DNA of 64,000 bases, taken from Planctomycetota bacterium. GTDB taxonomy: Bacteria > Planctomycetota > Phycisphaerae > Phycisphaerales > UBA1924. The notes under the pieces are model-generated. The model had not been told where the DNA came from. It was given only the letters and a program-made list of their open reading frames with translations, and did not search any database. Numbering within the stretch: position 1 is the stretch's first letter; every line of letters starts with the position of its first letter. Shown piece after piece: positions 1-64,000 of the stretch. The stretch is taken from positions 1,302,001 to 1,366,000 of the forward strand of contig JBCBSM010000001.1 in the NCBI GenBank assembly GCA_039819165.1. The letters run 5' to 3'. The translations under genes and the position numbers were made by a program.

Positions 1-629
1 AGCAGGCCGACGAGCGCAAGGGCGATCGGCAGGTTGGGCCACAGCGGCGCGCCCATCTGGCCCATGACGTTTCGTGCGGGCGTCGGCGGGATGCGGTAGG
101 GCGATTCGGCGATCACCAGGGCGGCGTCGATCTCGGTGGCCGCCGCGATGCCGACGCCTCCGCCCATGGACGAGCCGGTGATCGCCAGGGGTCCGCCGGC
201 GTCGACAGCGGAGACGAGATCGAGCAGCGCATCGACCTCGAGCACGCCCAGCGAGCACCAGCCCTCGCTCTCGCCGTGGCCGGGCAGGTCCCAGCACACG
301 ACACGGGCGGCGTGGGGCACGATGGCGTGCAGCCGGCGGAGCGTCGAGACGCGGCCGGTGCCCCACCCGTGCGTCACGATGGCGGTGGGCCCGCTCGGAT
401 CGCCACCCGGCAGATCCCAGGCCATGAGCGTGCGGCCGCGGCTGGTGAAGGACCACTCCTCGAACGCGAGCGGCTCGTCGAGCTCGGACGGATCGCCCGG
501 CTTGCCGCGTGCCACGGCGGTGGCGTAGGTCATGCGGGGCGGCCTCGCGAGCGAACGGAGCGTGACGAGGGACAGCGCCGCGACGTAGAGCGCGCCGCCG
601 GCGGCCAGGAGTATGAGCAGTCCGGCCAC
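1..629 (-). CDS. alpha/beta hydrolase, 3' end outside the window
   Basis: The visible 209 residues start with GTG at 629, 5 bp after the stop of the upstream site-2 protease gene, so the two are probably co-transcribed. An N-terminal hydrophobic segment (residues 2-25) suggests a membrane anchor. The alpha/beta-hydrolase hallmarks follow in order: an HGWG oxyanion-type motif at 87-90, DLPGHGES at about 114-121, and the nucleophile elbow GSSMGG with Ser154. The Asp/His part of the triad lies beyond the window edge. The substrate cannot be told from sequence. The family assignment is firm; the function is generic. Confidence 0.8.
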   Translation of the reverse strand, partial: MAGLLILLAAGGALYVAALSLVTLRSLARPPRMTYATAVARGKPGDPSELDEPLAFEEWSFTSRGRTLMAWDLPGGDPSGPTAIVTHGWGTGRVSTLRRLHAIVPHAARVVCWDLPGHGESEGWCSLGVLEVDALLDLVSAVDAGGPLAITGSSMGGGVGIAAATEIDAALVIAESPYRIPPTPARNVMGQMGAPLWPNLPIALALVGL

Positions 630-634
630 GGGCG

Positions 635-2776
635 CTACAGCCCCGTGAAGACGTTGCGTATGTCGTTGAAGGTCACGACGAGGAAGCCCATGCCGATGAG
701 CACCAGGCCCGCGAGGGTCGCGGCGCTCTGGATGGCCTCGGGCACGGGCCGCCCTCGGATCCACTCGGCCACGATGAAGAGGAACTGGCCGCCGTCGACG
801 ATGGGCAGCGGCAGGAAGTTGACCACCGCGAGGTTGACGCTGATGAGCGCCATGAAGAACAGCAACCAGATCAGCCCGCGATCGGCCACGCGGGTGCCAA
901 GGTGGGCGATGCCCACGGGCCCCTTGAGGTGCTCGACGCGGACGCTGCCCTGGAAGAGCCGCGCGAAGGTCACGTAGGTCATCAGCATGACCCGCTTGGT
1001 CTCGGCGAGCCCGACGACGACGGCGTCGACGGGGCCGTCGGCCTTGAGCGTGAACTCGGCGGGCTGGAAGATCGACAGCACGCCCGGCGGGGCGGACCAG
1101 CCCAGCTCGTGCAGCCGCCGCACGTCGCCGGCCGACAGCCGCAGCGTGCGGGTGTCCTGGATGCCCTGGCCGACGATGGGAACGCCAACCTCGAGCTCGA
1201 CCGCGGCACCCTCCCCGGCGGCGAGCGCGTCCCGCGTGGCGGTGCGCAGGGCGGCGCGGATGCCGGCGAAGTCGTCGACGGGCACGCCCGCGATGCTCCG
1301 AACGCGGAGGCCCGGGCGATCGATGGCCGCGGCGGCGGGCGGCGCTCCGTACTCGGAGCCGGTCCGCTGCTCGCGGATGGCCGCGGGCGGCAGGGCCAGC
1401 AGGGGCTCGCCGAGCAGTTCGTTGGGCGCGAAGCCGATCAGGCCCTTGCGGTTGACGCGGGCGACGAGGGCAATCTCCTCGGACTGGCCGCCCTCGCCGG
1501 TGCGGACGACGGTGATCTGGATCTCGCGGCCGGCGTGAGCGCGGATCTCGGTGATGCCCTCGGCGATGCTGGGGTATTCGGCGGACCCGAGGCGGACGAA
1601 CACATCACCCGGCCGCAGGCCCTGGTTCCAGGCCGCGCCGTTTTCTTCGGCGAAACCCACGGTCATGACGGGGGCGAGCCCGAGCACGTGGGTCTGCACC
1701 TGCTCGCCCTCGCCGCCGAGCCGCACGATCGACTCGTCGAGCACGACGCGGGGCTCCAAGTCGACAACGACCTCGGTATCTTCGCTCGCGAAGCCGATGG
1801 CGACGGGCCGGCCCTCGGAGTCGCGGAATGCGTCGGCGATGTCGGCGGCGTCCTCGGCGGACCTCTGCGGGCCGTCTCCGACGCGGATCCAGCCGGCCCG
1901 CATCTCGGGCTCGACGCCGGTGAGTCCGCGATCGTCCATGGACTCCCGGAAGCCGGCGTAGTCGCCGCCGTCACCGAAGACCGTCGTGGATTGTGCGGGC
2001 AGGATGCCCAGTTCGAGCAGGCCGGTGCGGGGCGATTTCTCGGGCAGGATCTGGAAGAGCAGCGGCTCGACCTGGCCGCGGCGCTCGACGAGCACGTCGA
2101 CGGTATCGCCCGGGCTGGCCATGGCGGCGGCGAGCATCAGGTCGTTGAAGGTGCGGGCGGTGCGATCGTTGACGCGGAGCACCTCGTCGCCGGTGCGCAA
2201 GCCGGGGACGGCATCGGGCATGCCCACGGGGGTGGCCTGGCTAGCGGCGCTGCCGGGGATGACGTCGCCGACGCGGGGCGGCTCGGTCCGCAGGCCGACC
2301 ATGAACACGAGCATGAACACGAGGGCGGCGAGCACGACGTTGGCGACCACGCCCGCCGAGATGACGACCAGCCGCTTGGCCGGGTGGCACCGCTGGTAGC
2401 TGTCGACCGCCGCGCTCGTGGCGCGGGGATTGAGGTCCTCCTGGCCCAGCATCTTGACGTAGCCGCCGAAGGGCAGCCAGTTGAGGCGGTACTCGGTGGG
2501 GCTGATGTCCGCGGGCGGCTCGTCGTGGACGGCGACGCCGTCGCGCTCCAGCAGCTGGCGGTAGGCCGGCTCGGTGCTCCCCCGGCGGAGGCCCATGCCG
2601 CGGCGGTAACTGAGCATCGCCGGCCCGAAGCCGATGGCGAAGGCCAGCACGCGGATGCCCGCCCAGCGGGCGGCCACGAAGTGCCCCGCCTCGTGGATGA
2701 ACACGATGAAGCCGAAGCCCAGGATGACCAGCAGCAGGTCGCCGAACGTGCCGAACAGGGAGGAAAGTGCGCCCAT
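635..2776 (-). CDS. rseP: RseP-type site-2 zinc metalloprotease
   Basis: Intramembrane metalloprotease of the S2P/RseP family, which in other bacteria cleaves membrane-anchored anti-sigma factors. The zinc motif HEAGH is at residues 28-32 in the first membrane helix, and the second site NFLPLPIVDGG is at about 653-663 near the C-terminus. The roughly 400-residue periplasmic insert contains PDZ-like segments (for example around LRPGDVFVRLGS). At 713 residues it is much longer than E. coli RseP (about 450), because of this enlarged insert. It has no Shine-Dalgarno; TACCAT lies 5 nt before the ATG, so the mRNA may be leaderless. The hydrolase follows directly. Confidence 0.92.
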   Translation of the reverse strand: MGALSSLFGTFGDLLLVILGFGFIVFIHEAGHFVAARWAGIRVLAFAIGFGPAMLSYRRGMGLRRGSTEPAYRQLLERDGVAVHDEPPADISPTEYRLNWLPFGGYVKMLGQEDLNPRATSAAVDSYQRCHPAKRLVVISAGVVANVVLAALVFMLVFMVGLRTEPPRVGDVIPGSAASQATPVGMPDAVPGLRTGDEVLRVNDRTARTFNDLMLAAAMASPGDTVDVLVERRGQVEPLLFQILPEKSPRTGLLELGILPAQSTTVFGDGGDYAGFRESMDDRGLTGVEPEMRAGWIRVGDGPQRSAEDAADIADAFRDSEGRPVAIGFASEDTEVVVDLEPRVVLDESIVRLGGEGEQVQTHVLGLAPVMTVGFAEENGAAWNQGLRPGDVFVRLGSAEYPSIAEGITEIRAHAGREIQITVVRTGEGGQSEEIALVARVNRKGLIGFAPNELLGEPLLALPPAAIREQRTGSEYGAPPAAAAIDRPGLRVRSIAGVPVDDFAGIRAALRTATRDALAAGEGAAVELEVGVPIVGQGIQDTRTLRLSAGDVRRLHELGWSAPPGVLSIFQPAEFTLKADGPVDAVVVGLAETKRVMLMTYVTFARLFQGSVRVEHLKGPVGIAHLGTRVADRGLIWLLFFMALISVNLAVVNFLPLPIVDGGQFLFIVAEWIRGRPVPEAIQSAATLAGLVLIGMGFLVVTFNDIRNVFTGL

Positions 2777-2781
2777 GGCAG

Positions 2782-2787
2782 ATGGTA
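2782..2787 (-). promoter_or_regulatory. -10-like box TACCAT for rseP homologue
   Basis: TACCAT on the minus strand, 5 nt upstream of the ATG at 2776. This matches the TANNNT signature found before many genes in this window and predicts transcription starting at the start codon. No clear -35 box is seen. Confidence 0.5.
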
Positions 2788-2811
2788 GATCGGTCGTCGG
2801 CGGGGCCGGTT

Positions 2812-2849
2812 GCAGAAGACGCCGGCCGGACTCTCGCCCGGTCGGCGTC
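2812..2849 (-). terminator. hairpin terminator after the redoxin gene
   Basis: Two 12-nt arms (2818-2829 and 2838-2849) pair with one weak position around an 8-nt loop. On the minus strand they are followed by TTCT. The hairpin sits between the redoxin stop (2882) and the rseP start (2776) and separates their transcripts. Confidence 0.55.
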
Positions 2850-2881
2850 GGTTCGTGGCGTCGCGGGGACGCGGGGCCGGG

Positions 2882-3541
2882 TTAGCCGCCGTACTTGACG
2901 CTGCAGCCGTAGGCCTGGGTGCGGGCCGTCTCGATGGTCTCGCCGGCCATGTGGGCCTCGAGGGCGGCCTTGACGTAGTTGACGTCGCCGAGCTTGCGGA
3001 CGCTGCGATCGTTGTCGATGGCGCCGTGGTAGACGATGGTGCCGTCCTTGGCAATGACGAACATCTCGGGGGTGCGCTTGGCGCCGTAGGCCTTGCCGAC
3101 CTTGCCCGACATGTCCATCAGGACCGGGTAGTCCATCTTGTACTCGGAGACGGCCTTCTTGTTGCGCTCCAGGCCGGCACCCTGGAGGCCCTCGGCGCCC
3201 GAATTGATGGCGATCCAGACGACGCCCTTGTCGGCGAATTTGGCGGCGGTCTCCTTCATGGTCGTCGCGTTGGCATGATGCTTCTTGACGAACGGACAGT
3301 CCGGGTTGAACCACTCGAGCACGACGGCCTTGGTGTTGTTGCTGGCCAGCACCTTCTCGAGGCTGTGCTCCTTGCCGCTGGTGTCCTTGAGCGTGAAGGA
3401 CGGCGCCTTGTCGCCGACGCTGACGCCCTGGGACTGCTGCTGGCCGTACTGCTGGGCGACGGCGACGGACACGGCGGTGGCGCCTGCCACGACGGCAACG
3501 GCGCTGAGCATCGAGAAGGCCTTGCGCTTCAGGTTGAACAT
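2882..3541 (-). CDS. exported redoxin (AhpC/TSA-TlpA-like) protein
   Basis: Thioredoxin-fold protein of the AhpC/TSA redoxin type, 219 residues. The start ATG at 3541 is chosen because GAGGAG lies just upstream and an N-terminal hydrophobic segment (residues 7-29, ending ...VAVAQ) forms a signal peptide; the frame is open further upstream without support. The core begins VSVGDKAPSF and carries NPDCPFVKKH with a single redox Cys at about residue 82, the arrangement of exported single-Cys redoxins rather than a CxxC thioredoxin. The likely role is thiol reduction or peroxide handling outside the cytoplasm, which fits the DsbD-like and rhodanese-like neighbours. Confidence 0.85.
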   Translation of the reverse strand: MFNLKRKAFSMLSAVAVVAGATAVSVAVAQQYGQQQSQGVSVGDKAPSFTLKDTSGKEHSLEKVLASNNTKAVVLEWFNPDCPFVKKHHANATTMKETAAKFADKGVVWIAINSGAEGLQGAGLERNKKAVSEYKMDYPVLMDMSGKVGKAYGAKRTPEMFVIAKDGTIVYHGAIDNDRSVRKLGDVNYVKAALEAHMAGETIETARTQAYGCSVKYGG

Positions 3542-3652
3542 GCTACCACTCCTCATTTGGTTGGCCGTCCTGGGACGGCGCATCTCTTCCTGCGTGCGAT
3601 CCATGTCGACGCCCGACCATCGGGTGTCGCCTTCCGTGAACGCATGGGAATC

Positions 3653-4648
3653 CTATGAGCCGCGGGACGCTGCGGTTCGGTCCGGCGTGTGCAGCCGGGC
3701 GATGGCGTCGCGCAACTCCTTGGCGTTGGGCGGCTGGCGGTAGCCGTCCTCGCCGTGATCGACGAGATATCGCTCGGTGTTCGTCTGCCCGCCGACGCGC
3801 CGCTCGATCTCGACGACGCCGACCAGCCGCCGATCGCCCCTGCCGAGATCCTCGCCGGGCGGCAACAGGCGGAGCTGCAGCCAGTCGCGCTCGGCGCTTG
3901 CGTCGCCGATGGCGTTGAGCAGCGAGGTCGAATCCTCGAGCGGGTAGAAGGTGACCCGCGACGCGCCGTCGGCGCGGATGCTCGTCGCGTCTCGCTGATG
4001 GCGTATCGAGAGGCCCTCGACGCCCTGCGGTCCCACCGGCGTGGGTAAGCCCGCGAGTGCGCCGCCGATCGGCGTGGACGCGTCGATGGCGGTGCTCGGC
4101 GGCGCACTCTCGACGCGGAGGCTCAGGTCGATCTTCTGGTCGGCGGGCAGGCAGATCTGCTTGCAGACCAGCCAGTCGGCGTGGCCCCGGATTGTCAGGG
4201 TGTCGCCCGGCGAGGCGGCGCCCTCGGCGAGCGTGACGGGCATCAGGATCGTGGGCTCGCCCTCGTAGACGTGGTCCAGGATGGCCCCCGGGGAGATGTA
4301 TCGCTCGGGCGCGGGCCACAGCATCGGGCCGATCGTCACGCCCTCGGGCAGCGTCCACTCGACGGTGGGCGCGAAGCCCGTGTCGTTGCGGCCGTGCCAG
4401 TAGATGTGCCACTTGTCGGCCAGTTCGAAACGGAGGCCGACGAGGATGGTCTGGCCCGGCGCGATCGCCGGCGACTCGGCCACGAGCGTCGCACGCGAGG
4501 GATTGTCGTCATCGACCGAAGCCTGCGCATGGACGAGCGATGCAGCGGCGGCTAGGCAGGCGGCAGCGATCCGGTGTGTGAGCGTTGTGCCGAGGATGGG
4601 AGCCTCCTTTGCGTGGGCGCGGACATCGCGCCGCGGAGAACGAGGCAT
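3653..4648 (-). CDS. DsbD alpha-domain protein (periplasmic thiol-disulfide)
   Basis: The protein matches only the N-terminal immunoglobulin-like alpha domain of DsbD (LRFELADKWHIYWHGRNDTG type), including the paired cysteines in VCKQIC that shuttle electrons. The transmembrane and thioredoxin domains of full DsbD are absent, so an electron donor must be encoded elsewhere. A signal peptide ends ...LVHAQA. The conventional start is the ATG at 4648, which has no ribosome binding site. A perfect AAAGGAGG (4603-4610) stands 5 nt before an in-frame ATC at 4597, which would give a more compact signal peptide. The exact start is therefore open; the family call is good. Confidence 0.75.
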   Translation of the reverse strand: MPRSPRRDVRAHAKEAPILGTTLTHRIAAACLAAAASLVHAQASVDDDNPSRATLVAESPAIAPGQTILVGLRFELADKWHIYWHGRNDTGFAPTVEWTLPEGVTIGPMLWPAPERYISPGAILDHVYEGEPTILMPVTLAEGAASPGDTLTIRGHADWLVCKQICLPADQKIDLSLRVESAPPSTAIDASTPIGGALAGLPTPVGPQGVEGLSIRHQRDATSIRADGASRVTFYPLEDSTSLLNAIGDASAERDWLQLRLLPPGEDLGRGDRRLVGVVEIERRVGGQTNTERYLVDHGEDGYRQPPNAKELRDAIARLHTPDRTAASRGS

Positions 4649-4757
4649 AACGTCGGCTGAAACAATGCTATTCCGGCGTTCCCCAGAACGGGCAGATTGC
4701 CGGGTTGACCCGCGGGCCGCGAACACGACCCGCGGATACTCCTGACCGGGACCGAAC

Positions 4758-5270
4758 ATGACCGATCGAACGCACCGCACGATCTCGTGTTGCCTGCCCG
4801 CGGCGGCCGGCGTCGCCCTTGTGGCCTTGCTCGCGGGCTGCCAGAACGAGATCACCGACGCCGACATCCGCAACGTGACGCTGACCGAGGTGCGGCTGCA
4901 GTGGCTCGACCAGCGGGAGGACCCCACCGCCGCCGAGTTGCTGCTCATCGATCCGCGGGCGCGGGCGGATTACGAGGAAGCGCGCATCCCCGGCGCGGTG
5001 CACCTCACGCTGCCGCAGCTGGCCCGGGTGACCAACCGCGACGACCGCATCGACGCCTATCGGCGGATCGTGGTGTACGCCGAGGGACCGGGCGCGGTCG
5101 CGGGCCGCGCGATGACCAAGCGGCTGCTCGTGCTGGGCTACGGCCAGGCGCGGCACTTCGGCGGCGGGCTGCTCGAATGGTCCGACGCTGGCTTCCCGGT
5201 CGAGTCGGGCGTGCCCGAGGACGAGCGGTCGCGCGCGGTCGAGCGCGAACCGCGGCGGCCGGTGCCGTAG
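4758..5270 (+). CDS. rhodanese-fold lipoprotein lacking the catalytic Cys
   Basis: 170-residue lipoprotein: signal peptide with lipobox LLAGC (Cys28), then one rhodanese domain (LLLIDPRARADYEEARIPGA, later LGYGQARHFGGGLLEW). In active rhodaneses a Cys stands after the VVY strand; here the loop reads VVYAEGPGAVAG with Ala108, so sulfur transfer is unlikely and a binding or structural role is more probable. It is divergent from the DsbD-alpha gene, sharing a 109-bp intergenic region. The exported redoxin and DsbD-alpha genes nearby suggest a sulfur or thiol theme, but that is an inference. Confidence 0.8.
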   Translation: MTDRTHRTISCCLPAAAGVALVALLAGCQNEITDADIRNVTLTEVRLQWLDQREDPTAAELLLIDPRARADYEEARIPGAVHLTLPQLARVTNRDDRIDAYRRIVVYAEGPGAVAGRAMTKRLLVLGYGQARHFGGGLLEWSDAGFPVESGVPEDERSRAVEREPRRPVP

Positions 5271-5320
5271 CAGCAAGACCGGCGGGCGATCCGCGGCGGT
5301 CCATCTTAGAAGGCCAACAG

Positions 5321-5344
5321 AAAACGCCCCCGGGCGGGGGGCGT
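5321..5344 (-). terminator. intrinsic terminator of the giant gene
   Basis: Perfect 8-bp GC stem (5324-5331 with 5337-5344) and 5-nt loop, followed on the minus strand by TTTT (stem base at 5321-5324). It lies between two convergent genes and ends the minus-strand transcript of the 7.6-kb gene. Confidence 0.8.
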
Positions 5345-5383
5345 GACTTGGTGTGGGTGTCGGGTGCTCGACGCCGTCGTACG

Positions 5384-8300
5384 TTAGCCGGTGGTGGCCG
5401 GGCCGGCGATGTCCTGCAGCGGGTTGAGCAGGCCGAGCGGTGCGCCGGCGTTGGTCCAGCCGCCGGTAAGGATGAGGTCGTAGTGGGTCAGCGAGGTGAC
5501 GATGGGCACGCTCGCGGAGACCTGGATCGAGAAGAAGTTGAGCAGCTGGCGGCTCAGGATCGGCGAGAACGAGTCGAGCTGGAGGTTGCTGAAGCCCTCG
5601 CTGCCGACCGTGACGGTCGCGCCGCTGGTGGTGCCGTCGTTGAAGAACAGCCGCACGTCGACGTTGACCGACTCGGCGGTCGGGTTGAAGAAGCTGAGCG
5701 TCTCGAAGTAGGACAGGCCGGCGAGTTCGCTGTTGATGAAGGCATCGCCGAAGAACCACGTCCGGGCGGCCTGGTTCTGGATGGCGATGGCGTTGGCATC
5801 GCCGTTCTGGGTCTCGAGGGTCACGCCGCTAATGGGGAGCGACGAGGAGATCGAGAGGCCGGCGGCCAGGTCGGCCGACAGGCTGAGATCGCCCGCATCG
5901 AGCACGAGGGCGCCGCCCGGTGCGATGGTGTGGACCGTAGTGACGTCGGGCAGCGGCGCGGTGATGTAGTCGGCCACGATGGTGACGGCGGCGGCCGTCG
6001 ACGCGGGGTTGTAGAGCACGAGCTCGCCCTGGACCTCGCTGCCCGAGGTGAAGGACGGCACGACGTTGAGCGTGGAGCCGCCCGTGGGGTCGCCCAGCAC
6101 GCCGAAGGCCTCGCCGGTGGCCACGTTGTAGTGGCTCAGGGCGGCGACGATGTCGCTGCCCGGGGCGCCCGTGGCGTCGGCGGGCTCGCTCGTGATGGTG
6201 GCGCCGAAGACGCCGACCGGCAGCACGCCGAGCGAGGTGAGCTCCCAGCCGCCGCGGCGGTTGCCCTCAACGGTCTGCGAGATCTCGACGGTCTCGCCGC
6301 CGATGACGGTCGACAGCGTGACGATGACGGCATCGGGGTTGGGGTTGTAGAAGACCAGGAAGGACTCGACCTGGCCCGGGTTGCGCTCGAGGCGGCCGAA
6401 GGTCCACTCGTCGCTGGTGATCGGCGTGAAGGCTTCGCCGATGGCGCCGCCCAGGTCGTAGTGCGACAGCGTGGCGCCCAGCTGGCCGTCGGACTCGATG
6501 ACGATCGAGAAGGGCTCGTCGGCGGCCACGCCCGGGGCGATGAAGCCGCGATCCGCGATGGTCACGCCGCCACGGCTGTTGGGCGCGAGCACCTCGTTGT
6601 CGATGAGCGTGACCGGGGCGAGGCTGGTGTTCTCGTAGAACAGCCGCACGCTGTAGGTGACCGACTGCGTGCCGCTGGGGTTGGCGATCGAGACGAACTC
6701 GCTGATGGTCTCGTTGGCGAAGCCCTCGGGGTAGAAGAGGAAGAAGGTCTCGGGCTCGGTATCGATCCGCAGCGAGTACTCGCCCGTGCCGTTGAGGCCC
6801 GTGACGAGGAAGAAGTACTCGACGCCCGCGCCGGTGATGTTGAACTCGGCCGCGGCGTTGACGCCCTGGAAGCCGGCGGTATCGCGGATGATCTCCACGG
6901 GCTCGCCGCCGCCGATGGGACGCTCGAACACCGTGATGTCGGCGTTGAGCTCGGTGCCGCTGGGCGTGACGACCTGCACGAATGCCTGGCCGGCCGAGAG
7001 TGAGGTAATCTGGAATAGGTCGCTGTCGGCGGGCGCCTCGATGCGGCCGACGCCCGAGGCGTCGCCCGTGCGGGCGTCCAGCGGCAGCACCGTGGCGATG
7101 CTGAACTGGCCGCGATCGGCGTGATCGTCATCGGGTGAGGGCACGATGTCGGGCAGCGGTCCCTCGACCGAGATGACGTAGTTGTCGGTGAGGAACATGC
7201 TGCCGGCGTCGATGCTGGCCAGCAGGAAGAAGCGCTCGCCCTCGGGTGCGGACACGTTGATGGTGGTCTGGACCACACCCGGCGTCGCGTCCTCGTCGCC
7301 CGGACCGTTGTCGACGATGGTGTCGACGAGCGACGTCGAGGCATCGAAGACCCGCAGGATGACGTCGGTCTCCGAGGAGCCCGCCGCGAGCCGGACGACG
7401 TGCGACGCGGTGGTCGTGCTGCCGTCGGCGATGGTGTCGAAGAAGAACAGGTCGGTGTCGCCGATGGTGGCGATGTTGCCCGTCTGGCTGCCGGCGCCGG
7501 TCTCGGTGGAGAGCACGATCTCGCTGGCAAGGCCGAACTCGCTCTCGTTGGCGTGGTCGTCGGCGGTGGGCGTGGTGGCCTCGAGCGTGTAGGCCCCCGT
7601 GTCGGTGGTCACCGAGCCGGTGCCGTCGCTGCCGACGAGCACGAAGTACTGCTCGCCGCGGACGACGTCGAATCGGAATGCCGGCGCCGAGAAGGCGGCG
7701 TCGGGGCCGAGAACCGTGTCGGTCGTGCCCGTAGTCAGGTTGATCACCGGGTTGAAGTCGGCGTCGAACACGCGGATGGTCGGCCGCAGCGTGCTGCTCT
7801 CGGCGCTGATGGCCGCGAGCACCGCCTGGCCGCCGGCCGGCGCGGTGAAGGTGAAGAGGTCGGTGTCGGTCGGGACCTCGATGGTGCCCGGGAGGCTGCC
7901 CTGCCCGGTGGCGGGCTGGACGAAGAGCTGCGACGCCACGTCGAACTCACCCTCGTCGGGGTGGTCGTCGGTGGGTGCCAGGTTGACGCGGACGGTGTAC
8001 TGGCCGGCATCGCCCTGGCGATCGGAGCCCTCGACCACGATGAAGTAGTCGTTGTACGTCTCGCCGGTGAGCGTGGATGTGCGATCCGGGCCGGTCACGG
8101 GGAACTCGGCGAAGGCATCCAGCGTGCCGGCGTTGGCGTCGTCGTTGAAGCCGATCTGCAGCAGGATGGGATTGCCGTTGGGATCCTCGCTGACCTCGTA
8201 GATGCGAACGGCGGGGTTGAACCCGAAGTCGTTGGACTCGACCTCGACCGAGACGAGGTCGAAGTCGGGCGGGCTGAAGCGGAAGATGTCGGTATCGCCC

Positions 8301-11300
8301 GGCGCCTCGAGGCTGCCGCTGAACTCGGCGCTGCCCAGGAAGTCCTGGATGACCAGTTCCTGGGCGTCCATGCGCTGCTGGAAGTCGGCGACGTCGTCGA
8401 CGAACGGGGCGCCCTGGACGTCGACGCTGTAGCCACCCTGCTGGCCGAGCTGCGCGTCGACGCGGATGATGAATCGCTCGCCCTGCTGCGCGAAGAAGGT
8501 CACCTCGGCGGGATCCGTCGTCGTGGCGCTGACGGGCGTGACGCGGGTCAGGCCGTTGTCATCGAAGATCGTGACGCGGGGCTGGAAGTCCGACGGGCTG
8601 TCGGCGGCCACGGTGACGGTGACGTTGCCCGTGCCGGTGGCGTAGACGACGAAGCCGTCGTTGTCCTCCGCGCCACCCAATCGGGTGCGGATCTCGCCGG
8701 TAATCGAGCCCTGGCCGGTGATGGCATCGAGGCCGATGACGGTGTCGTTGGCGAACAGATCGATGGTGCCGGGGAGTGCGATGGGCAGATCGGAATGGTC
8801 GTCGCCGATGGCCGAGAGGTTCGGCGTGGTGTTGATGAGCAGCTCGTACGAGCCGGTCGCGTGCGCCCAATCGACCATGGCCGGATCGGACTGGAAGGTA
8901 TCGAACTGGCCGCTCTGGACGACGACGAAGTAGACCTCGCCCTGCTCGATCTGGGCGACGACGCGGGAATCCAGCTCGTTGAAGACCCGGCCGCGGATGT
9001 CGTCCTGCAGCCCGCCGTCGAGATCGAGCTGGCCGATGGGCGAGTCGTTGCGGACGCCGGCAAAAGCCGGGTTGTCGTTGTTGCTCGCCAGGATCTCCAG
9101 ATCGTTGTTGAAGATGGTGACGAAGGTGTCCAGCGGGCTGTCGTATGTCTTGCCGTTGAAGACGTTGGCGTCGACGTCGCCCGTCCGCAGATCGGTCGTG
9201 AGCTCGACGTACTGGTCGAAGATCTGCTGCGTGGCGGTGCGGACCTCGACGGTGCCGTCGGACGACGCACGGAAGAAGTAGATATCGAAGTCGTCGATCT
9301 TGTGGATGACGCCCAGATCCTGGAACGACACGGTGCTGAAGCCGCTGGGGTAGACGTCCGAGCTGCGAACGTTGAAGGCCGAATCCAGCGGCGGCGCCGG
9401 GAAGTCGAGGAAGTTGTTGCCGTCGCCGAAGCCATCGAGGATGAGCTCGGGCGCCAGGTCGAACTGCTCGCGCTCCAGATCGCTGTTGCCGAGTGTCTCG
9501 GAGAAGATGCCGGTGACGCCGTCGCCGACGAAGTCGTCGTTGAAGTCCGGCGCGATCGTCTCGCTCGCGAGCGTGAACTGGTAGCGACCGGCGCTCCGGG
9601 GCGCGTCGGTCGCGGTGCCGGCGATCTCGAGGTAGTAGACCTCGCCCGCCCAGAACTGCGACTCCTGGCCCGAGCCGATGTCGATGACCAGCCCGTCGGG
9701 GTCGAGCTCGGGCGACGCGGCCGCGGGATCGACCGAGCCCGAGGGATCGGGGAACGGCGGCGCGATGGTGTCGTTGGTCCACACCACGCGGAACTGCGAG
9801 TCGTAGATGCGGACGTGGCTGTTGATGAAGGGCGCAAAGTCGCCGCTGACGACCAGCTGCAGGCGGGCCGCGGTGCGGTCGTCGCGGTCCCAGAACCCGG
9901 GCAGCTCGTCGTTGAAGTTCTGCAGCGCGAAGACGGTGTCGGTGGTGCCGGCGCCCTCCACGTAGCGGTCACGGCTGCCGAAGCGGGACTCGCCCAGCGG
10001 CAGCCACTGGAACGCGGGGCCGAGCGCCGAGTTGGTGAACTCGAAGCGGGCCATGCCGTTGGCGGCCACCGTGCCGTTGGCGAAGCTGAATTCGCCGCCG
10101 GCGTACAGGACCGGGACGGGCGCGTCCACGGCGGGGTTGGGCGACAGCGGTCCGTTGCCGAACGCCTGATCGAGGTAGAACTCCTCGTCGGCGTAGTTGA
10201 TCAGCGTGTGCACGGGCGCATCGAAGCCGCTGCCGAGCACGCCCCAGACCCCGTTGATCGGGTCGAAGGTCCCGACGAAGCTGCCCGGGACGCCGCCGAT
10301 GGTGGTGAAGTCGCCGCCGGCGACGACTTCGGGCGCGAAGAGGTCCCCGCCGGCGTCGCGGTCCCAGACCGTAAACGTCCGGACGCGGTCGTTCGCGCCG
10401 CCGATGTCGAACAGCAGGAAGTCGCCGGCCATCGAGCCCATCTCGGTGTCGGCCTGCACGAACGACACGTTGTCGACGGCGAGTCCGCCGAGGTCCGAGT
10501 ACAGGCCGCCGACGAACAGGGCGGGATCGGTGCCGTCGGAGTCGGGGTCGAGGTCGGGCACCTCGGCGACGGTGAGGGCGTTGATCTCGCCGACCACGCC
10601 AAATGCGGTGCCGGCGATGGGCACGCCGTCCTCGTCGAAGGTCACGGATTGCAGCACGCCGCCGTCGCCGCCGAACCACAGGCTGTTGGGGTTCTCGCCG
10701 TCGTCGGCGTCCTCGGGGTCCCACTCGGCGATCGCGAATACGGCGCCCGGCGCGGCAACGGCCAGCGGCGCGAAGGCGCCCTGCGCCACCGCGGGAGTGA
10801 ACGGATCGAGGATCGGCGGGATGACCGAGTACGAGGTGATGCCGCCGGCAAAGTCGCCGCCGATGATGAGGGCGGGCGGCAGATCGCCGTCCTCGCCGTC
10901 CACGTCGAAGACCGAGAGTGCATGCACCGTGCCCGCGACGCCCGCGCCCAGCGGGACGAGCACGTACTCGCCCGCGAGCGGATCGAAGGTGTAGGCCGCC
11001 AGGTTGTTGGCGGGCTGGAAGTCCACGAAGCTGAAGTCGCCGCCGATGATCAGCGACGGCGGCAGCTCGTCGTCGGGATCGTGATCCCACACCGTCATGG
11101 CACGGATCTCGCCATCCACGCCGGCCCGCACCGGGAAGTAGTCCTGCGCATCGAAGATGCCCAGGTGGCTCCGGGTGATGGGCATGCCGTTCTCGTCGAA
11201 GCCCTTGATGCGGTAGTCGCCCGCGGTGCCGAAGAAGAGCGCATCGCCCGCGTCGTCGTTGTCGCCCGGGTAGTTGCTCAGCAGGTCGGTCGGCAGCGTG

Positions 11301-13003
11301 AACTGGAACAGATCGGTATCGAACGCGTCCTGGATGCGGCCCTGGCCGCTGGCGAACGCCTGGTACTCGAGATCGCCGACCGGGTTGACCACCGGCGGGA
11401 AGAAGCCCAGCGGATCGAAGAACGTCCGCGTGGGGAGCACCGGGTCGCCGAAGATGAGCGGCGTGGCCTGCTCGAAGAGCGGCCGGATGATGCCGAAGTC
11501 CTCCGGATCGGTGAAGCCGCTGTCGAGCTCGAAGTCGATGTCCTCGCCCTCGGGTCGGTCGACGTGGTCGTCGATATCTTGGGGGGCGATGAGCGTGTGG
11601 TTGGATTCGACGTAGATGTTGAAGGGATGGAAGTCCGCCAGCGGGGGCGTGTCGTCGAAGGACTCGATGACGATGAAGTAGGTGGTGTTGGTCTCAAGTT
11701 GGATCTGCAGATTCGCCGCGCCGGCCAGATCGCTGAAGCCGATGAGATCGGCCTCGTTGGCGGCGGTTAGCTCGTACAGCCGCATCGCGGGCTCGGGCAG
11801 CGGGACGTCGGTCAGGAAGGGGTTGGGCAGCGGCAGTGCGTCGCCGACGCCGATGGACTCGAGGATCGTCAGGCCCTCGCCCAGCGTGGTGAACTGGAAG
11901 ATGCGGGTATCGAACGCGCTCGCGATGCGCTGCTCGGCAACGCTGCGGCCGCCGTTGAAGATCGAATCCTGGAGCGTGCCCAGGCGGGTGACCGGGTCGA
12001 GGTCGATGGTGGCCGCCGCGGTCTCGGCGCGGAGCTGGTAGTCGCCCGTGGACTTGGCGCTGGTCGGGTCGAACTCATCGCTCCGCACGCGCACGTAGAA
12101 CGTGGTGTCGGGCGCGGAGGGCACGATAGTGAACGCGGAGGTCAGGCGGCCCGTGTCGCTGTCCGAATCGATGAGGGCGCCCGTCGAGTCGTAGACCTCG
12201 ATCTGGGTGTCCAGCGGGGAGAGTGGGTCGTCCTCGGGCAGCGCGGCGTAGAAGGTGGCCAGCGAATCGAATGCCGAGCTGCTGCCGGTCTGGATGGTGT
12301 AGATGACGTCGTCGCCCGCGAGGCTGAGGGTGTCGATGACGTTGCCCTCGCCGATGCGGAGGGGGAAGGGCGCCATCGGATCTGTCTCGATGGACAGGTC
12401 GGTGTTGCTCGTGGCATCGACACGGATGGTGTATCCGCCGGTGGTCAGCATGCCGGTGTTGCTGATGTCGCTGAGGACGCGGATGAAGTAGGTCTCGCCG
12501 GCCTCGCCCACGAAGCCGGTCCAGCCGTCGGAGAAGAAGCCCGACGACAGCTCGCCCTGGGACGAGCCCTCGGCGATGAGCGTGCCGCTGATGTCGTAGA
12601 CCTCGACCCGCGAATCGAGGCTGGAGCCGCCCGCGACGTTGATGGTGTCGGCCCAGACGGTGACGAAGTCGTCGCCGGTGGCATCGAAGCGGAAGAGGTC
12701 ATCGGCCAGCGAGGGGATGACGTCCTCGATCTCGCCGTCGACGCTGCCCTCGCCCGTCATGCCATCGAGCACGATCTCGGTGCCCGAGGTCGGGGTCAGC
12801 GGCAGGTCGAAGCTCGGGTGGTCGCCGCCGAGCAGGATGCGCTGCTCGAGGTGCTCGAGGCCGCCCCGTTCCGCCGGCGTGGCCGCGTCCTCGCTGCGCG
12901 CGGGGGCGAGCCCCGCGAGCCGTCGCAGGGCCCGCAGCCGCCCGAGCCCGAAGCTGGTCTTTGCGGTCGGGAACGACTCGGAACGATGGCCACTCATGCT
13001 CAT
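5384..13003 (-). CDS. giant LEPR-XLL / PPC-repeat secreted protein
   Basis: 2539 residues. The N-terminus has no classical signal peptide but carries GGLEHLEQRILLGGD at about 48-61, matching the LEPR-XLL motif of very large planctomycete extracellular proteins. Many pre-peptidase C-terminal (PPC)-like beta domains follow, recognisable by recurring D-x-F/FxF...VRVYD...YxVRV units (residues 65-630 and 1050-2080). Between them, about 630-1000, is a block of repeated LIIGGDF/LYAGGEF strands like a beta-propeller. The last 455 residues (2085-2539) hold about four copies of a unit ending S-H-Y-D/N. A surface or adhesive role is inferred. ATG at 13003 is too close to GGAG; the second ATG (12997) has better spacing. 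Confidence 0.85.
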   Translation of the reverse strand: MSMSGHRSESFPTAKTSFGLGRLRALRRLAGLAPARSEDAATPAERGGLEHLEQRILLGGDHPSFDLPLTPTSGTEIVLDGMTGEGSVDGEIEDVIPSLADDLFRFDATGDDFVTVWADTINVAGGSSLDSRVEVYDISGTLIAEGSSQGELSSGFFSDGWTGFVGEAGETYFIRVLSDISNTGMLTTGGYTIRVDATSNTDLSIETDPMAPFPLRIGEGNVIDTLSLAGDDVIYTIQTGSSSAFDSLATFYAALPEDDPLSPLDTQIEVYDSTGALIDSDSDTGRLTSAFTIVPSAPDTTFYVRVRSDEFDPTSAKSTGDYQLRAETAAATIDLDPVTRLGTLQDSIFNGGRSVAEQRIASAFDTRIFQFTTLGEGLTILESIGVGDALPLPNPFLTDVPLPEPAMRLYELTAANEADLIGFSDLAGAANLQIQLETNTTYFIVIESFDDTPPLADFHPFNIYVESNHTLIAPQDIDDHVDRPEGEDIDFELDSGFTDPEDFGIIRPLFEQATPLIFGDPVLPTRTFFDPLGFFPPVVNPVGDLEYQAFASGQGRIQDAFDTDLFQFTLPTDLLSNYPGDNDDAGDALFFGTAGDYRIKGFDENGMPITRSHLGIFDAQDYFPVRAGVDGEIRAMTVWDHDPDDELPPSLIIGGDFSFVDFQPANNLAAYTFDPLAGEYVLVPLGAGVAGTVHALSVFDVDGEDGDLPPALIIGGDFAGGITSYSVIPPILDPFTPAVAQGAFAPLAVAAPGAVFAIAEWDPEDADDGENPNSLWFGGDGGVLQSVTFDEDGVPIAGTAFGVVGEINALTVAEVPDLDPDSDGTDPALFVGGLYSDLGGLAVDNVSFVQADTEMGSMAGDFLLFDIGGANDRVRTFTVWDRDAGGDLFAPEVVAGGDFTTIGGVPGSFVGTFDPINGVWGVLGSGFDAPVHTLINYADEEFYLDQAFGNGPLSPNPAVDAPVPVLYAGGEFSFANGTVAANGMARFEFTNSALGPAFQWLPLGESRFGSRDRYVEGAGTTDTVFALQNFNDELPGFWDRDDRTAARLQLVVSGDFAPFINSHVRIYDSQFRVVWTNDTIAPPFPDPSGSVDPAAASPELDPDGLVIDIGSGQESQFWAGEVYYLEIAGTATDAPRSAGRYQFTLASETIAPDFNDDFVGDGVTGIFSETLGNSDLEREQFDLAPELILDGFGDGNNFLDFPAPPLDSAFNVRSSDVYPSGFSTVSFQDLGVIHKIDDFDIYFFRASSDGTVEVRTATQQIFDQYVELTTDLRTGDVDANVFNGKTYDSPLDTFVTIFNNDLEILASNNDNPAFAGVRNDSPIGQLDLDGGLQDDIRGRVFNELDSRVVAQIEQGEVYFVVVQSGQFDTFQSDPAMVDWAHATGSYELLINTTPNLSAIGDDHSDLPIALPGTIDLFANDTVIGLDAITGQGSITGEIRTRLGGAEDNDGFVVYATGTGNVTVTVAADSPSDFQPRVTIFDDNGLTRVTPVSATTTDPAEVTFFAQQGERFIIRVDAQLGQQGGYSVDVQGAPFVDDVADFQQRMDAQELVIQDFLGSAEFSGSLEAPGDTDIFRFSPPDFDLVSVEVESNDFGFNPAVRIYEVSEDPNGNPILLQIGFNDDANAGTLDAFAEFPVTGPDRTSTLTGETYNDYFIVVEGSDRQGDAGQYTVRVNLAPTDDHPDEGEFDVASQLFVQPATGQGSLPGTIEVPTDTDLFTFTAPAGGQAVLAAISAESSTLRPTIRVFDADFNPVINLTTGTTDTVLGPDAAFSAPAFRFDVVRGEQYFVLVGSDGTGSVTTDTGAYTLEATTPTADDHANESEFGLASEIVLSTETGAGSQTGNIATIGDTDLFFFDTIADGSTTTASHVVRLAAGSSETDVILRVFDASTSLVDTIVDNGPGDEDATPGVVQTTINVSAPEGERFFLLASIDAGSMFLTDNYVISVEGPLPDIVPSPDDDHADRGQFSIATVLPLDARTGDASGVGRIEAPADSDLFQITSLSAGQAFVQVVTPSGTELNADITVFERPIGGGEPVEIIRDTAGFQGVNAAAEFNITGAGVEYFFLVTGLNGTGEYSLRIDTEPETFFLFYPEGFANETISEFVSIANPSGTQSVTYSVRLFYENTSLAPVTLIDNEVLAPNSRGGVTIADRGFIAPGVAADEPFSIVIESDGQLGATLSHYDLGGAIGEAFTPITSDEWTFGRLERNPGQVESFLVFYNPNPDAVIVTLSTVIGGETVEISQTVEGNRRGGWELTSLGVLPVGVFGATITSEPADATGAPGSDIVAALSHYNVATGEAFGVLGDPTGGSTLNVVPSFTSGSEVQGELVLYNPASTAAAVTIVADYITAPLPDVTTVHTIAPGGALVLDAGDLSLSADLAAGLSISSSLPISGVTLETQNGDANAIAIQNQAARTWFFGDAFINSELAGLSYFETLSFFNPTAESVNVDVRLFFNDGTTSGATVTVGSEGFSNLQLDSFSPILSRQLLNFFSIQVSASVPIVTSLTHYDLILTGGWTNAGAPLGLLNPLQDIAGPATTG

Positions 13004-13358
13004 ACTCCAGGTCAGGGTCGATCTCGGGCCGGTGCCGTGCTGGGCGACTCAACGTGTGACCCGGCAAGGGTTGTCGGTGGTCGCGGGGCCTGCCGGCGGA
13101 GCACTCCGTCGGTTTCCACCATGCGTGCGGGGGATGCAGGGCCTCCGGTGGAGCCGCCCGTAGGTAGCTGCTCGGAGGGTACCGCCTGTCGGCGGCTCCC
13201 GCCCACGCATTGTCGCCTCCAAGCATACTGGACGCACGCGGTCCGAGTCCAGTGATTTCCCGGGGTCGGAGGCTATTGCCAGAGCTTTTTCGCGGCCGGC
13301 GCCCCGCGGGTTGCAGGGGCGCGGGTTTGTTGTCCCACGCGGTGCTCGGGCGGTGTGC
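13004..13358. other. 355-bp intergenic region upstream of the giant gene
   Basis: Minus-strand 5' region of the giant gene. It holds a possible -10 TATGCT (13222-13227) and, just downstream, GGAGG (13216-13220) 5 nt before an ATG at 13210 that opens a 53-codon Arg-rich frame (to 13049). The box and the ribosome site are too close to serve the same transcript, so at most one is real. A GCGCCCC/GGGGCGC hairpin lies just after the racemase gene near 13298-13322. Nothing else recognisable. Confidence 0.4.
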
Positions 13359-14063
13359 TCAGGCGGCCACCTGGCCGGCGGCCATCCGCACGGCGGTCAC
13401 CATCTGGATCTCGCCGGGGTCGTACACCGGCAGGGGGCAGCTCACCGGGGAGAGCAGCAGCGGCACCTCGCTGGAAGCCAGGACGATGGCCTCCGCCCCG
13501 CGATCGGCAAAGGACGCCATCACGTCCTCCAGCCGCCGGCGGGAGGCCTCGTTCATCACGCCCCGGACCAGCTCCTGGAAGATGATGGAGTCCACTACGT
13601 CGACGTCCTCGGCGCTGGGCTTCATCACCTTGACGCCCCGCAGCCCGAGATGGGTCTGATAGGCCGACCCATTGGTCACCAGCTTGGTGCCCAGGATGCC
13701 CACCGAGGTGCGGCCGTCGCCGTGGACCTCGTCGGCCAGCAGCTGGGCCATCGTCAGCCAGGGGATGGGGCTGCCCGATTCGGCTAGCTGGACGGCGTGC
13801 TGTACCAGGTGGTCCGGCGTGAGGCAGAAGCCCGCTCCGGCGGCGGCGAGCGCCTCGGCCGAGCGGCGGAGCAGCAGGCCGACGCCCTCCCAGTCGTGGG
13901 CGGCGATGCACTCGAGGTACGCGTCGAAGGGCTCGCCGTGCAGCGTGACCGTGGGCCTCGTCTGGGTTGCCGACAACCGGGATGCGTGGCGGTGGAACTG
14001 GCGGTAGGCCAGGGCGGCGCCCTCGGGGCTGACCGCAACGATGCCGACGTGGTGCGATGGCAC
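13359..14063 (-). CDS. aspartate/glutamate racemase family protein
   Basis: 234 residues from GTG 14063, chosen because GGAGG stands 7 nt upstream and the N-terminus then begins at the first beta strand (VGIVAVSPEG). The fold-typical elements of the Asp/Glu racemase superfamily are present: a catalytic Cys80 in CLTPDH (equivalent to CNTxH) and the later strand VGILGTKLVT. The second catalytic cysteine (usual LGCTE) is replaced: LASSE, Ser197. A two-base racemase mechanism would need both cysteines, so the enzyme may have another activity. It lies upstream of the giant gene on the same strand, 355 bp away. Confidence 0.72.
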   Translation of the reverse strand: MPSHHVGIVAVSPEGAALAYRQFHRHASRLSATQTRPTVTLHGEPFDAYLECIAAHDWEGVGLLLRRSAEALAAAGAGFCLTPDHLVQHAVQLAESGSPIPWLTMAQLLADEVHGDGRTSVGILGTKLVTNGSAYQTHLGLRGVKVMKPSAEDVDVVDSIIFQELVRGVMNEASRRRLEDVMASFADRGAEAIVLASSEVPLLLSPVSCPLPVYDPGEIQMVTAVRMAAGQVAA

Positions 14064-14175
14064 GCGGATCCCTCCGTTCGTTCCATCCCTCGTGCCCGAG
14101 TCGTGTCTCTCGCGCCCGCCCACGCCATCCTCCCTGATTGCGGCCGCTCGGTCAACTCGATCGACCCCGACCATG

Positions 14176-14181
14176 TACCAT
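14176..14181 (+). promoter_or_regulatory. -10-like box TACCAT for hscB-like gene
   Basis: TACCAT followed by 6 nt and ATG at 14188. There is no ribosome binding site. The spacing predicts a leaderless mRNA and selects this ATG over the one at 14173, which lies upstream of the box. Confidence 0.55.
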
Positions 14182-14187
14182 TCTTGC

Positions 14188-14700
14188 ATGACGGGCCCGG
14201 ACGCCTTCGCCGTTCTCGGACTGCCTCGGCGGTTCGACATCGACCAATCAGACATCGAACAGGCCTACATGGCCCGGGTCGCGTCGGCCCATCCGGACGC
14301 CGGGGGCGGCGGCGATGGCCCAGGCCTCGAGGCGCTCAACGCGGCCCGGGAGCAGATCCTGGACGACGAGCGGCGGGCGCGGCTGCTGCTGGAACTGCTG
14401 GGCGGCTCGGCAGGGAACGCGACATTGCCGCCCGCCTTCCTGGCCGAGATCATGGAGGTCCGCGAGGACGCCGAGCGGGCCTACGAAGCGGGAGACCAGG
14501 CCGCGATCGATCGCTGGCTGGCGTGGGCACGGGACCGACGCTCGGCCCACCGCGAGGAGGTCGCCGTTCTCTTCGCAGAGGCCGACGAATCGCTGGACTC
14601 GGATCGGGCGGGGGCGATCGCCGATGTGCTCCATCGCTGGCGGTACGTCGAGCGGATGCTCGAGCAGGTCGGCCAGCCGGAGCACGCCCCCGATGCCTAG
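14188..14700 (+). CDS. hscB: HscB-like J-domain co-chaperone
   Basis: 170-residue protein of the HscB/Hsc20 type, which delivers the Fe-S scaffold IscU to an Hsp70. It opens with FAVLGLPRRFDIDQSDIEQAY, typical of HscB J domains, and has the HPD tripeptide at 35-37. An alpha-helical C-terminal half matches the HscB oligomerisation domain (LPPAFLAEIMEVREDAE). The start is set by the TACCAT box 6 nt upstream. No hscA or isc genes are in the window. Assignment to HscB rather than a generic DnaJ rests on the C-terminal domain pattern. Confidence 0.82.
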   Translation: MTGPDAFAVLGLPRRFDIDQSDIEQAYMARVASAHPDAGGGGDGPGLEALNAAREQILDDERRARLLLELLGGSAGNATLPPAFLAEIMEVREDAERAYEAGDQAAIDRWLAWARDRRSAHREEVAVLFAEADESLDSDRAGAIADVLHRWRYVERMLEQVGQPEHAPDA

Positions 14701-14721
14701 GCCGCCCCTCCGGTCGCCCCG

Positions 14722-16053
14722 GTGAACACGCCCCCCACCCCCACGCCGACCGCGGGTGATGCGCCCGGCGCGGACGCGCTGGCCGCCGACGCTGCGTCCG
14801 CCGGCGGGCTGGGCGTCGGCCTCGTGGTGCTGATGGCCGGCCTGCTGGTGCTCTCGGCGGCCGCCTCGGGCAGCGAGACGGCGCTGTTCGGCATGACGCA
14901 CGCCGAGCGGTCCTCGCTGCGTCGGATGGGGCCCGCATCGGCCCGCACCATCGATCGCCTGCTGGGCCAGCCTCGGCGGCTGCTGATCGCGATCCTGCTG
15001 GTCAACATGCTGGCCAACGTGCTGTACTTCGCGGCCGCGGCGTTGCTGCTGCAACGGGCCCAGGGCGCCGTCGCCGCGACGCTGGCGGCGGTGGTGCCGT
15101 TGGTCATGATCGTGCTCTTCGGCGAGATCCTGGCCAAGCTGCTGGCCGACTCGCTGCGGCTGCGGTGGTCGCGGACGGTCGCCCCGGTGCTGCTGTGGTT
15201 CAGCGCGACGGTCGGCGGGCTGCTGCTGGCGCTCGACATGCTGCTGGTGGCGCCATTGGCACGGCTGCTGACGCCGGCGGAGGGCCGGCCCGGCGCCCCG
15301 CCCGGGCAGGTGCGGGACCTGCTTCGGAGCGGCTCGCAGCGGGGGGCGCTGGACGATCACGAGCTCGACCTGCTGGAGGCCATCGTCGAGCTGCCGACCA
15401 TCCGCGCCCGCGAGGCGATGGCGCCCCGCATCGATCTGCCGGGCGTCGAGCCGGGGTGGTCCGCGGAGCGGCTGGCCGAAGCGGTGCGGGCGTGCGGGCG
15501 GCCGCGGCTGCCGGTGTTCGAGCGCGACCCGCACGTGGTCAGCGCGATCCTGGACGCCAAGCGGACCATCGCCTCGGGCCGGCCGGTCCTCGATGCCCCT
15601 CTGTACGTGCCCGAGAACTCGCGGCTCGACCGCGTGCTGGCGCGGATGGCCGAGCGGGACGTACGCACGGCGGTGTGCGTCGACGAGCACGGCGAGAGCA
15701 CGGGGCTGCTGGAGGCCTCCGACGTGCTGCGGGCGCTGGTGCGGCTGTCGGCGCACGGCGAGGACGACATCGTGATGACCGGGCTGGGCCGCTGGAGCGT
15801 GCCGGCGCGGCTCAGCATCGCCTCGCTCGGCCGCTACTTCCCGCGGGAACTCCGCGGCGGGGTGACGCTGCCTCCCGAGTCGGCGACGGTGGCGGGCGCG
15901 GTGCTCGCCCAGCTCGGCCGCATGCCCGAGGCGGGCGACGCCGCGCGGCTCGGCGGGCTGACCCTCGAGGTCGAGTCGATGCGCGGCCGCGTGATCGATC
16001 GCGTGCTCGTCCGCCTCGATGGAAAGCTCGACGGAAAGAAGGTGCGGCCGTGA
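14722..16053 (+). CDS. CNNM/DUF21-CBS membrane protein (CorC/HlyC family)
   Basis: 443 residues from GTG 14722. The N-terminal CNNM (DUF21) membrane domain covers about residues 28-185 with the SGSETALFGMT motif. A CBS pair (about 200-330) follows, then a small C-terminal CorC_HlyC domain (about 345-435: LPPESATVAGAVLAQLGRMPEAGD). Family members are implicated in Mg2+/Co2+ efflux; earlier annotation as hemolysin is misleading. It overlaps the next CNNM gene by a GTGA junction, so the two are translationally coupled and may form a heteromer. Confidence 0.85.
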   Translation: MNTPPTPTPTAGDAPGADALAADAASAGGLGVGLVVLMAGLLVLSAAASGSETALFGMTHAERSSLRRMGPASARTIDRLLGQPRRLLIAILLVNMLANVLYFAAAALLLQRAQGAVAATLAAVVPLVMIVLFGEILAKLLADSLRLRWSRTVAPVLLWFSATVGGLLLALDMLLVAPLARLLTPAEGRPGAPPGQVRDLLRSGSQRGALDDHELDLLEAIVELPTIRAREAMAPRIDLPGVEPGWSAERLAEAVRACGRPRLPVFERDPHVVSAILDAKRTIASGRPVLDAPLYVPENSRLDRVLARMAERDVRTAVCVDEHGESTGLLEASDVLRALVRLSAHGEDDIVMTGLGRWSVPARLSIASLGRYFPRELRGGVTLPPESATVAGAVLAQLGRMPEAGDAARLGGLTLEVESMRGRVIDRVLVRLDGKLDGKKVRP

Positions 16054-17027
16054 GCGGCGTGGAGATCGCCGCGTGGACGGCGCTCGCGCTCGCCGGGCTG
16101 GCGGGGTCGGCCATCGCCAGCGGGCTGGAGATGGGCGTCTATGCGCTGGGGCGGTACGGGCTGGAGACTCGGGCGCTACGGGGCGAACGCAGCGCCGTGC
16201 TGCTCCGCGGCGAACTGTCTCGCACCGATCGGCTGCTCGCCACGCTGCTGGTGCACAACAACCTCTGCAACTACCTCGGCGTGCTGGGCGTCTCTTCGCT
16301 GCTGACGGCCGGAGGCCTGGGTGCGGGCGCGGTGCTGCTCGCCCAGTCGGTCATCGTGGCGCCGGTGCTGCTGATCCTGGCCGAGTCGGTGCCCAAGGAG
16401 CTATTCCGCGTGGGCGCTGATTCGCTGACCTACCGCGCCGCTCCGTTGCTGCGTGCGCTGCGACTCTTCTACGTGTGGATCGGCGTCGTGCCGCTGGTCC
16501 GCATCGCCGGGCGGGCCATGGCGGCGATCATCGGCGGGGGTGGGCTCGGCGGCTCGGCCGACTCCCGGCAGCGGATGGCGGTGCTCCTCAAGGACGCCGG
16601 CAGCGCCGACCGCGTCGGCGACGAGCACGCCATGCTCATCGATCGCGCGCTCGCGATGGGACGCACCACGGTGGCCGACGAGATGTTGCCGTGGTCGGCC
16701 GCCCAGCACGTGCAGTTGGGCGCCTCGCCGCCGCACGTCCGCCGGGTGCTGGGGACCAACCCCGGCTCGACCGTGCCGATAACCGACGCCGCGGGCGCCG
16801 TGATCGGGCTCGCCGGCGCGGTGGACCTGCTGACGGGCGCGGTCGCGTCGCCCGAGAACCTCAAGCCGGTGCCCTTCGTGGAGCGGGACACCCCCGCCGT
16901 CGTCGCCATCCGCAAGATGCTCGCGGCGGGGGCCGATCTGGCGGTCGTGGGCGCTCCGCGGCGGCCCGTGGGCATCGTCACGCTGCGGCACCTGGCCGAG
17001 CCGCTGCTGGGCAGCGAAGCGGTCTAG
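16050..17027 (+). CDS. second CNNM/DUF21-CBS membrane protein
   Basis: 325 residues, GTG at 16050 overlapping the TGA of the preceding paralogue. The DUF21 membrane domain has SGLEMGVYALG (compare SGSETALFGMT upstream) and LAESVPKELFRVGAD. It is followed by a degenerate CBS pair and lacks the C-terminal CorC_HlyC domain. The tandem, overlapping arrangement of one long and one short CNNM protein points to a joint transporter or regulator of divalent cations. The frame is open far upstream, but that stretch is the shadow of the first gene. Confidence 0.82.
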   Translation: MSGVEIAAWTALALAGLAGSAIASGLEMGVYALGRYGLETRALRGERSAVLLRGELSRTDRLLATLLVHNNLCNYLGVLGVSSLLTAGGLGAGAVLLAQSVIVAPVLLILAESVPKELFRVGADSLTYRAAPLLRALRLFYVWIGVVPLVRIAGRAMAAIIGGGGLGGSADSRQRMAVLLKDAGSADRVGDEHAMLIDRALAMGRTTVADEMLPWSAAQHVQLGASPPHVRRVLGTNPGSTVPITDAAGAVIGLAGAVDLLTGAVASPENLKPVPFVERDTPAVVAIRKMLAAGADLAVVGAPRRPVGIVTLRHLAEPLLGSEAV

Positions 17028-17167
17028 CCGCGGCCGGGCGGGCCCGGCGTGCGTCTGCACTGCCCAAGATCGGCGTGTTCGGGAACAAATCGATCCGATG
17101 CGCCGTTCGCCCGGGCAACTCCGTTTCAGCATTCAGTCCAGCAACCAGCCAGCCGCCGAGGATCACC

Positions 17168-17659
17168 ATGCACGACAGCACCAGCGAGCCCATCGAGTCC
17201 AACGCGACGCCGCCCCGCGGAAAGAGCCCGCTCGGGGTGGTCTTCGTCGTCGCCGCCATCGCCATCGGCGCGGCGATCCTCTTCCGCGGCTTCGGTGGCC
17301 AGGCCGCGCCGACGCCCGAGTACCTGCCGGTGACGACCGACCTCGCGTCGGTCGACCTGTCGGGCGACATGCCCGTGGTCGCGGTCGTCACGGCCGACTG
17401 GTGCGGGCCGTGCCAGAAGCTCAAGAAGGACAGCCTGGCCGACGAGGGCGTGCGGACCTACCTCGAGGGCAACGCCCGGACGGTGATGATCGACGGCACC
17501 GACACGAACGACCCCACCGTGCGGGCCTCGCTCGAGGCGTTGCAGGTGACGGCCTTTCCGTCGACCATCGTCCTCCGCGACGGCAAGCCCGCCGCGATGC
17601 TGCGGGGCTACGCCGGACCCGAGAAGTACCGCGGCTGGCTCGAGGCCAACCTGAACTAG
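17168..17659 (+). CDS. membrane-anchored thioredoxin-fold protein
   Basis: 163 residues. A cytoplasmic N-tail, a transmembrane anchor at about 21-40, then a thioredoxin-like domain with the complete active site WCGPCQKLKK (Cys79, Cys82) and a cis-Pro in AFPST. ATG 17168 is preceded by GAGGAT. The domain faces the periplasm if the anchor is an uncleaved signal. It probably reduces disulfides of envelope proteins. It stands alone between the CNNM pair and a convergent DUF1015 gene. Confidence 0.85.
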   Translation: MHDSTSEPIESNATPPRGKSPLGVVFVVAAIAIGAAILFRGFGGQAAPTPEYLPVTTDLASVDLSGDMPVVAVVTADWCGPCQKLKKDSLADEGVRTYLEGNARTVMIDGTDTNDPTVRASLEALQVTAFPSTIVLRDGKPAAMLRGYAGPEKYRGWLEANLN

Positions 17660-17763
17660 ACGGGAGGCTCGCCGGGCCGCGCAGCCGACGGCTGACTCTT
17701 CCAGCACTACGTGCTACTTCGGCGTGGTATGGCGAAACGCCACGGAGCCAGCGGCCGCGGGTG

Positions 17764-19134
17764 CTAGACGCTCGCGGCCGCGGCGACGTTGTCCGACAGC
17801 GGGTTGATGAACAGGCCCGTGGCGAGCTTGGGGTAGAAGAACGTCGACTTCTGGGGCATGAGCTCGTTGGCCGCGCCGATGTCGCGGACGGCATCGAGCG
17901 GCGTTGGCCGGACGATGACGGCGAACTGGGCGAATCCCGCGCCGCCGCCCGCGCCGGTCTCTTGGCCGCTGCCGATCTCCAGGACCTCGGGCACCGAGTG
18001 CGGGAAGGCCCACTTGACGGGCTCGCCGCCGTTGAACACCGGCTCGCAGACCCGCTCGACGATCAGGTGCTGCACGAGCGCGACGTCGAGCTTCCGCCAG
18101 GCAGCGGGCTTGTCGGCGAACTTGTCGGCCAGCGGGTCGCCATCCTTGAGCGTGGCCACGGCGCACTGGCCGCTGGCGAAGTCGACCAGCCCGAGCGTGT
18201 TGCGTCCCGAGCCGGCACGCGCGGCCATCTCGGCCTCGATGGCGTTGGCGTCGCCGCCAACGGCCTCGACGTCGAAGTGCTTGCCCAATTCGCCCTGCAG
18301 CTTCGACCAGTCGTAGTCCTTCATGCCGCCCAGCACGCGGTGGGTCGCGCCGATGGCCAGGCCCGGATCGCTCATGCCCACGAGCACGATCATGGTGCGG
18401 CGGGCAGGGTGGTCCTCGGGGACGTCGGCCCCGCCGTCGGTGAGCTTGCCGAGGTAGTTGATCGCCGTGGTGTAGCGATGGTGCCCGTCGGCGATGAAGA
18501 CGTCCTCGCCCGCCAGTGCGCTCTGATACGCGGCGATGGTGTCGGCGTCGTCGATGGTCCAGACCTCGTGCGTGACGCCGTCGCCCATGTCGGCGGTCAT
18601 GTCGGGGGCACGCTCGGCCATGACCCTCTGGAGCAGGGCCGTCGCGGCGCCGTTGGCATCGGCATGCAGCCCGAAGATCGGCGAGAACTGGGTGGCGCTG
18701 GCCTCCATGAGCGCGAAGCGGTCCTGCTTGGGGCCGCTGAAGGTCTGCTCGTGGGGCAGCACGCCGCCGCCCTCGCGGGGGCCGAAGGGGCGGGTCTCGA
18801 CGGTGCAGGCCATGCCGCTGCGCTGGTAGTGGGCGCCCTCGAAGTCGAAGCTCTGGCGGTAGGCGAACATCGCCGGCGCATCGGTGGGCGTCAGCGTGCC
18901 ATCGGCGAGCCACCTGGCGTACTGGCCGGCCGCGCCGCTGTAGGCCTCGGGCGGGCCCAGCTCCTTGGCGGGCGTGTGCGGGAGGTCGATCGCGACGACG
19001 TTGGCCGGCTCGCGGTCGAGCAGCTTCTGCTTGCCGCGGGCGTCGAGCACGTCGTACGGCGGGGCGACGTGGACGCTGACGTCGCCCTTGCCGGCGCGGA
19101 ACTGCACGGCGCGGAACGGATGGACGGCGGGCAT
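17764..19134 (-). CDS. DUF1015 family protein
   Basis: 456 residues from ATG 19134, which has a near-perfect AAGGAGG 7 nt upstream. It matches the DUF1015 family along its length: start PAVHPFRAVQF, APPYDVLDARGKQ, HEQTFSGPKQDRFALMEASA, and the signature ADGHHRYTTA in the middle. The family is cytoplasmic, conserved and without an agreed biochemical role. The gene is divergent from purQ with 71 bp between the starts. No indel or truncation is seen. Confidence 0.88.
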   Translation of the reverse strand: MPAVHPFRAVQFRAGKGDVSVHVAPPYDVLDARGKQKLLDREPANVVAIDLPHTPAKELGPPEAYSGAAGQYARWLADGTLTPTDAPAMFAYRQSFDFEGAHYQRSGMACTVETRPFGPREGGGVLPHEQTFSGPKQDRFALMEASATQFSPIFGLHADANGAATALLQRVMAERAPDMTADMGDGVTHEVWTIDDADTIAAYQSALAGEDVFIADGHHRYTTAINYLGKLTDGGADVPEDHPARRTMIVLVGMSDPGLAIGATHRVLGGMKDYDWSKLQGELGKHFDVEAVGGDANAIEAEMAARAGSGRNTLGLVDFASGQCAVATLKDGDPLADKFADKPAAWRKLDVALVQHLIVERVCEPVFNGGEPVKWAFPHSVPEVLEIGSGQETGAGGGAGFAQFAVIVRPTPLDAVRDIGAANELMPQKSTFFYPKLATGLFINPLSDNVAAAASV

Positions 19135-19194
19135 GGCGGAACCTCCTTCGATTGAAGCCGCCAAGGGTATGCGCAGGCTCGCCCGGCCGGCCCG

Positions 19195-19200
19195 TATCAT
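19195..19200 (+). promoter_or_regulatory. -10-like box TATCAT for purQ
   Basis: TATCAT with 5 nt to the ATG at 19206 and no ribosome binding site. It predicts a leaderless purQ mRNA. Confidence 0.55.
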
Positions 19201-19205
19201 GGGCC

Positions 19206-20006
19206 ATGGTGCGAGCGGTGGTCATCCGGGCGGCGGGCATCAACTGCGAGGCCGAGATGGCCCGCGGCTTCGAGCTGGCCGGGGCCGCCGTCGACCTGGT
19301 GCACGTCCGGGCACTGGCGGCCGACCCGGACCGCCTGGACGACTACGCGCTGATCGGCTTCCCGGGCGGATTCAGCTACGGGGACGACGCCGGCTCGGGC
19401 CGGGTGCTCTCGCTTACCGTCCGCGAGCGGCTGTACCCGGCGCTGCGCCGGGCGGCCGGCCGCGGGGCGGCGATGCTGGGCATCTGCAACGGGTTCCAGG
19501 TGCTCACGCAGGCGGGGCTGCTGCCCGGGCCCCCCGAGACGAGCTGGCCCGCAGAGCCCACGCCGGCGACGCTGGCGCTGGCCGAGAACGCCCGCGGCCG
19601 CTACGCCGACCGGTGGGTCCGCATCGAGGTCGACGCGGCCTCGCCGTGCATCTGGACGCGGGACCTCGCCGACGATCCGTCGGGCGAGCCCATGCTGCCG
19701 GTAGGCCATGGCGAGGGGCGATTCGTGGCCGAGCAAGCCCTGGTCGACGACCTACTCCGCACGGGCCGTGCGCCGCTGCGCTACGCCGACAACTTCAACG
19801 GCTCGGCCGGCGGCATCGCGGGCGTGTGCGACGCCAGCGGCCGCATCTTCGGGCTGATGCCCCATCCCGACCGCTACCTCGACTGGAGCCGGCACCCGCA
19901 CTGGACCCGGCTGGACCCGGGCGCGCTCGCCGACCATTCCACGCCTGGGCTCAAGCTGTTCCGCAACGCGGTCGAGGCCGCCCGCGGCGCCGCGCTGGTG
20001 GGCTGA
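19206..20006 (+). CDS. purQ: phosphoribosylformylglycinamidine synthase, glutaminase subunit
   Basis: 266-residue class I glutamine amidotransferase that supplies ammonia to PurL in purine synthesis. Visible landmarks: GGFSYGD at 54-60, the nucleophile elbow GICNGFQ with Cys94, GHGEGRF, and MPHPDR with the catalytic His near residue 220. ATG 19206 begins MVRAVVIRAAGINCE, matching the usual PurQ start, and has the TATCAT box 5 nt before it. It is somewhat longer than small PurQ (about 225). purL and purS are not in the window. The next gene begins 4 bp after the stop. Confidence 0.92.
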   Translation: MVRAVVIRAAGINCEAEMARGFELAGAAVDLVHVRALAADPDRLDDYALIGFPGGFSYGDDAGSGRVLSLTVRERLYPALRRAAGRGAAMLGICNGFQVLTQAGLLPGPPETSWPAEPTPATLALAENARGRYADRWVRIEVDAASPCIWTRDLADDPSGEPMLPVGHGEGRFVAEQALVDDLLRTGRAPLRYADNFNGSAGGIAGVCDASGRIFGLMPHPDRYLDWSRHPHWTRLDPGALADHSTPGLKLFRNAVEAARGAALVG

Positions 20007-20010
20007 CCCG

Positions 20011-20862
20011 GTGGCGACGCCGCCGGCGCCCCAGACCGTCGAGTACCCGCTGGGGTGCGTGGGCTGTGGCTACGACCTGGATGGCCTCTCGACCGACGCG
20101 CCGTGCCCCGAGTGCGGCCTGCCGATCGGACGATCGGTGAGCGGGGATCACCTGTTCGCGTCCGAGCCCGCGCACATCCGGCGGCTGCATCGCGGCGCGC
20201 GGCACGCGATGCTCGGGGCCGTGGCTGGGTGGGTCAGCGTCGCGTGCATGTCCGGGTTGCTGCTGGTGCCCTACATCGGCGCGTGGCCGACGCTCGCGGC
20301 CTCGGTCGGCCTGGCGGCGACGGCGTTCCTCACGGGCATCGGCTGGCAGGCGCTGACGCGCGACGACCCCGAGGGCATCGGCTTGGACCGACGCGGCGTC
20401 GGCATCGCGCTGCTGCGATCGTGGGCGGTGGCATGCACCTTCGTCGCGGCGCCGAGCCTCGCGGCCGTCTCGCTCGCGACGCTGGCGGTGCTTGCGCCTT
20501 CGCCCGGCGGGCAGGCGTCCTCGCTGCCGTGGATCGTCGCGGCCTCGGGCCTGGGCATGGTGCTGCTGGCGATGTCGGTGCAGCGTCCGCTCTCGGCGCT
20601 CGCCGAGGGCCTTGCCAATCGGCTTCTCGAGGGCGAGCTCGCCGCCAGCGCTCGCGCACTCGATCCGGCGAGTTCGGTAGCGTTGGTCTTCATCCTCGTG
20701 GCCAGCGTCCTGGTCGTGCTCAACGCGCCGTGGTGGCTCCGGTATCCGGGGTTCGGCGCGGCCGCGCTCTCGGCCCTCGTCTGGGGCGTGCTGTACCACG
20801 CGGTGATCCGCGGGCTGCACCGGGCCTTGGGGCTCGAGGCTCAGCGGCTGCGTACGACATAA
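20011..20862 (+). CDS. zinc-ribbon polytopic membrane protein (first of a pair)
   Basis: 283 residues from GTG 20011, 4 bp after purQ, so probably co-transcribed with it. The N-terminus has a rubredoxin-like zinc ribbon, CVGCGYDLDGL...CPECG (about residues 16-36), followed by about five or six hydrophobic helices with short loops. No enzyme motif is visible. The same CxxC-YDL-x-GL-x-CPECG header occurs in the next gene; such headers are common in Phycisphaerae membrane proteins of unknown role. Confidence 0.7.
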   Translation: MATPPAPQTVEYPLGCVGCGYDLDGLSTDAPCPECGLPIGRSVSGDHLFASEPAHIRRLHRGARHAMLGAVAGWVSVACMSGLLLVPYIGAWPTLAASVGLAATAFLTGIGWQALTRDDPEGIGLDRRGVGIALLRSWAVACTFVAAPSLAAVSLATLAVLAPSPGGQASSLPWIVAASGLGMVLLAMSVQRPLSALAEGLANRLLEGELAASARALDPASSVALVFILVASVLVVLNAPWWLRYPGFGAAALSALVWGVLYHAVIRGLHRALGLEAQRLRTT

Positions 20863-20891
20863 GTTCCGCATCTCCGCTCCCCGGCCGCCCG

Positions 20892-20897
20892 TAGCAT
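20892..20897 (+). promoter_or_regulatory. -10-like box TAGCAT
   Basis: TAGCAT, 5 nt before the ATG at 20903, without a ribosome binding site. It suggests the second zinc-ribbon gene has its own leaderless transcript. Confidence 0.45.
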
Positions 20898-20902
20898 GAA
20901 CC

Positions 20903-21955
20903 ATGAGCCCGATCGACCCGCGCGAGCTTGCCGACCGGCCGGCCCCCAGGCGGCAGTCGCGGTACTGCATCAAGTGCAACTACGACCTGGCCGGGCTGCC
21001 CGACACGACCAAGTGCCCCGAGTGCGGCACCAGCAACGCCTTCAGCCCGGGCGACACGCGGCGGGGCACCGGCATCTCGCGGGCGCCGGGCGCCTACGTC
21101 CGCCAGCTGGGGATGTCGCTGTGGCTGGCGGCCATCGCCATGCTGCTGCTGATGGGTACCGGCACCCTCGGCGTGCTGTTCCTGAACCCGGTGACGCTGG
21201 GCCTGCAGTTCCTCGCCGCGGCGTTCTGGCTCGTCGCGGTGTGGATGGCCACGCGGCCCAAGCCCGATCGATTCCAGCCCGGCCAGCGGGACGCCTTCGA
21301 CGACGAGCGGATGCGATGGACCACGCTGGGCACGCAGGCGACCCGGCTGCTGGCCATCGGCGTCGCGGGCATCGGGCTCATCCCGGCGGTGCAGGGCGTC
21401 GCGGCCGTCGAGTGGATCGAGGGCCTGCTGTCGATGGTCGCGGCGCTGGGGTTCATCGCGCTGAGCTTCCAGCTGGCCGCGCTCGGCGACTGGATGGGCG
21501 ACGACGACACCGGCCGACGATGCCGCAACGCGGCGTGGTGCATCGCGGTGGGCGGCGGCGGCATCGTGCTCACGCCGCTGATGGTGCTGGTGCTGCCCAT
21601 CCTGGGCCTGCTGATCTTCGTGTTCTTCCTGCTGCAGATCATCGGCAACATCCTGCTGGCCATCAGCCTGGTGTCGCTGGCCCGGGGCGCCAACTGGGCG
21701 GTCGAGAACGCCAAGCAGCGTTCGGTCGTCGCCGGCCGCCGCGCCGCCCGCGATCGGCAGCTCGCCGACGAGGCCCAGCAGCGGCTCGACCGTTCGGTGC
21801 AGGCCATGAACGCCGCCGAGGGCCGGATGCATGCCGGGCGGCCACCCACGCTGCCCGAGGGCACGCCCGTGCCCCGCAGCCACGTCGTCGATCGGCCCGA
21901 TGACGCACGGCCCTACGACGTCGCGGAAGATGCCGACGCGGCCGAGCAGCGCTGA
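20903..21955 (+). CDS. zinc-ribbon polytopic membrane protein (second of a pair)
   Basis: 350 residues. The N-terminal zinc ribbon CIKCNYDLAGL...CPECG (about residues 22-44) repeats the header of the previous gene. About five to six transmembrane helices (from residue 70 to 265) follow, then a hydrophilic, helical C-terminal tail of about 80 residues (RQLADEAQQRLDRSVQAMNA). The hydrophobic parts of the two proteins are not obviously alike, so only the ribbon is clearly shared. Function unknown; a regulatory or scaffold role at the membrane is a guess. Confidence 0.7.
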   Translation: MSPIDPRELADRPAPRRQSRYCIKCNYDLAGLPDTTKCPECGTSNAFSPGDTRRGTGISRAPGAYVRQLGMSLWLAAIAMLLLMGTGTLGVLFLNPVTLGLQFLAAAFWLVAVWMATRPKPDRFQPGQRDAFDDERMRWTTLGTQATRLLAIGVAGIGLIPAVQGVAAVEWIEGLLSMVAALGFIALSFQLAALGDWMGDDDTGRRCRNAAWCIAVGGGGIVLTPLMVLVLPILGLLIFVFFLLQIIGNILLAISLVSLARGANWAVENAKQRSVVAGRRAARDRQLADEAQQRLDRSVQAMNAAEGRMHAGRPPTLPEGTPVPRSHVVDRPDDARPYDVAEDADAAEQR

Positions 21956-21966
21956 GCACGACCCAA

Positions 21967-21972
21967 TACCAT
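21967..21972 (+). promoter_or_regulatory. -10-like box TACCAT for mnmA
   Basis: TACCAT followed by 8 nt and the ATG at 21981; no ribosome binding site. The box lies in the 25-bp gap after the previous gene, so mnmA appears to have its own promoter. Confidence 0.5.
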
Positions 21973-21980
21973 TGCCTCGC

Positions 21981-23168
21981 ATGACCGCGATCCCGCAGCA
22001 CGTCCTGGATGCCATCCCGACCGCGCGGAGCCGCAAGGCCCTCGTCGCGATGTCCGGCGGCGTGGATTCCTCGGTCGCCGCCGCCGCGATGGTGCGGGCC
22101 GGGTGGGACGTCGTCGGCTGCTTCATGCGGCTGGGCACGCCGGGCGAATCGCTCGAGGAGGCCGAGACCCGCATCCACCACCGCGGCTGCTGCTCCATCG
22201 GCGACGCGGCCGACGCGCGGCTGGTCGCCGCCGAGCTCGGCATCCCGCTCTACGTGTGCAACTTCCGCGAGGACTTCGGCCGCATCATCGACTACTTCGT
22301 GGACGAGTACGCCCGCGGCCGCACGCCCAACCCGTGCGTGCGGTGCAACGACTGGCTGAAGTTCGGCAAGCTGCACGCGTACGCCCGGACGATCGGCGCG
22401 AGCGTGGTCGTCTCGGGCCACTACGCGCGCACGCAGCACCGCGATGGCCGATCGCGGCTGCTGCGCGGGCGCGATCGCGCCAAGGACCAGAGCTACGTGC
22501 TCTTCGGGGCCGACCCGGCGCGGCTGGGCGAGATGGTGCTGCCCGTCGGTGAGTTCGAGAGCAAGGCGGCCGTGCGGGACGCGGCGGCGGCGCTCGGCCT
22601 GCCCGTCGCCAGCAAGCCCGACAGCCAGGAGATCTGCTTCGTGCCCGACGACGACTACGCCGGCCTCGTCGAGCGGCGGCGGCCCGGGCTTGCGGTCGAG
22701 GGGCAGCTGCTGACGGTCGAGGGACGCCACGTCGGCACGCACGCCGGCCAGCACCGCTTCACGATCGGCCAGCGCCGCGGGCTCGGCGTCGCCATTGGCG
22801 AGCCGGCGTACGTCATCGATCGCGATGCGCGCACCAACACGGTGACCATCGGCCCGCGCGAGCGGCTCCGCGCTGCGTCCGCCACCGTCGGCGAGGCCAA
22901 CTGGCTCGGCGGCCTGCCGCCCGAGGGGCCCGTCGTCGTGCGCTATCGCGCACACGGGCGGGACGTGCGCGCCCAGCTGCGGCACCTCGCCGATGCGGCC
23001 GAACCCGGACCCTCGGGCCGCGTCGGCCGCTTCGAGCTCACCTTCGACGAGCCGCAGTTGGCCATCGCGCCGGGGCAGGCCGCGGTGCTCTACGACGCGG
23101 ATGATCCGGACCTCGTGCTGGGCGGCGGGTGGATCCAAGCGGACCGCAGGCACGACTACCGCGCGTAA
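21981..23168 (+). CDS. mnmA: tRNA-specific 2-thiouridylase
   Basis: 395-residue MnmA (TrmU), which inserts sulfur at U34 of Lys, Glu and Gln tRNAs. The ATP-binding P-loop is SGGVDS at 25-30. The catalytic cysteines are Cys122 in NPCVRCN and Cys219 in SQEICFVPD; the interdomain signature HRFTIGQRRGLGVA is also intact. Length and domain order are usual. The frame continues upstream into the previous gene, but the ATG at 21981 gives the standard N-terminus and is placed by the TACCAT box. Confidence 0.93.
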   Translation: MTAIPQHVLDAIPTARSRKALVAMSGGVDSSVAAAAMVRAGWDVVGCFMRLGTPGESLEEAETRIHHRGCCSIGDAADARLVAAELGIPLYVCNFREDFGRIIDYFVDEYARGRTPNPCVRCNDWLKFGKLHAYARTIGASVVVSGHYARTQHRDGRSRLLRGRDRAKDQSYVLFGADPARLGEMVLPVGEFESKAAVRDAAAALGLPVASKPDSQEICFVPDDDYAGLVERRRPGLAVEGQLLTVEGRHVGTHAGQHRFTIGQRRGLGVAIGEPAYVIDRDARTNTVTIGPRERLRAASATVGEANWLGGLPPEGPVVVRYRAHGRDVRAQLRHLADAAEPGPSGRVGRFELTFDEPQLAIAPGQAAVLYDADDPDLVLGGGWIQADRRHDYRA

Positions 23169-23268
23169 CGCATTTCTGCAATGCCGTATATCTACGGATG
23201 TTCGTGGGGTTCCTGGCGGCAGGTGCGCATGCGTGATGCCCACGCCCGGAAGCACGAGGGGGTTTTCG

Positions 23269-23919
23269 ATGAACAAGCTCGCAATCACGTCCATGCTCGC
23301 CATGTCCGGTCTGGCCGCGGCACAGTCGCTCGAGCTGGAGTACACCGTCACCGACATCGGCGGCGGGCAGTTCGAGTACGAGTTCTTCTTGACACCCGAT
23401 GACGGCTGGGCGGCCGGCATGGCCTGGCGTTGGTTCATCTTCGGCGACGAGCCCCGCGATGCCGCCGGCGAGCCCGGCGAGACCCCGCTGACCGACTTCG
23501 TCGGTGATCTGTCATCGCTGCCCATCGGCCCCTGGACGGGCTACGGGACGACGGGCGGGAGCCACAACGGTCCGAATCTCGCACCGGTGCTGGACTACTG
23601 GACCCCCGCATCCGCCGACGAGACGCTGACCTGGAAGGGCACGTCGACCGCCGACCTCGGGCAGGGCGAGATGTTGTTCAGCACGATCGCGGGCACGCTG
23701 GGCGGCGCGGTGGCGGCCGACTTCGCCGTGGCCACGCGGATCGAGGACGCCTGCCTGCCCGATGTGGACGGCGACGGCGAGCTGACCATCTTCGACTTCC
23801 TCGAGTTCCAGAACCTCTTCGATGCGGGCGATCTCGCCGCCGATTTCGACGGCGATGGCGAACTCACGATCTTCGACTTCCTGGAGTTCCAGAACCTGTT
23901 CGACGTCGGCTGCGGCTGA
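23269..23919 (+). CDS. secreted protein with duplicated GC-type dockerin repeats
   Basis: 216 residues from ATG 23269 (GAGGGGG upstream). A signal peptide (residues 1-18, ending LAAAQS) is followed by a beta-rich domain of about 140 residues with no recognised family. The C-terminus has two tandem copies of a DxDGDGELTIFDFLEFQNLFD unit (about 166-190 and 193-213) and ends VGCG. These EF-hand-like calcium loops resemble the terminal GC-type dockerin domains of Phycisphaerae secreted proteins. The first copy and the second are nearly identical in DNA. Probably exported and attached or sorted through the terminal domain. Confidence 0.8.
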   Translation: MNKLAITSMLAMSGLAAAQSLELEYTVTDIGGGQFEYEFFLTPDDGWAAGMAWRWFIFGDEPRDAAGEPGETPLTDFVGDLSSLPIGPWTGYGTTGGSHNGPNLAPVLDYWTPASADETLTWKGTSTADLGQGEMLFSTIAGTLGGAVAADFAVATRIEDACLPDVDGDGELTIFDFLEFQNLFDAGDLAADFDGDGELTIFDFLEFQNLFDVGCG

Positions 23920-23950
23920 TTCCTCGGCCTCAAGATCGGATTCGCAGACC

Positions 23951-23992
23951 CGCCCCCGCCGCGAGGCTTGCCCTCGCCGCGGGGGCTTCTTG
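23951..23992 (+). terminator. intrinsic terminator after the dockerin gene
   Basis: Long GC-rich hairpin: GCCCCCGC...GCGAGG pairs with CCTCGC...GCGGGGGC around a CTTG loop with one internal mismatch, then TTCTT. It lies about 30 bp after the stop at 23919 and overlaps the farthest-upstream possible start of the next gene (23994). Confidence 0.75.
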
Positions 23993-24029
23993 CATGGCCG
24001 ACGGCGCCGGCGGAGGGTCCGATCTCAAG

Positions 24030-24593
24030 ATGCCGCCGCACCGAGCCGACATCCAGGGGATGCCCAGACTTCCCGAGATCTCGGCGGATCCCGAGCTGGT
24101 CCAGCCGTTCGTGTCCAGCGTGCAGCACGTGTTCGCGACGATGCTGCAGCTGCCCGTCGAGGTCGGCGAGCCGTCGATCAAGGGGGGGGACGCGGCCGAA
24201 CACGGAGTGTCGGCGGTTATCGGGCTTCGCGGGGAGTGCGAGGGCTCGGTGTCCCTCGGATTCAGCGAGGAATCGGCCGTCCGCATCGTGTCGCTGTTCG
24301 TGGGTCGGGAGCCGGACTTTGGCTCGGCGGACTTCGTCGACGCCCTCGGCGAGCTGGCGAACATGGTCGTCGGGGGCGCCAAGTCCCGCATCGAGGGCCG
24401 AAGAACGACGATCACGCTGCCGCGGGTGGTGCTCGGGCCGACCCACGCGGCGTCGTCCCGCGAGGACACGCCGGCGATCGAACTGCCGTGCGGCAGTGAT
24501 TGCGGCGGGTTTACCATCGAGATCGCGATCCGCGATCGGACCGCGGGGCAGCGCGAGGGCCAGACGGCGGCCGCCCCGGCGGCCCGCGCCTAG
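24030..24593 (+). CDS. CheX-like chemotaxis phosphatase domain protein
   Basis: The protein has the CheC/CheX phosphatase fold. The helix ELANMVVGGAKSRIEG carries the E-x-x-N phosphatase signature, preceded by IGLRGECEGSVSLGFSEESA as in CheX. It would dephosphorylate a CheY-type regulator; such a regulator is encoded 31 bp downstream. The start is uncertain: ATG 24030 has a GGAGGG 12 nt upstream and gives 187 residues, ATG 23994 abuts the terminator, and ATG 24060 is also possible. No flagellar genes are nearby. Confidence 0.78.
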   Translation: MPPHRADIQGMPRLPEISADPELVQPFVSSVQHVFATMLQLPVEVGEPSIKGGDAAEHGVSAVIGLRGECEGSVSLGFSEESAVRIVSLFVGREPDFGSADFVDALGELANMVVGGAKSRIEGRRTTITLPRVVLGPTHAASSREDTPAIELPCGSDCGGFTIEIAIRDRTAGQREGQTAAAPAARA

Positions 24594-24624
24594 GCACGCG
24601 CATTCGCAGCCACGGAGCACCGGC

Positions 24625-24996
24625 ATGAAGATCCTGTTGGTCGACGACTCGAAGACGATGCGGAACATCCAGAAGTCGGTGCTGACGCAGCTGGGCTACA
24701 CCAGCATCGAGGAGGCCTGCGACGGCCAGGATGCGCTCAGCAAGGTCCGCGCCTTCGCGCCCGAGCTGCTGCTCGTGGACTGGAACATGCCCAACATGGA
24801 CGGCCTGAGCTTCGTGAAGGCCTTCCGTGAGACCGACGCGACCACGCCCGTGATCATGGTGACCACCGAGGCCGAGAAGGCCCGCGTCATCGAGGCCATC
24901 AAGGCCGGCGTGAACAACTACGTGGTCAAGCCGTTCACGCCCGACCTGCTGGCGCAACGCATCCAGGAGACGCTGGAGAAGTGCTCCGTCGCCTAG
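24625..24996 (+). CDS. CheY-type single-domain response regulator
   Basis: 123-residue receiver domain with the full acidic pocket: Asp7 and Asp8, phospho-acceptor Asp52 in VDWNMPNMDG, Thr80/Thr81, and Lys102 in VVKPFTP. There is no output domain, so it acts by protein contact. GGAG precedes the ATG at 24625. The gene lies between a CheX-like phosphatase and FapA, a logical phosphatase-target pair. The sensor kinase is not in the window. Confidence 0.92.
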   Translation: MKILLVDDSKTMRNIQKSVLTQLGYTSIEEACDGQDALSKVRAFAPELLLVDWNMPNMDGLSFVKAFRETDATTPVIMVTTEAEKARVIEAIKAGVNNYVVKPFTPDLLAQRIQETLEKCSVA

Positions 24997-25023
24997 CGAC
25001 CGCAGCCGGGAGACGAGAGAGCC

Positions 25024-26556
25024 GTGTCCCTGGACGCCCTGGACACCAAGTCGAGCCTGACCATCAGCTCCGACGGGCTGCGGGCGACGCTGCGCGTCGA
25101 GCCCGGCGTCGACGCGGCGATCTGCACGCATGAGGCCGTTGCGGGCATCCTCCGGGCTCAGGAGGTGCGGCTCTCGGCAATCACCGAGCAGGCGGCCGAA
25201 CGGCTGGCCGAGAAGCTGGCCGCCGGCACGACCGAGCCGGTCGAGGAGGTCGTGGCCGAGGGCACGCCGCCTCGGCACGGCGAAGATGGCCGATTCGAGC
25301 TGACCGTCGAGGTCGCCGAGGCCGAAGGCGACGAGTCGGAAGCGACGGCCGACGAGGACGCCGTCGACCACTACACCCGGTCGGCGTTCACGATCGTCCG
25401 CGCGGGCGAGCAGATCGGCATCCTGCATCCGCCGATCGAGGCCATCGACGGCGTGGACGTCCGGGGCGAGGTGCTGCCCGCCAGGCCCGGGCGGTCCTGC
25501 TCGATGAAGTTCGGCGATGGCGTCGAGGTCCGCGAGGACCACGCGGTGATCGCGACGCACGCGGGCCGCCTGAACGTGGTCGAGAACGGCGTCCGCGTGC
25601 AGCCCACGCTCGTGATCGAGGGCAGCGTCGACTTCTCGACGGGCAACATCGACTTCGAGGGCGAGGTGCTCGTCGAGGGCGGCGTGTGCGACCGCTTCGA
25701 GGTCGTCGCCGGCACGCAGCTGAGCGTGCAGCTGCTCGTCGAGGCGGCCAGCATCCGCTGCGGGGGCTCCATCCAGCTGGCGCGGGGCATGACCGGCCGC
25801 GGCAAGGGCACGCTGGCCTGCGGCGGCAGCGTGCGGGCGACGTACCTCGACGACGTGACCGCAACCATCGGCGCCGACCTGATCGTCGCCCGCGAGATCA
25901 CCAACAGCCGCGTCCGCGTCGGCCGGCGGGTGCTGTCCCCCACCTGCACCGTGATCGGCGGCGAGCTGATCGCGCGATACGGCGGCGAGATTCGGACCCT
26001 GGGCGGCGAGGCCGGCGCCTCCGCGGTGCTCGGCATCGGCGAGGATCCCGACCTCGATGCGCTCGCGTCGCTGCTGCAGGACGCCGTGCCGAACACGATC
26101 AAGCAGCTGCGGAAGCTCCGTGAAGAGCTTACGACCATCTCCCCCACCTCGGGCAAACCGCTGCCGGCGCACGCCGAGCAGGCGGCCGACCTGCGACGCC
26201 GGATCTCGGAATGGGAGGCCAAGCTTCCGCGGCTGCTGGAGACGATCAACCGCGTGCTGGATTCCTACCACCTGCTGTCCAAGGCCAAGCTCGTCGTGCA
26301 GCGCTCTATCTGCGCGGGCGCGACGGTGCGGATCGGCGGGCTGACCGCAACGTTCTCGGACGAGGTGGGCGGGGCTCCCTCGATCGGCCTGGACGCGAGC
26401 AGGACGCCCGTGCTGCGATCGGCGACGCTAGACGGGCCGGTGCCCCTGGCGAACCACGCGAAGATCCAGCGGCGCGAGGGCGCGGTCGATCCGACCGATC
26501 TCGAGCGGCTCGCCGAGAAGATCCGCCGCGAGCGGCCGCAGGCGGCGGCGGCCTAG
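25024..26556 (+). CDS. FapA (DUF342) family protein
   Basis: 510 residues from GTG 25024 with GGGAG upstream. The central part (about 120-350) matches the FapA/DUF342 beta-helix: SAFTIVRAGEQIG, VLPARPGRS, IEGSVDFSTGNIDFEGEVLVEGGV, then repeated G-x-I/V-x-G hexapeptide-like turns. A coiled helical region (about 360-425) and a C-terminal strand segment follow. FapA was named for flagellar assembly but is widespread in non-flagellated bacteria with polymer or signalling roles. It follows CheX and CheY closely (27-bp gap) in one operon. Confidence 0.85.
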   Translation: MSLDALDTKSSLTISSDGLRATLRVEPGVDAAICTHEAVAGILRAQEVRLSAITEQAAERLAEKLAAGTTEPVEEVVAEGTPPRHGEDGRFELTVEVAEAEGDESEATADEDAVDHYTRSAFTIVRAGEQIGILHPPIEAIDGVDVRGEVLPARPGRSCSMKFGDGVEVREDHAVIATHAGRLNVVENGVRVQPTLVIEGSVDFSTGNIDFEGEVLVEGGVCDRFEVVAGTQLSVQLLVEAASIRCGGSIQLARGMTGRGKGTLACGGSVRATYLDDVTATIGADLIVAREITNSRVRVGRRVLSPTCTVIGGELIARYGGEIRTLGGEAGASAVLGIGEDPDLDALASLLQDAVPNTIKQLRKLREELTTISPTSGKPLPAHAEQAADLRRRISEWEAKLPRLLETINRVLDSYHLLSKAKLVVQRSICAGATVRIGGLTATFSDEVGGAPSIGLDASRTPVLRSATLDGPVPLANHAKIQRREGAVDPTDLERLAEKIRRERPQAAAA

Positions 26557-26696
26557 AGCATCCCATAACCGCGGAGCCTGGGTCGGCGTTGTGGCCGGTA
26601 GGGGAATGCCGCCGCGTGCAACTCGTGAAGCCGATCGCGGCAGTTGCCGATGCCCTTACACCGTGGTCTCTTGTTGGCAACAACAGGAGACACGAC

Positions 26697-27074
26697 ATGC
26701 TGAGGTGGCCGCACTTGTACCCCGAACCTCGCAAGCCCGATCCCGACCAGGCCCGCCGCTCGGGCCGGGTCTCGACCGACTGCATCCGCTGCGATCTCGG
26801 CAAGGTCGTGGACCTGTCGGCCGGCGGCCTCTGCCTCCAGGGCGGTGGACCGAAGCCCGGCAAGAAGGGCGAGAAGATCACCTTCCGCCTCGACGCGGGC
26901 GTCGGCATCGTGCAGTTCACCGGCGAGATTGTTCGTATCGGTCGCCGGGGGCTCTTCGGCTGGGAGGCCGGCCTCCGCTTCGTCGACCTCAACGCAACGC
27001 AGAAGAAGGCGCTCTCCCGCATGGCGATGTCCGCCGCCGCCGGCGAGATCACCGAGTGGCAGCGGGCGAGTTGA
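26697..27074 (+). CDS. PilZ-domain protein
   Basis: 125 residues; AGGAGA precedes the ATG at 26697. The cyclic-di-GMP signature is present: a basic RRSGR box (about residues 21-25) and [10 protein letters not shown] (about 39-48), followed by the PilZ barrel strands up to [14 protein letters not shown]. The gene lies 140 bp after fapA, with a small TTGTTG/CAACAA palindrome in the gap (about 26671-26685). It suggests that c-di-GMP signalling is linked to the CheX-CheY-FapA cluster. Its last 26 bp overlap the convergent aldolase gene. Confidence 0.85.
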
Positions 27075-28158
27075 CCATCGCCGCCATCACCGCCGACGCC
27101 GACGCACGCAGCCCCTCGATCGCCCGCTCGATGTCTGCCGTCGAGACGCCGAGGTGGCAGACCGCGCGGACGCGGCCGTCGCCCTCGGCCAGCACGCCCA
27201 CGCCCCGGCCGGCGAGATCGGACGCTAGTGCGTCGGCGAGCCGCTGCTGCTCCTCAAGCGAGCGATCCGGCGCCACCCGCGCATAGACGATGTTGGTGTC
27301 GACCCGGTCCGGATCGAGTGCGAGCCCATCGCAGCCGCCGATCGCGTCGGCGAGCATCCGCGCATGGGCGTGGTCGTCGGCCAGCCGCTCGAGGTGGTGA
27401 TCGAGGGCGTGCATCGCGGCGGCCGCGAGGACGCCCGACTGCCGCATTGCGCCGCCCAGCATCTTGCGGAATCGGCGTGCGGCCGCGATCGTCGCCGCGT
27501 CGGATGCCAGCGCCGAGCCCACCGGTGCGCCGAGCCCCTTCGAGAAGCAGACGCTCACCGAATCAACGGCCCGGGTGAGGCGTGCGAGCGGCTTGCCCTT
27601 CGCCACGCTCGCGTTCCAGAGACGTGCGCCGTCCATGTGCAGCCGCAGCCCGTGGGCCTTCGCGGCGTCGGCGATCGCATCGAGGTCATCGAGAGGCCAG
27701 GCGGCGCCGCCCGCCTTGTTGTGCGTGTTCTCGATGCACACGAGCCGCGACGGCGGGCAGTGCGCATCGTCGAAGCGGATGGCGCGGCGGAGCGTCTCGG
27801 GCGAGATGACGCCGCCCTCGCCCGGCACGAGGCGAATCGAGCAGCCGGCGACGGCCGCGTAGCCACCGGTCTCCCAGTGGTAGATGTGGGCGCCCTCGTG
27901 GGCGATGATCTCGTCGCCGGGCTGGGTGTGGCACCGGATGGCCAGCAGGTTGGCCATCGTGCCACTGGGCACGAAGAGTGTCGCCTCCGTGCCGAGCATC
28001 TCCGCGACCCGCGTCTCCAGGGCCCGCACCGTCGGGTCGCCCTCCTGCACGTCGTCGCCCACGGGCGCGTCGGCCATGGCCGCTCGCATCTCGGGCGTGG
28101 GCTTGGTGACCGTGTCGCTCCGGAGGTCGATGCCGGGTTCGTCGTGCGCGTGGCTCAT
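27049..28158 (-). CDS. ltaE: low-specificity threonine aldolase (PLP)
   Basis: 369-residue beta-eliminating-lyase-type enzyme, cleaving L-threonine or allo-threonine to glycine and acetaldehyde. It starts ...[27 protein letters not shown], the LtaE hallmark. [13 protein letters not shown] supplies the ring-stacking His91, and Lys207 in [10 protein letters not shown] binds PLP. The start ATG 28158 is placed by TAGACT 7 nt upstream; the longer upstream frame is Arg/Pro-rich and not conserved in appearance. It overlaps the PilZ gene tail. Confidence 0.9.
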
Positions 28159-28165
28159 GGCTGGC

Positions 28166-28171
28166 AGTCTA
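28166..28171 (-). promoter_or_regulatory. -10-like box TAGACT for threonine aldolase
   Basis: TAGACT on the minus strand, 7 nt before the ATG at 28158, overlapping the last codons of the upstream MFS gene. No ribosome binding site is present, so a leaderless mRNA is predicted. Confidence 0.5.
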
Positions 28172-29593
28172 CGGAACGGTGCGGCTGGGCGGCGCCGGCT
28201 CGATGGGCTCGGAGCGGATGCGATCCTGGATGGCCGGATCCCGCGCGAGCACGAAGAACGAGGCCGTGCCGGCGGCGGCGATGAGCAGGCACAGCCCGTA
28301 GGTCCACGCGCCGGCGCTGCCCGCAAAGCCCACGCCGCTGGCCATCGTGTAGATCGTGACGCCGATCATCGGCGCGAGCGCCCCGCGGACGCCGGTGAGG
28401 GTGACGTGGACGCCCATGTACTGGCTCTCGCGGCCCGCGGGCGCGAAGTCGAGGTGGCCCAGGTTCCAGGCGAGCACGCCGCCGCCGAAGGCCACGCCCT
28501 TCGCGATCGCCCCCAGGAACAGCAGCCACGGCGCATCGAGCAGGATGCCCACCAGGATCAGGCCCAGGCTTACCAGGAAGGCCCAGCTGTGGATCGTCCG
28601 AAAGCGGACGATGTGGGTGTGGTCGAGCAGTCTGGCCCAGAAGGGGATGGCCAGCGGCATGACCGCCATCGGGATGGATGCCGTGATCAGCAGGCTGCCG
28701 AGGTAGCCCAGCCCGAAGTCCTCGCGCAGGATGAGCACCAGCGGCGCCATCGACATCATGTTGCCCGTGCCCAGCAGGAACTGGGCGGCCATGAAGCGAC
28801 CGAACGGCCGATCCTCCCGCAGCGTGCGAACGATCGACCACGGATTGAGAGACGCGGCGCGGGCGGCCTCCCCCGTGCGTTCGCCGCGGAGCAGCGTCGC
28901 CTCGCCCCGCATCCGCACGCGCGAGTACTGCCAGACGCCCACGCCCGCCAGCACAACCCCCACGGGCAGCAGCACGCGGAAGGCGATCTCGTTGGCGTCC
29001 ATCGCCTGGCCCAGCCCGAGGCTGAGCAGCGCGATCATGAGCACCTGGATGGTCGCGAACTTGCCGGTGATCCGCGCCCGCAGGTCCCTGGGGTAGTTGT
29101 ACCGCCACACCGTCGAGCGGATGGTGATCAGCCCAGACCAGCACATCCGGGCGGCCACGACCGCGAGCGTTGTGACGACCAGGCCGGGCCCGTTGGTCGG
29201 CGCCAGCGCAATCGCCAGCACCAGCGCGAGCACCCCGATCTGCAGCCCGTTGATGAACGGGATCTTGCGGACGCCGTGGCTGGCCCGCACCCAGGCGAAG
29301 CTGAAGATGTTGGCCATCGCGGGCGCCGCCGCCAGCACGCCCACCGCCAGGTTGAGCAGCAGCGGATTGACCCGCCCCTCGAAGGACAGGCGGACCAGCA
29401 CGCTGACGATCGAGCCCTCGGTCGCGGCCAGCGCGAAGGGGATGAAGAACGCCGACGCGGCCTCCCGCCGGTAGTTCGCCCGGGCCATCAGCGGCAGCGA
29501 CGACGGCAGGAAGCTCCGCCCCGCGCGGCGCACCATCGCCGGCAGGCCCGAGGCGGGCGTCGGTGGATCCAGGGTTGCGGCCGGGGGCGTCAC
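28169..29593 (-). CDS. MFS transporter
   Basis: 474 residues from GTG 29593, 12 predicted hydrophobic segments with a longer central loop (about 230-255), typical of the major facilitator superfamily. The loop between helices 2 and 3 has [15 protein letters not shown], resembling the MFS motif A position. The substrate is not evident. CATGAT lies 5 nt before the GTG, again without a ribosome binding site. The stop is 11 bp upstream of the aldolase start. Confidence 0.82.
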
Positions 29594-29686
29594 GAGACAT
29601 CATGGCGGGCTTGGGCCACGAGGCAAGGCTCCCGCAGGGTCGGCGGGGATCCCGCCTGCGGGCCATGGGCCGCAACGCTCGCCATC

Positions 29687-29692
29687 TATACT
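29687..29692 (+). promoter_or_regulatory. -10-like TATACT upstream of lepA
   Basis: TATACT, 53 nt before the lepA ATG, in the 152-bp region divergent from the MFS gene. It is the closest match to a consensus -10 in this stretch; no clear -35 box. Confidence 0.4.
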
Positions 29693-29745
29693 TAAGCGAC
29701 GCACATCCGGCCTCTGGGCCGCTTGCGAGGGGGCCCCCGCCGAGC

Positions 29746-31578
29746 ATGGACCGCCAGATCCGAAACTTCTCCATCATCGCCCACATCGACCACGGCAAGA
29801 GCACCCTGGCCGACCGGCTGCTGCAGGCCACCCGCGCGGTTAGCGACCGCGAGGCCAAGGCCCAGCAGCTCGACTCGATGGACCTCGAGCGCGAGCGGGG
29901 CATCACCATCAAGGCGTCGGCGGTCACCGTGCAGCACGACCGGGCCGGTACGCCCTTCATGCTCAACTTCATCGATACGCCGGGCCACGTCGACTTCGGC
30001 TACGAGGTCAGCCGCGCCCTCAAGGCCTGCGAGGGCGCCATCCTCGTCGTCGATGCGAGCCAGGGCGTCGAGGCCCAGACCATCGTCAACGCCTACCTCG
30101 CCGTCGCCCAGGACCTCGAGATCATCCCCGTCCTCAACAAGATCGACCTGCCCGGCGCACGGCCCGACGAGGTCGCCATGGAGGTCGAGCAGGCCCTGGG
30201 GCTGCCGGCCGAGGACTGCCTCCGCGTGAGCGCCAAGTCGGGCGTGGGCATCCCCGAGCTGCTCGATGCGATCTGCGAGCGGCTGCCCGCGCCGCGGGAC
30301 CCGGTCGTCGAAGAGACGCGCGCCCTCATCTTCGATGCCGTCTACGACGACTACCGCGGCGTCATCGTCTACGTCCGCGTCTTCGACGGCACCCTCCGCG
30401 TCGGCGACAAGATCCGCATGATGGGCCTCGGCCGGACCTTCCAGGTCACCGAGCTCGGCAAGTACACCCCCAAGCCCACCAAGACCAAGGAGCTCGGCGC
30501 GGGCGAGACCGGCTACCTCATCGCCGCCATCAAGACCCTCGGCGACGTCCGCGTCGGCGACACCATCACCAGCGATCTGCACCCCGCCGCCGAAGCGCTC
30601 GAGGGCTACGAGCCGCCCCGCCAGATGGTCTTCTGCGACTTCTACCCCGCCACCAGCGAGAAGAAGGGCAACGACTTCGAGAACCTCCGCGATGCCGTCG
30701 AGCGGCTCAGCCTCAACGACGCCAGCTTCACCTTCCAGCCCGTGCACTCCGAGGCGCTGGGCTTCGGCTACCGCTGCGGCTTCCTGGGCCTGCTGCACAT
30801 GGACATCATCCAGGAGCGGCTCGAGCGCGAGGGCGGCGTCGAGGTCGTCCAGACCGCGCCCACCGTGTCCTACCTCGTCGACATCCGCACGAAGGGCTCC
30901 GGCGAAGGAGGCGGGCGCGAGACCGTCGAGGTGCACAACCCCGCCGACCTGCCCGACCCCTCGATGATCCTCGACATCCGCGAGCCCATATGCAAGGTCG
31001 ACATCATGACGCCGAAGGAGTACATCGGCGACATCATGACCCTGTGCCTGGGCCGCCGCGGCGTCTACAAGAACCAGCAGTTCATCAGCGACACCCGCGA
31101 GCTCTTGACCTTCGAGGTGCCCCTCGCCGAGATCATCTACGACTTCTACGACAAGCTCAAGAGCATGACCAGCGGCTACGCCACCATGGACTACGAGGTC
31201 CAGGAGTACCGCGCCGACAAGCTCGTCAAGGTCGACATCCTCATCAACGGCGAGCCCGTGCAGGCCCTCGCGCTCATCGCCCACAAGGAGCGGAGCGAGC
31301 AGCGTGGCCGCCAGCTGCTCCTCAAGCTCCGCAAGCAGATCCCCCGCCACCAGTTCGAGATCCCGCTGCAGGCCACCATCGGCGGCAAGATCATCGCCCG
31401 CGAGACCATCAAGGGCTTCCGCAAGGACGTCACCGCCAAGTGCTACGGCGGCGACGTCACCCGCAAGCGCAAGCTGCTCGAGGCCCAGAAGAAGGGCAAG
31501 GAACGCATGAAGAGCGTCGGCAGCGTCAGCATCCCCCAAGAGGCGTTCATGGCGGTGCTGGATACGGGGGAGGAGTAG
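29746..31578 (+). CDS. lepA: elongation factor 4 (LepA GTPase)
   Basis: 610-residue translational GTPase EF4, which acts on stalled or mis-translocated ribosomes. G motifs: AHIDHGKST (12-20), the RERGITIKA switch I region, DTPGHVDF, NKIDLP. The specific C-terminal domain is present, with the LepA signature SEALGFGYRCGFLGLLHMDI and the end KKGKERMKSVGSVSIPQEAF. The start at 29746 (MDRQIRNFSIIAHIDHG) matches the usual N-terminus. Codon use is strongly biased to C-ending codons, as in a highly expressed gene of a GC-rich genome. Confidence 0.95.
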   Translation: MDRQIRNFSIIAHIDHGKSTLADRLLQATRAVSDREAKAQQLDSMDLERERGITIKASAVTVQHDRAGTPFMLNFIDTPGHVDFGYEVSRALKACEGAILVVDASQGVEAQTIVNAYLAVAQDLEIIPVLNKIDLPGARPDEVAMEVEQALGLPAEDCLRVSAKSGVGIPELLDAICERLPAPRDPVVEETRALIFDAVYDDYRGVIVYVRVFDGTLRVGDKIRMMGLGRTFQVTELGKYTPKPTKTKELGAGETGYLIAAIKTLGDVRVGDTITSDLHPAAEALEGYEPPRQMVFCDFYPATSEKKGNDFENLRDAVERLSLNDASFTFQPVHSEALGFGYRCGFLGLLHMDIIQERLEREGGVEVVQTAPTVSYLVDIRTKGSGEGGGRETVEVHNPADLPDPSMILDIREPICKVDIMTPKEYIGDIMTLCLGRRGVYKNQQFISDTRELLTFEVPLAEIIYDFYDKLKSMTSGYATMDYEVQEYRADKLVKVDILINGEPVQALALIAHKERSEQRGRQLLLKLRKQIPRHQFEIPLQATIGGKIIARETIKGFRKDVTAKCYGGDVTRKRKLLEAQKKGKERMKSVGSVSIPQEAFMAVLDTGEE

Positions 31579-31609
31579 CGAACACTTCTACTTGTCGCCA
31601 TCTGTACAA

Positions 31610-32284
31610 CTAAGGCTGTAGCGCGAAGAACCGCACCGATTGCTCCACCCCATTGATCTTCTGCCGCAATTCAAGCTGCCCAGTGTGGTGCAGGTACAGC
31701 GACGCAGTATTTCCATTTGGTCCGATCGCAGACAGTATTGCTACATCCTTACCCGCAAGATGCACTCCTCCACTGCCAGCATCCAGGTAGTTCTTTGCCG
31801 GGTTGGATGCATGTCGAATACGGCTCTGGAAGAACTGCCAATGCGACGATTCTGCATCCATTGGATAATAAGTCTTCGATACACCATCGTCCTCGATAAC
31901 GACTGCACTCTGCGGGACGATATCTGGAAGGATGTCTACAGGATACTCCGCCAGCTCAGGAACAAAGTTCCTAATGCGCTCCACCATCGGATCCGCTTGT
32001 TCGATGCGAGCCAGTGTCTGATCCAGCTCCGCATATGATGCCAACAACGTCTCCATTTCTTCCAAGCTGGTTCTCAATTCTGCGGCCCGCTCTCCTAGCG
32101 CCTCATTATCTTTCTCTAAGACAATTATCTGCGCCTCAAGATCAACAACTTTCTGCATTGCCTTTGTAATTTGTGGCTGTAGCGTCGTATACGACACGAA
32201 GGCAAAGAAACCAGTCGCAGCCACACCCGCAAGAAACACAAGAATTGTCCATGTCACTTTTGGTTTCTTGTCATCATCTGCCAT
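31610..32284 (-). CDS. AT-rich orphan: membrane-anchored coiled-coil protein
   Basis: 224 residues from ATG 32284, which has AAGGAG 6 nt upstream (the ATG at 32299 is too early). Order: short charged N-tail (MADDDKKPK), one transmembrane helix (about 12-32), a heptad-rich coiled coil (about 37-95), then a beta-rich C-terminal domain (about 115-224). The coding strand is strikingly less GC-rich than everything around it: 32101-32160 has 23 G+C of 60, and codons such as TTA, ATA and TTG-type choices appear. No family recognised. It stands convergent to lepA and is likely a recent acquisition. Confidence 0.7.
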   Translation of the reverse strand: MADDDKKPKVTWTILVFLAGVAATGFFAFVSYTTLQPQITKAMQKVVDLEAQIIVLEKDNEALGERAAELRTSLEEMETLLASYAELDQTLARIEQADPMVERIRNFVPELAEYPVDILPDIVPQSAVVIEDDGVSKTYYPMDAESSHWQFFQSRIRHASNPAKNYLDAGSGGVHLAGKDVAILSAIGPNGNTASLYLHHTGQLELRQKINGVEQSVRFFALQP

Positions 32285-32372
32285 CTCAGGCTCCTTCATT
32301 GCCCGAGCACCACCTAATGTGCACGGACCAGTTGCCGCTGTTCTAACCTACGCCATCTAGCTTCATCGATCA

Positions 32373-32795
32373 ATGCCCTACCTCCTCGAAACCACCCTCT
32401 ACACCCCCAACCCCGCCACCTGCGCGCGGTGGTATGCCGATGTCGTCGGCCTGCGGATCCTCCGTGAGCCCGACGAGCGCTCGGCCGCCCTCCGCATTGG
32501 GGCCGACCCGCAGGGACTAGGACGAACCTCGGTGCTGCTGCTGTTCAATCCCGAGTGGTCGCGCCGCACCGGCCGCGGCGTGCCGGCGCACGGGGCAGCG
32601 GGCGCGGGCCACGTCGCGTTCCTGGTCGACGACCTCGACGCGTGGCCCGATCGGCTGCGAGCCGCCGGCGTCGAGATCGAGCAGGAGATTACCTGGAGTA
32701 AGGCCGACGGCTTCCGGCCGGGCCGATCGATCTACGTCCGCGATCCCGCGGGCAACTCGGTCGAGTTCATCGACGCCGACATCTGGCCCGCCTAG
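32373..32795 (+). CDS. VOC/glyoxalase-fold protein
   Basis: 140 residues of the vicinal oxygen chelate superfamily: MPYLLETTLYTPNPATCARWYADVVGL opens the first beta-alpha-beta-beta-beta module, and GHVAFLVDDLDAWPDRLRAAGVEIE followed by YVRDPAGNSVEFID forms the second. The metal-ligand positions His (in GHVAF) and Glu (in VEFID) are present, so a metal-dependent activity is possible; the substrate is unknown. Divergent from the AT-rich gene, single-gene unit. Confidence 0.85.
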   Translation: MPYLLETTLYTPNPATCARWYADVVGLRILREPDERSAALRIGADPQGLGRTSVLLLFNPEWSRRTGRGVPAHGAAGAGHVAFLVDDLDAWPDRLRAAGVEIEQEITWSKADGFRPGRSIYVRDPAGNSVEFIDADIWPA

Positions 32796-32882
32796 CGCAG
32801 TACCCTGTGGTGGCGCGAACGACGCCGTCGTTCGTTCCCCCGGAGCACCACCGTCCACGAAAACCAGATGGGAGACCCCGCC

Positions 32883-33449
32883 ATGCCGAGCCAGCGCGTC
32901 CGCACGTCGAGCCTGATCCTGTGCGTCGCCGCCCTGGCGGCCGCGAGCGGCTGCCAGTCGGACGCCCAGACCGGGGCGCTGGTCGGCGCCGGCATCGGCG
33001 CGCTCGCCGGCCAGGCCATCGGCGGGGACACCGAGTCCACGCTCATCGGGACGGCCGTGGGCTCGGGCGTCGGCTACGTCATCGGCAACGAGCGCGACAA
33101 GGCCCGGGCCCGGTCGCTGAGCGACGCGCAGCCCGCCGCCGCCGCGCCGACGCACTCGGACGTCGGCCCGCTCGCGGGCACCCGCTGGGAACTGGTCAGC
33201 CTCAACCCCAGCGACATCGCCGGCGAGTTCACGTCGAAGATCGTCGAATTTCGCGGCACCGGCCGGGTGATCACGACGACGACCTGGCCCGATGGACGGG
33301 TCGAAGTCGCCGACGAGACCTACCGGGTCGTGGGCGACACGCTGATCGTGAACCAGCCCGGGTACATCATCAACGCCCGCTACGACGTCTCGGGGAGCGA
33401 CCTCACGATAAGCGCGCAGGAATTCAGCGCCGTGCTTCGTCGCCTGTAG
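32883..33449 (+). CDS. glycine-zipper lipoprotein
   Basis: 188 residues from ATG 32883 (GGGAG 8 nt upstream; ATG 32868 is the alternative). A lipoprotein signal ends AAASGC. A glycine-zipper segment follows (GALVGAGIGALAGQAIGG... VGSGVGYVIGNERDK), as in outer-membrane Gly-zipper lipoproteins, then a lipocalin-like strand domain (about 95-188: LAGTRWELVSLNPS, TYRVVGDTLIV). The probable location is the outer membrane. A TACCCT at 32801-32806 may be its -10 box. Confidence 0.78.
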   Translation: MPSQRVRTSSLILCVAALAAASGCQSDAQTGALVGAGIGALAGQAIGGDTESTLIGTAVGSGVGYVIGNERDKARARSLSDAQPAAAAPTHSDVGPLAGTRWELVSLNPSDIAGEFTSKIVEFRGTGRVITTTTWPDGRVEVADETYRVVGDTLIVNQPGYIINARYDVSGSDLTISAQEFSAVLRRL

Positions 33450-33510
33450 CGCCCGCCCGGTGCGCATGCCCCCGCCCGGCGATCCGTCGGTGTCGGCATC
33501 GGGCCCCGAT

Positions 33511-33545
33511 GACAACGGGCCGCTCCCGCGGCCCGCGTCGTTGCA
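33511..33545. terminator. bidirectional hairpin between convergent genes
   Basis: Perfect 8-bp stem CGGGCCGC / GCGGCCCG (33516-33523 and 33528-33535) with a TCCC loop, flanked by ACAAC and GTCGTTG that extend the pairing imperfectly. It lies between two convergent stop codons. T-tracts are weak, so efficiency is uncertain. Confidence 0.5.
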
Positions 33546-33569
33546 CTGGCGTCGAGGAACCGTCGCCGA

Positions 33570-33983
33570 TCAGGCGCCAGGCATCGCGTAGTAGTAGTTG
33601 CTCTCGACGATCTTGCCGTCCTGCACCTTGTACTTGGCCATCTCCTTCATGTCCATCCGCTGGCCGGCCATGGGTCCCTGGCTGAAGGTGCAGTCCATGG
33701 ACATGTAGACGATGAACTCGTCGCCCAGCGGGTAGGGGTCGCTCATCTCGGCCCCGTGGACCTCTAGGCAGCTGAAGAATGCATCGCACCCGTTGAGGAG
33801 ATCGGCCTTGCTCTGCGGGCCGTTGGGCCTGGCGTGCGGCGGCCGCATCTCCTCGGGCATCTGCATGGGGTCCATGGCCTCGTTGACGACGACGGTGTCG
33901 GCGTAGAGGTCCTCGATCGCCTGGCGGTGCTTGCCCTCCTTGCACAGCTCGACGAGCTTGCGACCAACTTCCATCGTGTTCAT
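33570..33983 (-). CDS. SnoaL/NTF2-like protein
   Basis: 137 residues; ATG 33983 has GGAGA upstream. The small alpha+beta cone fold of the SnoaL-like/NTF2 family is indicated by the helical start (VGRKLVELCKEGKHRQAIEDLYADTVVVNEA), the strand DEFIVYMSMDCTF and the end VQDGKIVESNYYYAMPG. Members bind or isomerise small molecules. The function here is unknown. It lies 100 bp downstream of the Nramp-like gene on the same strand. Confidence 0.8.
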   Translation of the reverse strand: MNTMEVGRKLVELCKEGKHRQAIEDLYADTVVVNEAMDPMQMPEEMRPPHARPNGPQSKADLLNGCDAFFSCLEVHGAEMSDPYPLGDEFIVYMSMDCTFSQGPMAGQRMDMKEMAKYKVQDGKIVESNYYYAMPGA

Positions 33984-34083
33984 ACTCTTTCTCCGTGTCG
34001 TGCGGGCACGACCGTTGGGCCGGCGTGCGGGGGCCGGCCGCTGGGGAGGCGGGGGCCGGCGACGATCGCGCGGCGACCCCATG

Positions 34084-35412
34084 TTAGCCATTCGTCCGGA
34101 ACAGCGTCAACCCTAAGAACAGCAGGGCGAACCCGGTCCAGAACGCGATGCCCGCCCAGCTCCAGGCTCGCATCCCGCGGCCCGGGCGGTGCTCGGCGGC
34201 GACCTCCCGCGACACCATCGCCCGGTGGTTGAAGAACACCAGCAGCGGCGTGCCCAGGAAGCTGAGCGTCGTGGCGAGGTCCACCAGAGCGAGCAGGCTG
34301 GTCGGGAAGCGAGAGATGATCACCAGCGCCCCGGCGACGAGCACGCCGACGAAGGTCCAGTAGCCCACGCCCATCCCAGACTCGCGATCGCAATCACCGT
34401 CGCGTGCGACGCGGACGAAGGCCGCCATCGTCCGGGGGATGGCGTCGAGCACGGTGATCGTCGTGCTGTACATCACCGCGATCGCGCACGTCGCGACGAG
34501 CGGCTTGGCCCACGGCCCCAGCGTCTCGGCGTACATGCGGATGAGTTGGTTGGCGAAGCCGCCCGCGGTCTCCGCCGGCTGCTCGCCCGAGCCGTAGAAC
34601 ACCGACGCCCCGAGCACGACGAAGGCGATCGCCAGCACGATGCACAGGCCGTAGCCGACCAGGAAATCCAGCGAGCACTCGCGGCGGGTGGCGTCGTGGC
34701 CGGTCTGGCGCTTGCGCGCGAGCGTCCACAGGCTGTGCCACACGGTGATGTCCAGCGGCGCCGGCATCCAGCCGACCAGCCTGACGGCGAAGGCCAGCAG
34801 CGCCAGGTCGTAGGTCGTCGGCAGCAGCGGCGTTGCGCCCAGATCCAGCGAGGGCAGGGCGATGCCGGCCGCCACCACCGTGCCGATCGCCAGCACGAGC
34901 ATCAGCGCCTTGACGACGCGATCGAGCCAGCGGAAGCCGCCCAGCGCGAGTACGCCCACGCAGGTGCCCAGAACCATCGCCGATACCCATGCCGCGTGCG
35001 CAGATTGCCCATCGTCGAGCACGCCGATCACCCGGCCGATGGGCGTGACCACCAGCGGGCCGACGAGGGCGGCGGTCACCAGCGTGATGGCCGCTTGGAT
35101 GGTGAACATCGTGCCCACCTGCACCACGCCGAAGAGCCCGAGCGTCCATCGGCCCTGCCGGCGGTACGCGTGCAGCAGCGAGCGGCCGGTGGCGGCGGCG
35201 TACCGCGGGCCGAAGAGCATGGCGGGCAGCTTCATCGCGTGTGCGAGCACGACCAGCCCGACGAGCCCGAGCCCGTAGACCGCGCCAGCCCGGGTCGACT
35301 GCACGAGGTGGCTGACACCGATGGCGGCGCCCGCGAAGAGGATGCCGGGGCCAAGGGCGGCGAGGAACCGATTGCACGTGATGGGATGTGGGTTGGGCGT
35401 CGCCTGTGTCAT
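34084..35412 (-). CDS. Nramp-family transporter lacking the DPGN metal motif
   Basis: 442 residues, about 11 transmembrane helices, from ATG 35412 (GGGAG upstream). It aligns with Nramp divalent-metal transporters (helix 1 region ending VSHLVQSTRAGA). However, the helix-1 metal motif DPGN reads GPGI (residues 21-24), and the helix-6 MPH motif reads MPAP. The residues that coordinate Mn2+ or Fe2+ are thus replaced, so it may carry another substrate or ion, as seen in divergent Nramp-related groups. Single gene with a palindromic region upstream. Confidence 0.82.
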   Translation of the reverse strand: MTQATPNPHPITCNRFLAALGPGILFAGAAIGVSHLVQSTRAGAVYGLGLVGLVVLAHAMKLPAMLFGPRYAAATGRSLLHAYRRQGRWTLGLFGVVQVGTMFTIQAAITLVTAALVGPLVVTPIGRVIGVLDDGQSAHAAWVSAMVLGTCVGVLALGGFRWLDRVVKALMLVLAIGTVVAAGIALPSLDLGATPLLPTTYDLALLAFAVRLVGWMPAPLDITVWHSLWTLARKRQTGHDATRRECSLDFLVGYGLCIVLAIAFVVLGASVFYGSGEQPAETAGGFANQLIRMYAETLGPWAKPLVATCAIAVMYSTTITVLDAIPRTMAAFVRVARDGDCDRESGMGVGYWTFVGVLVAGALVIISRFPTSLLALVDLATTLSFLGTPLLVFFNHRAMVSREVAAEHRPGRGMRAWSWAGIAFWTGFALLFLGLTLFRTNG

Positions 35413-35439
35413 CGCGGCTCCCGAGTCGGCGGGAGCGTA

Positions 35440-35553
35440 GGGGAGGGCAATGGGGAGTGGGCAATGGTCAATGGGGCGCACGGAATGGCCGTCTCGGGGA
35501 GAGTGCACGGTTCAATGCCATTGCCCAACGCCCATGCCCTATTGCCCCGCCCC
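35440..35553. repeat. imperfect palindrome with GGGCAATGG motifs
   Basis: The left arm 35440-35467 and right arm 35518-35553 are imperfect inverted copies, both built of repeated GGGCAATGG/GGGGAG-like blocks, around a 50-bp centre. It fills the divergent region between the Nramp-like gene and the DUF1801 gene and may be an operator or a small dispersed repeat. Confidence 0.45.
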
Positions 35554-35555
35554 AC

Positions 35556-35561
35556 TACTGT
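35556..35561 (+). promoter_or_regulatory. -10-like box TACTGT for DUF1801 gene
   Basis: TACTGT, 5 nt before the ATG at 35567; no ribosome binding site. It lies immediately next to the palindrome's right arm. Confidence 0.45.
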
Positions 35562-35566
35562 TGCGC

Positions 35567-36004
35567 ATGGCGAAGAAGGCGTCCACGAGCAGCCCCGCCC
35601 GTCCCAGGCTCCTCACCGGCGGCAACCCGCAGATCCCCAAGGGCGACGGCGAGGGGCCCGTGCGGGCCTACATCGACGCCATGCCGGGCTGGAAGTGTGA
35701 TGTCGGGCGGCGGCTCGACACGCTCATCGTGGAGACGGTGCCGGCGGTCCGCCAGGCCGTGCGGTGGAACTCGCCGTTCTACGGCATCGAGGATCGCGGC
35801 TGGTTCGTGTCGTTCTACTGCTTCACGGAGTACGTCAAGCTGACGTTCCTCAACGGCGCGTCGCTGGATCCACCGCCGCCGATCGAGTCGAAGCACACCG
35901 ACGTGCGGTACTCCAAGATCTTCGAGACTGATGAGATCGACGAGAAGCAGCTTGCGGCGTGGTTCAGGCAGGCAAGCGAACTACCCGGAGAGGCGTTGTT
36001 CTAG
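35567..36004 (+). CDS. DUF1801 (YdhG-like) protein
   Basis: 145 residues from ATG 35567. It matches DUF1801: AYIDAMPGWKCDVGRRLDTLIVETVP, AVRWNSPFYGI, FVSFYCFTEYVKLTFLNGA, then the C-terminal KHTDVRYSKI and EKQLAAWFRQA. The family is small, cytoplasmic, sometimes compared to iron-chaperone-like folds, and without a proven role. A longer frame upstream runs through the palindrome and is not used. Confidence 0.85.
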   Translation: MAKKASTSSPARPRLLTGGNPQIPKGDGEGPVRAYIDAMPGWKCDVGRRLDTLIVETVPAVRQAVRWNSPFYGIEDRGWFVSFYCFTEYVKLTFLNGASLDPPPPIESKHTDVRYSKIFETDEIDEKQLAAWFRQASELPGEALF

Positions 36005-36011
36005 CAAAGAA

Positions 36012-36137
36012 CTACACGACGAAGAAGCCGACCAGGAACACCAGGGCAATAACGACCACGATGATCACCAGCCGGGTCGAGAGCGACAATTCCAGCGGCT
36101 TGGGCTTCGAGAATTCCCACTCGCTCTTCCGCGCCAT
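36012..36137 (-). CDS. 41-residue single-helix membrane protein
   Basis: Small frame beginning 2 bp after the aminotransferase stop, with GAGGA 6 nt upstream of the ATG at 36137. The 41 residues have a hydrophilic N-half (MARKSEWEFSKPKPLELSLS) and one strongly hydrophobic helix (about 22-41), ending at a TAG stop. The composition (K/W/E-rich head, I/V/F-rich tail) is that of a genuine membrane microprotein rather than a chance frame. It is probably translated from the ilvE transcript. No family recognised. Confidence 0.65.
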   Translation of the reverse strand: MARKSEWEFSKPKPLELSLSTRLVIIVVVIALVFLVGFFVV

Positions 36138-36139
36138 GC

Positions 36140-37138
36140 TCAATCCTCGGGCACGTCGCTGCTCGTCACGATTCCGCGGAACGCCATCCGCAGGCTGTTG
36201 GTGACCGGACCCTCGCCGTCGGAGATGGCGTGGCTCGCCGTCACGCCGCCGCTGCCGTCGTGCTCGAGCACCTCGCGGATGCCGATGATCTCGGCGGCCG
36301 ACCCGGTCATGAACAGCTCATCGGCGGCGTAGATGTCGTCCATCGAGAGGTGCGCAATCTCTACCGACAGGCCGCACTGCGGCGCGAGGCGATCGATCAC
36401 GAAGCGACGGGTGATGCCTTCGAGCAGGCCGTCCTCCACCGGTGGCGTGCGGATCGCGCCGTCCTTGACCACGAAGATGTTGTCGCCCGAGCCCTCGGCC
36501 ACGTTGCCGTCGGTGTTGGTCATGATGACCTCGAGCAGCTTGTCCTCCTCGGCGGTGATGCCGAGGGACTGCGTGAGGTGGATGGCCTCGCACTTGGCCA
36601 TGATGTTGTTGAGGTAGTTGAGGCTCTTGATCCTGGGATCGAGGCACTCCACGGGGATGCGGGGGCGGTGGGCCTTGACGACGCGCATGCCCGCCTCGTA
36701 CATCGCCTCGGGGTAGAGGCGGATCTGGTCGGCGATGCAGATGATGCCGGCACGGGGGCAGTGGTACGGATTGAGCCCCAGCGTGCCCTCGCCCCGCGTG
36801 ACGATGAGGCGGATGTAGCCGTTGGTGATGCCGTTGGCCTCGATGCAGCGGCGCTGCACGTCGATCATCTCGTCGCGGCTGATGGGGATGTCGAGGTAGA
36901 GCTTCTCGGCGCTGGCCCACAGGCGATCCATGTGCTGGCCCAGCATGAAGATCTTGCCGTTGTAGACGCGGATGCCCTCGAACACGCCGTCGCCGTAGAG
37001 CAGCCCGTGATCGAAGACGTTCACGCTGGCCTCGCTCTTGGGCACGATCTGGCCGTTAACGTAGACCATCGGGCCGTCGTCGCCGGCGGCACGGACCTGG
37101 GGGCTGGCGGCCTTGCTCGGTGTCGTGGCGTGGCTCAT
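36140..37138 (-). CDS. ilvE: branched-chain amino acid aminotransferase
   Basis: 332-residue class IV PLP transaminase, the last step of Val, Leu and Ile synthesis. MVYVNGQIVPKSEASVNVFDHGLLYGDGVFEGIR starts the N-domain; Lys171 in DPRIKSLNYLNN binds PLP, and the class IV signature EGSGDNIFVVKDG is intact. ATG 37138 has GGAG 8 nt upstream. The frame is open upstream with an Arg-rich stretch starting at an ATG 7 nt after TAGACT (37272-37277), so a longer product from a leaderless mRNA cannot be excluded. D-amino-acid transaminase is the main alternative. Confidence 0.88.
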   Translation of the reverse strand: MSHATTPSKAASPQVRAAGDDGPMVYVNGQIVPKSEASVNVFDHGLLYGDGVFEGIRVYNGKIFMLGQHMDRLWASAEKLYLDIPISRDEMIDVQRRCIEANGITNGYIRLIVTRGEGTLGLNPYHCPRAGIICIADQIRLYPEAMYEAGMRVVKAHRPRIPVECLDPRIKSLNYLNNIMAKCEAIHLTQSLGITAEEDKLLEVIMTNTDGNVAEGSGDNIFVVKDGAIRTPPVEDGLLEGITRRFVIDRLAPQCGLSVEIAHLSMDDIYAADELFMTGSAAEIIGIREVLEHDGSGGVTASHAISDGEGPVTNSLRMAFRGIVTSSDVPED

Positions 37139-37271
37139 TGCTGCTCTCCGTGCCGTGCTCCGCCCGCGGGGGCGTTCGGTGGCCCACCGCTGCCGGTCCT
37201 CGTGGCGATGTGGCGGAACGCTGCGGCGCGGGCGTCGCGACCGGCGACGCCGCAAACCCCGCATCGGCGGC

Positions 37272-37277
37272 AGTCTA
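37272..37277 (-). promoter_or_regulatory. -10-like box TAGACT upstream of ilvE
   Basis: TAGACT on the minus strand, about 134 nt before the annotated ilvE start and 7 nt before an in-frame ATG. The adjoining GCC is shared with the box of the threonine aldolase gene (TAGACTGCC in both). Confidence 0.4.
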
Positions 37278-37331
37278 GCGGGAATGGACGCGGCGGGCGG
37301 CAGGACCGTGCAAAATGCGTACATGCCCCAT

Positions 37332-38765
37332 TCAGCTGGACGCCGCAGAGTCCTCGACCATCCGTCGGACGCCGAGCTCCCAGCCCACGGCGCGCTCCAC
37401 CGTCGGCCGCGACCACCGGAAGCCCGAGCGCTGCAGCACGCCGGGCTCGGCCCGGGTCGAGGCGAGCAGGGCCTCGTCGGCGAATTCGCGTCCCACCGCC
37501 ACCCGCAGGGCGGCGGGGGGCACGCCGAGCACCGCGGGCCGGCGGAGCGCGCGGCCGACGGCCTGCGCGATGTCGTTGGCCGTCGCCGCGTGCGCCGCGC
37601 AGATGTTGACGGGCCCGTGCATGGAGTCGTCGGCCAGGCAGTGCAGCACGGCGGCGAGCGCATCGTCGAGGCCGATCCAGGGCCACCACTGCCGCCCGCC
37701 GCCGAGCGGCCCGCCGGCGAAGAGCCGCGTGGGCAGCAGCAGCTTCCGCAGCGCGCCGCCGCGGGCGGACAGCACCGCGCCAAAGCGCAGATGCACGACG
37801 CGCACGCCGGCGAGCTCGGCCGGCCTCGCGGCCCGCTCCCAGTCTCGGACGAGCGCCGCCAGGAATCCGTCGCCGGGCGGCGCGGCCTCGTCGAACGGCT
37901 CGTCGCCGCCCTCGCCGTACACGTGCGCACCCGAGGCGTTGAGCAGCACGGGCCTCGACGCGACGGGCAGCCCCGCGATCGTGCGCGCAAGGAGCCCGGT
38001 AGGCTTCAAGCGGCTCTCGGTGAGTTCGTTCTTGCGGGCGAGCGTCCAGCGGCCGTCGGCGATGCTCGCTCCGCACAGGTTGACCACCGCGTCGACGCCA
38101 TCGAGCGCCGAGGCGGCCAGCGTCATCGCGGCCGGGTTCCAGTGGCGTTGCTCCAGGCCATCAATTGGCTCTCGCTCTGGCGGCCGGCGGACCAGGCGGA
38201 TCACGCGGTGCCCGCCCGTCGACAGGAAGGCCGCCAGCGCGACGCCGATGTCGCCGCTGGACCCCGCGATTGCGACGGTCATCGGCGCGGGGCCCGCGGC
38301 GTGCCGCTCCAGATCCATCCGCGTGCGTTCGTGGCGGAACCAGAACATGCGGTCGAGCATGGCGCGGATGCTCCGCCCAGCAGCGAGCCCTCCCAGCGGA
38401 CCGCCCCGCAGGTCGTAGTCGACCGAGTCCCGGAGCGTGGAACCACCATCGTCGGCGGGCAGGAACTCGTGGGTGTGCTCCCAGCATGCGAAGGGCCCGC
38501 GGAGCTGGCGATCGCAGAAACGGCGGCCCTCTTCGTGACCGAAGTGCTCGGCGATCCACGGCAGCGCGACCGGGCCGACGCGGGTCTCGAACTCGACGCG
38601 GGCACCGTTGCCGATGAACGGCGAATCCCGCCCCGGCGTGCGGCGGGCGACGCGGACGCTCTGCCAGGGCGGCACGAGCCGTTCGATGGCCCCGGGCCGC
38701 GCGTGCCAGTCGTAGAGCTCCCGCACGGAGCAGGGCATCGGGCTGGCCTTCCGTAGCGTGGGCAT
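37332..38765 (-). CDS. SRPBCC-SDR fusion (TIGR01777-type epimerase)
   Basis: 477 residues from ATG 38765. The N-terminal 160 residues form an SRPBCC/ligand-binding domain (SVRELYDWHARPGAIERLVPPW, DSVDYDLRGGPLG). The rest is an NAD(P)-binding epimerase of the TIGR01777 (YfcH-like) group: MTVAIAGSSGDIGVALAAFL, VDAVVNLCGASIADGRW, LLNASGAHVYGEGGDEPFDE. This domain fusion is known for the family; the substrate is not. A frame runs far upstream through the cyclodeaminase and protease genes but belongs to their shadow. Confidence 0.85.
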   Translation of the reverse strand: MPTLRKASPMPCSVRELYDWHARPGAIERLVPPWQSVRVARRTPGRDSPFIGNGARVEFETRVGPVALPWIAEHFGHEEGRRFCDRQLRGPFACWEHTHEFLPADDGGSTLRDSVDYDLRGGPLGGLAAGRSIRAMLDRMFWFRHERTRMDLERHAAGPAPMTVAIAGSSGDIGVALAAFLSTGGHRVIRLVRRPPEREPIDGLEQRHWNPAAMTLAASALDGVDAVVNLCGASIADGRWTLARKNELTESRLKPTGLLARTIAGLPVASRPVLLNASGAHVYGEGGDEPFDEAAPPGDGFLAALVRDWERAARPAELAGVRVVHLRFGAVLSARGGALRKLLLPTRLFAGGPLGGGRQWWPWIGLDDALAAVLHCLADDSMHGPVNICAAHAATANDIAQAVGRALRRPAVLGVPPAALRVAVGREFADEALLASTRAEPGVLQRSGFRWSRPTVERAVGWELGVRRMVEDSAASS

Positions 38766-38835
38766 GCCGGCGGATGATCGCACGGCCGTGGCGCGGGGGC
38801 GAGCGCACGCTCGACATTTTTGTTGGCGGCGGCAG

Positions 38836-38841
38836 TAGAGT
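38836..38841 (+). promoter_or_regulatory. -10-like box TAGAGT for cyclodeaminase gene
   Basis: TAGAGT followed by 5 nt and ATG at 38847; no ribosome binding site. Divergent from the epimerase gene with 81 bp between the starts. Confidence 0.5.
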
Positions 38842-38846
38842 TGGGC

Positions 38847-39467
38847 ATGCCGGACGACACGCCCATCGCGACGCGGACCATCGAGGGATTCCTGGGGTCG
38901 CTGGCGCACAGGTCCCCCGCGCCGGGTGGTGGCGCGACCGCCGCGGTCGCGGGCGCCCTCGCGGCGGCGCAGGCGTCGATGGTCGTCGCGTACTCGCGCG
39001 GCAAGAAGTCGCTCGCCGATCACGCCGCGGCGCACGCCGAGATCGAGGCGATCCTCGAACGCGCCCGCGCGGACCTGATGGACCTCGCCGACGCGGACGC
39101 CATCGCCTACGCCGAGATGAACCGACTCCAGCGGCTGCCCGACGGAGACCCCGAGCGCAACCGGCTGCCCGAGGCCGCCCGCGCGTGCGTGGACGTGCCG
39201 GTGCGAGTGCAGGAGGCGTGCGCCGCGATGCTGGACGCCGGCGGGCGGCTCGCCCCGATCGCGAACCGATGGTTGCTGAGCGATCTGGCCATCGCCGCGA
39301 TGCTGGCCGAGGCGACCGTCCGCTGCTCGGACCGCAACATCCGCGTCAATGCGGGCGACCTGGGCGACGCGGGACCCGCGGCCGTCGATCAGAGCGGCCG
39401 CCGATGCGACGACGCCGCCCGCGCCATGCGGAGCATCCTGAGCGCCATCGACGAGGCCACCGGCTGA
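38847..39467 (+). CDS. cyclodeaminase/cyclohydrolase (FTCD_C family)
   Basis: 206 residues, all-helical FTCD C-terminal/FchA fold. The opening IEGFLGSLAHRSPAPGGGATAAVAGALAAA contains the hallmark SPAPGGG. The helix LMDLADADAIAYAEMNRLQRLP follows, and the end VRCSDRNIRVNAGDLGD is typical. Such proteins act as methenyl-THF cyclohydrolase or formimino-THF cyclodeaminase in one-carbon metabolism. The start at 38847 follows the TAGAGT box. Confidence 0.88.
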   Translation: MPDDTPIATRTIEGFLGSLAHRSPAPGGGATAAVAGALAAAQASMVVAYSRGKKSLADHAAAHAEIEAILERARADLMDLADADAIAYAEMNRLQRLPDGDPERNRLPEAARACVDVPVRVQEACAAMLDAGGRLAPIANRWLLSDLAIAAMLAEATVRCSDRNIRVNAGDLGDAGPAAVDQSGRRCDDAARAMRSILSAIDEATG

Positions 39468-39587
39468 CGGGGCCGCCCCATCAGCAAGAACCGAAACAGG
39501 GGATCCACCCTCCTCGTATCCACGGGTACCGCCGCCGCGAACCCGGCTTCGTCGGTTCGTAGGCAGACCTAGGGGAGGATTGCCGAC

Positions 39588-40817
39588 ATGCCGCCTTCGA
39601 TTTCTCGGACCGCCCTCGCTGGCGGCTGCTTCTTTGCCGTTGCACCGATCGCGCTCGCACAGGCCCTCATGCACGAGCCGGGACCGCGGCCCGACGACGG
39701 CCCGATCACCTTCCAGGGCCAGACCTACGACTCGTGGGCCGAGGTCGCCTTCTCGGGCTATTTCAACCACGACCATACCCGCTGCGGCTTCGTGGACGAG
39801 CGCGACGAGCTCGGCATGGCCGGCGTGGGCGGCGGCTCCTTCGACAGCCGCAACGACTGCACGCTCTCCAGCACTACGCCGCGGCCGCGATACGAGCCAT
39901 CCGAGGGCCTGTACCGCGTCCCCGTCGTGGTGCACATCATCCGCCGCAGCGATGGCCGTGGCGACATGTCCGATGCACGCGTGCGTTCGCAGATCGACAT
40001 CCTCAACGAGGACTTCCGGGCGATCCCCGGATCGCTGGGGGGTGACGGCGCCGACGTGGGCATCGAGTTCTACCTCGCGACCGAGGACCCCGACGGCATG
40101 CCCACAACCGGCATCACCCGCACGACCAACAACACGTGGTTCCGCGACCAGGGCGACTACTGGACGCCCCTGCACTGGGACACCAACCGCTACCTCAACA
40201 TCTACACCAACGAGGCCAGCGGCGCCCTCGGCTACGTGCCCGGGCTTCCACAGGGCGGCATCGTCGGCCGCACCAACGATCGCGTGGTCGTGCTCTACTC
40301 CAGCTTCGGCCGCGATGCCCCGCTCTTCCCATTCGACCAGGGCCGCACCGCGACGCACGAGGTTGGCCACTGGCTGGGCCTGTACCACACGTTTAGCGGC
40401 GGCTGCGGCTCGGCGACGTCCTGCAACACCACGGGCGATCTGATCTGCGATACCAACGGCCAGAACAGCCCGACCTTCGGCTGCCCGTCCGCGAGCTCGA
40501 GCTGCGGGCTGCCCGCGCCCTTTGACAACTACATGGACTACAGCGACGACCGCTGCATGGAGCGTTTCACGCCCGAACAGGCCAACCGCATGCGGTGCAC
40601 GCTGGAGAACTGGCGGCCCGACGCGTACGCCCCGGCCAGCGCCGGATGCTCGCCCGCCGATCTCGCCGAACCCTTCGGCACCCTGGATTTCGTGGACTTC
40701 CTGGAGTTCCAGAATCTGTTCGCCGTGGGTGATCCCGCCGCCGACATCACCGGCGACGGCGTGCTGAACATCTTCGACTTCCTCGAGTTCCAGAACATCT
40801 TCACGGCCGGCTGCTAG
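39588..40817 (+). CDS. secreted M43-type zinc metalloprotease with dockerin repeats
   Basis: 409 residues; AGGGGAGGA precedes the ATG at 39588. A signal peptide (about 1-25) and a propeptide-like region are followed by a metzincin catalytic domain of the M43 (pappalysin-like) type. The zinc site HEVGHWLGLYH has His257, Glu258, His261 and His267, and the Met-turn is DNYMDYSDDRCM. Several Cys pairs suggest disulfides. The C-terminus has two dockerin-like units (VDFLEFQNLFAVGD and IFDFLEFQNIFTAGC), the same sorting module as the protein at 23269. An extracellular protease. Confidence 0.9.
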   Translation: MPPSISRTALAGGCFFAVAPIALAQALMHEPGPRPDDGPITFQGQTYDSWAEVAFSGYFNHDHTRCGFVDERDELGMAGVGGGSFDSRNDCTLSSTTPRPRYEPSEGLYRVPVVVHIIRRSDGRGDMSDARVRSQIDILNEDFRAIPGSLGGDGADVGIEFYLATEDPDGMPTTGITRTTNNTWFRDQGDYWTPLHWDTNRYLNIYTNEASGALGYVPGLPQGGIVGRTNDRVVVLYSSFGRDAPLFPFDQGRTATHEVGHWLGLYHTFSGGCGSATSCNTTGDLICDTNGQNSPTFGCPSASSSCGLPAPFDNYMDYSDDRCMERFTPEQANRMRCTLENWRPDAYAPASAGCSPADLAEPFGTLDFVDFLEFQNLFAVGDPAADITGDGVLNIFDFLEFQNIFTAGC

Positions 40818-40913
40818 AGCGGACGACCGCGACGGACACGAGGAAGGCCGCAGCACCCGAGCGGGCTATCCCCGACGGCCTAGGCACAAGCCACATCCCG
40901 GATGGCGCGTATA

Positions 40914-40950
40914 CCCGCGTTGCGCGATCGGCGTGCAACGCGGGCTTCTG
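40914..40950 (+). terminator. intrinsic terminator after the metalloprotease
   Basis: Perfect 10-bp stem (40914-40923 with 40935-40944) around an 11-nt loop, followed by CTTCTGCTT. It lies 97 bp after the stop at 40817. Confidence 0.7.
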
Positions 40951-41016
40951 CTTCGTCGATAGCGTGAGCGCGGCCCGGAAGACCAAGCGTCCCGGGCAAA
41001 CCGAAAGGAGGCCGAC

Positions 41017-41244
41017 ATGGCCACCCAGCAGACGCCCGACCAGCACACTACCACCTGGCCCGAGCTGGCCATCGGCCTGTACGACCGCCTGACGGGTCGC
41101 AACGCCGAGATCACCTACGAGTTCGACAACGCACGCATCCACGTGCCTAGCGGCACCGGCCCGCAGGCCCAGCACGCCGAATGGAAGGTCGACGGCACCA
41201 TCCGCATCCGCACGCGGGACGCATCGAGTTCCGCCCCAAACTAA
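41017..41244 (+). CDS. small protein of unknown function, possible frameshift gene
   Basis: 75 residues from ATG 41017, with an excellent AAAGGAGG 6 nt upstream, so translation is likely. Sequence features: WPELAIGLYDRLTGRNAEITYEFDNARIHVPSG, then a strand ending GTIRIRTRD. No family recognised. The gene stops at TAA 41242, immediately after the heptamer CCCAAAC (41235-41241), an X-XXY-YYZ pattern in register with the frame. A -1 slip there would continue to 41474 and give about 152 residues. Without the slip the gene ends as a short beta-rich peptide. Confidence 0.6.
   Translation: MATQQTPDQHTTTWPELAIGLYDRLTGRNAEITYEFDNARIHVPSGTGPQAQHAEWKVDGTIRIRTRDASSSAPN
41235..41241 (+). other. candidate -1 frameshift slippery heptamer CCCAAAC
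   Basis: C CCA AAC is in the zero frame of the gene at 41017 and is followed at once by TAA. About 8 nt downstream CCGGCC (41250-41255) can pair with GGCCGG (41278-41283), a possible stimulatory stem. Pattern-based only. Confidence 0.35.
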
Positions 41245-41474
41245 TCGTGGCCGGCCGCCTCGAGGGCGCGGTGTCGTGGGCCGGTGAGAGGCCCATGCCC
41301 ATGTCGATCGACGCGGACGGCCGGGGCCTGCTCGTTCGCTTCTCGTCCATCCTCGCGCCGGCCCGGATGCTCCTCCGCACGCGGTCGTCGCTCCGCGGAA
41401 TCCGGGGGCTTCGGGTCGAGGCGCCTCCGATCCGCGTCAAGCTGGGGCCGCTGCCGGCGATCCGCATGGCGTAG
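41245..41474 (+). CDS. -1 frame extension or separate small ORF
   Basis: Open frame in the -1 register after the heptamer (LIVAGRLEGAVSWAGERPMP... ending PAIRMA, stop at 41472-41474), about 76 residues, with basic helical and hydrophobic stretches. It may be the second half of the 41017 gene after frameshifting, a separate gene from GTG 41248 (no ribosome binding site), or the remnant of a gene disrupted by one indel. Nothing else is seen in 41475-41547. Confidence 0.35.
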
Positions 41475-41547
41475 GCCGACGCGGGATCCGGCCGATCATG
41501 GCACTAGACCGCCGGCACATCGCTAGAGCGGTCTCCGCACACGCATC

Positions 41548-43068
41548 ATGATGCTCGATCCAGCACAACCGGACGCGGCGCGGAAGGGTGGTTCCAGGCC
41601 ACTCCGCGTGTTCCTGACCGGCGCGACGGGGTACATCGGCGGCCGGCTCGCCCCCCGGCTGCTCGATGCTGGGCACTCGGTGCGGTGCCTCGTCCGCGAG
41701 CCGCGGAAGCTCGCGATGCGGCACTGGTTCGACCATCCGCGGGTCGAGATCGTGCAGGGCGACGTGCTCGACGCCGAGGCCCTGGCCGGGCGCATGGCTG
41801 GCTGCGACGTTGGCTACTACCTGATCCACTCGATGGAGGCCAGCGGCGGCGAGTTTGCCGATCGCGATCGCAGCCTCGCCAGCAGCTTCGCCGAGGCGGC
41901 GGCGCGGGCAGGGCTCTCGCGCGTCATCTACCTCGGCGGGCTGGGCGAGATGGGCCCGGACCTCAGCGAGCACCTCCGCTCCCGCCGCGAGGTCGAGCAG
42001 ATCCTCGAGGCGGGAACCGTGCCCGTCACGGCCTTCCGGGCGGCCATGATCATGGGCTCGGGGTCGGCGTCCTTCGAAATACTGCGGTACCTGGTCGAGC
42101 GGCTGCCGGTGATGGTGACGCCCAAGTGGGTCGAGACCAAGAGCCAGCCGGTCGGTATCGCCGACATCCTGCACTGGATGGTGCGCTGCCTGCATGAGCC
42201 CGGCACCATCGGCCAGACCCTCGAGCTCGGCGGCGCCGACGTGCTGACCTATCGCCAGCTCATGCAAGAGATGGCCGACGCGCTGGGGCTCGGCCGGCGG
42301 ATCATGCTCACCGTGCCCGTGCTAACACCGAAGCTCAGCTCGCTGTGGATCGGGCTGGTGACGCCGGTGAGCGATCGGATCGCCCGCCCGCTCGCCGAGG
42401 GTCTCAAGAACCCCGTCGTGGTGGGCGAGCACGACGTGCAACGCCTGATGCCGCACGAGCCGATGACCGCGCGGCAGGCCATCGATCGCGCGGTGGAGCG
42501 AACCACGAACGCAATCATCGAGACCCGCTGGTCGGCCGCCGGCGCGATCCCGGGCGACCCGGACTGGGCCGGCGGCCGCGTGTTCACGGATAGCCGCAAC
42601 ATCACGATCCGCGCGGAACCCGATGCCGTCTTCGCCGCCGTGTGCCGCGTGGGCGGCGGGCACGGCTGGTACGCCGCCGACATCCTGTGGCGGATCCGAG
42701 GCTGGATGGATCAGGCCATGGGCGGCCCGGGGCTGAGGCGGGGCCGCCGCCATCCCGACGAGGTGGAGTTCGGCGAGGCGCTCGACTTCTGGCGGGTCAT
42801 CGGCATCAACCGGCCGACGCACCTGCACCTGCTCGCCGAGATGAAGCTGCCCGGGCAGGCCGCGCTGGAGTTCGACATCACGCCCGCCGAGGAGCCGGGC
42901 GTCTGCACGCTCGCCATGACCGCCCGATTTCGGCCAAAGGGCCTGCTTGGGCTGGCGTATTGGTACTCGGTGCTGCCGCTGCACAACATCGTCTTCAATG
43001 GCATGCTGCGCGGGATGCGGAGCGCCGCCGAATCGGACGCGCCCCCCGCCGCCGGGCAGCACGCCTAG
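41548..43068 (+). CDS. NAD(P)-binding SDR with C-terminal DUF2867
   Basis: 506 residues from ATG 41548. The first 300 residues are an atypical short-chain dehydrogenase/NmrA-like domain, with FLTGATGYIGGRLAPRLLDAGH as dinucleotide site and GYYLIHSMEASGGEFADRD. The C-terminal 180 residues match DUF2867 (FTDSRNITIRAEPDAVFAAV, GWYAADILWRIRGWMDQAMGGPGLRRGRR, ending YWYSVLPLHNIVFNGMLRGM). This fusion is common in bacteria and has no defined substrate. Start support is weak. Convergent with the next VOC gene. Confidence 0.85.
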   Translation: MMLDPAQPDAARKGGSRPLRVFLTGATGYIGGRLAPRLLDAGHSVRCLVREPRKLAMRHWFDHPRVEIVQGDVLDAEALAGRMAGCDVGYYLIHSMEASGGEFADRDRSLASSFAEAAARAGLSRVIYLGGLGEMGPDLSEHLRSRREVEQILEAGTVPVTAFRAAMIMGSGSASFEILRYLVERLPVMVTPKWVETKSQPVGIADILHWMVRCLHEPGTIGQTLELGGADVLTYRQLMQEMADALGLGRRIMLTVPVLTPKLSSLWIGLVTPVSDRIARPLAEGLKNPVVVGEHDVQRLMPHEPMTARQAIDRAVERTTNAIIETRWSAAGAIPGDPDWAGGRVFTDSRNITIRAEPDAVFAAVCRVGGGHGWYAADILWRIRGWMDQAMGGPGLRRGRRHPDEVEFGEALDFWRVIGINRPTHLHLLAEMKLPGQAALEFDITPAEEPGVCTLAMTARFRPKGLLGLAYWYSVLPLHNIVFNGMLRGMRSAAESDAPPAAGQHA

Positions 43069-43091
43069 GGCCGTCGCCCTGCTTCACGTGC

Positions 43092-43463
43092 CTAGACGTG
43101 CTGGTCGACGAGGATCGGGTTGCCGTCGGGATCCAGGAGCACGAAGCTGGCCGGGCCGGTGGTCGTTTCGTCTGCCTCCGAGTGGAACTCGAGGCCGCTG
43201 GCCCGCAGCCGCCGCTGGATCTCGCGAACGTCCGGGAATTCGCTCGGGTGCTCGCCCACGCCCGACCAGCCGGGGTTGAACGTCAGGATGTTCTGCTCGA
43301 ACATGCCCTCGAAGAGCCCGATCGTCGCCTCGCCGTTGCGCAGGATGAGGTAGTTGCTCTCGACGGCCCCGCCGACGACGTCGAAGCCCAGGGCCTCGTA
43401 GAAGGCCCTCGAGGCCGACAGGTCCTTGACGGCCAGGCTGATCGAGAACGCGCCCAGGTTCAT
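43092..43463 (-). CDS. VOC-family protein
   Basis: 123 residues; GGAGG precedes the ATG at 43463. A two-module vicinal oxygen chelate fold: [27 protein letters not shown], then a second half ending [16 protein letters not shown]. The usual first-strand metal ligand His is replaced (FSISLAV), so it may be a binding protein rather than a metalloenzyme. Not closely similar to the VOC protein at 32373. Confidence 0.85.
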
Positions 43464-43563
43464 TTCGACCTCCGCCCGGCGTCCCGCCTCGCCATGAGGA
43501 GGCTATGCCGAATCGGGCGGGGGTTTCCGGCCGATCGCACGCACCCGGCCACCCGGCATCTCG

Positions 43564-43569
43564 TACACT
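43564..43569 (+). promoter_or_regulatory. -10-like box TACACT for phosphatase operon
   Basis: TACACT followed by 6 nt and ATG at 43576; no ribosome binding site. It predicts a leaderless first gene of a three-gene operon. Confidence 0.55.
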
Positions 43570-43575
43570 TGTGTC

Positions 43576-44931
43576 ATGCGGGGCGTCCTCACCGATCCCA
43601 AAGCCAGGCTTGCCGTCGTCCGCGAGATCCTCGAAGGGGTCAGCAAGGCCGAGAAGCCCAACGAGATCCAGTTCGCCTTCCGCAAGATGTGGAAGCTGCG
43701 ACCGGTAGATCTGTACGTGTCGGCGTCGCAGCGGGGGCTGCGCACGGGCGAGTACAAGATCACCCGAAAGATCGTCGCCGACGAAGCCATCCGAGACGAG
43801 ACCGTGTACGAGCGGCAAAACCCCTGGCGGGACTGGGACACGCTGCCCGTGCAAACCGAGGGGGTGCTCGCGCCGCTCATCGCCAGCGCCGAGCCCCAGA
43901 TCGTCGATCTTTCGAACCAGGACCTGAGCAACGATCCGGCGCTGGGCGACCTCGCGTGCGGCATGCAGGCGGTGATGGCGACGCCGATCTTCGATCGGGG
44001 CCGGCCGCTCAACTGGGCCTTCCAGTTCAGCCGAGAGGCCGACCGCTTCGATGAGATGGCCCTCGAGCTGCACATGATGATCGCCAACCTCGCGGGCACC
44101 GCGACGCGGAACCTCGTGGCGGTGCATAAGGCCGAGGAGATGACCCGGCAGGTGCGGACGCAGTTCGAGGAGGTCGCCCGCGTGCAGCAGTCGCTGCTGC
44201 CCAAGAGGCTGCCACAGATCCCCGGGCTGTCGATCGCCACCAGCTACCTGACCAGCGACGCCGCGGGGGGCGACTACTACGACTTCTTTCCCTTCGAGGA
44301 CGGCCGCTGGGGCATCCTGATTGCCGACGTCGCCGGGCACGGCGCCGCGGCCGCGACGGTCATGGCCATGCTGCACGCCATCCTGCACGCCTACGAGGGC
44401 AGCGGCATGCACCCCCACCTCGTGCTCGAACACGCCAACACGCGGCTCGTGGCGGCCGGGCTCGAGGGCGCCTTCACCACCGCCTTCCTGGCGATCTTCG
44501 ATCCCGCGACGGGCGAGCTGCAATTCAGCCGCGCCGGGCACAACCCCCCGCGGTGGAAGCGGGGCGCGACGGGCGACGTCGAGCCCATCGACGAGGCCGC
44601 CACGCTGCCGCTGGGCGTCTTCGAGCCGCTGGGCGCCACCTCGGCGTCCATCCGCCTCGAGCCGGGCGACACCGTGGTGCTCTATACCGACGGCATCACC
44701 GAGGCCTTCGACGTCAGCCGCGAGATGTTCGGCGTCAAGCGGCTGGACACCGCGTTGACGGGGTGTTCGGGCCAGCCCGGCTGCGTCGTCGATTCGGTGC
44801 ACGGCGCCCTCTTCGAGCACACCAAGCGGCGCACCCGCGACGACGACCAGACGCTGGTCGCCATCCACTTCACCGGCATAGAGAACCCGCGGATGCCCAC
44901 GATCAACTCGGTCGCCGGCGTCCTGGCGTGA
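43576..44931 (+). CDS. GAF-like sensor with SpoIIE/PP2C phosphatase domain
   Basis: 451 residues. An N-terminal GAF-like sensor (about 20-190) and a linker helix (about 190-215: TRQVRTQFEEVARVQQSLLPKRLP, the usual RsbU/SpoIIE connector) lead to a PP2C-type serine phosphatase (about 220-440). Metal-binding motifs: GGDYYDFF (about 231-238), DVAGHG (about 250), and the late DDDQT (about 421). Such proteins control partner-switching or general stress by dephosphorylating STAS proteins. The TGA stop overlaps the GTG start of the next gene. Confidence 0.9.
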   Translation: MRGVLTDPKARLAVVREILEGVSKAEKPNEIQFAFRKMWKLRPVDLYVSASQRGLRTGEYKITRKIVADEAIRDETVYERQNPWRDWDTLPVQTEGVLAPLIASAEPQIVDLSNQDLSNDPALGDLACGMQAVMATPIFDRGRPLNWAFQFSREADRFDEMALELHMMIANLAGTATRNLVAVHKAEEMTRQVRTQFEEVARVQQSLLPKRLPQIPGLSIATSYLTSDAAGGDYYDFFPFEDGRWGILIADVAGHGAAAATVMAMLHAILHAYEGSGMHPHLVLEHANTRLVAAGLEGAFTTAFLAIFDPATGELQFSRAGHNPPRWKRGATGDVEPIDEAATLPLGVFEPLGATSASIRLEPGDTVVLYTDGITEAFDVSREMFGVKRLDTALTGCSGQPGCVVDSVHGALFEHTKRRTRDDDQTLVAIHFTGIENPRMPTINSVAGVLA

Positions 44932-45419
44932 GCCGCCCGGGGCAAGACTGGTTCGACCGCGCGCCCTTCGGGCCCAGCGTGGAGGGCGGCCGCCGACGCA
45001 CCGAGGCCGGCTTGCGATTCTCGTGCACCATGTGCGGCAACTGCTGCACGGGCGCGCCGGGCGTGGTCGATCTGGACGAGGACGAAGCCGACGCCCTGGC
45101 CGACCACCTGGGCATGGACCGCAGCCGCTTCGATGCCGGCTACACCAAATTTGTTGACGGCCGTCGCTCGCTCACCGAGCGACTCACCGCGTTCGGTTAC
45201 GACTGCGTCTTCCTCGACCGCACGACGATCCCGGGCAGGGCGGTGTGCGGCGTGTACGACCACCGACCCAGCCAGTGCCGCACCTGGCCGTTCTGGAAGT
45301 CCAACCTCGCCAGTGAGCGGAGTTGGGCGACCGCCGCATCCGGCTGCCCGGGCATGAACCGCGGGACCTTCGTGCCCGCCGACCGCGTCCGCATCATCCG
45401 CGACTCGAGCCCCGCGTGA
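44928..45419 (+). CDS. YkgJ-family Cys-cluster protein (first)
   Basis: 163 residues, GTG 44928 overlapping the phosphatase TGA (GTGA). The CxxCxxCC cluster CTMCGNCC (Cys33, 36, 39, 40) opens a YkgJ-type metal or Fe-S site; later Cys residues in the YDCVFLD, AVCGVYDHRPSQCRTWPFW and SGCPG segments complete it. The function of the family is unknown; zinc or iron-cluster binding is presumed. It is translationally coupled to both neighbours, so the three proteins are likely made in fixed ratio and may work together. Confidence 0.82.
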   Translation: MSRPGQDWFDRAPFGPSVEGGRRRTEAGLRFSCTMCGNCCTGAPGVVDLDEDEADALADHLGMDRSRFDAGYTKFVDGRRSLTERLTAFGYDCVFLDRTTIPGRAVCGVYDHRPSQCRTWPFWKSNLASERSWATAASGCPGMNRGTFVPADRVRIIRDSSPA

Positions 45420-45901
45420 CCCATGCGGAGCTGGCCGGGACCTGGCTCGAGGCGGCCGGCAGGCCGGCCATCGCCGACCGCCTGGAGGGCATCTACCGGC
45501 TCGTGGCCGACCAGATCGAGGCCCGCGGGCCGGCGTGCTGGGCGTCGGGGCGATGCTGCAACTTCGAGCAGGCCGGACACCGCCTGTACGTGACCGGCCT
45601 CGAGGCCGCCTACTGCCTCGCACGGCTCGACGGCGTGCCGCCGGACTCCCCTGCAATCGACCGGGCCCGGCTCGCGGGCGGCTGCCCGTTCCAGCGGTCC
45701 AACCTGTGCGGCGTGCACGCGATCAAGCCGCTCGGCTGCCGGACGTACTTCTGCGATCGATCGGCCCAGGACTGGCAGCACGACGTCACCGAGCGTGCCC
45801 ACTCCCTCGTCGCCGGCGTCCACGAGGACTTTGGCGTCCCCTACCGGTACATGGAGTGGCGGGCGATGCTCGAGCTGTTCGCTACCGCGGATGCTCGATG
45901 A
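45416..45901 (+). CDS. YkgJ-like Cys-cluster protein (second)
   Basis: 161 residues, GTG 45416 overlapping the preceding TGA in the same GTGA manner. It carries a shorter cluster: ASGRCCNFEQ, then GGCPFQRSNLCGVHAIKPLGCRTYFCD. The spacing resembles the first YkgJ protein (CCxF... Cxx...RPxxCRxxxF) but the two are diverged. The 3' end overlaps the convergent dtd gene by 20 bp. It may act as partner of the first Cys-cluster protein; inferred from gene order only. Confidence 0.78.
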   Translation: MTHAELAGTWLEAAGRPAIADRLEGIYRLVADQIEARGPACWASGRCCNFEQAGHRLYVTGLEAAYCLARLDGVPPDSPAIDRARLAGGCPFQRSNLCGVHAIKPLGCRTYFCDRSAQDWQHDVTERAHSLVAGVHEDFGVPYRYMEWRAMLELFATADAR

Positions 45902-46334
45902 CGAAGGTCACCGGGCCGTCGTTCACGAGTTCCACTCGTATCTCGGCGCCGAACACGCCGGTCTCGACGGCGATATCCTCGTCCCGCAGCGTCGCGACAA
46001 ACCCCTCGAACAATCCTTCGGCGGCCTCGGGCGCCATCGCCGCGTCGAACGAGGGCCGCCGCCCGCGGCCGATGTCGCAGCCAACCGTGAAGTTGGGCAC
46101 CGCCAGCACCCGCGCGCCGGCCACCTCGGCGATCGACAGGTTCATCTTGCCGCCCCCGTCTTCGAAGATCCGCAGGCCCGCCAGCTTGCGGGCGCACCAC
46201 TCGGCCACGGCCGCATCGTCCCCGCGCTGCACGCCAACCAGCAGCACCAACCCCTGGCCGATCTCGCCCGCAGCGCGAGCCTCAACCGGCAACTCGACGC
46301 GGCCGTGCCGCACACGCTGAACCACGATCCGCAT
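45882..46334 (-). CDS. dtd: D-aminoacyl-tRNA deacylase
   Basis: 150 residues from ATG 46334 with GGAGG upstream. Opening MRIVVQRVRHGRVEL and GEIGQGLVLLVGV are typical of Dtd, which removes D-amino acids (and Gly) from tRNA. The cis Gly-Pro motif NDGPVTF near residue 139-145 is intact. The usual SQFTL motif reads PNFTV (80-84), followed by the normal GRRPSF. Loss of Ser-Gln there may change the specificity. The size is normal. Confidence 0.87.
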   Translation of the reverse strand: MRIVVQRVRHGRVELPVEARAAGEIGQGLVLLVGVQRGDDAAVAEWCARKLAGLRIFEDGGGKMNLSIAEVAGARVLAVPNFTVGCDIGRGRRPSFDAAMAPEAAEGLFEGFVATLRDEDIAVETGVFGAEIRVELVNDGPVTFVIEHPR

Positions 46335-46383
46335 CGGCCGCACCTCCGGGCGTACGCTGCGTGGCCGGGGGCGGAACGCAAGC

Positions 46384-47661
46384 ATGCACCACGAAGTCAT
46401 CATTGTCGGCGGCGGTCTGGCCGGGCTCGCCTGCGCCCGCGAGCTGCACGAGGCGGGCCGTCCCTCGCTGGTGCTCGAGGCCGGCGATCGCGTCGGCGGC
46501 CGGGTGCAGACCGACGCCGTCGAGACCGCGGACGGCACCTACCTCGTCGATCGCGGCTTCCAGGTGCTGCTGACCGCCTACCCCGAGACCACCCGCGTGC
46601 TCGACTACGACGCGCTCGACCTGCGGGCCTTCTACCCCGGCGCCCTGGTGCAGCTCGAGGGCTCGCGCCACCTCGTGGCCGATCCGCGACGCAAGCCGCT
46701 CGACGCCACGCGGCTGTTCACCTCGCCCATCGCCACCACCGGCGACAAGCTGCGGCTGGCCGAGATGTCGCTGCGGGTCCTCTCGGGCTCGCTCGACGGC
46801 CTGTGGGAGAAGCCCGAGAAGCCGAGCATCGACGCCCTGCGAGACGCAGGCTTCGCCGAGAGCACCATCGATCGCTTCTTCCGCCCCTTCTTCGGCGGCG
46901 TGTTCTTCGATCGGGAATTGGCGACCTCCAGCCGCATGCTCGAGTTCTGCTTCCGCATGTTCGCCACCGGCAGGACCTGCGTGCCCTCCCGCGGCATGCG
47001 CGCGATCCCCGAGCAGCTCGCCGGCATGCTGCCCGCCTCGGCCGTGCAGACGTCGAATCCGGTGCGCAGCATGGAGCGCGACGGCGAGCGCTGGCGGGTG
47101 CGGCACGAAGGCGGCGAGAGCACCGCCGACGCGCTCGTCCTCGCAACCGACGGCGATGCGGCCCGTGGCCTCGTCCCGGACCTCGGCCTCGGGCCCACAG
47201 CCTGGCGGCGCACCGTCACGCTGGCGTTCGCGTGCGATGCCCCGCCGGTCGATCGGCCCATCCTTGTGCTCGACGGCGACGGCGAGGGACCCATCAACCA
47301 CCTGGCCGTGATGACCAACGTCGCCGACACCTACGCTCCGACGGGCAAGCACCTGGTCTACGCCAACACCGCGGACGAGGCCTCGGCATCGCTCGACGGC
47401 GACACGCTCCACCGGCGTGCGATCGCGCAGCTCCGGAATTGGTTCGGCGAGGCCGTGGACGGCTGGACGCTGCTCCGCATCGCGCGAGTCGACCGTGCCC
47501 TGCCCGACCAGCGGCCGCCGTGGCTCGGGCAGCCCCGCCGCGAGATCGTGCGGCCCGACAAGCTCGCGGTCTGCGGAGACTGGCTGGCCAACGCATCCAT
47601 CAACGGCGCGATGGAGAGCGGGGCTCGGGCCGCGCGGGCCGTCCTCGACGTGGGGTCCTAG
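46384..47661 (+). CDS. FAD-dependent amine-oxidase-type oxidoreductase
   Basis: 425 residues. The N-terminal Rossmann motif VGGGLAGLACARELHEAG binds the FAD ADP moiety; GDRVGGRVQTD and the C-terminal CGDWLANASINGAMESGARAA are typical of the flavin amine oxidase/protoporphyrinogen oxidase/desaturase superfamily. The middle resembles the carotenoid or squalene desaturase-like group, but the substrate is uncertain. A TACGCT (46351-46356) may be its -10 box. Convergent with the icd gene, 8 bp between the stops. Confidence 0.85.
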   Translation: MHHEVIIVGGGLAGLACARELHEAGRPSLVLEAGDRVGGRVQTDAVETADGTYLVDRGFQVLLTAYPETTRVLDYDALDLRAFYPGALVQLEGSRHLVADPRRKPLDATRLFTSPIATTGDKLRLAEMSLRVLSGSLDGLWEKPEKPSIDALRDAGFAESTIDRFFRPFFGGVFFDRELATSSRMLEFCFRMFATGRTCVPSRGMRAIPEQLAGMLPASAVQTSNPVRSMERDGERWRVRHEGGESTADALVLATDGDAARGLVPDLGLGPTAWRRTVTLAFACDAPPVDRPILVLDGDGEGPINHLAVMTNVADTYAPTGKHLVYANTADEASASLDGDTLHRRAIAQLRNWFGEAVDGWTLLRIARVDRALPDQRPPWLGQPRREIVRPDKLAVCGDWLANASINGAMESGARAARAVLDVGS

Positions 47662-47669
47662 CGGATCAC

Positions 47670-49154
47670 CTACTGGCCCTGCGCGAGCGAGTACCCGGGC
47701 TTGCCGTCGTAGTGCTTGAGCGGCTGGAAGTCGGTGACGCCGAACTTCTCGGCGATCTTGTCCAGCAGGTGGATGATGGGCGCCTGGCCCAGGCTCGGGG
47801 CGGCGTGCATGTCCCGCAGCTCGAAGCGGACGCGGTAGTAGTCCACGATCTCTGTGAACACGCTGCCGCTGGGCCACACCTGCGTGCCGCGGTTGCTCAT
47901 CATCGTCAGCTCGAAGGGCGACTTCGCGCAGATGTCCTTGAGCCGCTCGGCCAGTTCGGGCGGGCTCATGGTGGTATCGAGGTATATGTCGCAGCCCACG
48001 TACACGCTCTTGGGCGTCTCGAAGGTCCGCATCAGCGTGTTGTGCCGGGGCCGCTCGGGCCGCTCGTGGGTGATCTCGGCCGGCACGCCATCGGTCGGCA
48101 GCGCGTCCCGCTGGCTCGGGGCCTGCCCGAGGTTGTCGGCGATCGCCTTGCCGAACGCCGTCGTACCCACCGATCCCTCGCCACCGAAATCGCCGGTATG
48201 CACCCCGTCCTCGAGGGTCCGGATGAGCGCGTTCTCGATGGTGTTTGCGTGCTTCATGAGGCCGACGTGCCGCAGCATCATCAGGCCGCTGAGCAGCAGG
48301 CTGGTCGGGTTGGCCAGGTCCTTGCCGGCGATGTCGGGCGCGGTGCCGTGCACCGCCTCGAAGATGCTGACGTGGTGCCCGATGTTGGCGCTGGGCGCGA
48401 AGCCAAGCCCGCCGACGAGCCCGGCCGCCAGGTCGCTGACGATGTCGCCCTGGAGGTTGGGCAGCACCACCATGCGGAACTGGTGGGGCTTGAGCACCAG
48501 ATTCATGCACAGCGCATCGATGATGACGTCGCCGGTCTCGATGTCGGGATAGTCCGCGCCCGTCTTGTAGAAGCGGTCCAGGAACAGGCCGTCGCTCATC
48601 TTCATGATGTTGGCCTTGTGCCCGCAGTGCACCATCTTGATGCCCAGCCGCTTGGCGGTCTCGAAGGCCTCGCGGTGCACCTGGTCGCATCCCGGCGCGC
48701 TAATCAATCGCTTGCACTCGATGACGTCGTTGGTCAGCCGGTGCTCGATGCCGCCGTAGGTGTCCTCGATGTTCTCGCGGACGACGTAGAAGTCGACGGG
48801 GATGTTGGCCTTGCTGTAGACCGTCTCGACGCCCGGCAGGCTCTGGAAGTGCCGCACGTTGGCGAAGGCGCCGTACATCTTGCGGAGCGAGACGTTGATC
48901 GACTTGCCGCCGCCGCCCACCGGCGTGCCCATCGGGCCCTTGTACACCAGCCCGGTGTCCTCGACGGTCTGGATCGCACCGTCGGTCATGCCCCGGCTGT
49001 CGCCCGCCTGGAAGACCCGCTCGCCCATCTCCACGGGCACGAAGTCGATGTGCTCCATCACGCCGGCCGCCCGGAAGATCGACTGGCAGGCCGCCATGAT
49101 CTCCGGACCGATGCCGTCGCCCTCGGCCATTGCGATGCGAACCTTGCTGGGCAT
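47670..49154 (-). CDS. icd: isocitrate dehydrogenase, long (Thermus-like) form
   Basis: 494 residues from ATG 49154 (GGGAGG 5 nt upstream). The beta-decarboxylating dehydrogenase core is intact: MAEGDGIGPEIM, the phosphorylation-loop/substrate region KSINVSLRKMYGAFANVRHF, YVVRENIEDTYGGIEH, the Asp ligands in QGDIVSDLAAGLVGGLG, and HGTAPDIAGKDLANPTS. An extra C-terminal domain of about 140 residues (from about 355: KSVYVGCDIYLDTTMSPPELAERL) matches the extended form known from Thermus. NADP specificity is assumed from the family, not read directly. A TCA-cycle enzyme. Confidence 0.88.
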   Translation of the reverse strand: MPSKVRIAMAEGDGIGPEIMAACQSIFRAAGVMEHIDFVPVEMGERVFQAGDSRGMTDGAIQTVEDTGLVYKGPMGTPVGGGGKSINVSLRKMYGAFANVRHFQSLPGVETVYSKANIPVDFYVVRENIEDTYGGIEHRLTNDVIECKRLISAPGCDQVHREAFETAKRLGIKMVHCGHKANIMKMSDGLFLDRFYKTGADYPDIETGDVIIDALCMNLVLKPHQFRMVVLPNLQGDIVSDLAAGLVGGLGFAPSANIGHHVSIFEAVHGTAPDIAGKDLANPTSLLLSGLMMLRHVGLMKHANTIENALIRTLEDGVHTGDFGGEGSVGTTAFGKAIADNLGQAPSQRDALPTDGVPAEITHERPERPRHNTLMRTFETPKSVYVGCDIYLDTTMSPPELAERLKDICAKSPFELTMMSNRGTQVWPSGSVFTEIVDYYRVRFELRDMHAAPSLGQAPIIHLLDKIAEKFGVTDFQPLKHYDGKPGYSLAQGQ

Positions 49155-49207
49155 GCGTGCCTCCCCCGCGGTGGACCAAAAGAAGTCGGCAGGGTAGGAC
49201 GCGCGGG

Positions 49208-50170
49208 CTAGCGAGTCCCCTCCGCCGCCCGCTCCAGGCGTTCCTCGATCGCCCGCCAGGTCGCGCTGTCGCCCCCCGGCCAGCAGGCCACGATGAGCGT
49301 CGGCGACATCGCGTCGGCCTCCCGCAGCGCGGCGTACAGCTCGCGGGCGTACGCCGCCGCGTCGCCGGGCATCGCGATGCTCGCGTGCGGCGGGTCCACC
49401 GCCAGCGACGCACCGGGCGGCGACAGCACCACCGCCGACGCCGCACCGCGAAGCCGCGCGTCGAGTTGCCCGAGCGTGCCCGCGAGCACCAGCGGCGTGC
49501 GCGGCCGGTAGTGCGGACCCACGAGGCCCGGACTCCCGACACCCGGCTCCCCTGCCGCGGCATGCGATTCGACGGGCGTGCCCAGCACCCGCGCAATTGC
49601 ATCCGCCCCGAGCACACCCGGCCTCAGGATCCGCGGCGGCCCGCTGGCGAGATCGAGCACCGTCGACTCGATGCCCACGCGGCAGGGACCGCCGTCGACG
49701 ACGGCCACCCTCTCGCCGAAGGCCTCCGCCACGTGCTCGGCCCGCGTCGGCGACAGCCGGCCCGATGGATTGGCGCTCGGCCCGACCAGCGGCAGTCCGA
49801 CTCGTTCGATCAGGTCCAGTGCGACCGGCTGGTCGGGCACGCGGACGGCGACGGTCGCGCCGCCGGCGGTCACCGCATCGGACACCCATCCCGCTTTGGG
49901 CAGCACGAGCGTCAGCGGCCCGGGCCAGAACGCCCCGGCCAGCATCGATACGGCGGTCGGCCACGCGTCGCAGCACCCCCGGGCCATCGACTCGCCCGTC
50001 GCATGCACGATCAGCGGGTTGCTCGGCGGCCGGCCCTTGATCTCGAACACCCGGCGGACGGCCGGCTCGTCGCGCGCTACCGCGCCGAGGCCGTACACCG
50101 TCTCGGTCGGGAAGGCGACCACGCCCCCCGACCGCAGCAGCCCGGCGGCCTCATCGACGCCGACGACCAA
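49208..50170 (-). CDS. L-threonylcarbamoyladenylate synthase (Sua5 type)
   Basis: 320 residues with YrdC domain (residues 1-200) and C-terminal Sua5 domain. It makes the threonylcarbamoyl-AMP used for t6A37 in tRNA. Motifs: VAFPTETVYGLG, KGRPPSNPLIVH, LVGPSANPSGRLSPT, and the linker GLVGPHYRPRTPLVL typical of Sua5. The start is TTG 50170, directly adjacent to the TGA of the upstream TolC-like gene (zero-base gap), so translation is probably coupled. GTG or ATG further in would cut the YrdC strand. Confidence 0.88.
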   Translation of the reverse strand: MVVGVDEAAGLLRSGGVVAFPTETVYGLGAVARDEPAVRRVFEIKGRPPSNPLIVHATGESMARGCCDAWPTAVSMLAGAFWPGPLTLVLPKAGWVSDAVTAGGATVAVRVPDQPVALDLIERVGLPLVGPSANPSGRLSPTRAEHVAEAFGERVAVVDGGPCRVGIESTVLDLASGPPRILRPGVLGADAIARVLGTPVESHAAAGEPGVGSPGLVGPHYRPRTPLVLAGTLGQLDARLRGAASAVVLSPPGASLAVDPPHASIAMPGDAAAYARELYAALREADAMSPTLIVACWPGGDSATWRAIEERLERAAEGTR

Positions 50171-51940
50171 TCACCGCCGCTCGCGCAGGAGTTCGTCGCG
50201 GTCGGGCACGATGAAGCGGATGCCGTTGCGCTCCAGCGCCGTGCCCATCGCCGCGTGCAGTTCGGCGATGGAGGTCACGTAGTCGGCCAGCGCGGCGGCC
50301 TCGGACTGCTCGGCGGCCGCGAGGCGATCCTGGCGGTTGAACTCCAGGTTGAGCCGCTCGGGCGTGTTGATCTCGGTGGTTTCCTTCTGGGCGTTGAACA
50401 CGCGGAGGTTCTCGGCCGCCGCCCGCCGCGTGGACGAGGCATCGCCGATGAGCGCGTAGTTCAGGTTGACCCGCCGCAGCGAGGAGTTGACCTGTGCGGT
50501 GATGTCCTGCACCGTGTTGCGGTAGGCGATGGCCGCCTGCCACTGCTGCAGCCGCCGCTCGTCCCGCAGCGCCTCGGCGTCGCGGTTGCCGATGGGAAGC
50601 TCGAAGTCCACGCCGAAGATGTAGCTCTGCCGGCTCTGCCGCCACGCCTCGACGAAGGCCGTGTTCAGGTCGTCCTCGAGCGCGAAGAACTCGATCTGGG
50701 CGTTGAGGTCCAGCCGGGGCAGCAAGCCGTTCTCGGCCGTCCGCAGGCGGATCGCCGTCGAATCCAGCGACAGCAGCGCCTGGGTCATCTCGGGCCGCCG
50801 CCGCAGCGCCGACTGGAGGGCGTCGAAGTAGCCGTACTCGATGGCCTGGTCTACGGGCGTATCCACCGGGGCGAGCAGCACCGTGCCGCCAACGGGGTAC
50901 CTCGGGTCGCTCATCAGCACCTTGAGGTTGTCGCTCGCGTCGCGGACCGCCGTCTGCGCCTGCCGGAGCGTCTGCCGTCGATCGGCCACCGTGGCGTCGG
51001 CGTCGGCGACCTCGGCGGGGTCGGCGTCGAACCCCGCGCGGATCCGCACCTCGCGGCGGGTCTCCTCGCCCCGATCGACCAGCCGCTGCAGCACCCGCAG
51101 CGTGTGGTGCGCCTGCCAGAGGTCCCAGTAGGCCGTCTCGACTTGCGTCACAACGTTGATGGCCTCGGCCTTGACGTTGGCGACCTGCTCCCGCTCGTCG
51201 TTGCGGGCGATCAGCAGCGCCTCCTGTGCCACGTCGGTGCCGAAGCCCCGCAGCAGCGGCTGGGTGCCCTGGATGGTGAAGGTCGTCTCCCACGCCGGGT
51301 CCGGCGTGAACGTCAGCGCCGGCGAGTCGGGCGTCAGCACGTCGGTGTAGCGGAACTCCTGCTCCACCGCGAAGGTGCCGCCGATCCGCGTCTGCTTCCG
51401 CAGGCCCAGCGAGGTCTCGAAGATGTCCCGCGTATCGCGGGCGGCCTGGAAGGCGCTGCCGCTGATGACCTGCGTCTCCAGCGTGCTGAAGGTCGCGTCA
51501 CCGAACAAGACCCAGTCGAAGACGGCCTCGGCCCGGACGACCGCCGCCTCGGCGACCGCGGGGTCGAGCCGCGTGAACTGCAGCGACAGGTTGTGCTCGG
51601 CGGCGGCCTTGATGGCCTGCTCCAGGTTGATGGTGGCGACCCGCTGCGGGCGGCCCAGCAGGTCCGCGCCGAAGTCGCCCGTGCCCTCCTCGTACGTGTC
51701 GATGCCGCCCAGCGCCTCGACCTCGTCGAGGAACCGCTCGTCGATCTGGACCTCGTCCTCGCCCCGCTCGACGGGCCGCGGACCGGCATCCTCCCGGGCG
51801 TCGCGCAGCTCGCTCAGCAGGCCCTCCACGAGCGACCGCTCGATGCGGTCGCTCCGCGGCCCCAGCGGCGGCGCGGCACAACCGCCAGCAAGCGCCAGCA
51901 AGACGACGGGAGCGGCGATCCGTTTCACCTTCGAACGCAT
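50171..51940 (-). CDS. TolC-like outer-membrane efflux lipoprotein
   Basis: 589 residues from ATG 51940 (AAGGGA upstream). Lipoprotein signal: VVLLALAGGC. Two repeats of the outer-membrane efflux protein (OEP) coiled-coil/beta fold follow: TINLEQAIKAAAEHNLSLQFTRLDPAVAEAAV ... and the second half with YFDALQSALRRRPEMTQALLSLDS. This is the channel component of a tripartite exporter or type I secretion system. The pump and adaptor genes are not in the window. The 5' leader has a strong hairpin. Confidence 0.85.
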   Translation of the reverse strand: MRSKVKRIAAPVVLLALAGGCAAPPLGPRSDRIERSLVEGLLSELRDAREDAGPRPVERGEDEVQIDERFLDEVEALGGIDTYEEGTGDFGADLLGRPQRVATINLEQAIKAAAEHNLSLQFTRLDPAVAEAAVVRAEAVFDWVLFGDATFSTLETQVISGSAFQAARDTRDIFETSLGLRKQTRIGGTFAVEQEFRYTDVLTPDSPALTFTPDPAWETTFTIQGTQPLLRGFGTDVAQEALLIARNDEREQVANVKAEAINVVTQVETAYWDLWQAHHTLRVLQRLVDRGEETRREVRIRAGFDADPAEVADADATVADRRQTLRQAQTAVRDASDNLKVLMSDPRYPVGGTVLLAPVDTPVDQAIEYGYFDALQSALRRRPEMTQALLSLDSTAIRLRTAENGLLPRLDLNAQIEFFALEDDLNTAFVEAWRQSRQSYIFGVDFELPIGNRDAEALRDERRLQQWQAAIAYRNTVQDITAQVNSSLRRVNLNYALIGDASSTRRAAAENLRVFNAQKETTEINTPERLNLEFNRQDRLAAAEQSEAAALADYVTSIAELHAAMGTALERNGIRFIVPDRDELLRERR

Positions 51941-52285
51941 GCGGCTGTCCCTTGGGAGGGGCGTGATCCCCGCACGCCCCACAGGGCGGGGATCGGCGGT
52001 GGGTCTCGGAGGGAAGGACGCCCGGGCGAGGCGGCCGGCCCGGGCGAGGCGTGGGGCAAGTCTAAGCACCCTTCTAACCGCGGGCCGCCGGCGATGCCGA
52101 TGCTACCTGCGGACACCCGCTCCGGCCGACACCCATCGGACGCCACCGGGGCGTATGTTTGTCCCAAGCCGGCCGGAGGTGCCGCCCCCGGCGATCGTGC
52201 GGCCGAGACCCCAGGAGCCCGACCGGGCGCCGGGACCGAGGCCGCCGCAGATGCGATCGCCAGCAACTCGGACATGGAGGGTCCC
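51941..52285. other. 345-bp divergent intergenic region
   Basis: Shared upstream region of the TolC-like gene (minus) and the SH3-like gene (plus). A perfect 9-bp inverted repeat, GATCCCCGC / GCGGGGATC (51965-51973 and 51986-51994), lies about 25 nt before the TolC-like start and would form a leader hairpin or operator. A 13-bp direct repeat (CCCGGGCGAGGCG-like) lies at about 52021-52052. No gene is seen. Confidence 0.45.
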
Positions 52286-53776
52286 ATGCTCATCGCGATC
52301 CAATCCCGGACACTGGCAGTGATGCTCGCCCTGGCGTGCCTCGCGATGCTCGGCAACCCCGGCACCGCGCAGGCGCAGGTCCGCGACGTCGATCCGTACT
52401 ACGTCACCGTCGCGGCCGACAACACGCCGCTCCGCTCGGGCGACCTGCGGAGCTACTACCCCGTCGCGACGCTCGCCCCGGGCGTCGTGCTCCGCGTCAC
52501 CGGCGCCGGCGAGCGGTGGCTCCGCGTCGAGTACCCAGCCGGGCTGTCGGCCCTGGCCCGCGCGGACCGCGCCACGCTCGACGAGACCCGGCGCACCGTC
52601 ACGCTCAGCGCCGACGGACGCCTCAAGGCGCTCAGCGACACCAAGTACGGCATCGACGGCTCCTTCCGCGATGTGCAGGGGCCCGTGCTGCCCGCCGGCA
52701 CCACGCTCCAATACCTCCGCACCGAGACCAGCAGCCGTGGCACGGTGTTCTACGTCGTTCGCGCACCGCGGGCGTCGGCGGGCTTCCTCGAGCCCGGCCA
52801 GGTCCGCCGCGCCACCCAGGACGAGATCGAGCGGCACGAAGCAAGCCTGCCCCGCGACCAGCGCACCACGACTCTGCGCACGCCGTCGCCTACCGAACGG
52901 TCCACGCAGCCGCAAGCCACACCTCCACAAGCCACGCCACAAGACGCATCTCCGCAGGTCACGCCGGCACGCGAGACGTCGCAGCCCGCGCTCACCCGGC
53001 AACCGGAGTCCGATCCGGCCGGCGTCTCCCTCCTTGAGGACATGAACCCCGCGCCGGCGCAGTCCGATCCAGTCCAGGCGCAGGGCACGCCCGCGAGTCC
53101 GCCATCCACCGAGCCCGTGCAGCGCGCGGCGCGGCAGGCCCCACCGCAAGCCGGCAACGGCCGCGCGACCGCCCGACCCGGAGCTGCGCTCGATGACCTC
53201 GCCTCGATCGACGACCTCATGGTCGCCTTCGAGTCGGTCCGCCGCCAGGGCAACCGCGAGGCGGAGATCGAGGAACTCATCGCCCAGTTCGAGCGCACGC
53301 TCGCGTCGCTGTCCGACGACGCCGAGAACCAGGCCGTCCGCCGCTGGATCGAGCAGCGTGTCCAGCTCCTGGAGATTCGACGCAACGTGCAGCGCCGCCT
53401 CGGTAGCCTCGAGCGCGCCCAGGCAGCGCTCCAGGACGGCATCGGCGACCGCGAGCTGGCCGCCCAGCGGCTCCGCCAGCTGGCGATCTACGAGTACGTC
53501 GGCGTGCTGCAGCGCAGCGCCGTGTACGACGGCGACCGCCTCCCGCTCATGTACCGCCTCGTCACCGTCGGCGAGCCGCTGCCCCGCACCCTCGGCTATC
53601 TCGAGCCCAGCGACGAGTTCAACCTCGATCGCATGGTCGGGCAGGTCATCGGCGTGAACGGCCCGGCGCGGCAGGCCAGCGACCTGCAGCTCAACGCCAT
53701 CCGCGCCACGCTCGTCGAATCGCTCGCCCCGGACGGCGAGACCACCGTGCGCTACGCCACCGAGAGCGACAATTAG
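52286..53776 (+). CDS. secreted SH3-like domain protein
   Basis: 496 residues from ATG 52286, chosen because GGAGGG stands 4 nt upstream (an earlier ATG lies at 52274). A signal peptide ends TAQAQ. Two SH3-like beta barrels follow (about 35-165: PYYVTVAADNTPLRSGDLRSYYPVATL, YGIDGSFRDVQGPVLPAGTTLQYL). A low-complexity Pro/Gln/Thr linker (about 190-300: PQATPPQATPQDASPQ) leads to an alpha-helical C-terminal domain (about 305-496). The periplasm or cell surface is the likely site; the barrels may bind cell-wall peptide or protein. Confidence 0.75.
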   Translation: MLIAIQSRTLAVMLALACLAMLGNPGTAQAQVRDVDPYYVTVAADNTPLRSGDLRSYYPVATLAPGVVLRVTGAGERWLRVEYPAGLSALARADRATLDETRRTVTLSADGRLKALSDTKYGIDGSFRDVQGPVLPAGTTLQYLRTETSSRGTVFYVVRAPRASAGFLEPGQVRRATQDEIERHEASLPRDQRTTTLRTPSPTERSTQPQATPPQATPQDASPQVTPARETSQPALTRQPESDPAGVSLLEDMNPAPAQSDPVQAQGTPASPPSTEPVQRAARQAPPQAGNGRATARPGAALDDLASIDDLMVAFESVRRQGNREAEIEELIAQFERTLASLSDDAENQAVRRWIEQRVQLLEIRRNVQRRLGSLERAQAALQDGIGDRELAAQRLRQLAIYEYVGVLQRSAVYDGDRLPLMYRLVTVGEPLPRTLGYLEPSDEFNLDRMVGQVIGVNGPARQASDLQLNAIRATLVESLAPDGETTVRYATESDN

Positions 53777-53846
53777 CCCGGCAAGCCGGCCAAGCATCGG
53801 CATCCACGCATCCAGCCCGCGAGAAGTCTCGCCGCGCCGCGGGCCA

Positions 53847-53852
53847 TACACT
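53847..53852 (+). promoter_or_regulatory. -10-like box TACACT for FIST gene
   Basis: TACACT followed by 5 nt and GTG at 53858; no ribosome binding site. The same hexamer precedes the phosphatase gene at 43576. Confidence 0.5.
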
Positions 53853-53857
53853 GCCGC

Positions 53858-55150
53858 GTGACCCCGGATGCGCGATCCACGACGCCGGCCACCGCCATGG
53901 GGGCCGGCCTGTCGCCGCTGGAAGACGCCGAGCACGCCGCCAACCAGGCCTGCACGCGCGCCGCCGAGCAACTCGGCGAACGCACCGCCGGCCTCGTGTT
54001 CGTCTTCTTCTCCGCCGCACACCGCGAGCGGGCGGGCCTCATCGCCAGCGCCAGCAGGCGCGTGTTCCCGGATGCCGCCATCGTGGGTTGCTCGGCCGAG
54101 TCCGTCCTGGCCGGCACGACGGAGCTCGAGCGGCGGCCCGGCATCTCGGTGCTCGCGTCGGCCCTGCCGGGCGTCGAGGCCCGCGTCTTCCCGCTCGAGC
54201 GGATCGCCGCCGTCGAGCCGCGCAACCCCAGCCGCACCGAGCGGCTCCGCGCCTCGCTGGGCATGACCCACGAGCACCGCGCGACCTTCGTGCTCGCCGA
54301 TCCCTTCGGCACCCCGCTCGCCGGCGTGCTGGCGGGACTGGACGCGGCATCCTCGCTCGGGCTCGCGGACGAGGAGCCCCGGCCGCCGATCATGGGCGGC
54401 GTCGCCTCGGCCAACAACCGCGCGGGCGGCAACGCCTTCCTCATCGATGGCGCCGTCATCCGCGACGGGGGCGTCGGCGTATCCCTCAACGGACCCGTAC
54501 GGGTCGATTGCGTGGTGAGCCAGGGGTGCCGCCCCATCGGCGAGAACCACGTCGTGACGCGTGCCCGGGGCAACGTCATCTACGAACTCGGCGGCCGCCG
54601 AGCCTTCGATATCGTCCGCGAGACCATCGCCGAGATGCCCGAGGAGGATCGCCAGTTGCTCGCCCGCGGCGTGTTTCTTGGCGTGGCCGTCGACGAGCAC
54701 CGACCCCGCTTCGGCCGGGGCGACTTCGCCATCCGCGGCGTGGTGTCCGCCGATGAGGGCGACGGCTCCATCGCCATCAGCGAGAACATCCGCGTCGGCC
54801 AGACCGTCCGCATGCACGCCCGCGATGCCGAGACCGCCCACGAGGATCTCGAGCTGCTGCTCGATGCCCAGAAGCTCCACGACCATCCCGCGGGCTGCCT
54901 GCTGGTGACCTGCAACGGCCGGGGCACGCGGCTCTTCGACCAGCCCAACCACGACGCCAACGTCGTCCGCCGCGCCTTCGAGACCGTCCGCCGCGGATCG
55001 CCCGTGATCGGCCCGCCGCCGCAGGGCCCTGGCGCGCCCATGCCCATCGCGGGCTTCTTCGCCGCCGGCGAGATCGGGCCGATCCAGGGCCGGCCGCTGC
55101 TGCACGGCCACACCGCCTGCGCCGCTCTCTTCCGCGGCGTCGCACCCTAG
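53858..55150 (+). CDS. FIST sensory domain protein
   Basis: 430 residues from GTG 53858. The FIST_N (about 40-230) and FIST_C (about 250-410) domains are recognised by AGLVFVFFSAAHRE, VGCSAESVLAG, PPIMGGVASANNRAGGNAFLIDG, and the C-terminal GCLLVTCNGRGTRLF and PIAGFFAAGEIGPIQG. FIST domains bind small ligands, perhaps amino acids, and are usually fused to signalling outputs. Here no output is attached, so it may act by protein contact. aroDE starts 5 bp after the stop. Confidence 0.88.
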   Translation: MTPDARSTTPATAMGAGLSPLEDAEHAANQACTRAAEQLGERTAGLVFVFFSAAHRERAGLIASASRRVFPDAAIVGCSAESVLAGTTELERRPGISVLASALPGVEARVFPLERIAAVEPRNPSRTERLRASLGMTHEHRATFVLADPFGTPLAGVLAGLDAASSLGLADEEPRPPIMGGVASANNRAGGNAFLIDGAVIRDGGVGVSLNGPVRVDCVVSQGCRPIGENHVVTRARGNVIYELGGRRAFDIVRETIAEMPEEDRQLLARGVFLGVAVDEHRPRFGRGDFAIRGVVSADEGDGSIAISENIRVGQTVRMHARDAETAHEDLELLLDAQKLHDHPAGCLLVTCNGRGTRLFDQPNHDANVVRRAFETVRRGSPVIGPPPQGPGAPMPIAGFFAAGEIGPIQGRPLLHGHTACAALFRGVAP

Positions 55151-55155
55151 CCGCC

Positions 55156-56748
55156 ATGCACGCCAAGACGCTGCTGTGCGTGCCCATCCTCGTCGACACG
55201 CCCGAGCGCGCCCGCGAGGAGGCCGAGCACGCGCGGCTCGCCGGCGCCGAACTTGTCGAATACCGGCTCGACGCGTGCTACGGGGGCCGGCCCGAGGAGA
55301 TCGAGGCGCTCCTGCGGCTCGTCGCCGGCTCGCCGCTGCCGTGCATCGCCACGTGTCGCCCGGTCTGGGAGGGCGGCGAGTACCGGGGGGACGAGGACGC
55401 GCGGCTCGAGCTGCTCCGTGCGCTCGCGCACGCCGATCGGCCGCCGAGGTACATCGATATCGAGCTCGCCGCGATCGAGAAGGCCGGGGCGCTCCCGCTT
55501 GAGCGCGGCAACGAGGACGCCGAGCCGCGTCTGGTGCTGAGCATCCACGACTTCGAGGGACGCCCGCCCGATCTCGCGCGACGCCTGCTGCGGCTGCACG
55601 AGCGGCCCGCCTCGGTGCACAAGATCGCCTTTCGCGCGCGCAGCGTCCGCGACAACCTGGAGCTGTTCGGCCTGCTCGCGCAGCGCAACCGCCCCACCAT
55701 CGCCCTGGGCATGGGCCGCTTCGGCCTGGCATCCCGCGTGCTTGCGCCCAAGTTCGGCGGCTTCCTGACCTTCGCGCCGCTGCGCGCCGATGCCGCGACC
55801 GCGCCCGGCCAGGCGACGCTGGCCGAACTGCTGGAGACCTACCGCATCCGATCCGTGGGCCCCCGCACCCGCGTCTTCGGCGTCGTCGGCGACCCCGTCG
55901 AGCACTCGCTGTCGCCCGCCCTCCACAACGCCGGGTTCGACCGCGTGGGCTTCGACGGCGTCTACGTCCCGCTGCCGGTCGCCGAGGGATACGAGTCGCT
56001 CAAGGCCTCGCTCGGCGAGCTGCTCGACCACGAGGGTCTCGACCTCACGGGCGTCAGCGTCACCATGCCGCACAAGCGGACCCTCGTCCGGCTCGCCGCC
56101 GAGCGCGGCTGGCAGCTGGACGACTTCGCCGCGCTCTGCGGATCCGCCAATACGCTCGTGCGAAGCGAGCCGGGCGCAACGCCGCTGGTGACCAACACCG
56201 ACGGCCCCGCGGTCGTGGAGTGCCTCGAGCGCGCGGGACTCGCGCTCGTCGGATCCCGCGTGCTCGTCGTCGGCGCGGGCGGCATGGCCCGCGCCGCGGC
56301 GCTCGCGCTCTCGCGGACGGGCGCGACCATAACGGTGCACAGCCGGACATCCGAGCGCGCCGCCGAGGTCGCCGAGATGGTCCGCGCTGCCGGCGGCGAC
56401 GCCGCGACGCTCGATGAGATCACCGAGAACGAAGTCTCCGGCCTTGCGGCGATCGTGCACGCCACCCCGGTGGGCATGACGGACGGCCCCGCGGCCGGAG
56501 GCCTGGCCGTCCCGGTCGACGCCATCGACGCGCTGCCGCGGGAAGCTCTGGTCGTCGAGACGATCTACCACCCCGTCGACACGCCCCTGTTGCGCACCGT
56601 CCGGGAGCGCGGGCTCCGCGTCGTCGACGGGCTCGACGTATTCGCGGCCCAGGCGGCCGCCCAGTTCGAGCTCTTCACGAACGGCTCGGCGCCACGAGAA
56701 GTGTTCGACGCGATGCTCCGGGAACGGTCAGGGAGCCAGGGTCCCTAG
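55156..56748 (+). CDS. aroDE: bifunctional 3-dehydroquinate dehydratase (type I)/shikimate dehydrogenase
   Basis: 530-residue fusion carrying out steps 3 and 4 of the shikimate pathway. Residues 1-230 are a type I DHQ dehydratase with EYRLD (35-39), catalytic His131 in SIHDF and Schiff-base Lys156 in HKIAFRA. Residues 238-530 are AroE: GDPVEHSLSPALHNAGF, catalytic Lys307 in TMPHKRT, NTDG, and the NADP Rossmann VVGAGGMARAAALAL. Such fusions are known in plants, chlamydiae and some planctomycetes. Its stop overlaps the end of the convergent dehydratase by 4 bp. Confidence 0.92.
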   Translation: MHAKTLLCVPILVDTPERAREEAEHARLAGAELVEYRLDACYGGRPEEIEALLRLVAGSPLPCIATCRPVWEGGEYRGDEDARLELLRALAHADRPPRYIDIELAAIEKAGALPLERGNEDAEPRLVLSIHDFEGRPPDLARRLLRLHERPASVHKIAFRARSVRDNLELFGLLAQRNRPTIALGMGRFGLASRVLAPKFGGFLTFAPLRADAATAPGQATLAELLETYRIRSVGPRTRVFGVVGDPVEHSLSPALHNAGFDRVGFDGVYVPLPVAEGYESLKASLGELLDHEGLDLTGVSVTMPHKRTLVRLAAERGWQLDDFAALCGSANTLVRSEPGATPLVTNTDGPAVVECLERAGLALVGSRVLVVGAGGMARAAALALSRTGATITVHSRTSERAAEVAEMVRAAGGDAATLDEITENEVSGLAAIVHATPVGMTDGPAAGGLAVPVDAIDALPREALVVETIYHPVDTPLLRTVRERGLRVVDGLDVFAAQAAAQFELFTNGSAPREVFDAMLRERSGSQGP

Positions 56749-57263
56749 GCCGTTGGCAGCACGGCCGAAACGCCGCCCCCGCCCGCCCGGGCGCTCGCGT
56801 CCACCAGCGTACGGAAGGCCTCGGACAGCAGGATCGAGCGATCCTCCGCGGGCACGTGGCCGAACATCAGGTCGATAGCGCCCATGCGCGTACGGTCGGC
56901 CGATCCCGGCTCGGTCGCCCAGACCACGCCATCCACGGACGCGCCGGCGTCGTCGATCGCCGCCAGCGTGGCCTCGAACAGCAGCACCGATCCGGGCAGC
57001 ACGTCGAACGCCAGGTCGGCCCGCTTCACCTTCGCCAGCACGACGCTATCGCGGAAGCCGCGGGCCTCGCCCGCCAGCAGGCCGCCCGCCTGCGCCATGC
57101 CCTCCAGGATGAGCGGACCCGGCATGACCGGTAGCGCAGCGCCGGACTCCCCCGCCGCAAAATGGTCGTGCAGGTGCGGCTCGGAGAGGCTCACGGCCTT
57201 GGCCGCCACCAGCCGGCGGCCCGGCTCGAACTCCAGGATGCGGTCGATCCAGAGCCAGCGCAC
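56745..57263 (-). CDS. FabZ/FabA-like 3-hydroxyacyl-ACP dehydratase (third gene of operon)
   Basis: 172 residues, hot-dog fold. WLWIDRILEFEPGRRLVAAK opens the domain; catalytic His34 in LHDHF and Glu54 in ILEGMAQAGG are present. The loop between them has an insertion (AAGESGAALPVMPGP) compared with the usual HFPGxPVMPG. It follows the acyl carrier protein gene by 9 bp. It probably dehydrates beta-hydroxyacyl chains carried by that ACP. No ketosynthase or ketoreductase is in the window. Confidence 0.85.
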   Translation of the reverse strand: MRWLWIDRILEFEPGRRLVAAKAVSLSEPHLHDHFAAGESGAALPVMPGPLILEGMAQAGGLLAGEARGFRDSVVLAKVKRADLAFDVLPGSVLLFEATLAAIDDAGASVDGVVWATEPGSADRTRMGAIDLMFGHVPAEDRSILLSEAFRTLVDASARAGGGGVSAVLPTA

Positions 57264-57272
57264 GGAAGGGAC

Positions 57273-57662
57273 CTAGGCCGCCGCACCGAGCTTGTGGCTC
57301 ACGAACGAGACCACCGCGTCGACCGTGAAGATCTCGGCCACCTTCGCCACGCTCGGATCCTGCTCGAGCTCCGAGAAGTCGGCGTGCGGCAGCCGCTCCT
57401 TGAGCGCGGCGATGCCCTTCGGCGTGACCTTGCCGTCCTGCACGAACTCGGGATCCTGCGTCACGTTGTCGGGGAACAGCTCGCCCTGCTCGATCTTGAC
57501 GTCGAACTCCTGTTCGAGCCGGAACACGATGTCGAGGAAGTCGATCGACTCCGCCCCCAGGTCGGTCGTCAGCTTGGCCTCGGGGGTCACCTCGTCCTCG
57601 TCCACGCCCAGCACCTCGGCCAGCACGTCTTGCACCCTGCTCTGGATCTCGTCGCGCGTCAT
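57273..57662 (-). CDS. acyl carrier protein, elongated form
   Basis: 129 residues, longer than the usual 75-85. The four-helix ACP core has the phosphopantetheine site at Ser39 in DLGAESIDFLDI. An insertion follows (about 62-105: FPDNVTQDPEFVQDGKVTPKGIAALKERLP), then the last helix with FTVDAVVSFVSHKL. The ATG overlaps the TGA of the upstream dehydratase (ATGA), so they are coupled. Its job is to carry acyl chains for the flanking dehydratases rather than general fatty-acid synthesis. Confidence 0.9.
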   Translation of the reverse strand: MTRDEIQSRVQDVLAEVLGVDEDEVTPEAKLTTDLGAESIDFLDIVFRLEQEFDVKIEQGELFPDNVTQDPEFVQDGKVTPKGIAALKERLPHADFSELEQDPSVAKVAEIFTVDAVVSFVSHKLGAAA

Positions 57663-58141
57663 ACCGCCTCCGTGGTGGCAACCGGCCCCCGCTCCGAAGT
57701 CATGTTAGCGTGCGATTCGGTGCGGAGCCTCGGCGGCCGCAGCGCCAGTCGCCCCCCCAGCACCGACGGCAGATCCCGCAGTGCGTCCGGATCCACCTCC
57801 GGAGCATCCGCCAGGAAGCCCGCCACGCGGACCTCCGCGCCGTCGGCGGCGATCGAGTGCACCACGACCTCGCTCACCAGCGTCTGCCCCGGGCCCACGA
57901 AGCGGCTGAACCGCAGCGCCCGCGCGGAGGCGAGCACCAACCGATCGGCCCGGTCGATCTGGCCTTCCAGCAGCAGCCGGGCCGCCTGCAGCATCGCCTC
58001 GGTGACCAGCACGCCGGGCAGGATCGGGTGGCCCGGGAAGTGGTCGCGGAAGAACGGCTCGTCGGCTCGCAGCGTCCGCGTGGCGACGATGCGGCTCTCG
58101 TCCCTCAGCACCACGCCATCGATGAAGCGGTACCACGACAT
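57659..58141 (-). CDS. FabZ-like 3-hydroxyacyl-ACP dehydratase (first gene of operon)
   Basis: 160 residues from ATG 58141. FabZ-type hot-dog domain with the typical HFPGHPILPGVLVTEAMLQAA: catalytic His34 and Glu48. The start is preceded by TACGCT (58150-58155) and 8 nt. Together with the ACP and the second dehydratase it forms a compact three-gene operon (dehydratase-ACP-dehydratase). The longer upstream frame is a shadow of the recO promoter region. Confidence 0.85.
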   Translation of the reverse strand: MSWYRFIDGVVLRDESRIVATRTLRADEPFFRDHFPGHPILPGVLVTEAMLQAARLLLEGQIDRADRLVLASARALRFSRFVGPGQTLVSEVVVHSIAADGAEVRVAGFLADAPEVDPDALRDLPSVLGGRLALRPPRLRTESHANMTSERGPVATTEAV

Positions 58142-58149
58142 CCGGCGAT

Positions 58150-58155
58150 AGCGTA
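58150..58155 (-). promoter_or_regulatory. -10-like box TACGCT for the ACP operon
   Basis: TACGCT on the minus strand, 8 nt before the ATG at 58141, in the 66-bp region divergent from recO. Confidence 0.4.
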
Positions 58156-58207
58156 GAGTCGCTCGCCGGGCGTTTCCCCGCCCGTCCCCCCGCCGAACGC
58201 CGCACGC

Positions 58208-58957
58208 ATGCCCCCCGCCACCGACCAGGCCATCTGTGTCAAGCACGCCGAGTGGTCCGAGACCAGCCAGCTGGTCACGCTGTTCTGCCGGGAGCACGGC
58301 CTCGTGCGCGGGCTGGCCAAGGGCTCCCGCCGCGAGCGATCGCCCTTCTCGGGCGGGTTCGAGCTGCTGGTGCTGGGCGAGGTCGTGCTATTCGAGAAGC
58401 AGGGCCGCGACCTGGCGACCCTGGCGGCGTGGGATCAGATCGATGGGCACGCGCCGCTCCGCAAGAACTTGCCCGCGCTGTGGCGGAGCCTCTACGCCGT
58501 CGACCTCGTGCAGCACGCCCTGCCGCTCCGCGATCCCCATCCGCGGAGCTTCGACCACCTCCGGGAGCTGCTGCGCGGCCCAGCCAGCCCAACGCAACAC
58601 GACCCGGTCGGCCCCGACGCGGCCGCCCTCGCGGCCTTCCAGTGGTCGCTCCTGGACGAGACCGGCCAGCAGCCCGATCTGGGCCACGCGAGCGGGCACG
58701 GGGCGGTCGCCTACTTCCTGCCCGCCGACGGCCGGCTGGCGGCGTCGCCACCCGCGGACGCCGGCATCGCCGCCTGGCCGACCCGCGCCGAGACCCTCGC
58801 CGCCCTGCGTTCGATAACGCCCTCGGGCGCGACCGATAGCGCTGCCGATGCCCAAACCTGGGAGCGCGCCGCACGCCTACTGGCGACCTACTGGATGTGG
58901 CTGCTGGGAAGGCCGATACCTTCCGCACCGTCCGTGTTCGGGCCTCTTGCGGGTTGA
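58208..58957 (+). CDS. recO: DNA repair protein RecO
   Basis: 249 residues. The N-terminal OB fold matches RecO: QAICVKHAEWSETSQLVTLFCREHGLVRGLAKGSRRERSPFSGGFELLVLGEVVLF. The helical C-domain (LWRSLYAVDLVQHALPLRDPHPRSFDHLRELL, then FQWSLLDETGQQPDLGHA) is present, but the zinc-binding cysteines of many RecO proteins are missing. RecO loads RecA through RecR in the RecFOR gap-repair pathway. Single gene, divergent from the ACP operon. Confidence 0.85.
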   Translation: MPPATDQAICVKHAEWSETSQLVTLFCREHGLVRGLAKGSRRERSPFSGGFELLVLGEVVLFEKQGRDLATLAAWDQIDGHAPLRKNLPALWRSLYAVDLVQHALPLRDPHPRSFDHLRELLRGPASPTQHDPVGPDAAALAAFQWSLLDETGQQPDLGHASGHGAVAYFLPADGRLAASPPADAGIAAWPTRAETLAALRSITPSGATDSAADAQTWERAARLLATYWMWLLGRPIPSAPSVFGPLAG

Positions 58958-59054
58958 CCCTCGTCGCACGAGCGTCGCTCCGGAGCCGATTCGTTGGGAG
59001 CGCGGGCGGGCATCAAGGAACGACGCGAGGCAGTCCACCCGAGGCAGGCCCAGC

Positions 59055-60527
59055 ATGGAACCCGGCGCCATCGACCAGATCCTCTCCTGCGAGACCCTCC
59101 CCTCGCTACCGGCGACCGCCATCCGGGTGCTCGAGATCTCCGCCGACCCAGAGTGCTCCGTCCGCGAGCTGGCCGAGACCATCCGCTTCGACCAGGGCCT
59201 CACCGCCAAGATCCTCAAGACGGTCAACTCGAGCTTCTTCGGCCTACGGACCAAGTGCGCCACGATCGACAAGGCGCTGGTTGTGCTGGGGCTCCGCGAG
59301 CTGCGCAACCTGGCGCTGGGCTTCTCGCTCGTGCCGGCGATGGAATCGGCCTACACGAGCGACTTCGACCCGGTGGACTACTGGCGGCGAGGCATCTACA
59401 CCGCCGTCGCCGCCAAGATTATCGCGGGCAAGGTCGCCCCGCAGATCGCCGACGAGGCCTTCCTCGGGGGGCTGCTGCAGGACATCGGCGTGATGGCGAT
59501 GCTGCAGGCGCTCGGGCCGTCCTACGCCCAGCTGCTTGCGACGACCGCCGACGACCACCGCAAGCTCGCCGCCGCCGAGCTGCGCGTCTTCGACATGCAG
59601 CATCCCGAGGTGGGCGCCCTACTCGCCCGCAAGTGGCAGCTGCCCGACGAGCTCAGCGTGCCGATCCGCTTCCACGAGCGGCCCACCGCGGCGCCGAACG
59701 AGGTCAAGGAGGTCGTCTGCTGCGTCGCGCTGGGCAACACCGTGCACCAGTGCCTGTCGTACGAGGACAAGGCCGACTGCCTGCGTCGCCTGTCCTCGCA
59801 GGCCAAGCGGCTGTTCAACCTCGACAGCGTGGACTGCGACGACATCGTGACGCAGACCGCCAAGGCCGCCAAGGAAGTGTCGCGGCTCTTCGAGGTCGAG
59901 ACCGGCGAGACCGTCGACCCCGAGGCCCTGCTGAAGCGCGCCAAGGAGCTACAGGACGAGGCCGGCGACGAAGGCGACGAGAGCTACCTCGATCGCTCGT
60001 CGGCGGCCGCCATCGTGCAGGGCGGCGAGATGATCGATCCGATCTCGGGCGCGATGACACGGCTGGCATTCGAGGAACAACTCGAGAAGATCTTCGCGCA
60101 CCACCGCGAGAAGCGGCAGCCCCTCAGCCTCGTGCTCATCCGCATCGCCGGCTTCGAGACGCTGGTCGAGGAGGAAGGCCTCGAGGCCGGCGACGTCGCG
60201 ATCGTGGACGCCGCCGAGTCGCTGGACTCCGCGTGCGACGCGATGGCCGACGTGTGCGTCGGTCGCTTCGACGCGTCGACGCTCGCGGTGCTGGCGGGCG
60301 CGCCCCAGGCCGAGTTCGTGCCCGCCATCCAGGCCTGGCACGCCAAGGCGAGCAGCCAGCACGCCATGTCGGCGGGCATCTGCAGCTGCGAGGGCGATGG
60401 CTACGAGGTCTTCGCCAAGTCCAAGCAGGTCCTCGCCGTCGCCCACAAGGCGCTCACCGTCGCGGTTTCGTCCGGCGGCGGATCGATCCGCAGCGTCAAG
60501 CCGGGCAAGGACAAGAAGGCCGCCTGA
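59055..60527 (+). CDS. HDOD protein with degenerate GGDEF-like domain
   Basis: 490 residues from ATG 59055. The HDOD domain (about 8-205: LPSLPATAIRVLEISADPECSVRELAETIRFDQGLTAKILKTVNSSFFGL) is an HD-related signalling module without the metal residues. A helical linker (about 285-320) follows. The C-terminal domain (from PISGAMTRLAFEEQLEKIF, about 334-475) resembles GGDEF but lacks the GGDEF signature: the equivalent loop reads VGRFDASTL. It may bind, not make, c-di-GMP, consistent with a PilZ protein elsewhere in the window. Confidence 0.83.
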   Translation: MEPGAIDQILSCETLPSLPATAIRVLEISADPECSVRELAETIRFDQGLTAKILKTVNSSFFGLRTKCATIDKALVVLGLRELRNLALGFSLVPAMESAYTSDFDPVDYWRRGIYTAVAAKIIAGKVAPQIADEAFLGGLLQDIGVMAMLQALGPSYAQLLATTADDHRKLAAAELRVFDMQHPEVGALLARKWQLPDELSVPIRFHERPTAAPNEVKEVVCCVALGNTVHQCLSYEDKADCLRRLSSQAKRLFNLDSVDCDDIVTQTAKAAKEVSRLFEVETGETVDPEALLKRAKELQDEAGDEGDESYLDRSSAAAIVQGGEMIDPISGAMTRLAFEEQLEKIFAHHREKRQPLSLVLIRIAGFETLVEEEGLEAGDVAIVDAAESLDSACDAMADVCVGRFDASTLAVLAGAPQAEFVPAIQAWHAKASSQHAMSAGICSCEGDGYEVFAKSKQVLAVAHKALTVAVSSGGGSIRSVKPGKDKKAA

Positions 60528-60560
60528 GCAACCCCCGATCGAACCGACGCAGCTGTCCGC

Positions 60561-61793
60561 CTACGCCGCACCGCGACCAGGCCGAAGGACGCCGATCGTT
60601 GCCGGCGTCGGCGGATACGCCTCCGACAACGCACGCAGGTCCGCCAGCGACACCCCACGGACCCGCTCCAGCTCGTCCTGCAGCGTGCGGTACTCGCCCA
60701 GCACCGTCCAGCGCGCGCCGATCCGCTGCATCCGGTCGGCCGGACGCTCCCCGCCGATCGTGACGCCGGTGGCGGCCTTGGATCGCAGCCGCGCGAGGTC
60801 GTCCTCGGTCGCCTCCGCAGCAGCGCGAGCAAGCTCCGCCGTGACGACGCGCTCGATCTCCTCCAGCCGCTCTGGATCGCCGCTGGCATACGCCACCAGC
60901 AGGCCCTCGCCGTCCTGGCCGAAGTACGCCGCGGTCGCCTCGTCGGCGATGCCCGGCTCGACCAGCGTCCAGTGCAGCCGGCTGTTGCCCGGGGCTCCGA
61001 GCACCTGGCTCATCAGCCGCGCCGCGTACCGCCGCTCGTCGGCCAGCGACGGCGCGGGCATGACCGCGAGCAGGTAGCCCCGCGACACCGTGTCCCGCTC
61101 CATCTCGAAGCGACCCGCGCCCGACGCCGCCGCGGCCTCACGCGGCGGCGGTGCGCCCCGGGCCCAGGACGCCGTCGACGCCTCGATCCGTTGCACCATC
61201 GCCTCGAAGTCGACATCGCCCGCGAAGGCCACGGTGCTGGCCTCGGCCGTGTACCGCCGGCGGAAGTAGTCGCGCATCTGCGCCGGCGACATCGACCCGA
61301 CCGTGTCCGTCGTGCCCAGCACGCGGTGCCCGAGCGGATGCCCTCGGTAGTGCCGCTCGGTGGCGGCCTCGAGCAGCACCCAGAACGGGTTGTCGTCGTA
61401 CATCGCGATCTCTTCGAGGATCACGCCCCGCTCGGTCTCGAAGTCGTCTTCGCGCAGCGCCGGGCTCATCATCCGCACGATGAGGTCCGTCGCCGCCGGC
61501 AGCGCCTCGGGCAGCGTGTGCGCATAGAAGCTGGTCATCTCCGCGGTGGTGTACGCGTTGTTGCTTGCGCCCAGGTCGTCCATGGCGGCGTTGAGCGCCT
61601 CGGCCGCAAGGTCCTCGGGGCCCTTGAACATCATGTGCTCGAGGAAGTGGCTGACGCCCATGACCTCGGCCGGCTCGTCCCGCGCGCCCGTCCGCACGAA
61701 GACACCGACGGCCGAACTGGCCGCGTCGTGATCGATCTCCGCGATGACGTCGATGCCGCTGGCGAGCCGCTCGTGCTTGAACTCGATGCCCAT
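60561..61793 (-). CDS. M16-family zinc peptidase
   Basis: 410 residues from ATG 61793. The inverted zinc motif HFLEH (His49, Glu52, His53) is followed by the more distant ligand in GVILEEIAMYDDNP, the arrangement of M16 peptidases (processing-peptidase/PqqL type). A second, inactive half-domain is seen from about 215. TAGACT, 5 nt upstream of the ATG, overlaps the thiE stop, so this gene has its own leaderless start although it lies only 8 bp after thiE. Confidence 0.9.
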   Translation of the reverse strand: MGIEFKHERLASGIDVIAEIDHDAASSAVGVFVRTGARDEPAEVMGVSHFLEHMMFKGPEDLAAEALNAAMDDLGASNNAYTTAEMTSFYAHTLPEALPAATDLIVRMMSPALREDDFETERGVILEEIAMYDDNPFWVLLEAATERHYRGHPLGHRVLGTTDTVGSMSPAQMRDYFRRRYTAEASTVAFAGDVDFEAMVQRIEASTASWARGAPPPREAAAASGAGRFEMERDTVSRGYLLAVMPAPSLADERRYAARLMSQVLGAPGNSRLHWTLVEPGIADEATAAYFGQDGEGLLVAYASGDPERLEEIERVVTAELARAAAEATEDDLARLRSKAATGVTIGGERPADRMQRIGARWTVLGEYRTLQDELERVRGVSLADLRALSEAYPPTPATIGVLRPGRGAA

Positions 61794-61798
61794 GGCCG

Positions 61799-61804
61799 AG
61801 TCTA
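61799..61804 (-). promoter_or_regulatory. -10-like box TAGACT for M16 peptidase
   Basis: TAGACT on the minus strand, 5 nt before the ATG at 61793. Its first three bases are the TAG stop codon of thiE (61802-61804). Confidence 0.5.
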
Positions 61805-62851
61805 GCCGTCGGCGTCTCTCGCGCCATCGAACGCGGCGACCAGCTCCCGGGCGGCGCGGCACGGATCCTCCGCGCCGCACACCGCGGCGCACACCGCTAC
61901 GCCCTTGCAGCCCACCGCCACGAGCTGAGCGATGTTCGATCCGTCGATGCCGCTGATCGCCAGGTGCGGCACCGCGCCCGCCCGCGGGTCGGCCAGGACA
62001 TCGCGCACCAGCGACGGCCCGCTCAAGGTCGGCTTGGCCTTGGTGCCCGACGCGAACATCGGACCCAGGCCCAGGTAGTCCGCGCCGTCCAGCACCGCTC
62101 GCCTCGCGTGATCCAGCGTCGCACAGGACACGCCAACGAGCAGCCGATCGCCCCCCAGCCGCCGTACGTCCCGGGCCGGAGCGTCGCCCTGGCCGAGGTG
62201 AACCCCCCGCGCGCCCGCCAGCAGCGCCACGTCGGGTCGATCGTTGACGACGACGTCCACGCCGTACCGCGACGCCAGCGCGACGAGCGTGCGAGCCCGG
62301 CCGAGCAGTTCGCGGCCGTCCACGTGCTTCTCGCGGAGCTGCAGGCAGGTTGCGCCGCCCGCGCAGGCGGCCTCGGCGACCTCCGCCCAGGGCCGGCGGC
62401 ACGCCTCCTCGGTCACCAGCACGCACAGCCGCCACCGCGGGCTCATGCCCCCGCCAACCGCGAGGGCCAGCTCGCGTTGCAACTCGTAGACCCCGTAGCG
62501 GGCCGACTCGAAGGGCGCGGACGCGATGCCGAGGCCCTTGGCCGCCTCCTCGCACACGCGGAGAGCCTCCGCCGCCCGATTGCCGGCCGCCAGCACAATG
62601 GACGCCAGTCCGGGCCGCTCCGACTCATCCGGGGCGGAGATCGTCGCCCCGACGTCGCGCGCCACATCCCGGGCGGCAAGCAGCCGGACCCCGCCGGCGG
62701 CGGCCGCCTGGCGGGCCTCGTGCCGCATCAGCTTGAGCTTCTCGGCCGCCTCCCCGTCATCGAGGCAGAAGCGGGCGACGTCCTCGAGGGTGCGTAGGCC
62801 CTCGCACGCGCGGTTCGCGTTGGCATCCAGCATGCGCGCAAGGCCCTGCAC
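61802..62851 (-). CDS. thiE: thiamine-phosphate synthase with cyanobacterial-type N-terminal domain
   Basis: 349 residues. The C-terminal 200 residues are ThiE (LCVLVTEEA..., QLREKHVDGRELLGRARTL, VVNDRPDVALLAGARGVHLGQGD, LGLGPMFASGTK), joining the thiazole and pyrimidine units. The N-terminal 150 residues (MLDANANRACEGLRTLEDVARFCLDD ... LLAARDVARDVG ... NRAAEALRVCEEAAKGLG) match the helical extension of cyanobacterial ThiE. The start is GTG 62851, as TACCAT stands 5 nt before it; ATG 62833 is the alternative. Confidence 0.88.
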   Translation of the reverse strand: MQGLARMLDANANRACEGLRTLEDVARFCLDDGEAAEKLKLMRHEARQAAAAGGVRLLAARDVARDVGATISAPDESERPGLASIVLAAGNRAAEALRVCEEAAKGLGIASAPFESARYGVYELQRELALAVGGGMSPRWRLCVLVTEEACRRPWAEVAEAACAGGATCLQLREKHVDGRELLGRARTLVALASRYGVDVVVNDRPDVALLAGARGVHLGQGDAPARDVRRLGGDRLLVGVSCATLDHARRAVLDGADYLGLGPMFASGTKAKPTLSGPSLVRDVLADPRAGAVPHLAISGIDGSNIAQLVAVGCKGVAVCAAVCGAEDPCRAARELVAAFDGARDADG

Positions 62852-62856
62852 GCAAG

Positions 62857-62862
62857 ATGGTA
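62857..62862 (-). promoter_or_regulatory. -10-like box TACCAT for thiE
   Basis: TACCAT on the minus strand, 5 nt before the GTG at 62851. The adjoining bases (CTACCATCTTGC) closely resemble those before hscB, whose box is also TACCAT. Confidence 0.5.
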
Positions 62863-62914
62863 GTGAGACGGGCAGGCCAACCGGCGTTCGCAACCCCGGC
62901 GCGGCGCCGAGGGC

Positions 62915-62953
62915 GCAAAAAGAGAGCCCCGAGTGCGTTACCACTCGGGGCTC
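62915..62953 (-). terminator. rRNA operon terminator
   Basis: Perfect 12-bp stem GAGCCCCGAGTG / CACTCGGGGCTC (62924-62935 and 62942-62953) with a 6-nt loop, followed on the minus strand by TCTTTTT. It lies directly after 5S rRNA. Confidence 0.92.
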
Positions 62954-63061
62954 AAGCTCGGCGATGACCTACTTTCCCGCGAGGCAGTATCATCGGCGGC
63001 CTGGGCTTAACTGCTGTGTTCGGGATGGGAACAGGTGTCTCCCCAGACCTATGGTCGCCGA
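62954..63061 (-). rRNA. rrf: 5S ribosomal RNA
   Basis: On the minus strand the sequence starts GGCGACCATAGGTCTGGGGA, has the internal TTCCCATCCCGAACACAGCAG loop region, and ends GCGGGAAAGTAGGTCATCGCC, the conserved pattern of bacterial 5S rRNA. The ends are set by eye and may shift by a few bases. It follows the 23S gene and precedes the terminator at 62915-62953. Confidence 0.9.
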
Positions 63062-63277
63062 ATGTCCCGCTGGGGCGTTTCCGCCGCATGGGACTACGTC
63101 ATCTCCGGCTCTCTGGTCCGGTCGGGATCGAACGCGTGCGGCCGCCGTGCGTGTGCACGTCGGCCCGCACGAAGCGGGGCATGCGACGACGAACATGACC
63201 GTGATCAACATGACCGTGATCATGGTTCGCGATTTCTGGCGAGTCTCGCCGCGATGGTTCGCGGCGGCTGGTTGGTG
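63062..63277. other. 23S-5S intergenic spacer
   Basis: About 215 bp, no tRNA visible. It contains a direct tandem duplication of AACATGACCGTGATC (about 63192-63221), which then runs into ATGG. Otherwise nothing recognised. Confidence 0.5.

Positions 63278-64000
<723 letters not shown>

Follow-up and report, generated by a model that had tools for sequence, protein, structure and literature searches.

Our principal finding is that a pair of small cysteine-cluster proteins, here termed P2 and P3, is encoded next to Ser/Thr kinases or PP2C phosphatases in several lineages of Planctomycetota. The association recurs in eleven families, including that of the window itself (f1; this and the other f-numbers, such as f49 and f51, are family labels of this analysis), the window being the whole stretch of 64,000 nucleotides that was analyzed. 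We consider it quite probable (about 0.85) that the Cys-cluster pair is functionally tied to Ser/Thr phospho-signaling, and leave open the direction in which the connection runs.

In the window, three genes follow one another on the forward strand: P1 (43576..44931; 451 aa), coding for a GAF-like region followed by a SpoIIE/PP2C (PPM) Ser/Thr phosphatase; P2 (44928..45419; 163 aa), coding for a YkgJ/CxxCxxCC-family protein; and P3 (45416..45901; 161 aa), coding for a diverged version of the same, with both P2 and P3 starting at a GTG. An earlier note on this DNA had described the three genes as joined by two GTGA overlaps, and these are indeed present, the stop of one open reading frame sharing a GTGA with the start of the next at both junctions (44928..44931 and 45416..45419, forward strand). 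That note had also spoken of a translational fusion, wording that we replace: the window genes overlap yet stay separate reading frames, and true P2::P3 fusions are seen only elsewhere in the phylum. P1–P3 are preceded by a DUF2867/NmrA gene and a glyoxalase-like one, and followed by a convergent D-aminoacyl-tRNA deacylase; these, together with an amine oxidase, are the four flanking genes that were scanned against Pfam. At about 4.1 kb upstream of P1, with other genes between, lies a further open reading frame for an FTCD_C-type cyclodeaminase/cyclohydrolase (38820..39467, forward strand), recognized by its homology to a cluster of neighbors from related genomes, one member of which matches PF04961 at 5.6e-35 (Pfam). 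A defense system was considered and rejected, with 0 PADLOC matches for P1–P3; two of the partner kinases discussed below, when scanned, match many PADLOC kinase models, as Hanks kinases may.

P1 is an intact phosphatase, matching the PF07228 SpoIIE model in Pfam at 1.1e-45 (156 bits). Residues D233, D236, D251, D372, D423 and D424 are invariant in an alignment of 43 operon homologues, and from knowledge of the family we take D233, D251, D372, D423 and D424 to be the PPM metal ligands. The N-terminus scores 17.2 bits as a GAF domain, under the Pfam cut-off of 22.4; among 30 P1 N-termini that were aligned, 12 hit GAF_2 at E ≤ 0.01, the best at 1.1e-5. Pfam scans of P1 and of the aligned N-termini gave no PAS match, and a sequence search of the PDB found no convincing relative of this region.

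P2 is a clear member of PF03692 (43.8 bits against a Pfam cut-off of 23) and has 8 invariant cysteines, including a CX2CX2CC motif, across 107 aligned sequences. P3 of the window falls below the cut-off of the same model (17.7 versus 23 bits), lacks the CxxCxxCC spacing and instead has C41-x5-C47-C48, with 7 cysteines invariant across 58 aligned sequences. Judged by sequence comparison, it can be recognized as a distant PF03692 relative: 31 of the 41 sequences in a P3 alignment, the window copy included, match that model at E ≤ 0.01. The earlier note had suggested a metal or Fe-S protein, and the conserved sets of eight (P2) and seven (P3) cysteines fit such a site; from the Cys pattern and the analogy with FliB, a flagellin lysine methyltransferase, P2–P3 probably have a metal or Fe-S site. 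Certain positions are always Ser or Thr across the aligned sequences, namely S44 and T60 of P3 and T34, T41 and S81 of P2. The AlphaFold2 models of both proteins are confident (mean pLDDT 86.7 for P2 and 92.1 for P3). Foldseek found no PDB match to them at E ≤ 0.001, VIA-align gave a Z of at most 2.6, hence no clear solved relative, and sequence search of the PDB no convincing match for either protein, a missing structure match that carries no information on fold novelty.

Within the window's own family, P2 is matched in 108 and P3 in 74 of 120 genomes; P1, counting paralogues, is likewise matched in 108 (E ≤ 1e-40). The tight coupling of P1 to P2 proposed in the earlier note is conserved there: using the best P1 match per genome and leaving out weaker paralogues, the two are adjacent with a gap under 400 bp in 54 of the 120 genomes, spread over 33 genera (as labeled in this analysis), and two more genomes have gaps of 442 and 556 bp. 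Under a wider gap limit P1 is upstream of P2 in 57 loci; 32 of these could have an NTGA overlap, as could 19 of 49 P2/P3 pairs. In a profile search, which takes genes on either side of P2/P3 and whose SpoIIE profile was built from the f1 P1 copies and four f51 phosphatases (these match by construction), a SpoIIE gene stands beside P2/P3 in 54 of the 108 f1 P2 loci, compared to just 5 other SpoIIE hits in the 1.19 Mb of the same loci. Thus, the adjacency, which the earlier note had allowed might be a chance order without conservation, is conserved in half of these loci. In a tree of P1 the operon copies cluster together, with 5 label changes against a mean of 21.0 in shuffles (0 of 500 as low); one row of that tree, L110 with its extremely long branch, is doubtful. 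Together, the f1 counts, the clustering in the tree and the SpoIIE background lead us to reject adjacency by chance alone. Judging from the sequences, P1 and P2 were probably joined once in the ancestor of f1 with few later losses, and hence the 54 f1 loci are not independent of each other.

The three genes taken as a constant unit fare differently. P2 and P3 are adjacent in 48 of the 120 f1 genomes, all three genes are together in only 17, and in 28 P1–P2 is kept in the genome without any P3 match, implying that P3 is dispensable in those 28. We therefore reject a three-gene operon as one unit: of the set envisaged by the earlier note, the P1–P2 coupling stands, the constant three-gene unit does not, and the constant part is the pair of Cys proteins.

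This pair extends well beyond f1. In a sample of 198 genomes from the class, P2 is found in 184 (E ≤ 1e-5) and P3 in 155 (E ≤ 1e-10), and the P1 profile is matched in 139 (E ≤ 1e-50), a figure that includes matches to the SpoIIE domain only. Of the 19 class loci read outside f1, 11 have P3 next to P2 and 0 have a kinase or SpoIIE gene adjoining the pair. Among the neighbors of P2 compared in the class outside f1, none was shared by more than 3 loci. P1 was rejected as a member of the ancient unit, P2 being absent beside P1-like genes in 14 of the 14 class loci of other families that were read. In the phylum sample P2 is present in 126 and P3 in 78 of 159 genomes. In all these genome counts, misses may be assembly breaks. 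Outside the class, 61 genomes have both P2 and P3, which are adjacent in 27 (14 of them in one frame) and apart in 34. Reading 20 places chosen for their P2–P3 adjacency (L410–L429, 19 outside the class and L428 within it), we found a single open reading frame holding both domains in 12. Two further sets were read, L430–L434, chosen since P3 lies there in long frames, and L435–L449, taken from genomes in which P2 and P3 are separated. None of the three sets was drawn at random. P2–P3 is the older unit, present across class and phylum, and the fusion of the two genes as P2::P3 provides strong evidence for the two proteins working as one.

It is outside the class that the connection to signaling reappears in other forms. 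A Hanks-type Ser/Thr kinase is encoded directly upstream of P3 or P2::P3 in 15 of 30 outside-class P3 loci: in 11 of the 19 tandem or fused P2–P3 loci, on the same strand, and in 4 of the 11 loci with P3 only or a separate P3. In terms of families, a kinase adjoins P3 or P2–P3 in 9 of 19 (f40, f43, f51, f54, f64, f80, f82, f84 and f88). A SpoIIE gene is adjacent in 6 of the 30 loci (two families, f49 and f51), so that one or the other enzyme is present in 17 (10 of 19 families) and neither in 13, including L419, whose stretch begins within the gene and so could show no upstream kinase. Outside-class P2 loci apart from P3 have an adjacent kinase or SpoIIE gene in 0 of 9 cases. All these profile counts depend on thresholds of 50 bits for kinases and 40 or 30 bits for SpoIIE, and could overlook diverged copies elsewhere. 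The stretches in question hold few further kinase hits (4 in 192 kb, 1 in 89 kb and 1 in 75 kb). In 23 genomes searched, those of the adjacent-kinase loci among them, each genome has 11 to 75 kinase matches.

All 8 of the adjacent kinases scanned with Pfam match PF00069 at 1.9e-43 or better, and the remaining 7 of the 15 score at least 356 bits with a profile built from those 8, which themselves match it by construction. The catalytic residues, K104, H196-R197-D198 (HRD) and D216 (the Asp of DFG), are invariant in all 15. All have an N-terminal region of some 70 residues in common, and 13 of them, as judged by eye, an Arg-rich C-terminal end. These sequence features suggest that the 15 form one subfamily. 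In every case the kinase stop is no more than 77 nt from the core of the next P2 or P3 domain, and an NTGA overlap is possible in 6.

The order kinase, P2::P3, phosphatase is found in 4 of 4 fetched f51 loci, and by coordinates a SpoIIE gene also lies beside the pair in a fifth f51 genome (G357). In f49 a response-regulator-like SpoIIE gene precedes P2–P3 (L411) or P3 alone (L449), 2 of 2 loci, its product having a receiver match below the Pfam cut-off. The seven f49 and f51 genomes carry only 2 to 5 SpoIIE matches each. An apparent triple fusion in L412 was rejected, as the P2::P3 frame there merely reaches back over the kinase, which is in another frame; no Pfam match was obtained for the reading frame preceding P2–P3 in L429 or for the long frames that surround P3 in L430, L431 and L447. 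Hence, the combination of a phosphatase with the Cys pair, as the earlier note had it, holds in f1, f49 and f51, in other lineages a kinase takes its place, and both enzymes adjoin the pair only in f51. As the gene orders differ between families, more than one origin of the association is suggested.

The constancy of the pair, beside which antagonistic enzymes alternate, leads us to favor, at somewhat less than even odds, a model in which the P2–P3 pair, or a protein bound to it, is the phospho-controlled target of the adjacent enzyme. Briefly, P2–P3 would act as a single functional unit with a probable metal or Fe-S site, which several lineages of Planctomycetota might have brought under reversible Ser/Thr phosphorylation. 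The product of the adjacent gene would determine whether the pair, or a protein that the pair binds, is phosphorylated, with the opposing enzyme usually encoded elsewhere; in the window, P1 would keep P2/P3 dephosphorylated according to the signal sensed by its GAF-like domain. Within this model, metal binding, the contact between the proteins and the role of the pair as target are inferred. The Ser/Thr positions kept in all aligned P2 and P3 sequences would suit such a target. Several observations count against the model: the conserved Ser/Thr positions of P2 and P3 could be structural; neither enzyme is adjacent in 13 of the 30 outside-class P3 loci, nor in any of the 19 class loci outside f1 or the 9 separate P2 loci; 34 of the 61 outside-class genomes with both have them at separate places; and P1–P2 occurs without P3 in 28 of the 120 f1 genomes.

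The pattern could also be read in the direction of the earlier note, with the Cys pair as a sensor, the state of whose metal or Fe-S center (redox, iron or oxygen) controls the adjacent phosphatase or kinase, making it a bipartite input module with exchangeable outputs. We regard this as a tentative second choice; the reverse direction, with the pair as phosphorylation target, fits the pattern at least as well. For a sensor speaks that one partner serves several outputs (a phosphatase, a kinase or the two together), for which RsbQ and the PAS domain of RsbP are a good precedent (PMC3183031), and that the related CX4CX3CC motif of FliB binds one oxygen-sensitive [4Fe-4S] cluster (PMC8598068). 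Yet, exchanging a phosphatase for a kinase would invert the output, P1 already has a GAF-like input domain of its own, and P2–P3 is widespread without an adjacent signaling enzyme, as in the class loci outside f1, which points to a function of its own. We regard as less likely than not a more ambitious version, in which a tandem YkgJ-type Fe-S or metal module is in physical contact with a Hanks kinase and/or a PP2C phosphatase and, across Planctomycetota, makes protein phosphorylation depend on the metal or redox state of the cell, each lineage retaining one of these enzymes or the two together in the operon; this would amount to a new class of Ser/Thr signaling complex.

A further reading is that P2 and P3 are metal or Fe-S enzymes or chaperones, acting for instance in a FliB-like modification or in metal supply to the metal-dependent PP2C phosphatase, and that the signaling genes are co-transcribed with them for timing only. 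The width of the YkgJ family (hits to PF03692 in 9 of the 14 bacterial and archaeal genomes used as controls) is in line with this, as is the FTCD_C-type gene that 53 of the 108 f1 loci have ahead of P2 in the stretch read, a frequent neighbor indicating that the operon also holds metabolic genes; nevertheless, we think it improbable, as co-expression poorly explains kinases in nine of 19 families along with SpoIIE genes in f49, f51 and f1, and metal supply to a PP2C enzyme cannot account for lineages with a kinase only. Far less probable still is chance gene order or the vertical inheritance of a neutral neighborhood. The probable single origin of the P1–P2 junction, with its 54 non-independent loci, would be compatible with it, but the junction was kept across the 33 genera at 39–72% identity of the P1 copies beside P2 to that of the window, most of the other neighbors varying between genomes (by eye). 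Moreover, the association recurs in other classes with a different gene order, and a kinase in 9 of 19 families has a binomial p of about 4e-11 at an assumed background of 2%.

The repeated neighborhood in Planctomycetota suggests that Ser/Thr signaling is linked to a metal center in a way not yet described. Planctomycetota carry many Ser/Thr kinases, the inputs and targets of which are mostly unknown, and we know of no assigned function for the YkgJ/CxxCxxCC proteins, widespread as they are. A Cys-cluster pair beside one type of kinase and a phosphatase offers a small, testable entry to both YkgJ function and the inputs and targets of planctomycete kinases, with a set of three or four proteins that are probably soluble and can be co-produced.

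Comparison with known systems helps to place this combination. With P2 as a clear member and P3 as a diverged relative, the pair belongs with the YkgJ/CxxCxxCC family (PF03692), and, among the papers searched, it differs from the described members in being tandem or fused and in its link to kinases and phosphatases. PknG of mycobacteria is a Ser/Thr kinase with a Cys metal site in a rubredoxin-like domain; it resembles the present systems in tying a Ser/Thr kinase to such a site, and is unlike P2–P3 in that the site is a domain of the kinase itself, one not known to be related to YkgJ. The STAS antagonist and anti-sigma kinase of a SpoIIAA/AB-type partner switch are absent among the four flanking genes scanned. 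A closer parallel is RsbQ–RsbP of Bacillus subtilis, where a small partner is encoded by a gene adjacent to that of a PPM phosphatase whose N-terminus carries a sensory domain, and the module pairs with other outputs, its PAS domain being fused to a PPM phosphatase, a histidine kinase or a diguanylate cyclase (PMC3183031). There the components are an alpha/beta hydrolase and a PAS domain, whereas here they are Cys-cluster partners and a GAF-like domain, with a Hanks Ser/Thr kinase as the alternative output; with no hydrolase match in P2 or P3 (Pfam) and no PAS match in P1, we rejected membership in that module. The Cys motif of FliB has been likened to PF03692, with eight conserved cysteines and one [4Fe-4S] cluster (PMC8598068); its CX4CX3CC spacing differs from CX2CX2CC in P2 and CX5CC in P3, and we saw no methylation context. 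Finally, f51 is like the PP2C/PASTA-kinase operons typified by PstP–PknA/PknB, in which kinase and phosphatase genes share an operon (PMC12088040). In f51, unlike in those operons, a Cys-cluster protein lies in between and the phosphatase is SpoIIE-type; the kinases carry the N-terminal region (about 70 residues) and, in most cases, the Arg-rich tail described above. The earlier note knew of no described system of such composition; consistent with this, we found none among the matches listed from the open-access literature (title and start of abstract), nor a description there of YkgJ proteins with Ser/Thr kinases or phosphatases. Thus, within the literature searched, what we describe is apparently new: a phospho-signaling operon of a known kind with a new, Cys-cluster partner.

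Within the family to which the window belongs, an FTCD_C-type cyclodeaminase/cyclohydrolase is a common upstream member of the phosphatase–YkgJ operon, being present in 53 of 108 loci. In the window, a gene for a metalloprotease and another of the DUF2867/NmrA type lie between its representative (38820-39467, + strand) and the operon. The metalloprotease-like protein (39588-40817, + strand), as read by eye, has a signal-like N-terminus and, at its C-terminus, two dockerin-like repeats.

Outside the class, visual inspection of the aligned Hanks-type Ser/Thr kinases encoded directly upstream of the YkgJ-type proteins P2/P3 revealed an Arg-rich tail, with runs such as RRRRR, immediately before the stop codon in 13 of the 15 sequences (e.g., L410:5847-6989, L420:3764-4972 and L436:4381-5499, each prefixed by its locus). 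In family f37 (loci L418, L424 and L427), a kinase gene also lies near the P2–P3 pair but in divergent orientation and about 1.7-1.9 kb away; it falls in the same cluster as the P2/P3-adjacent kinases. Separately, a kinase match in one genome (G417, contig C203, 5887-6642) sits inside an open frame whose reported length, 23908 aa, reflects either a stretch of Ns or a giant gene.

In class families other than that of the window, the P2–P3 tandem recurs in 11 of 19 loci (L352-L371), and a search of these loci for neighbors common to more than three of them recovered none. Hence, the core function of P2–P3 in these families does not need an adjacent signaling gene.
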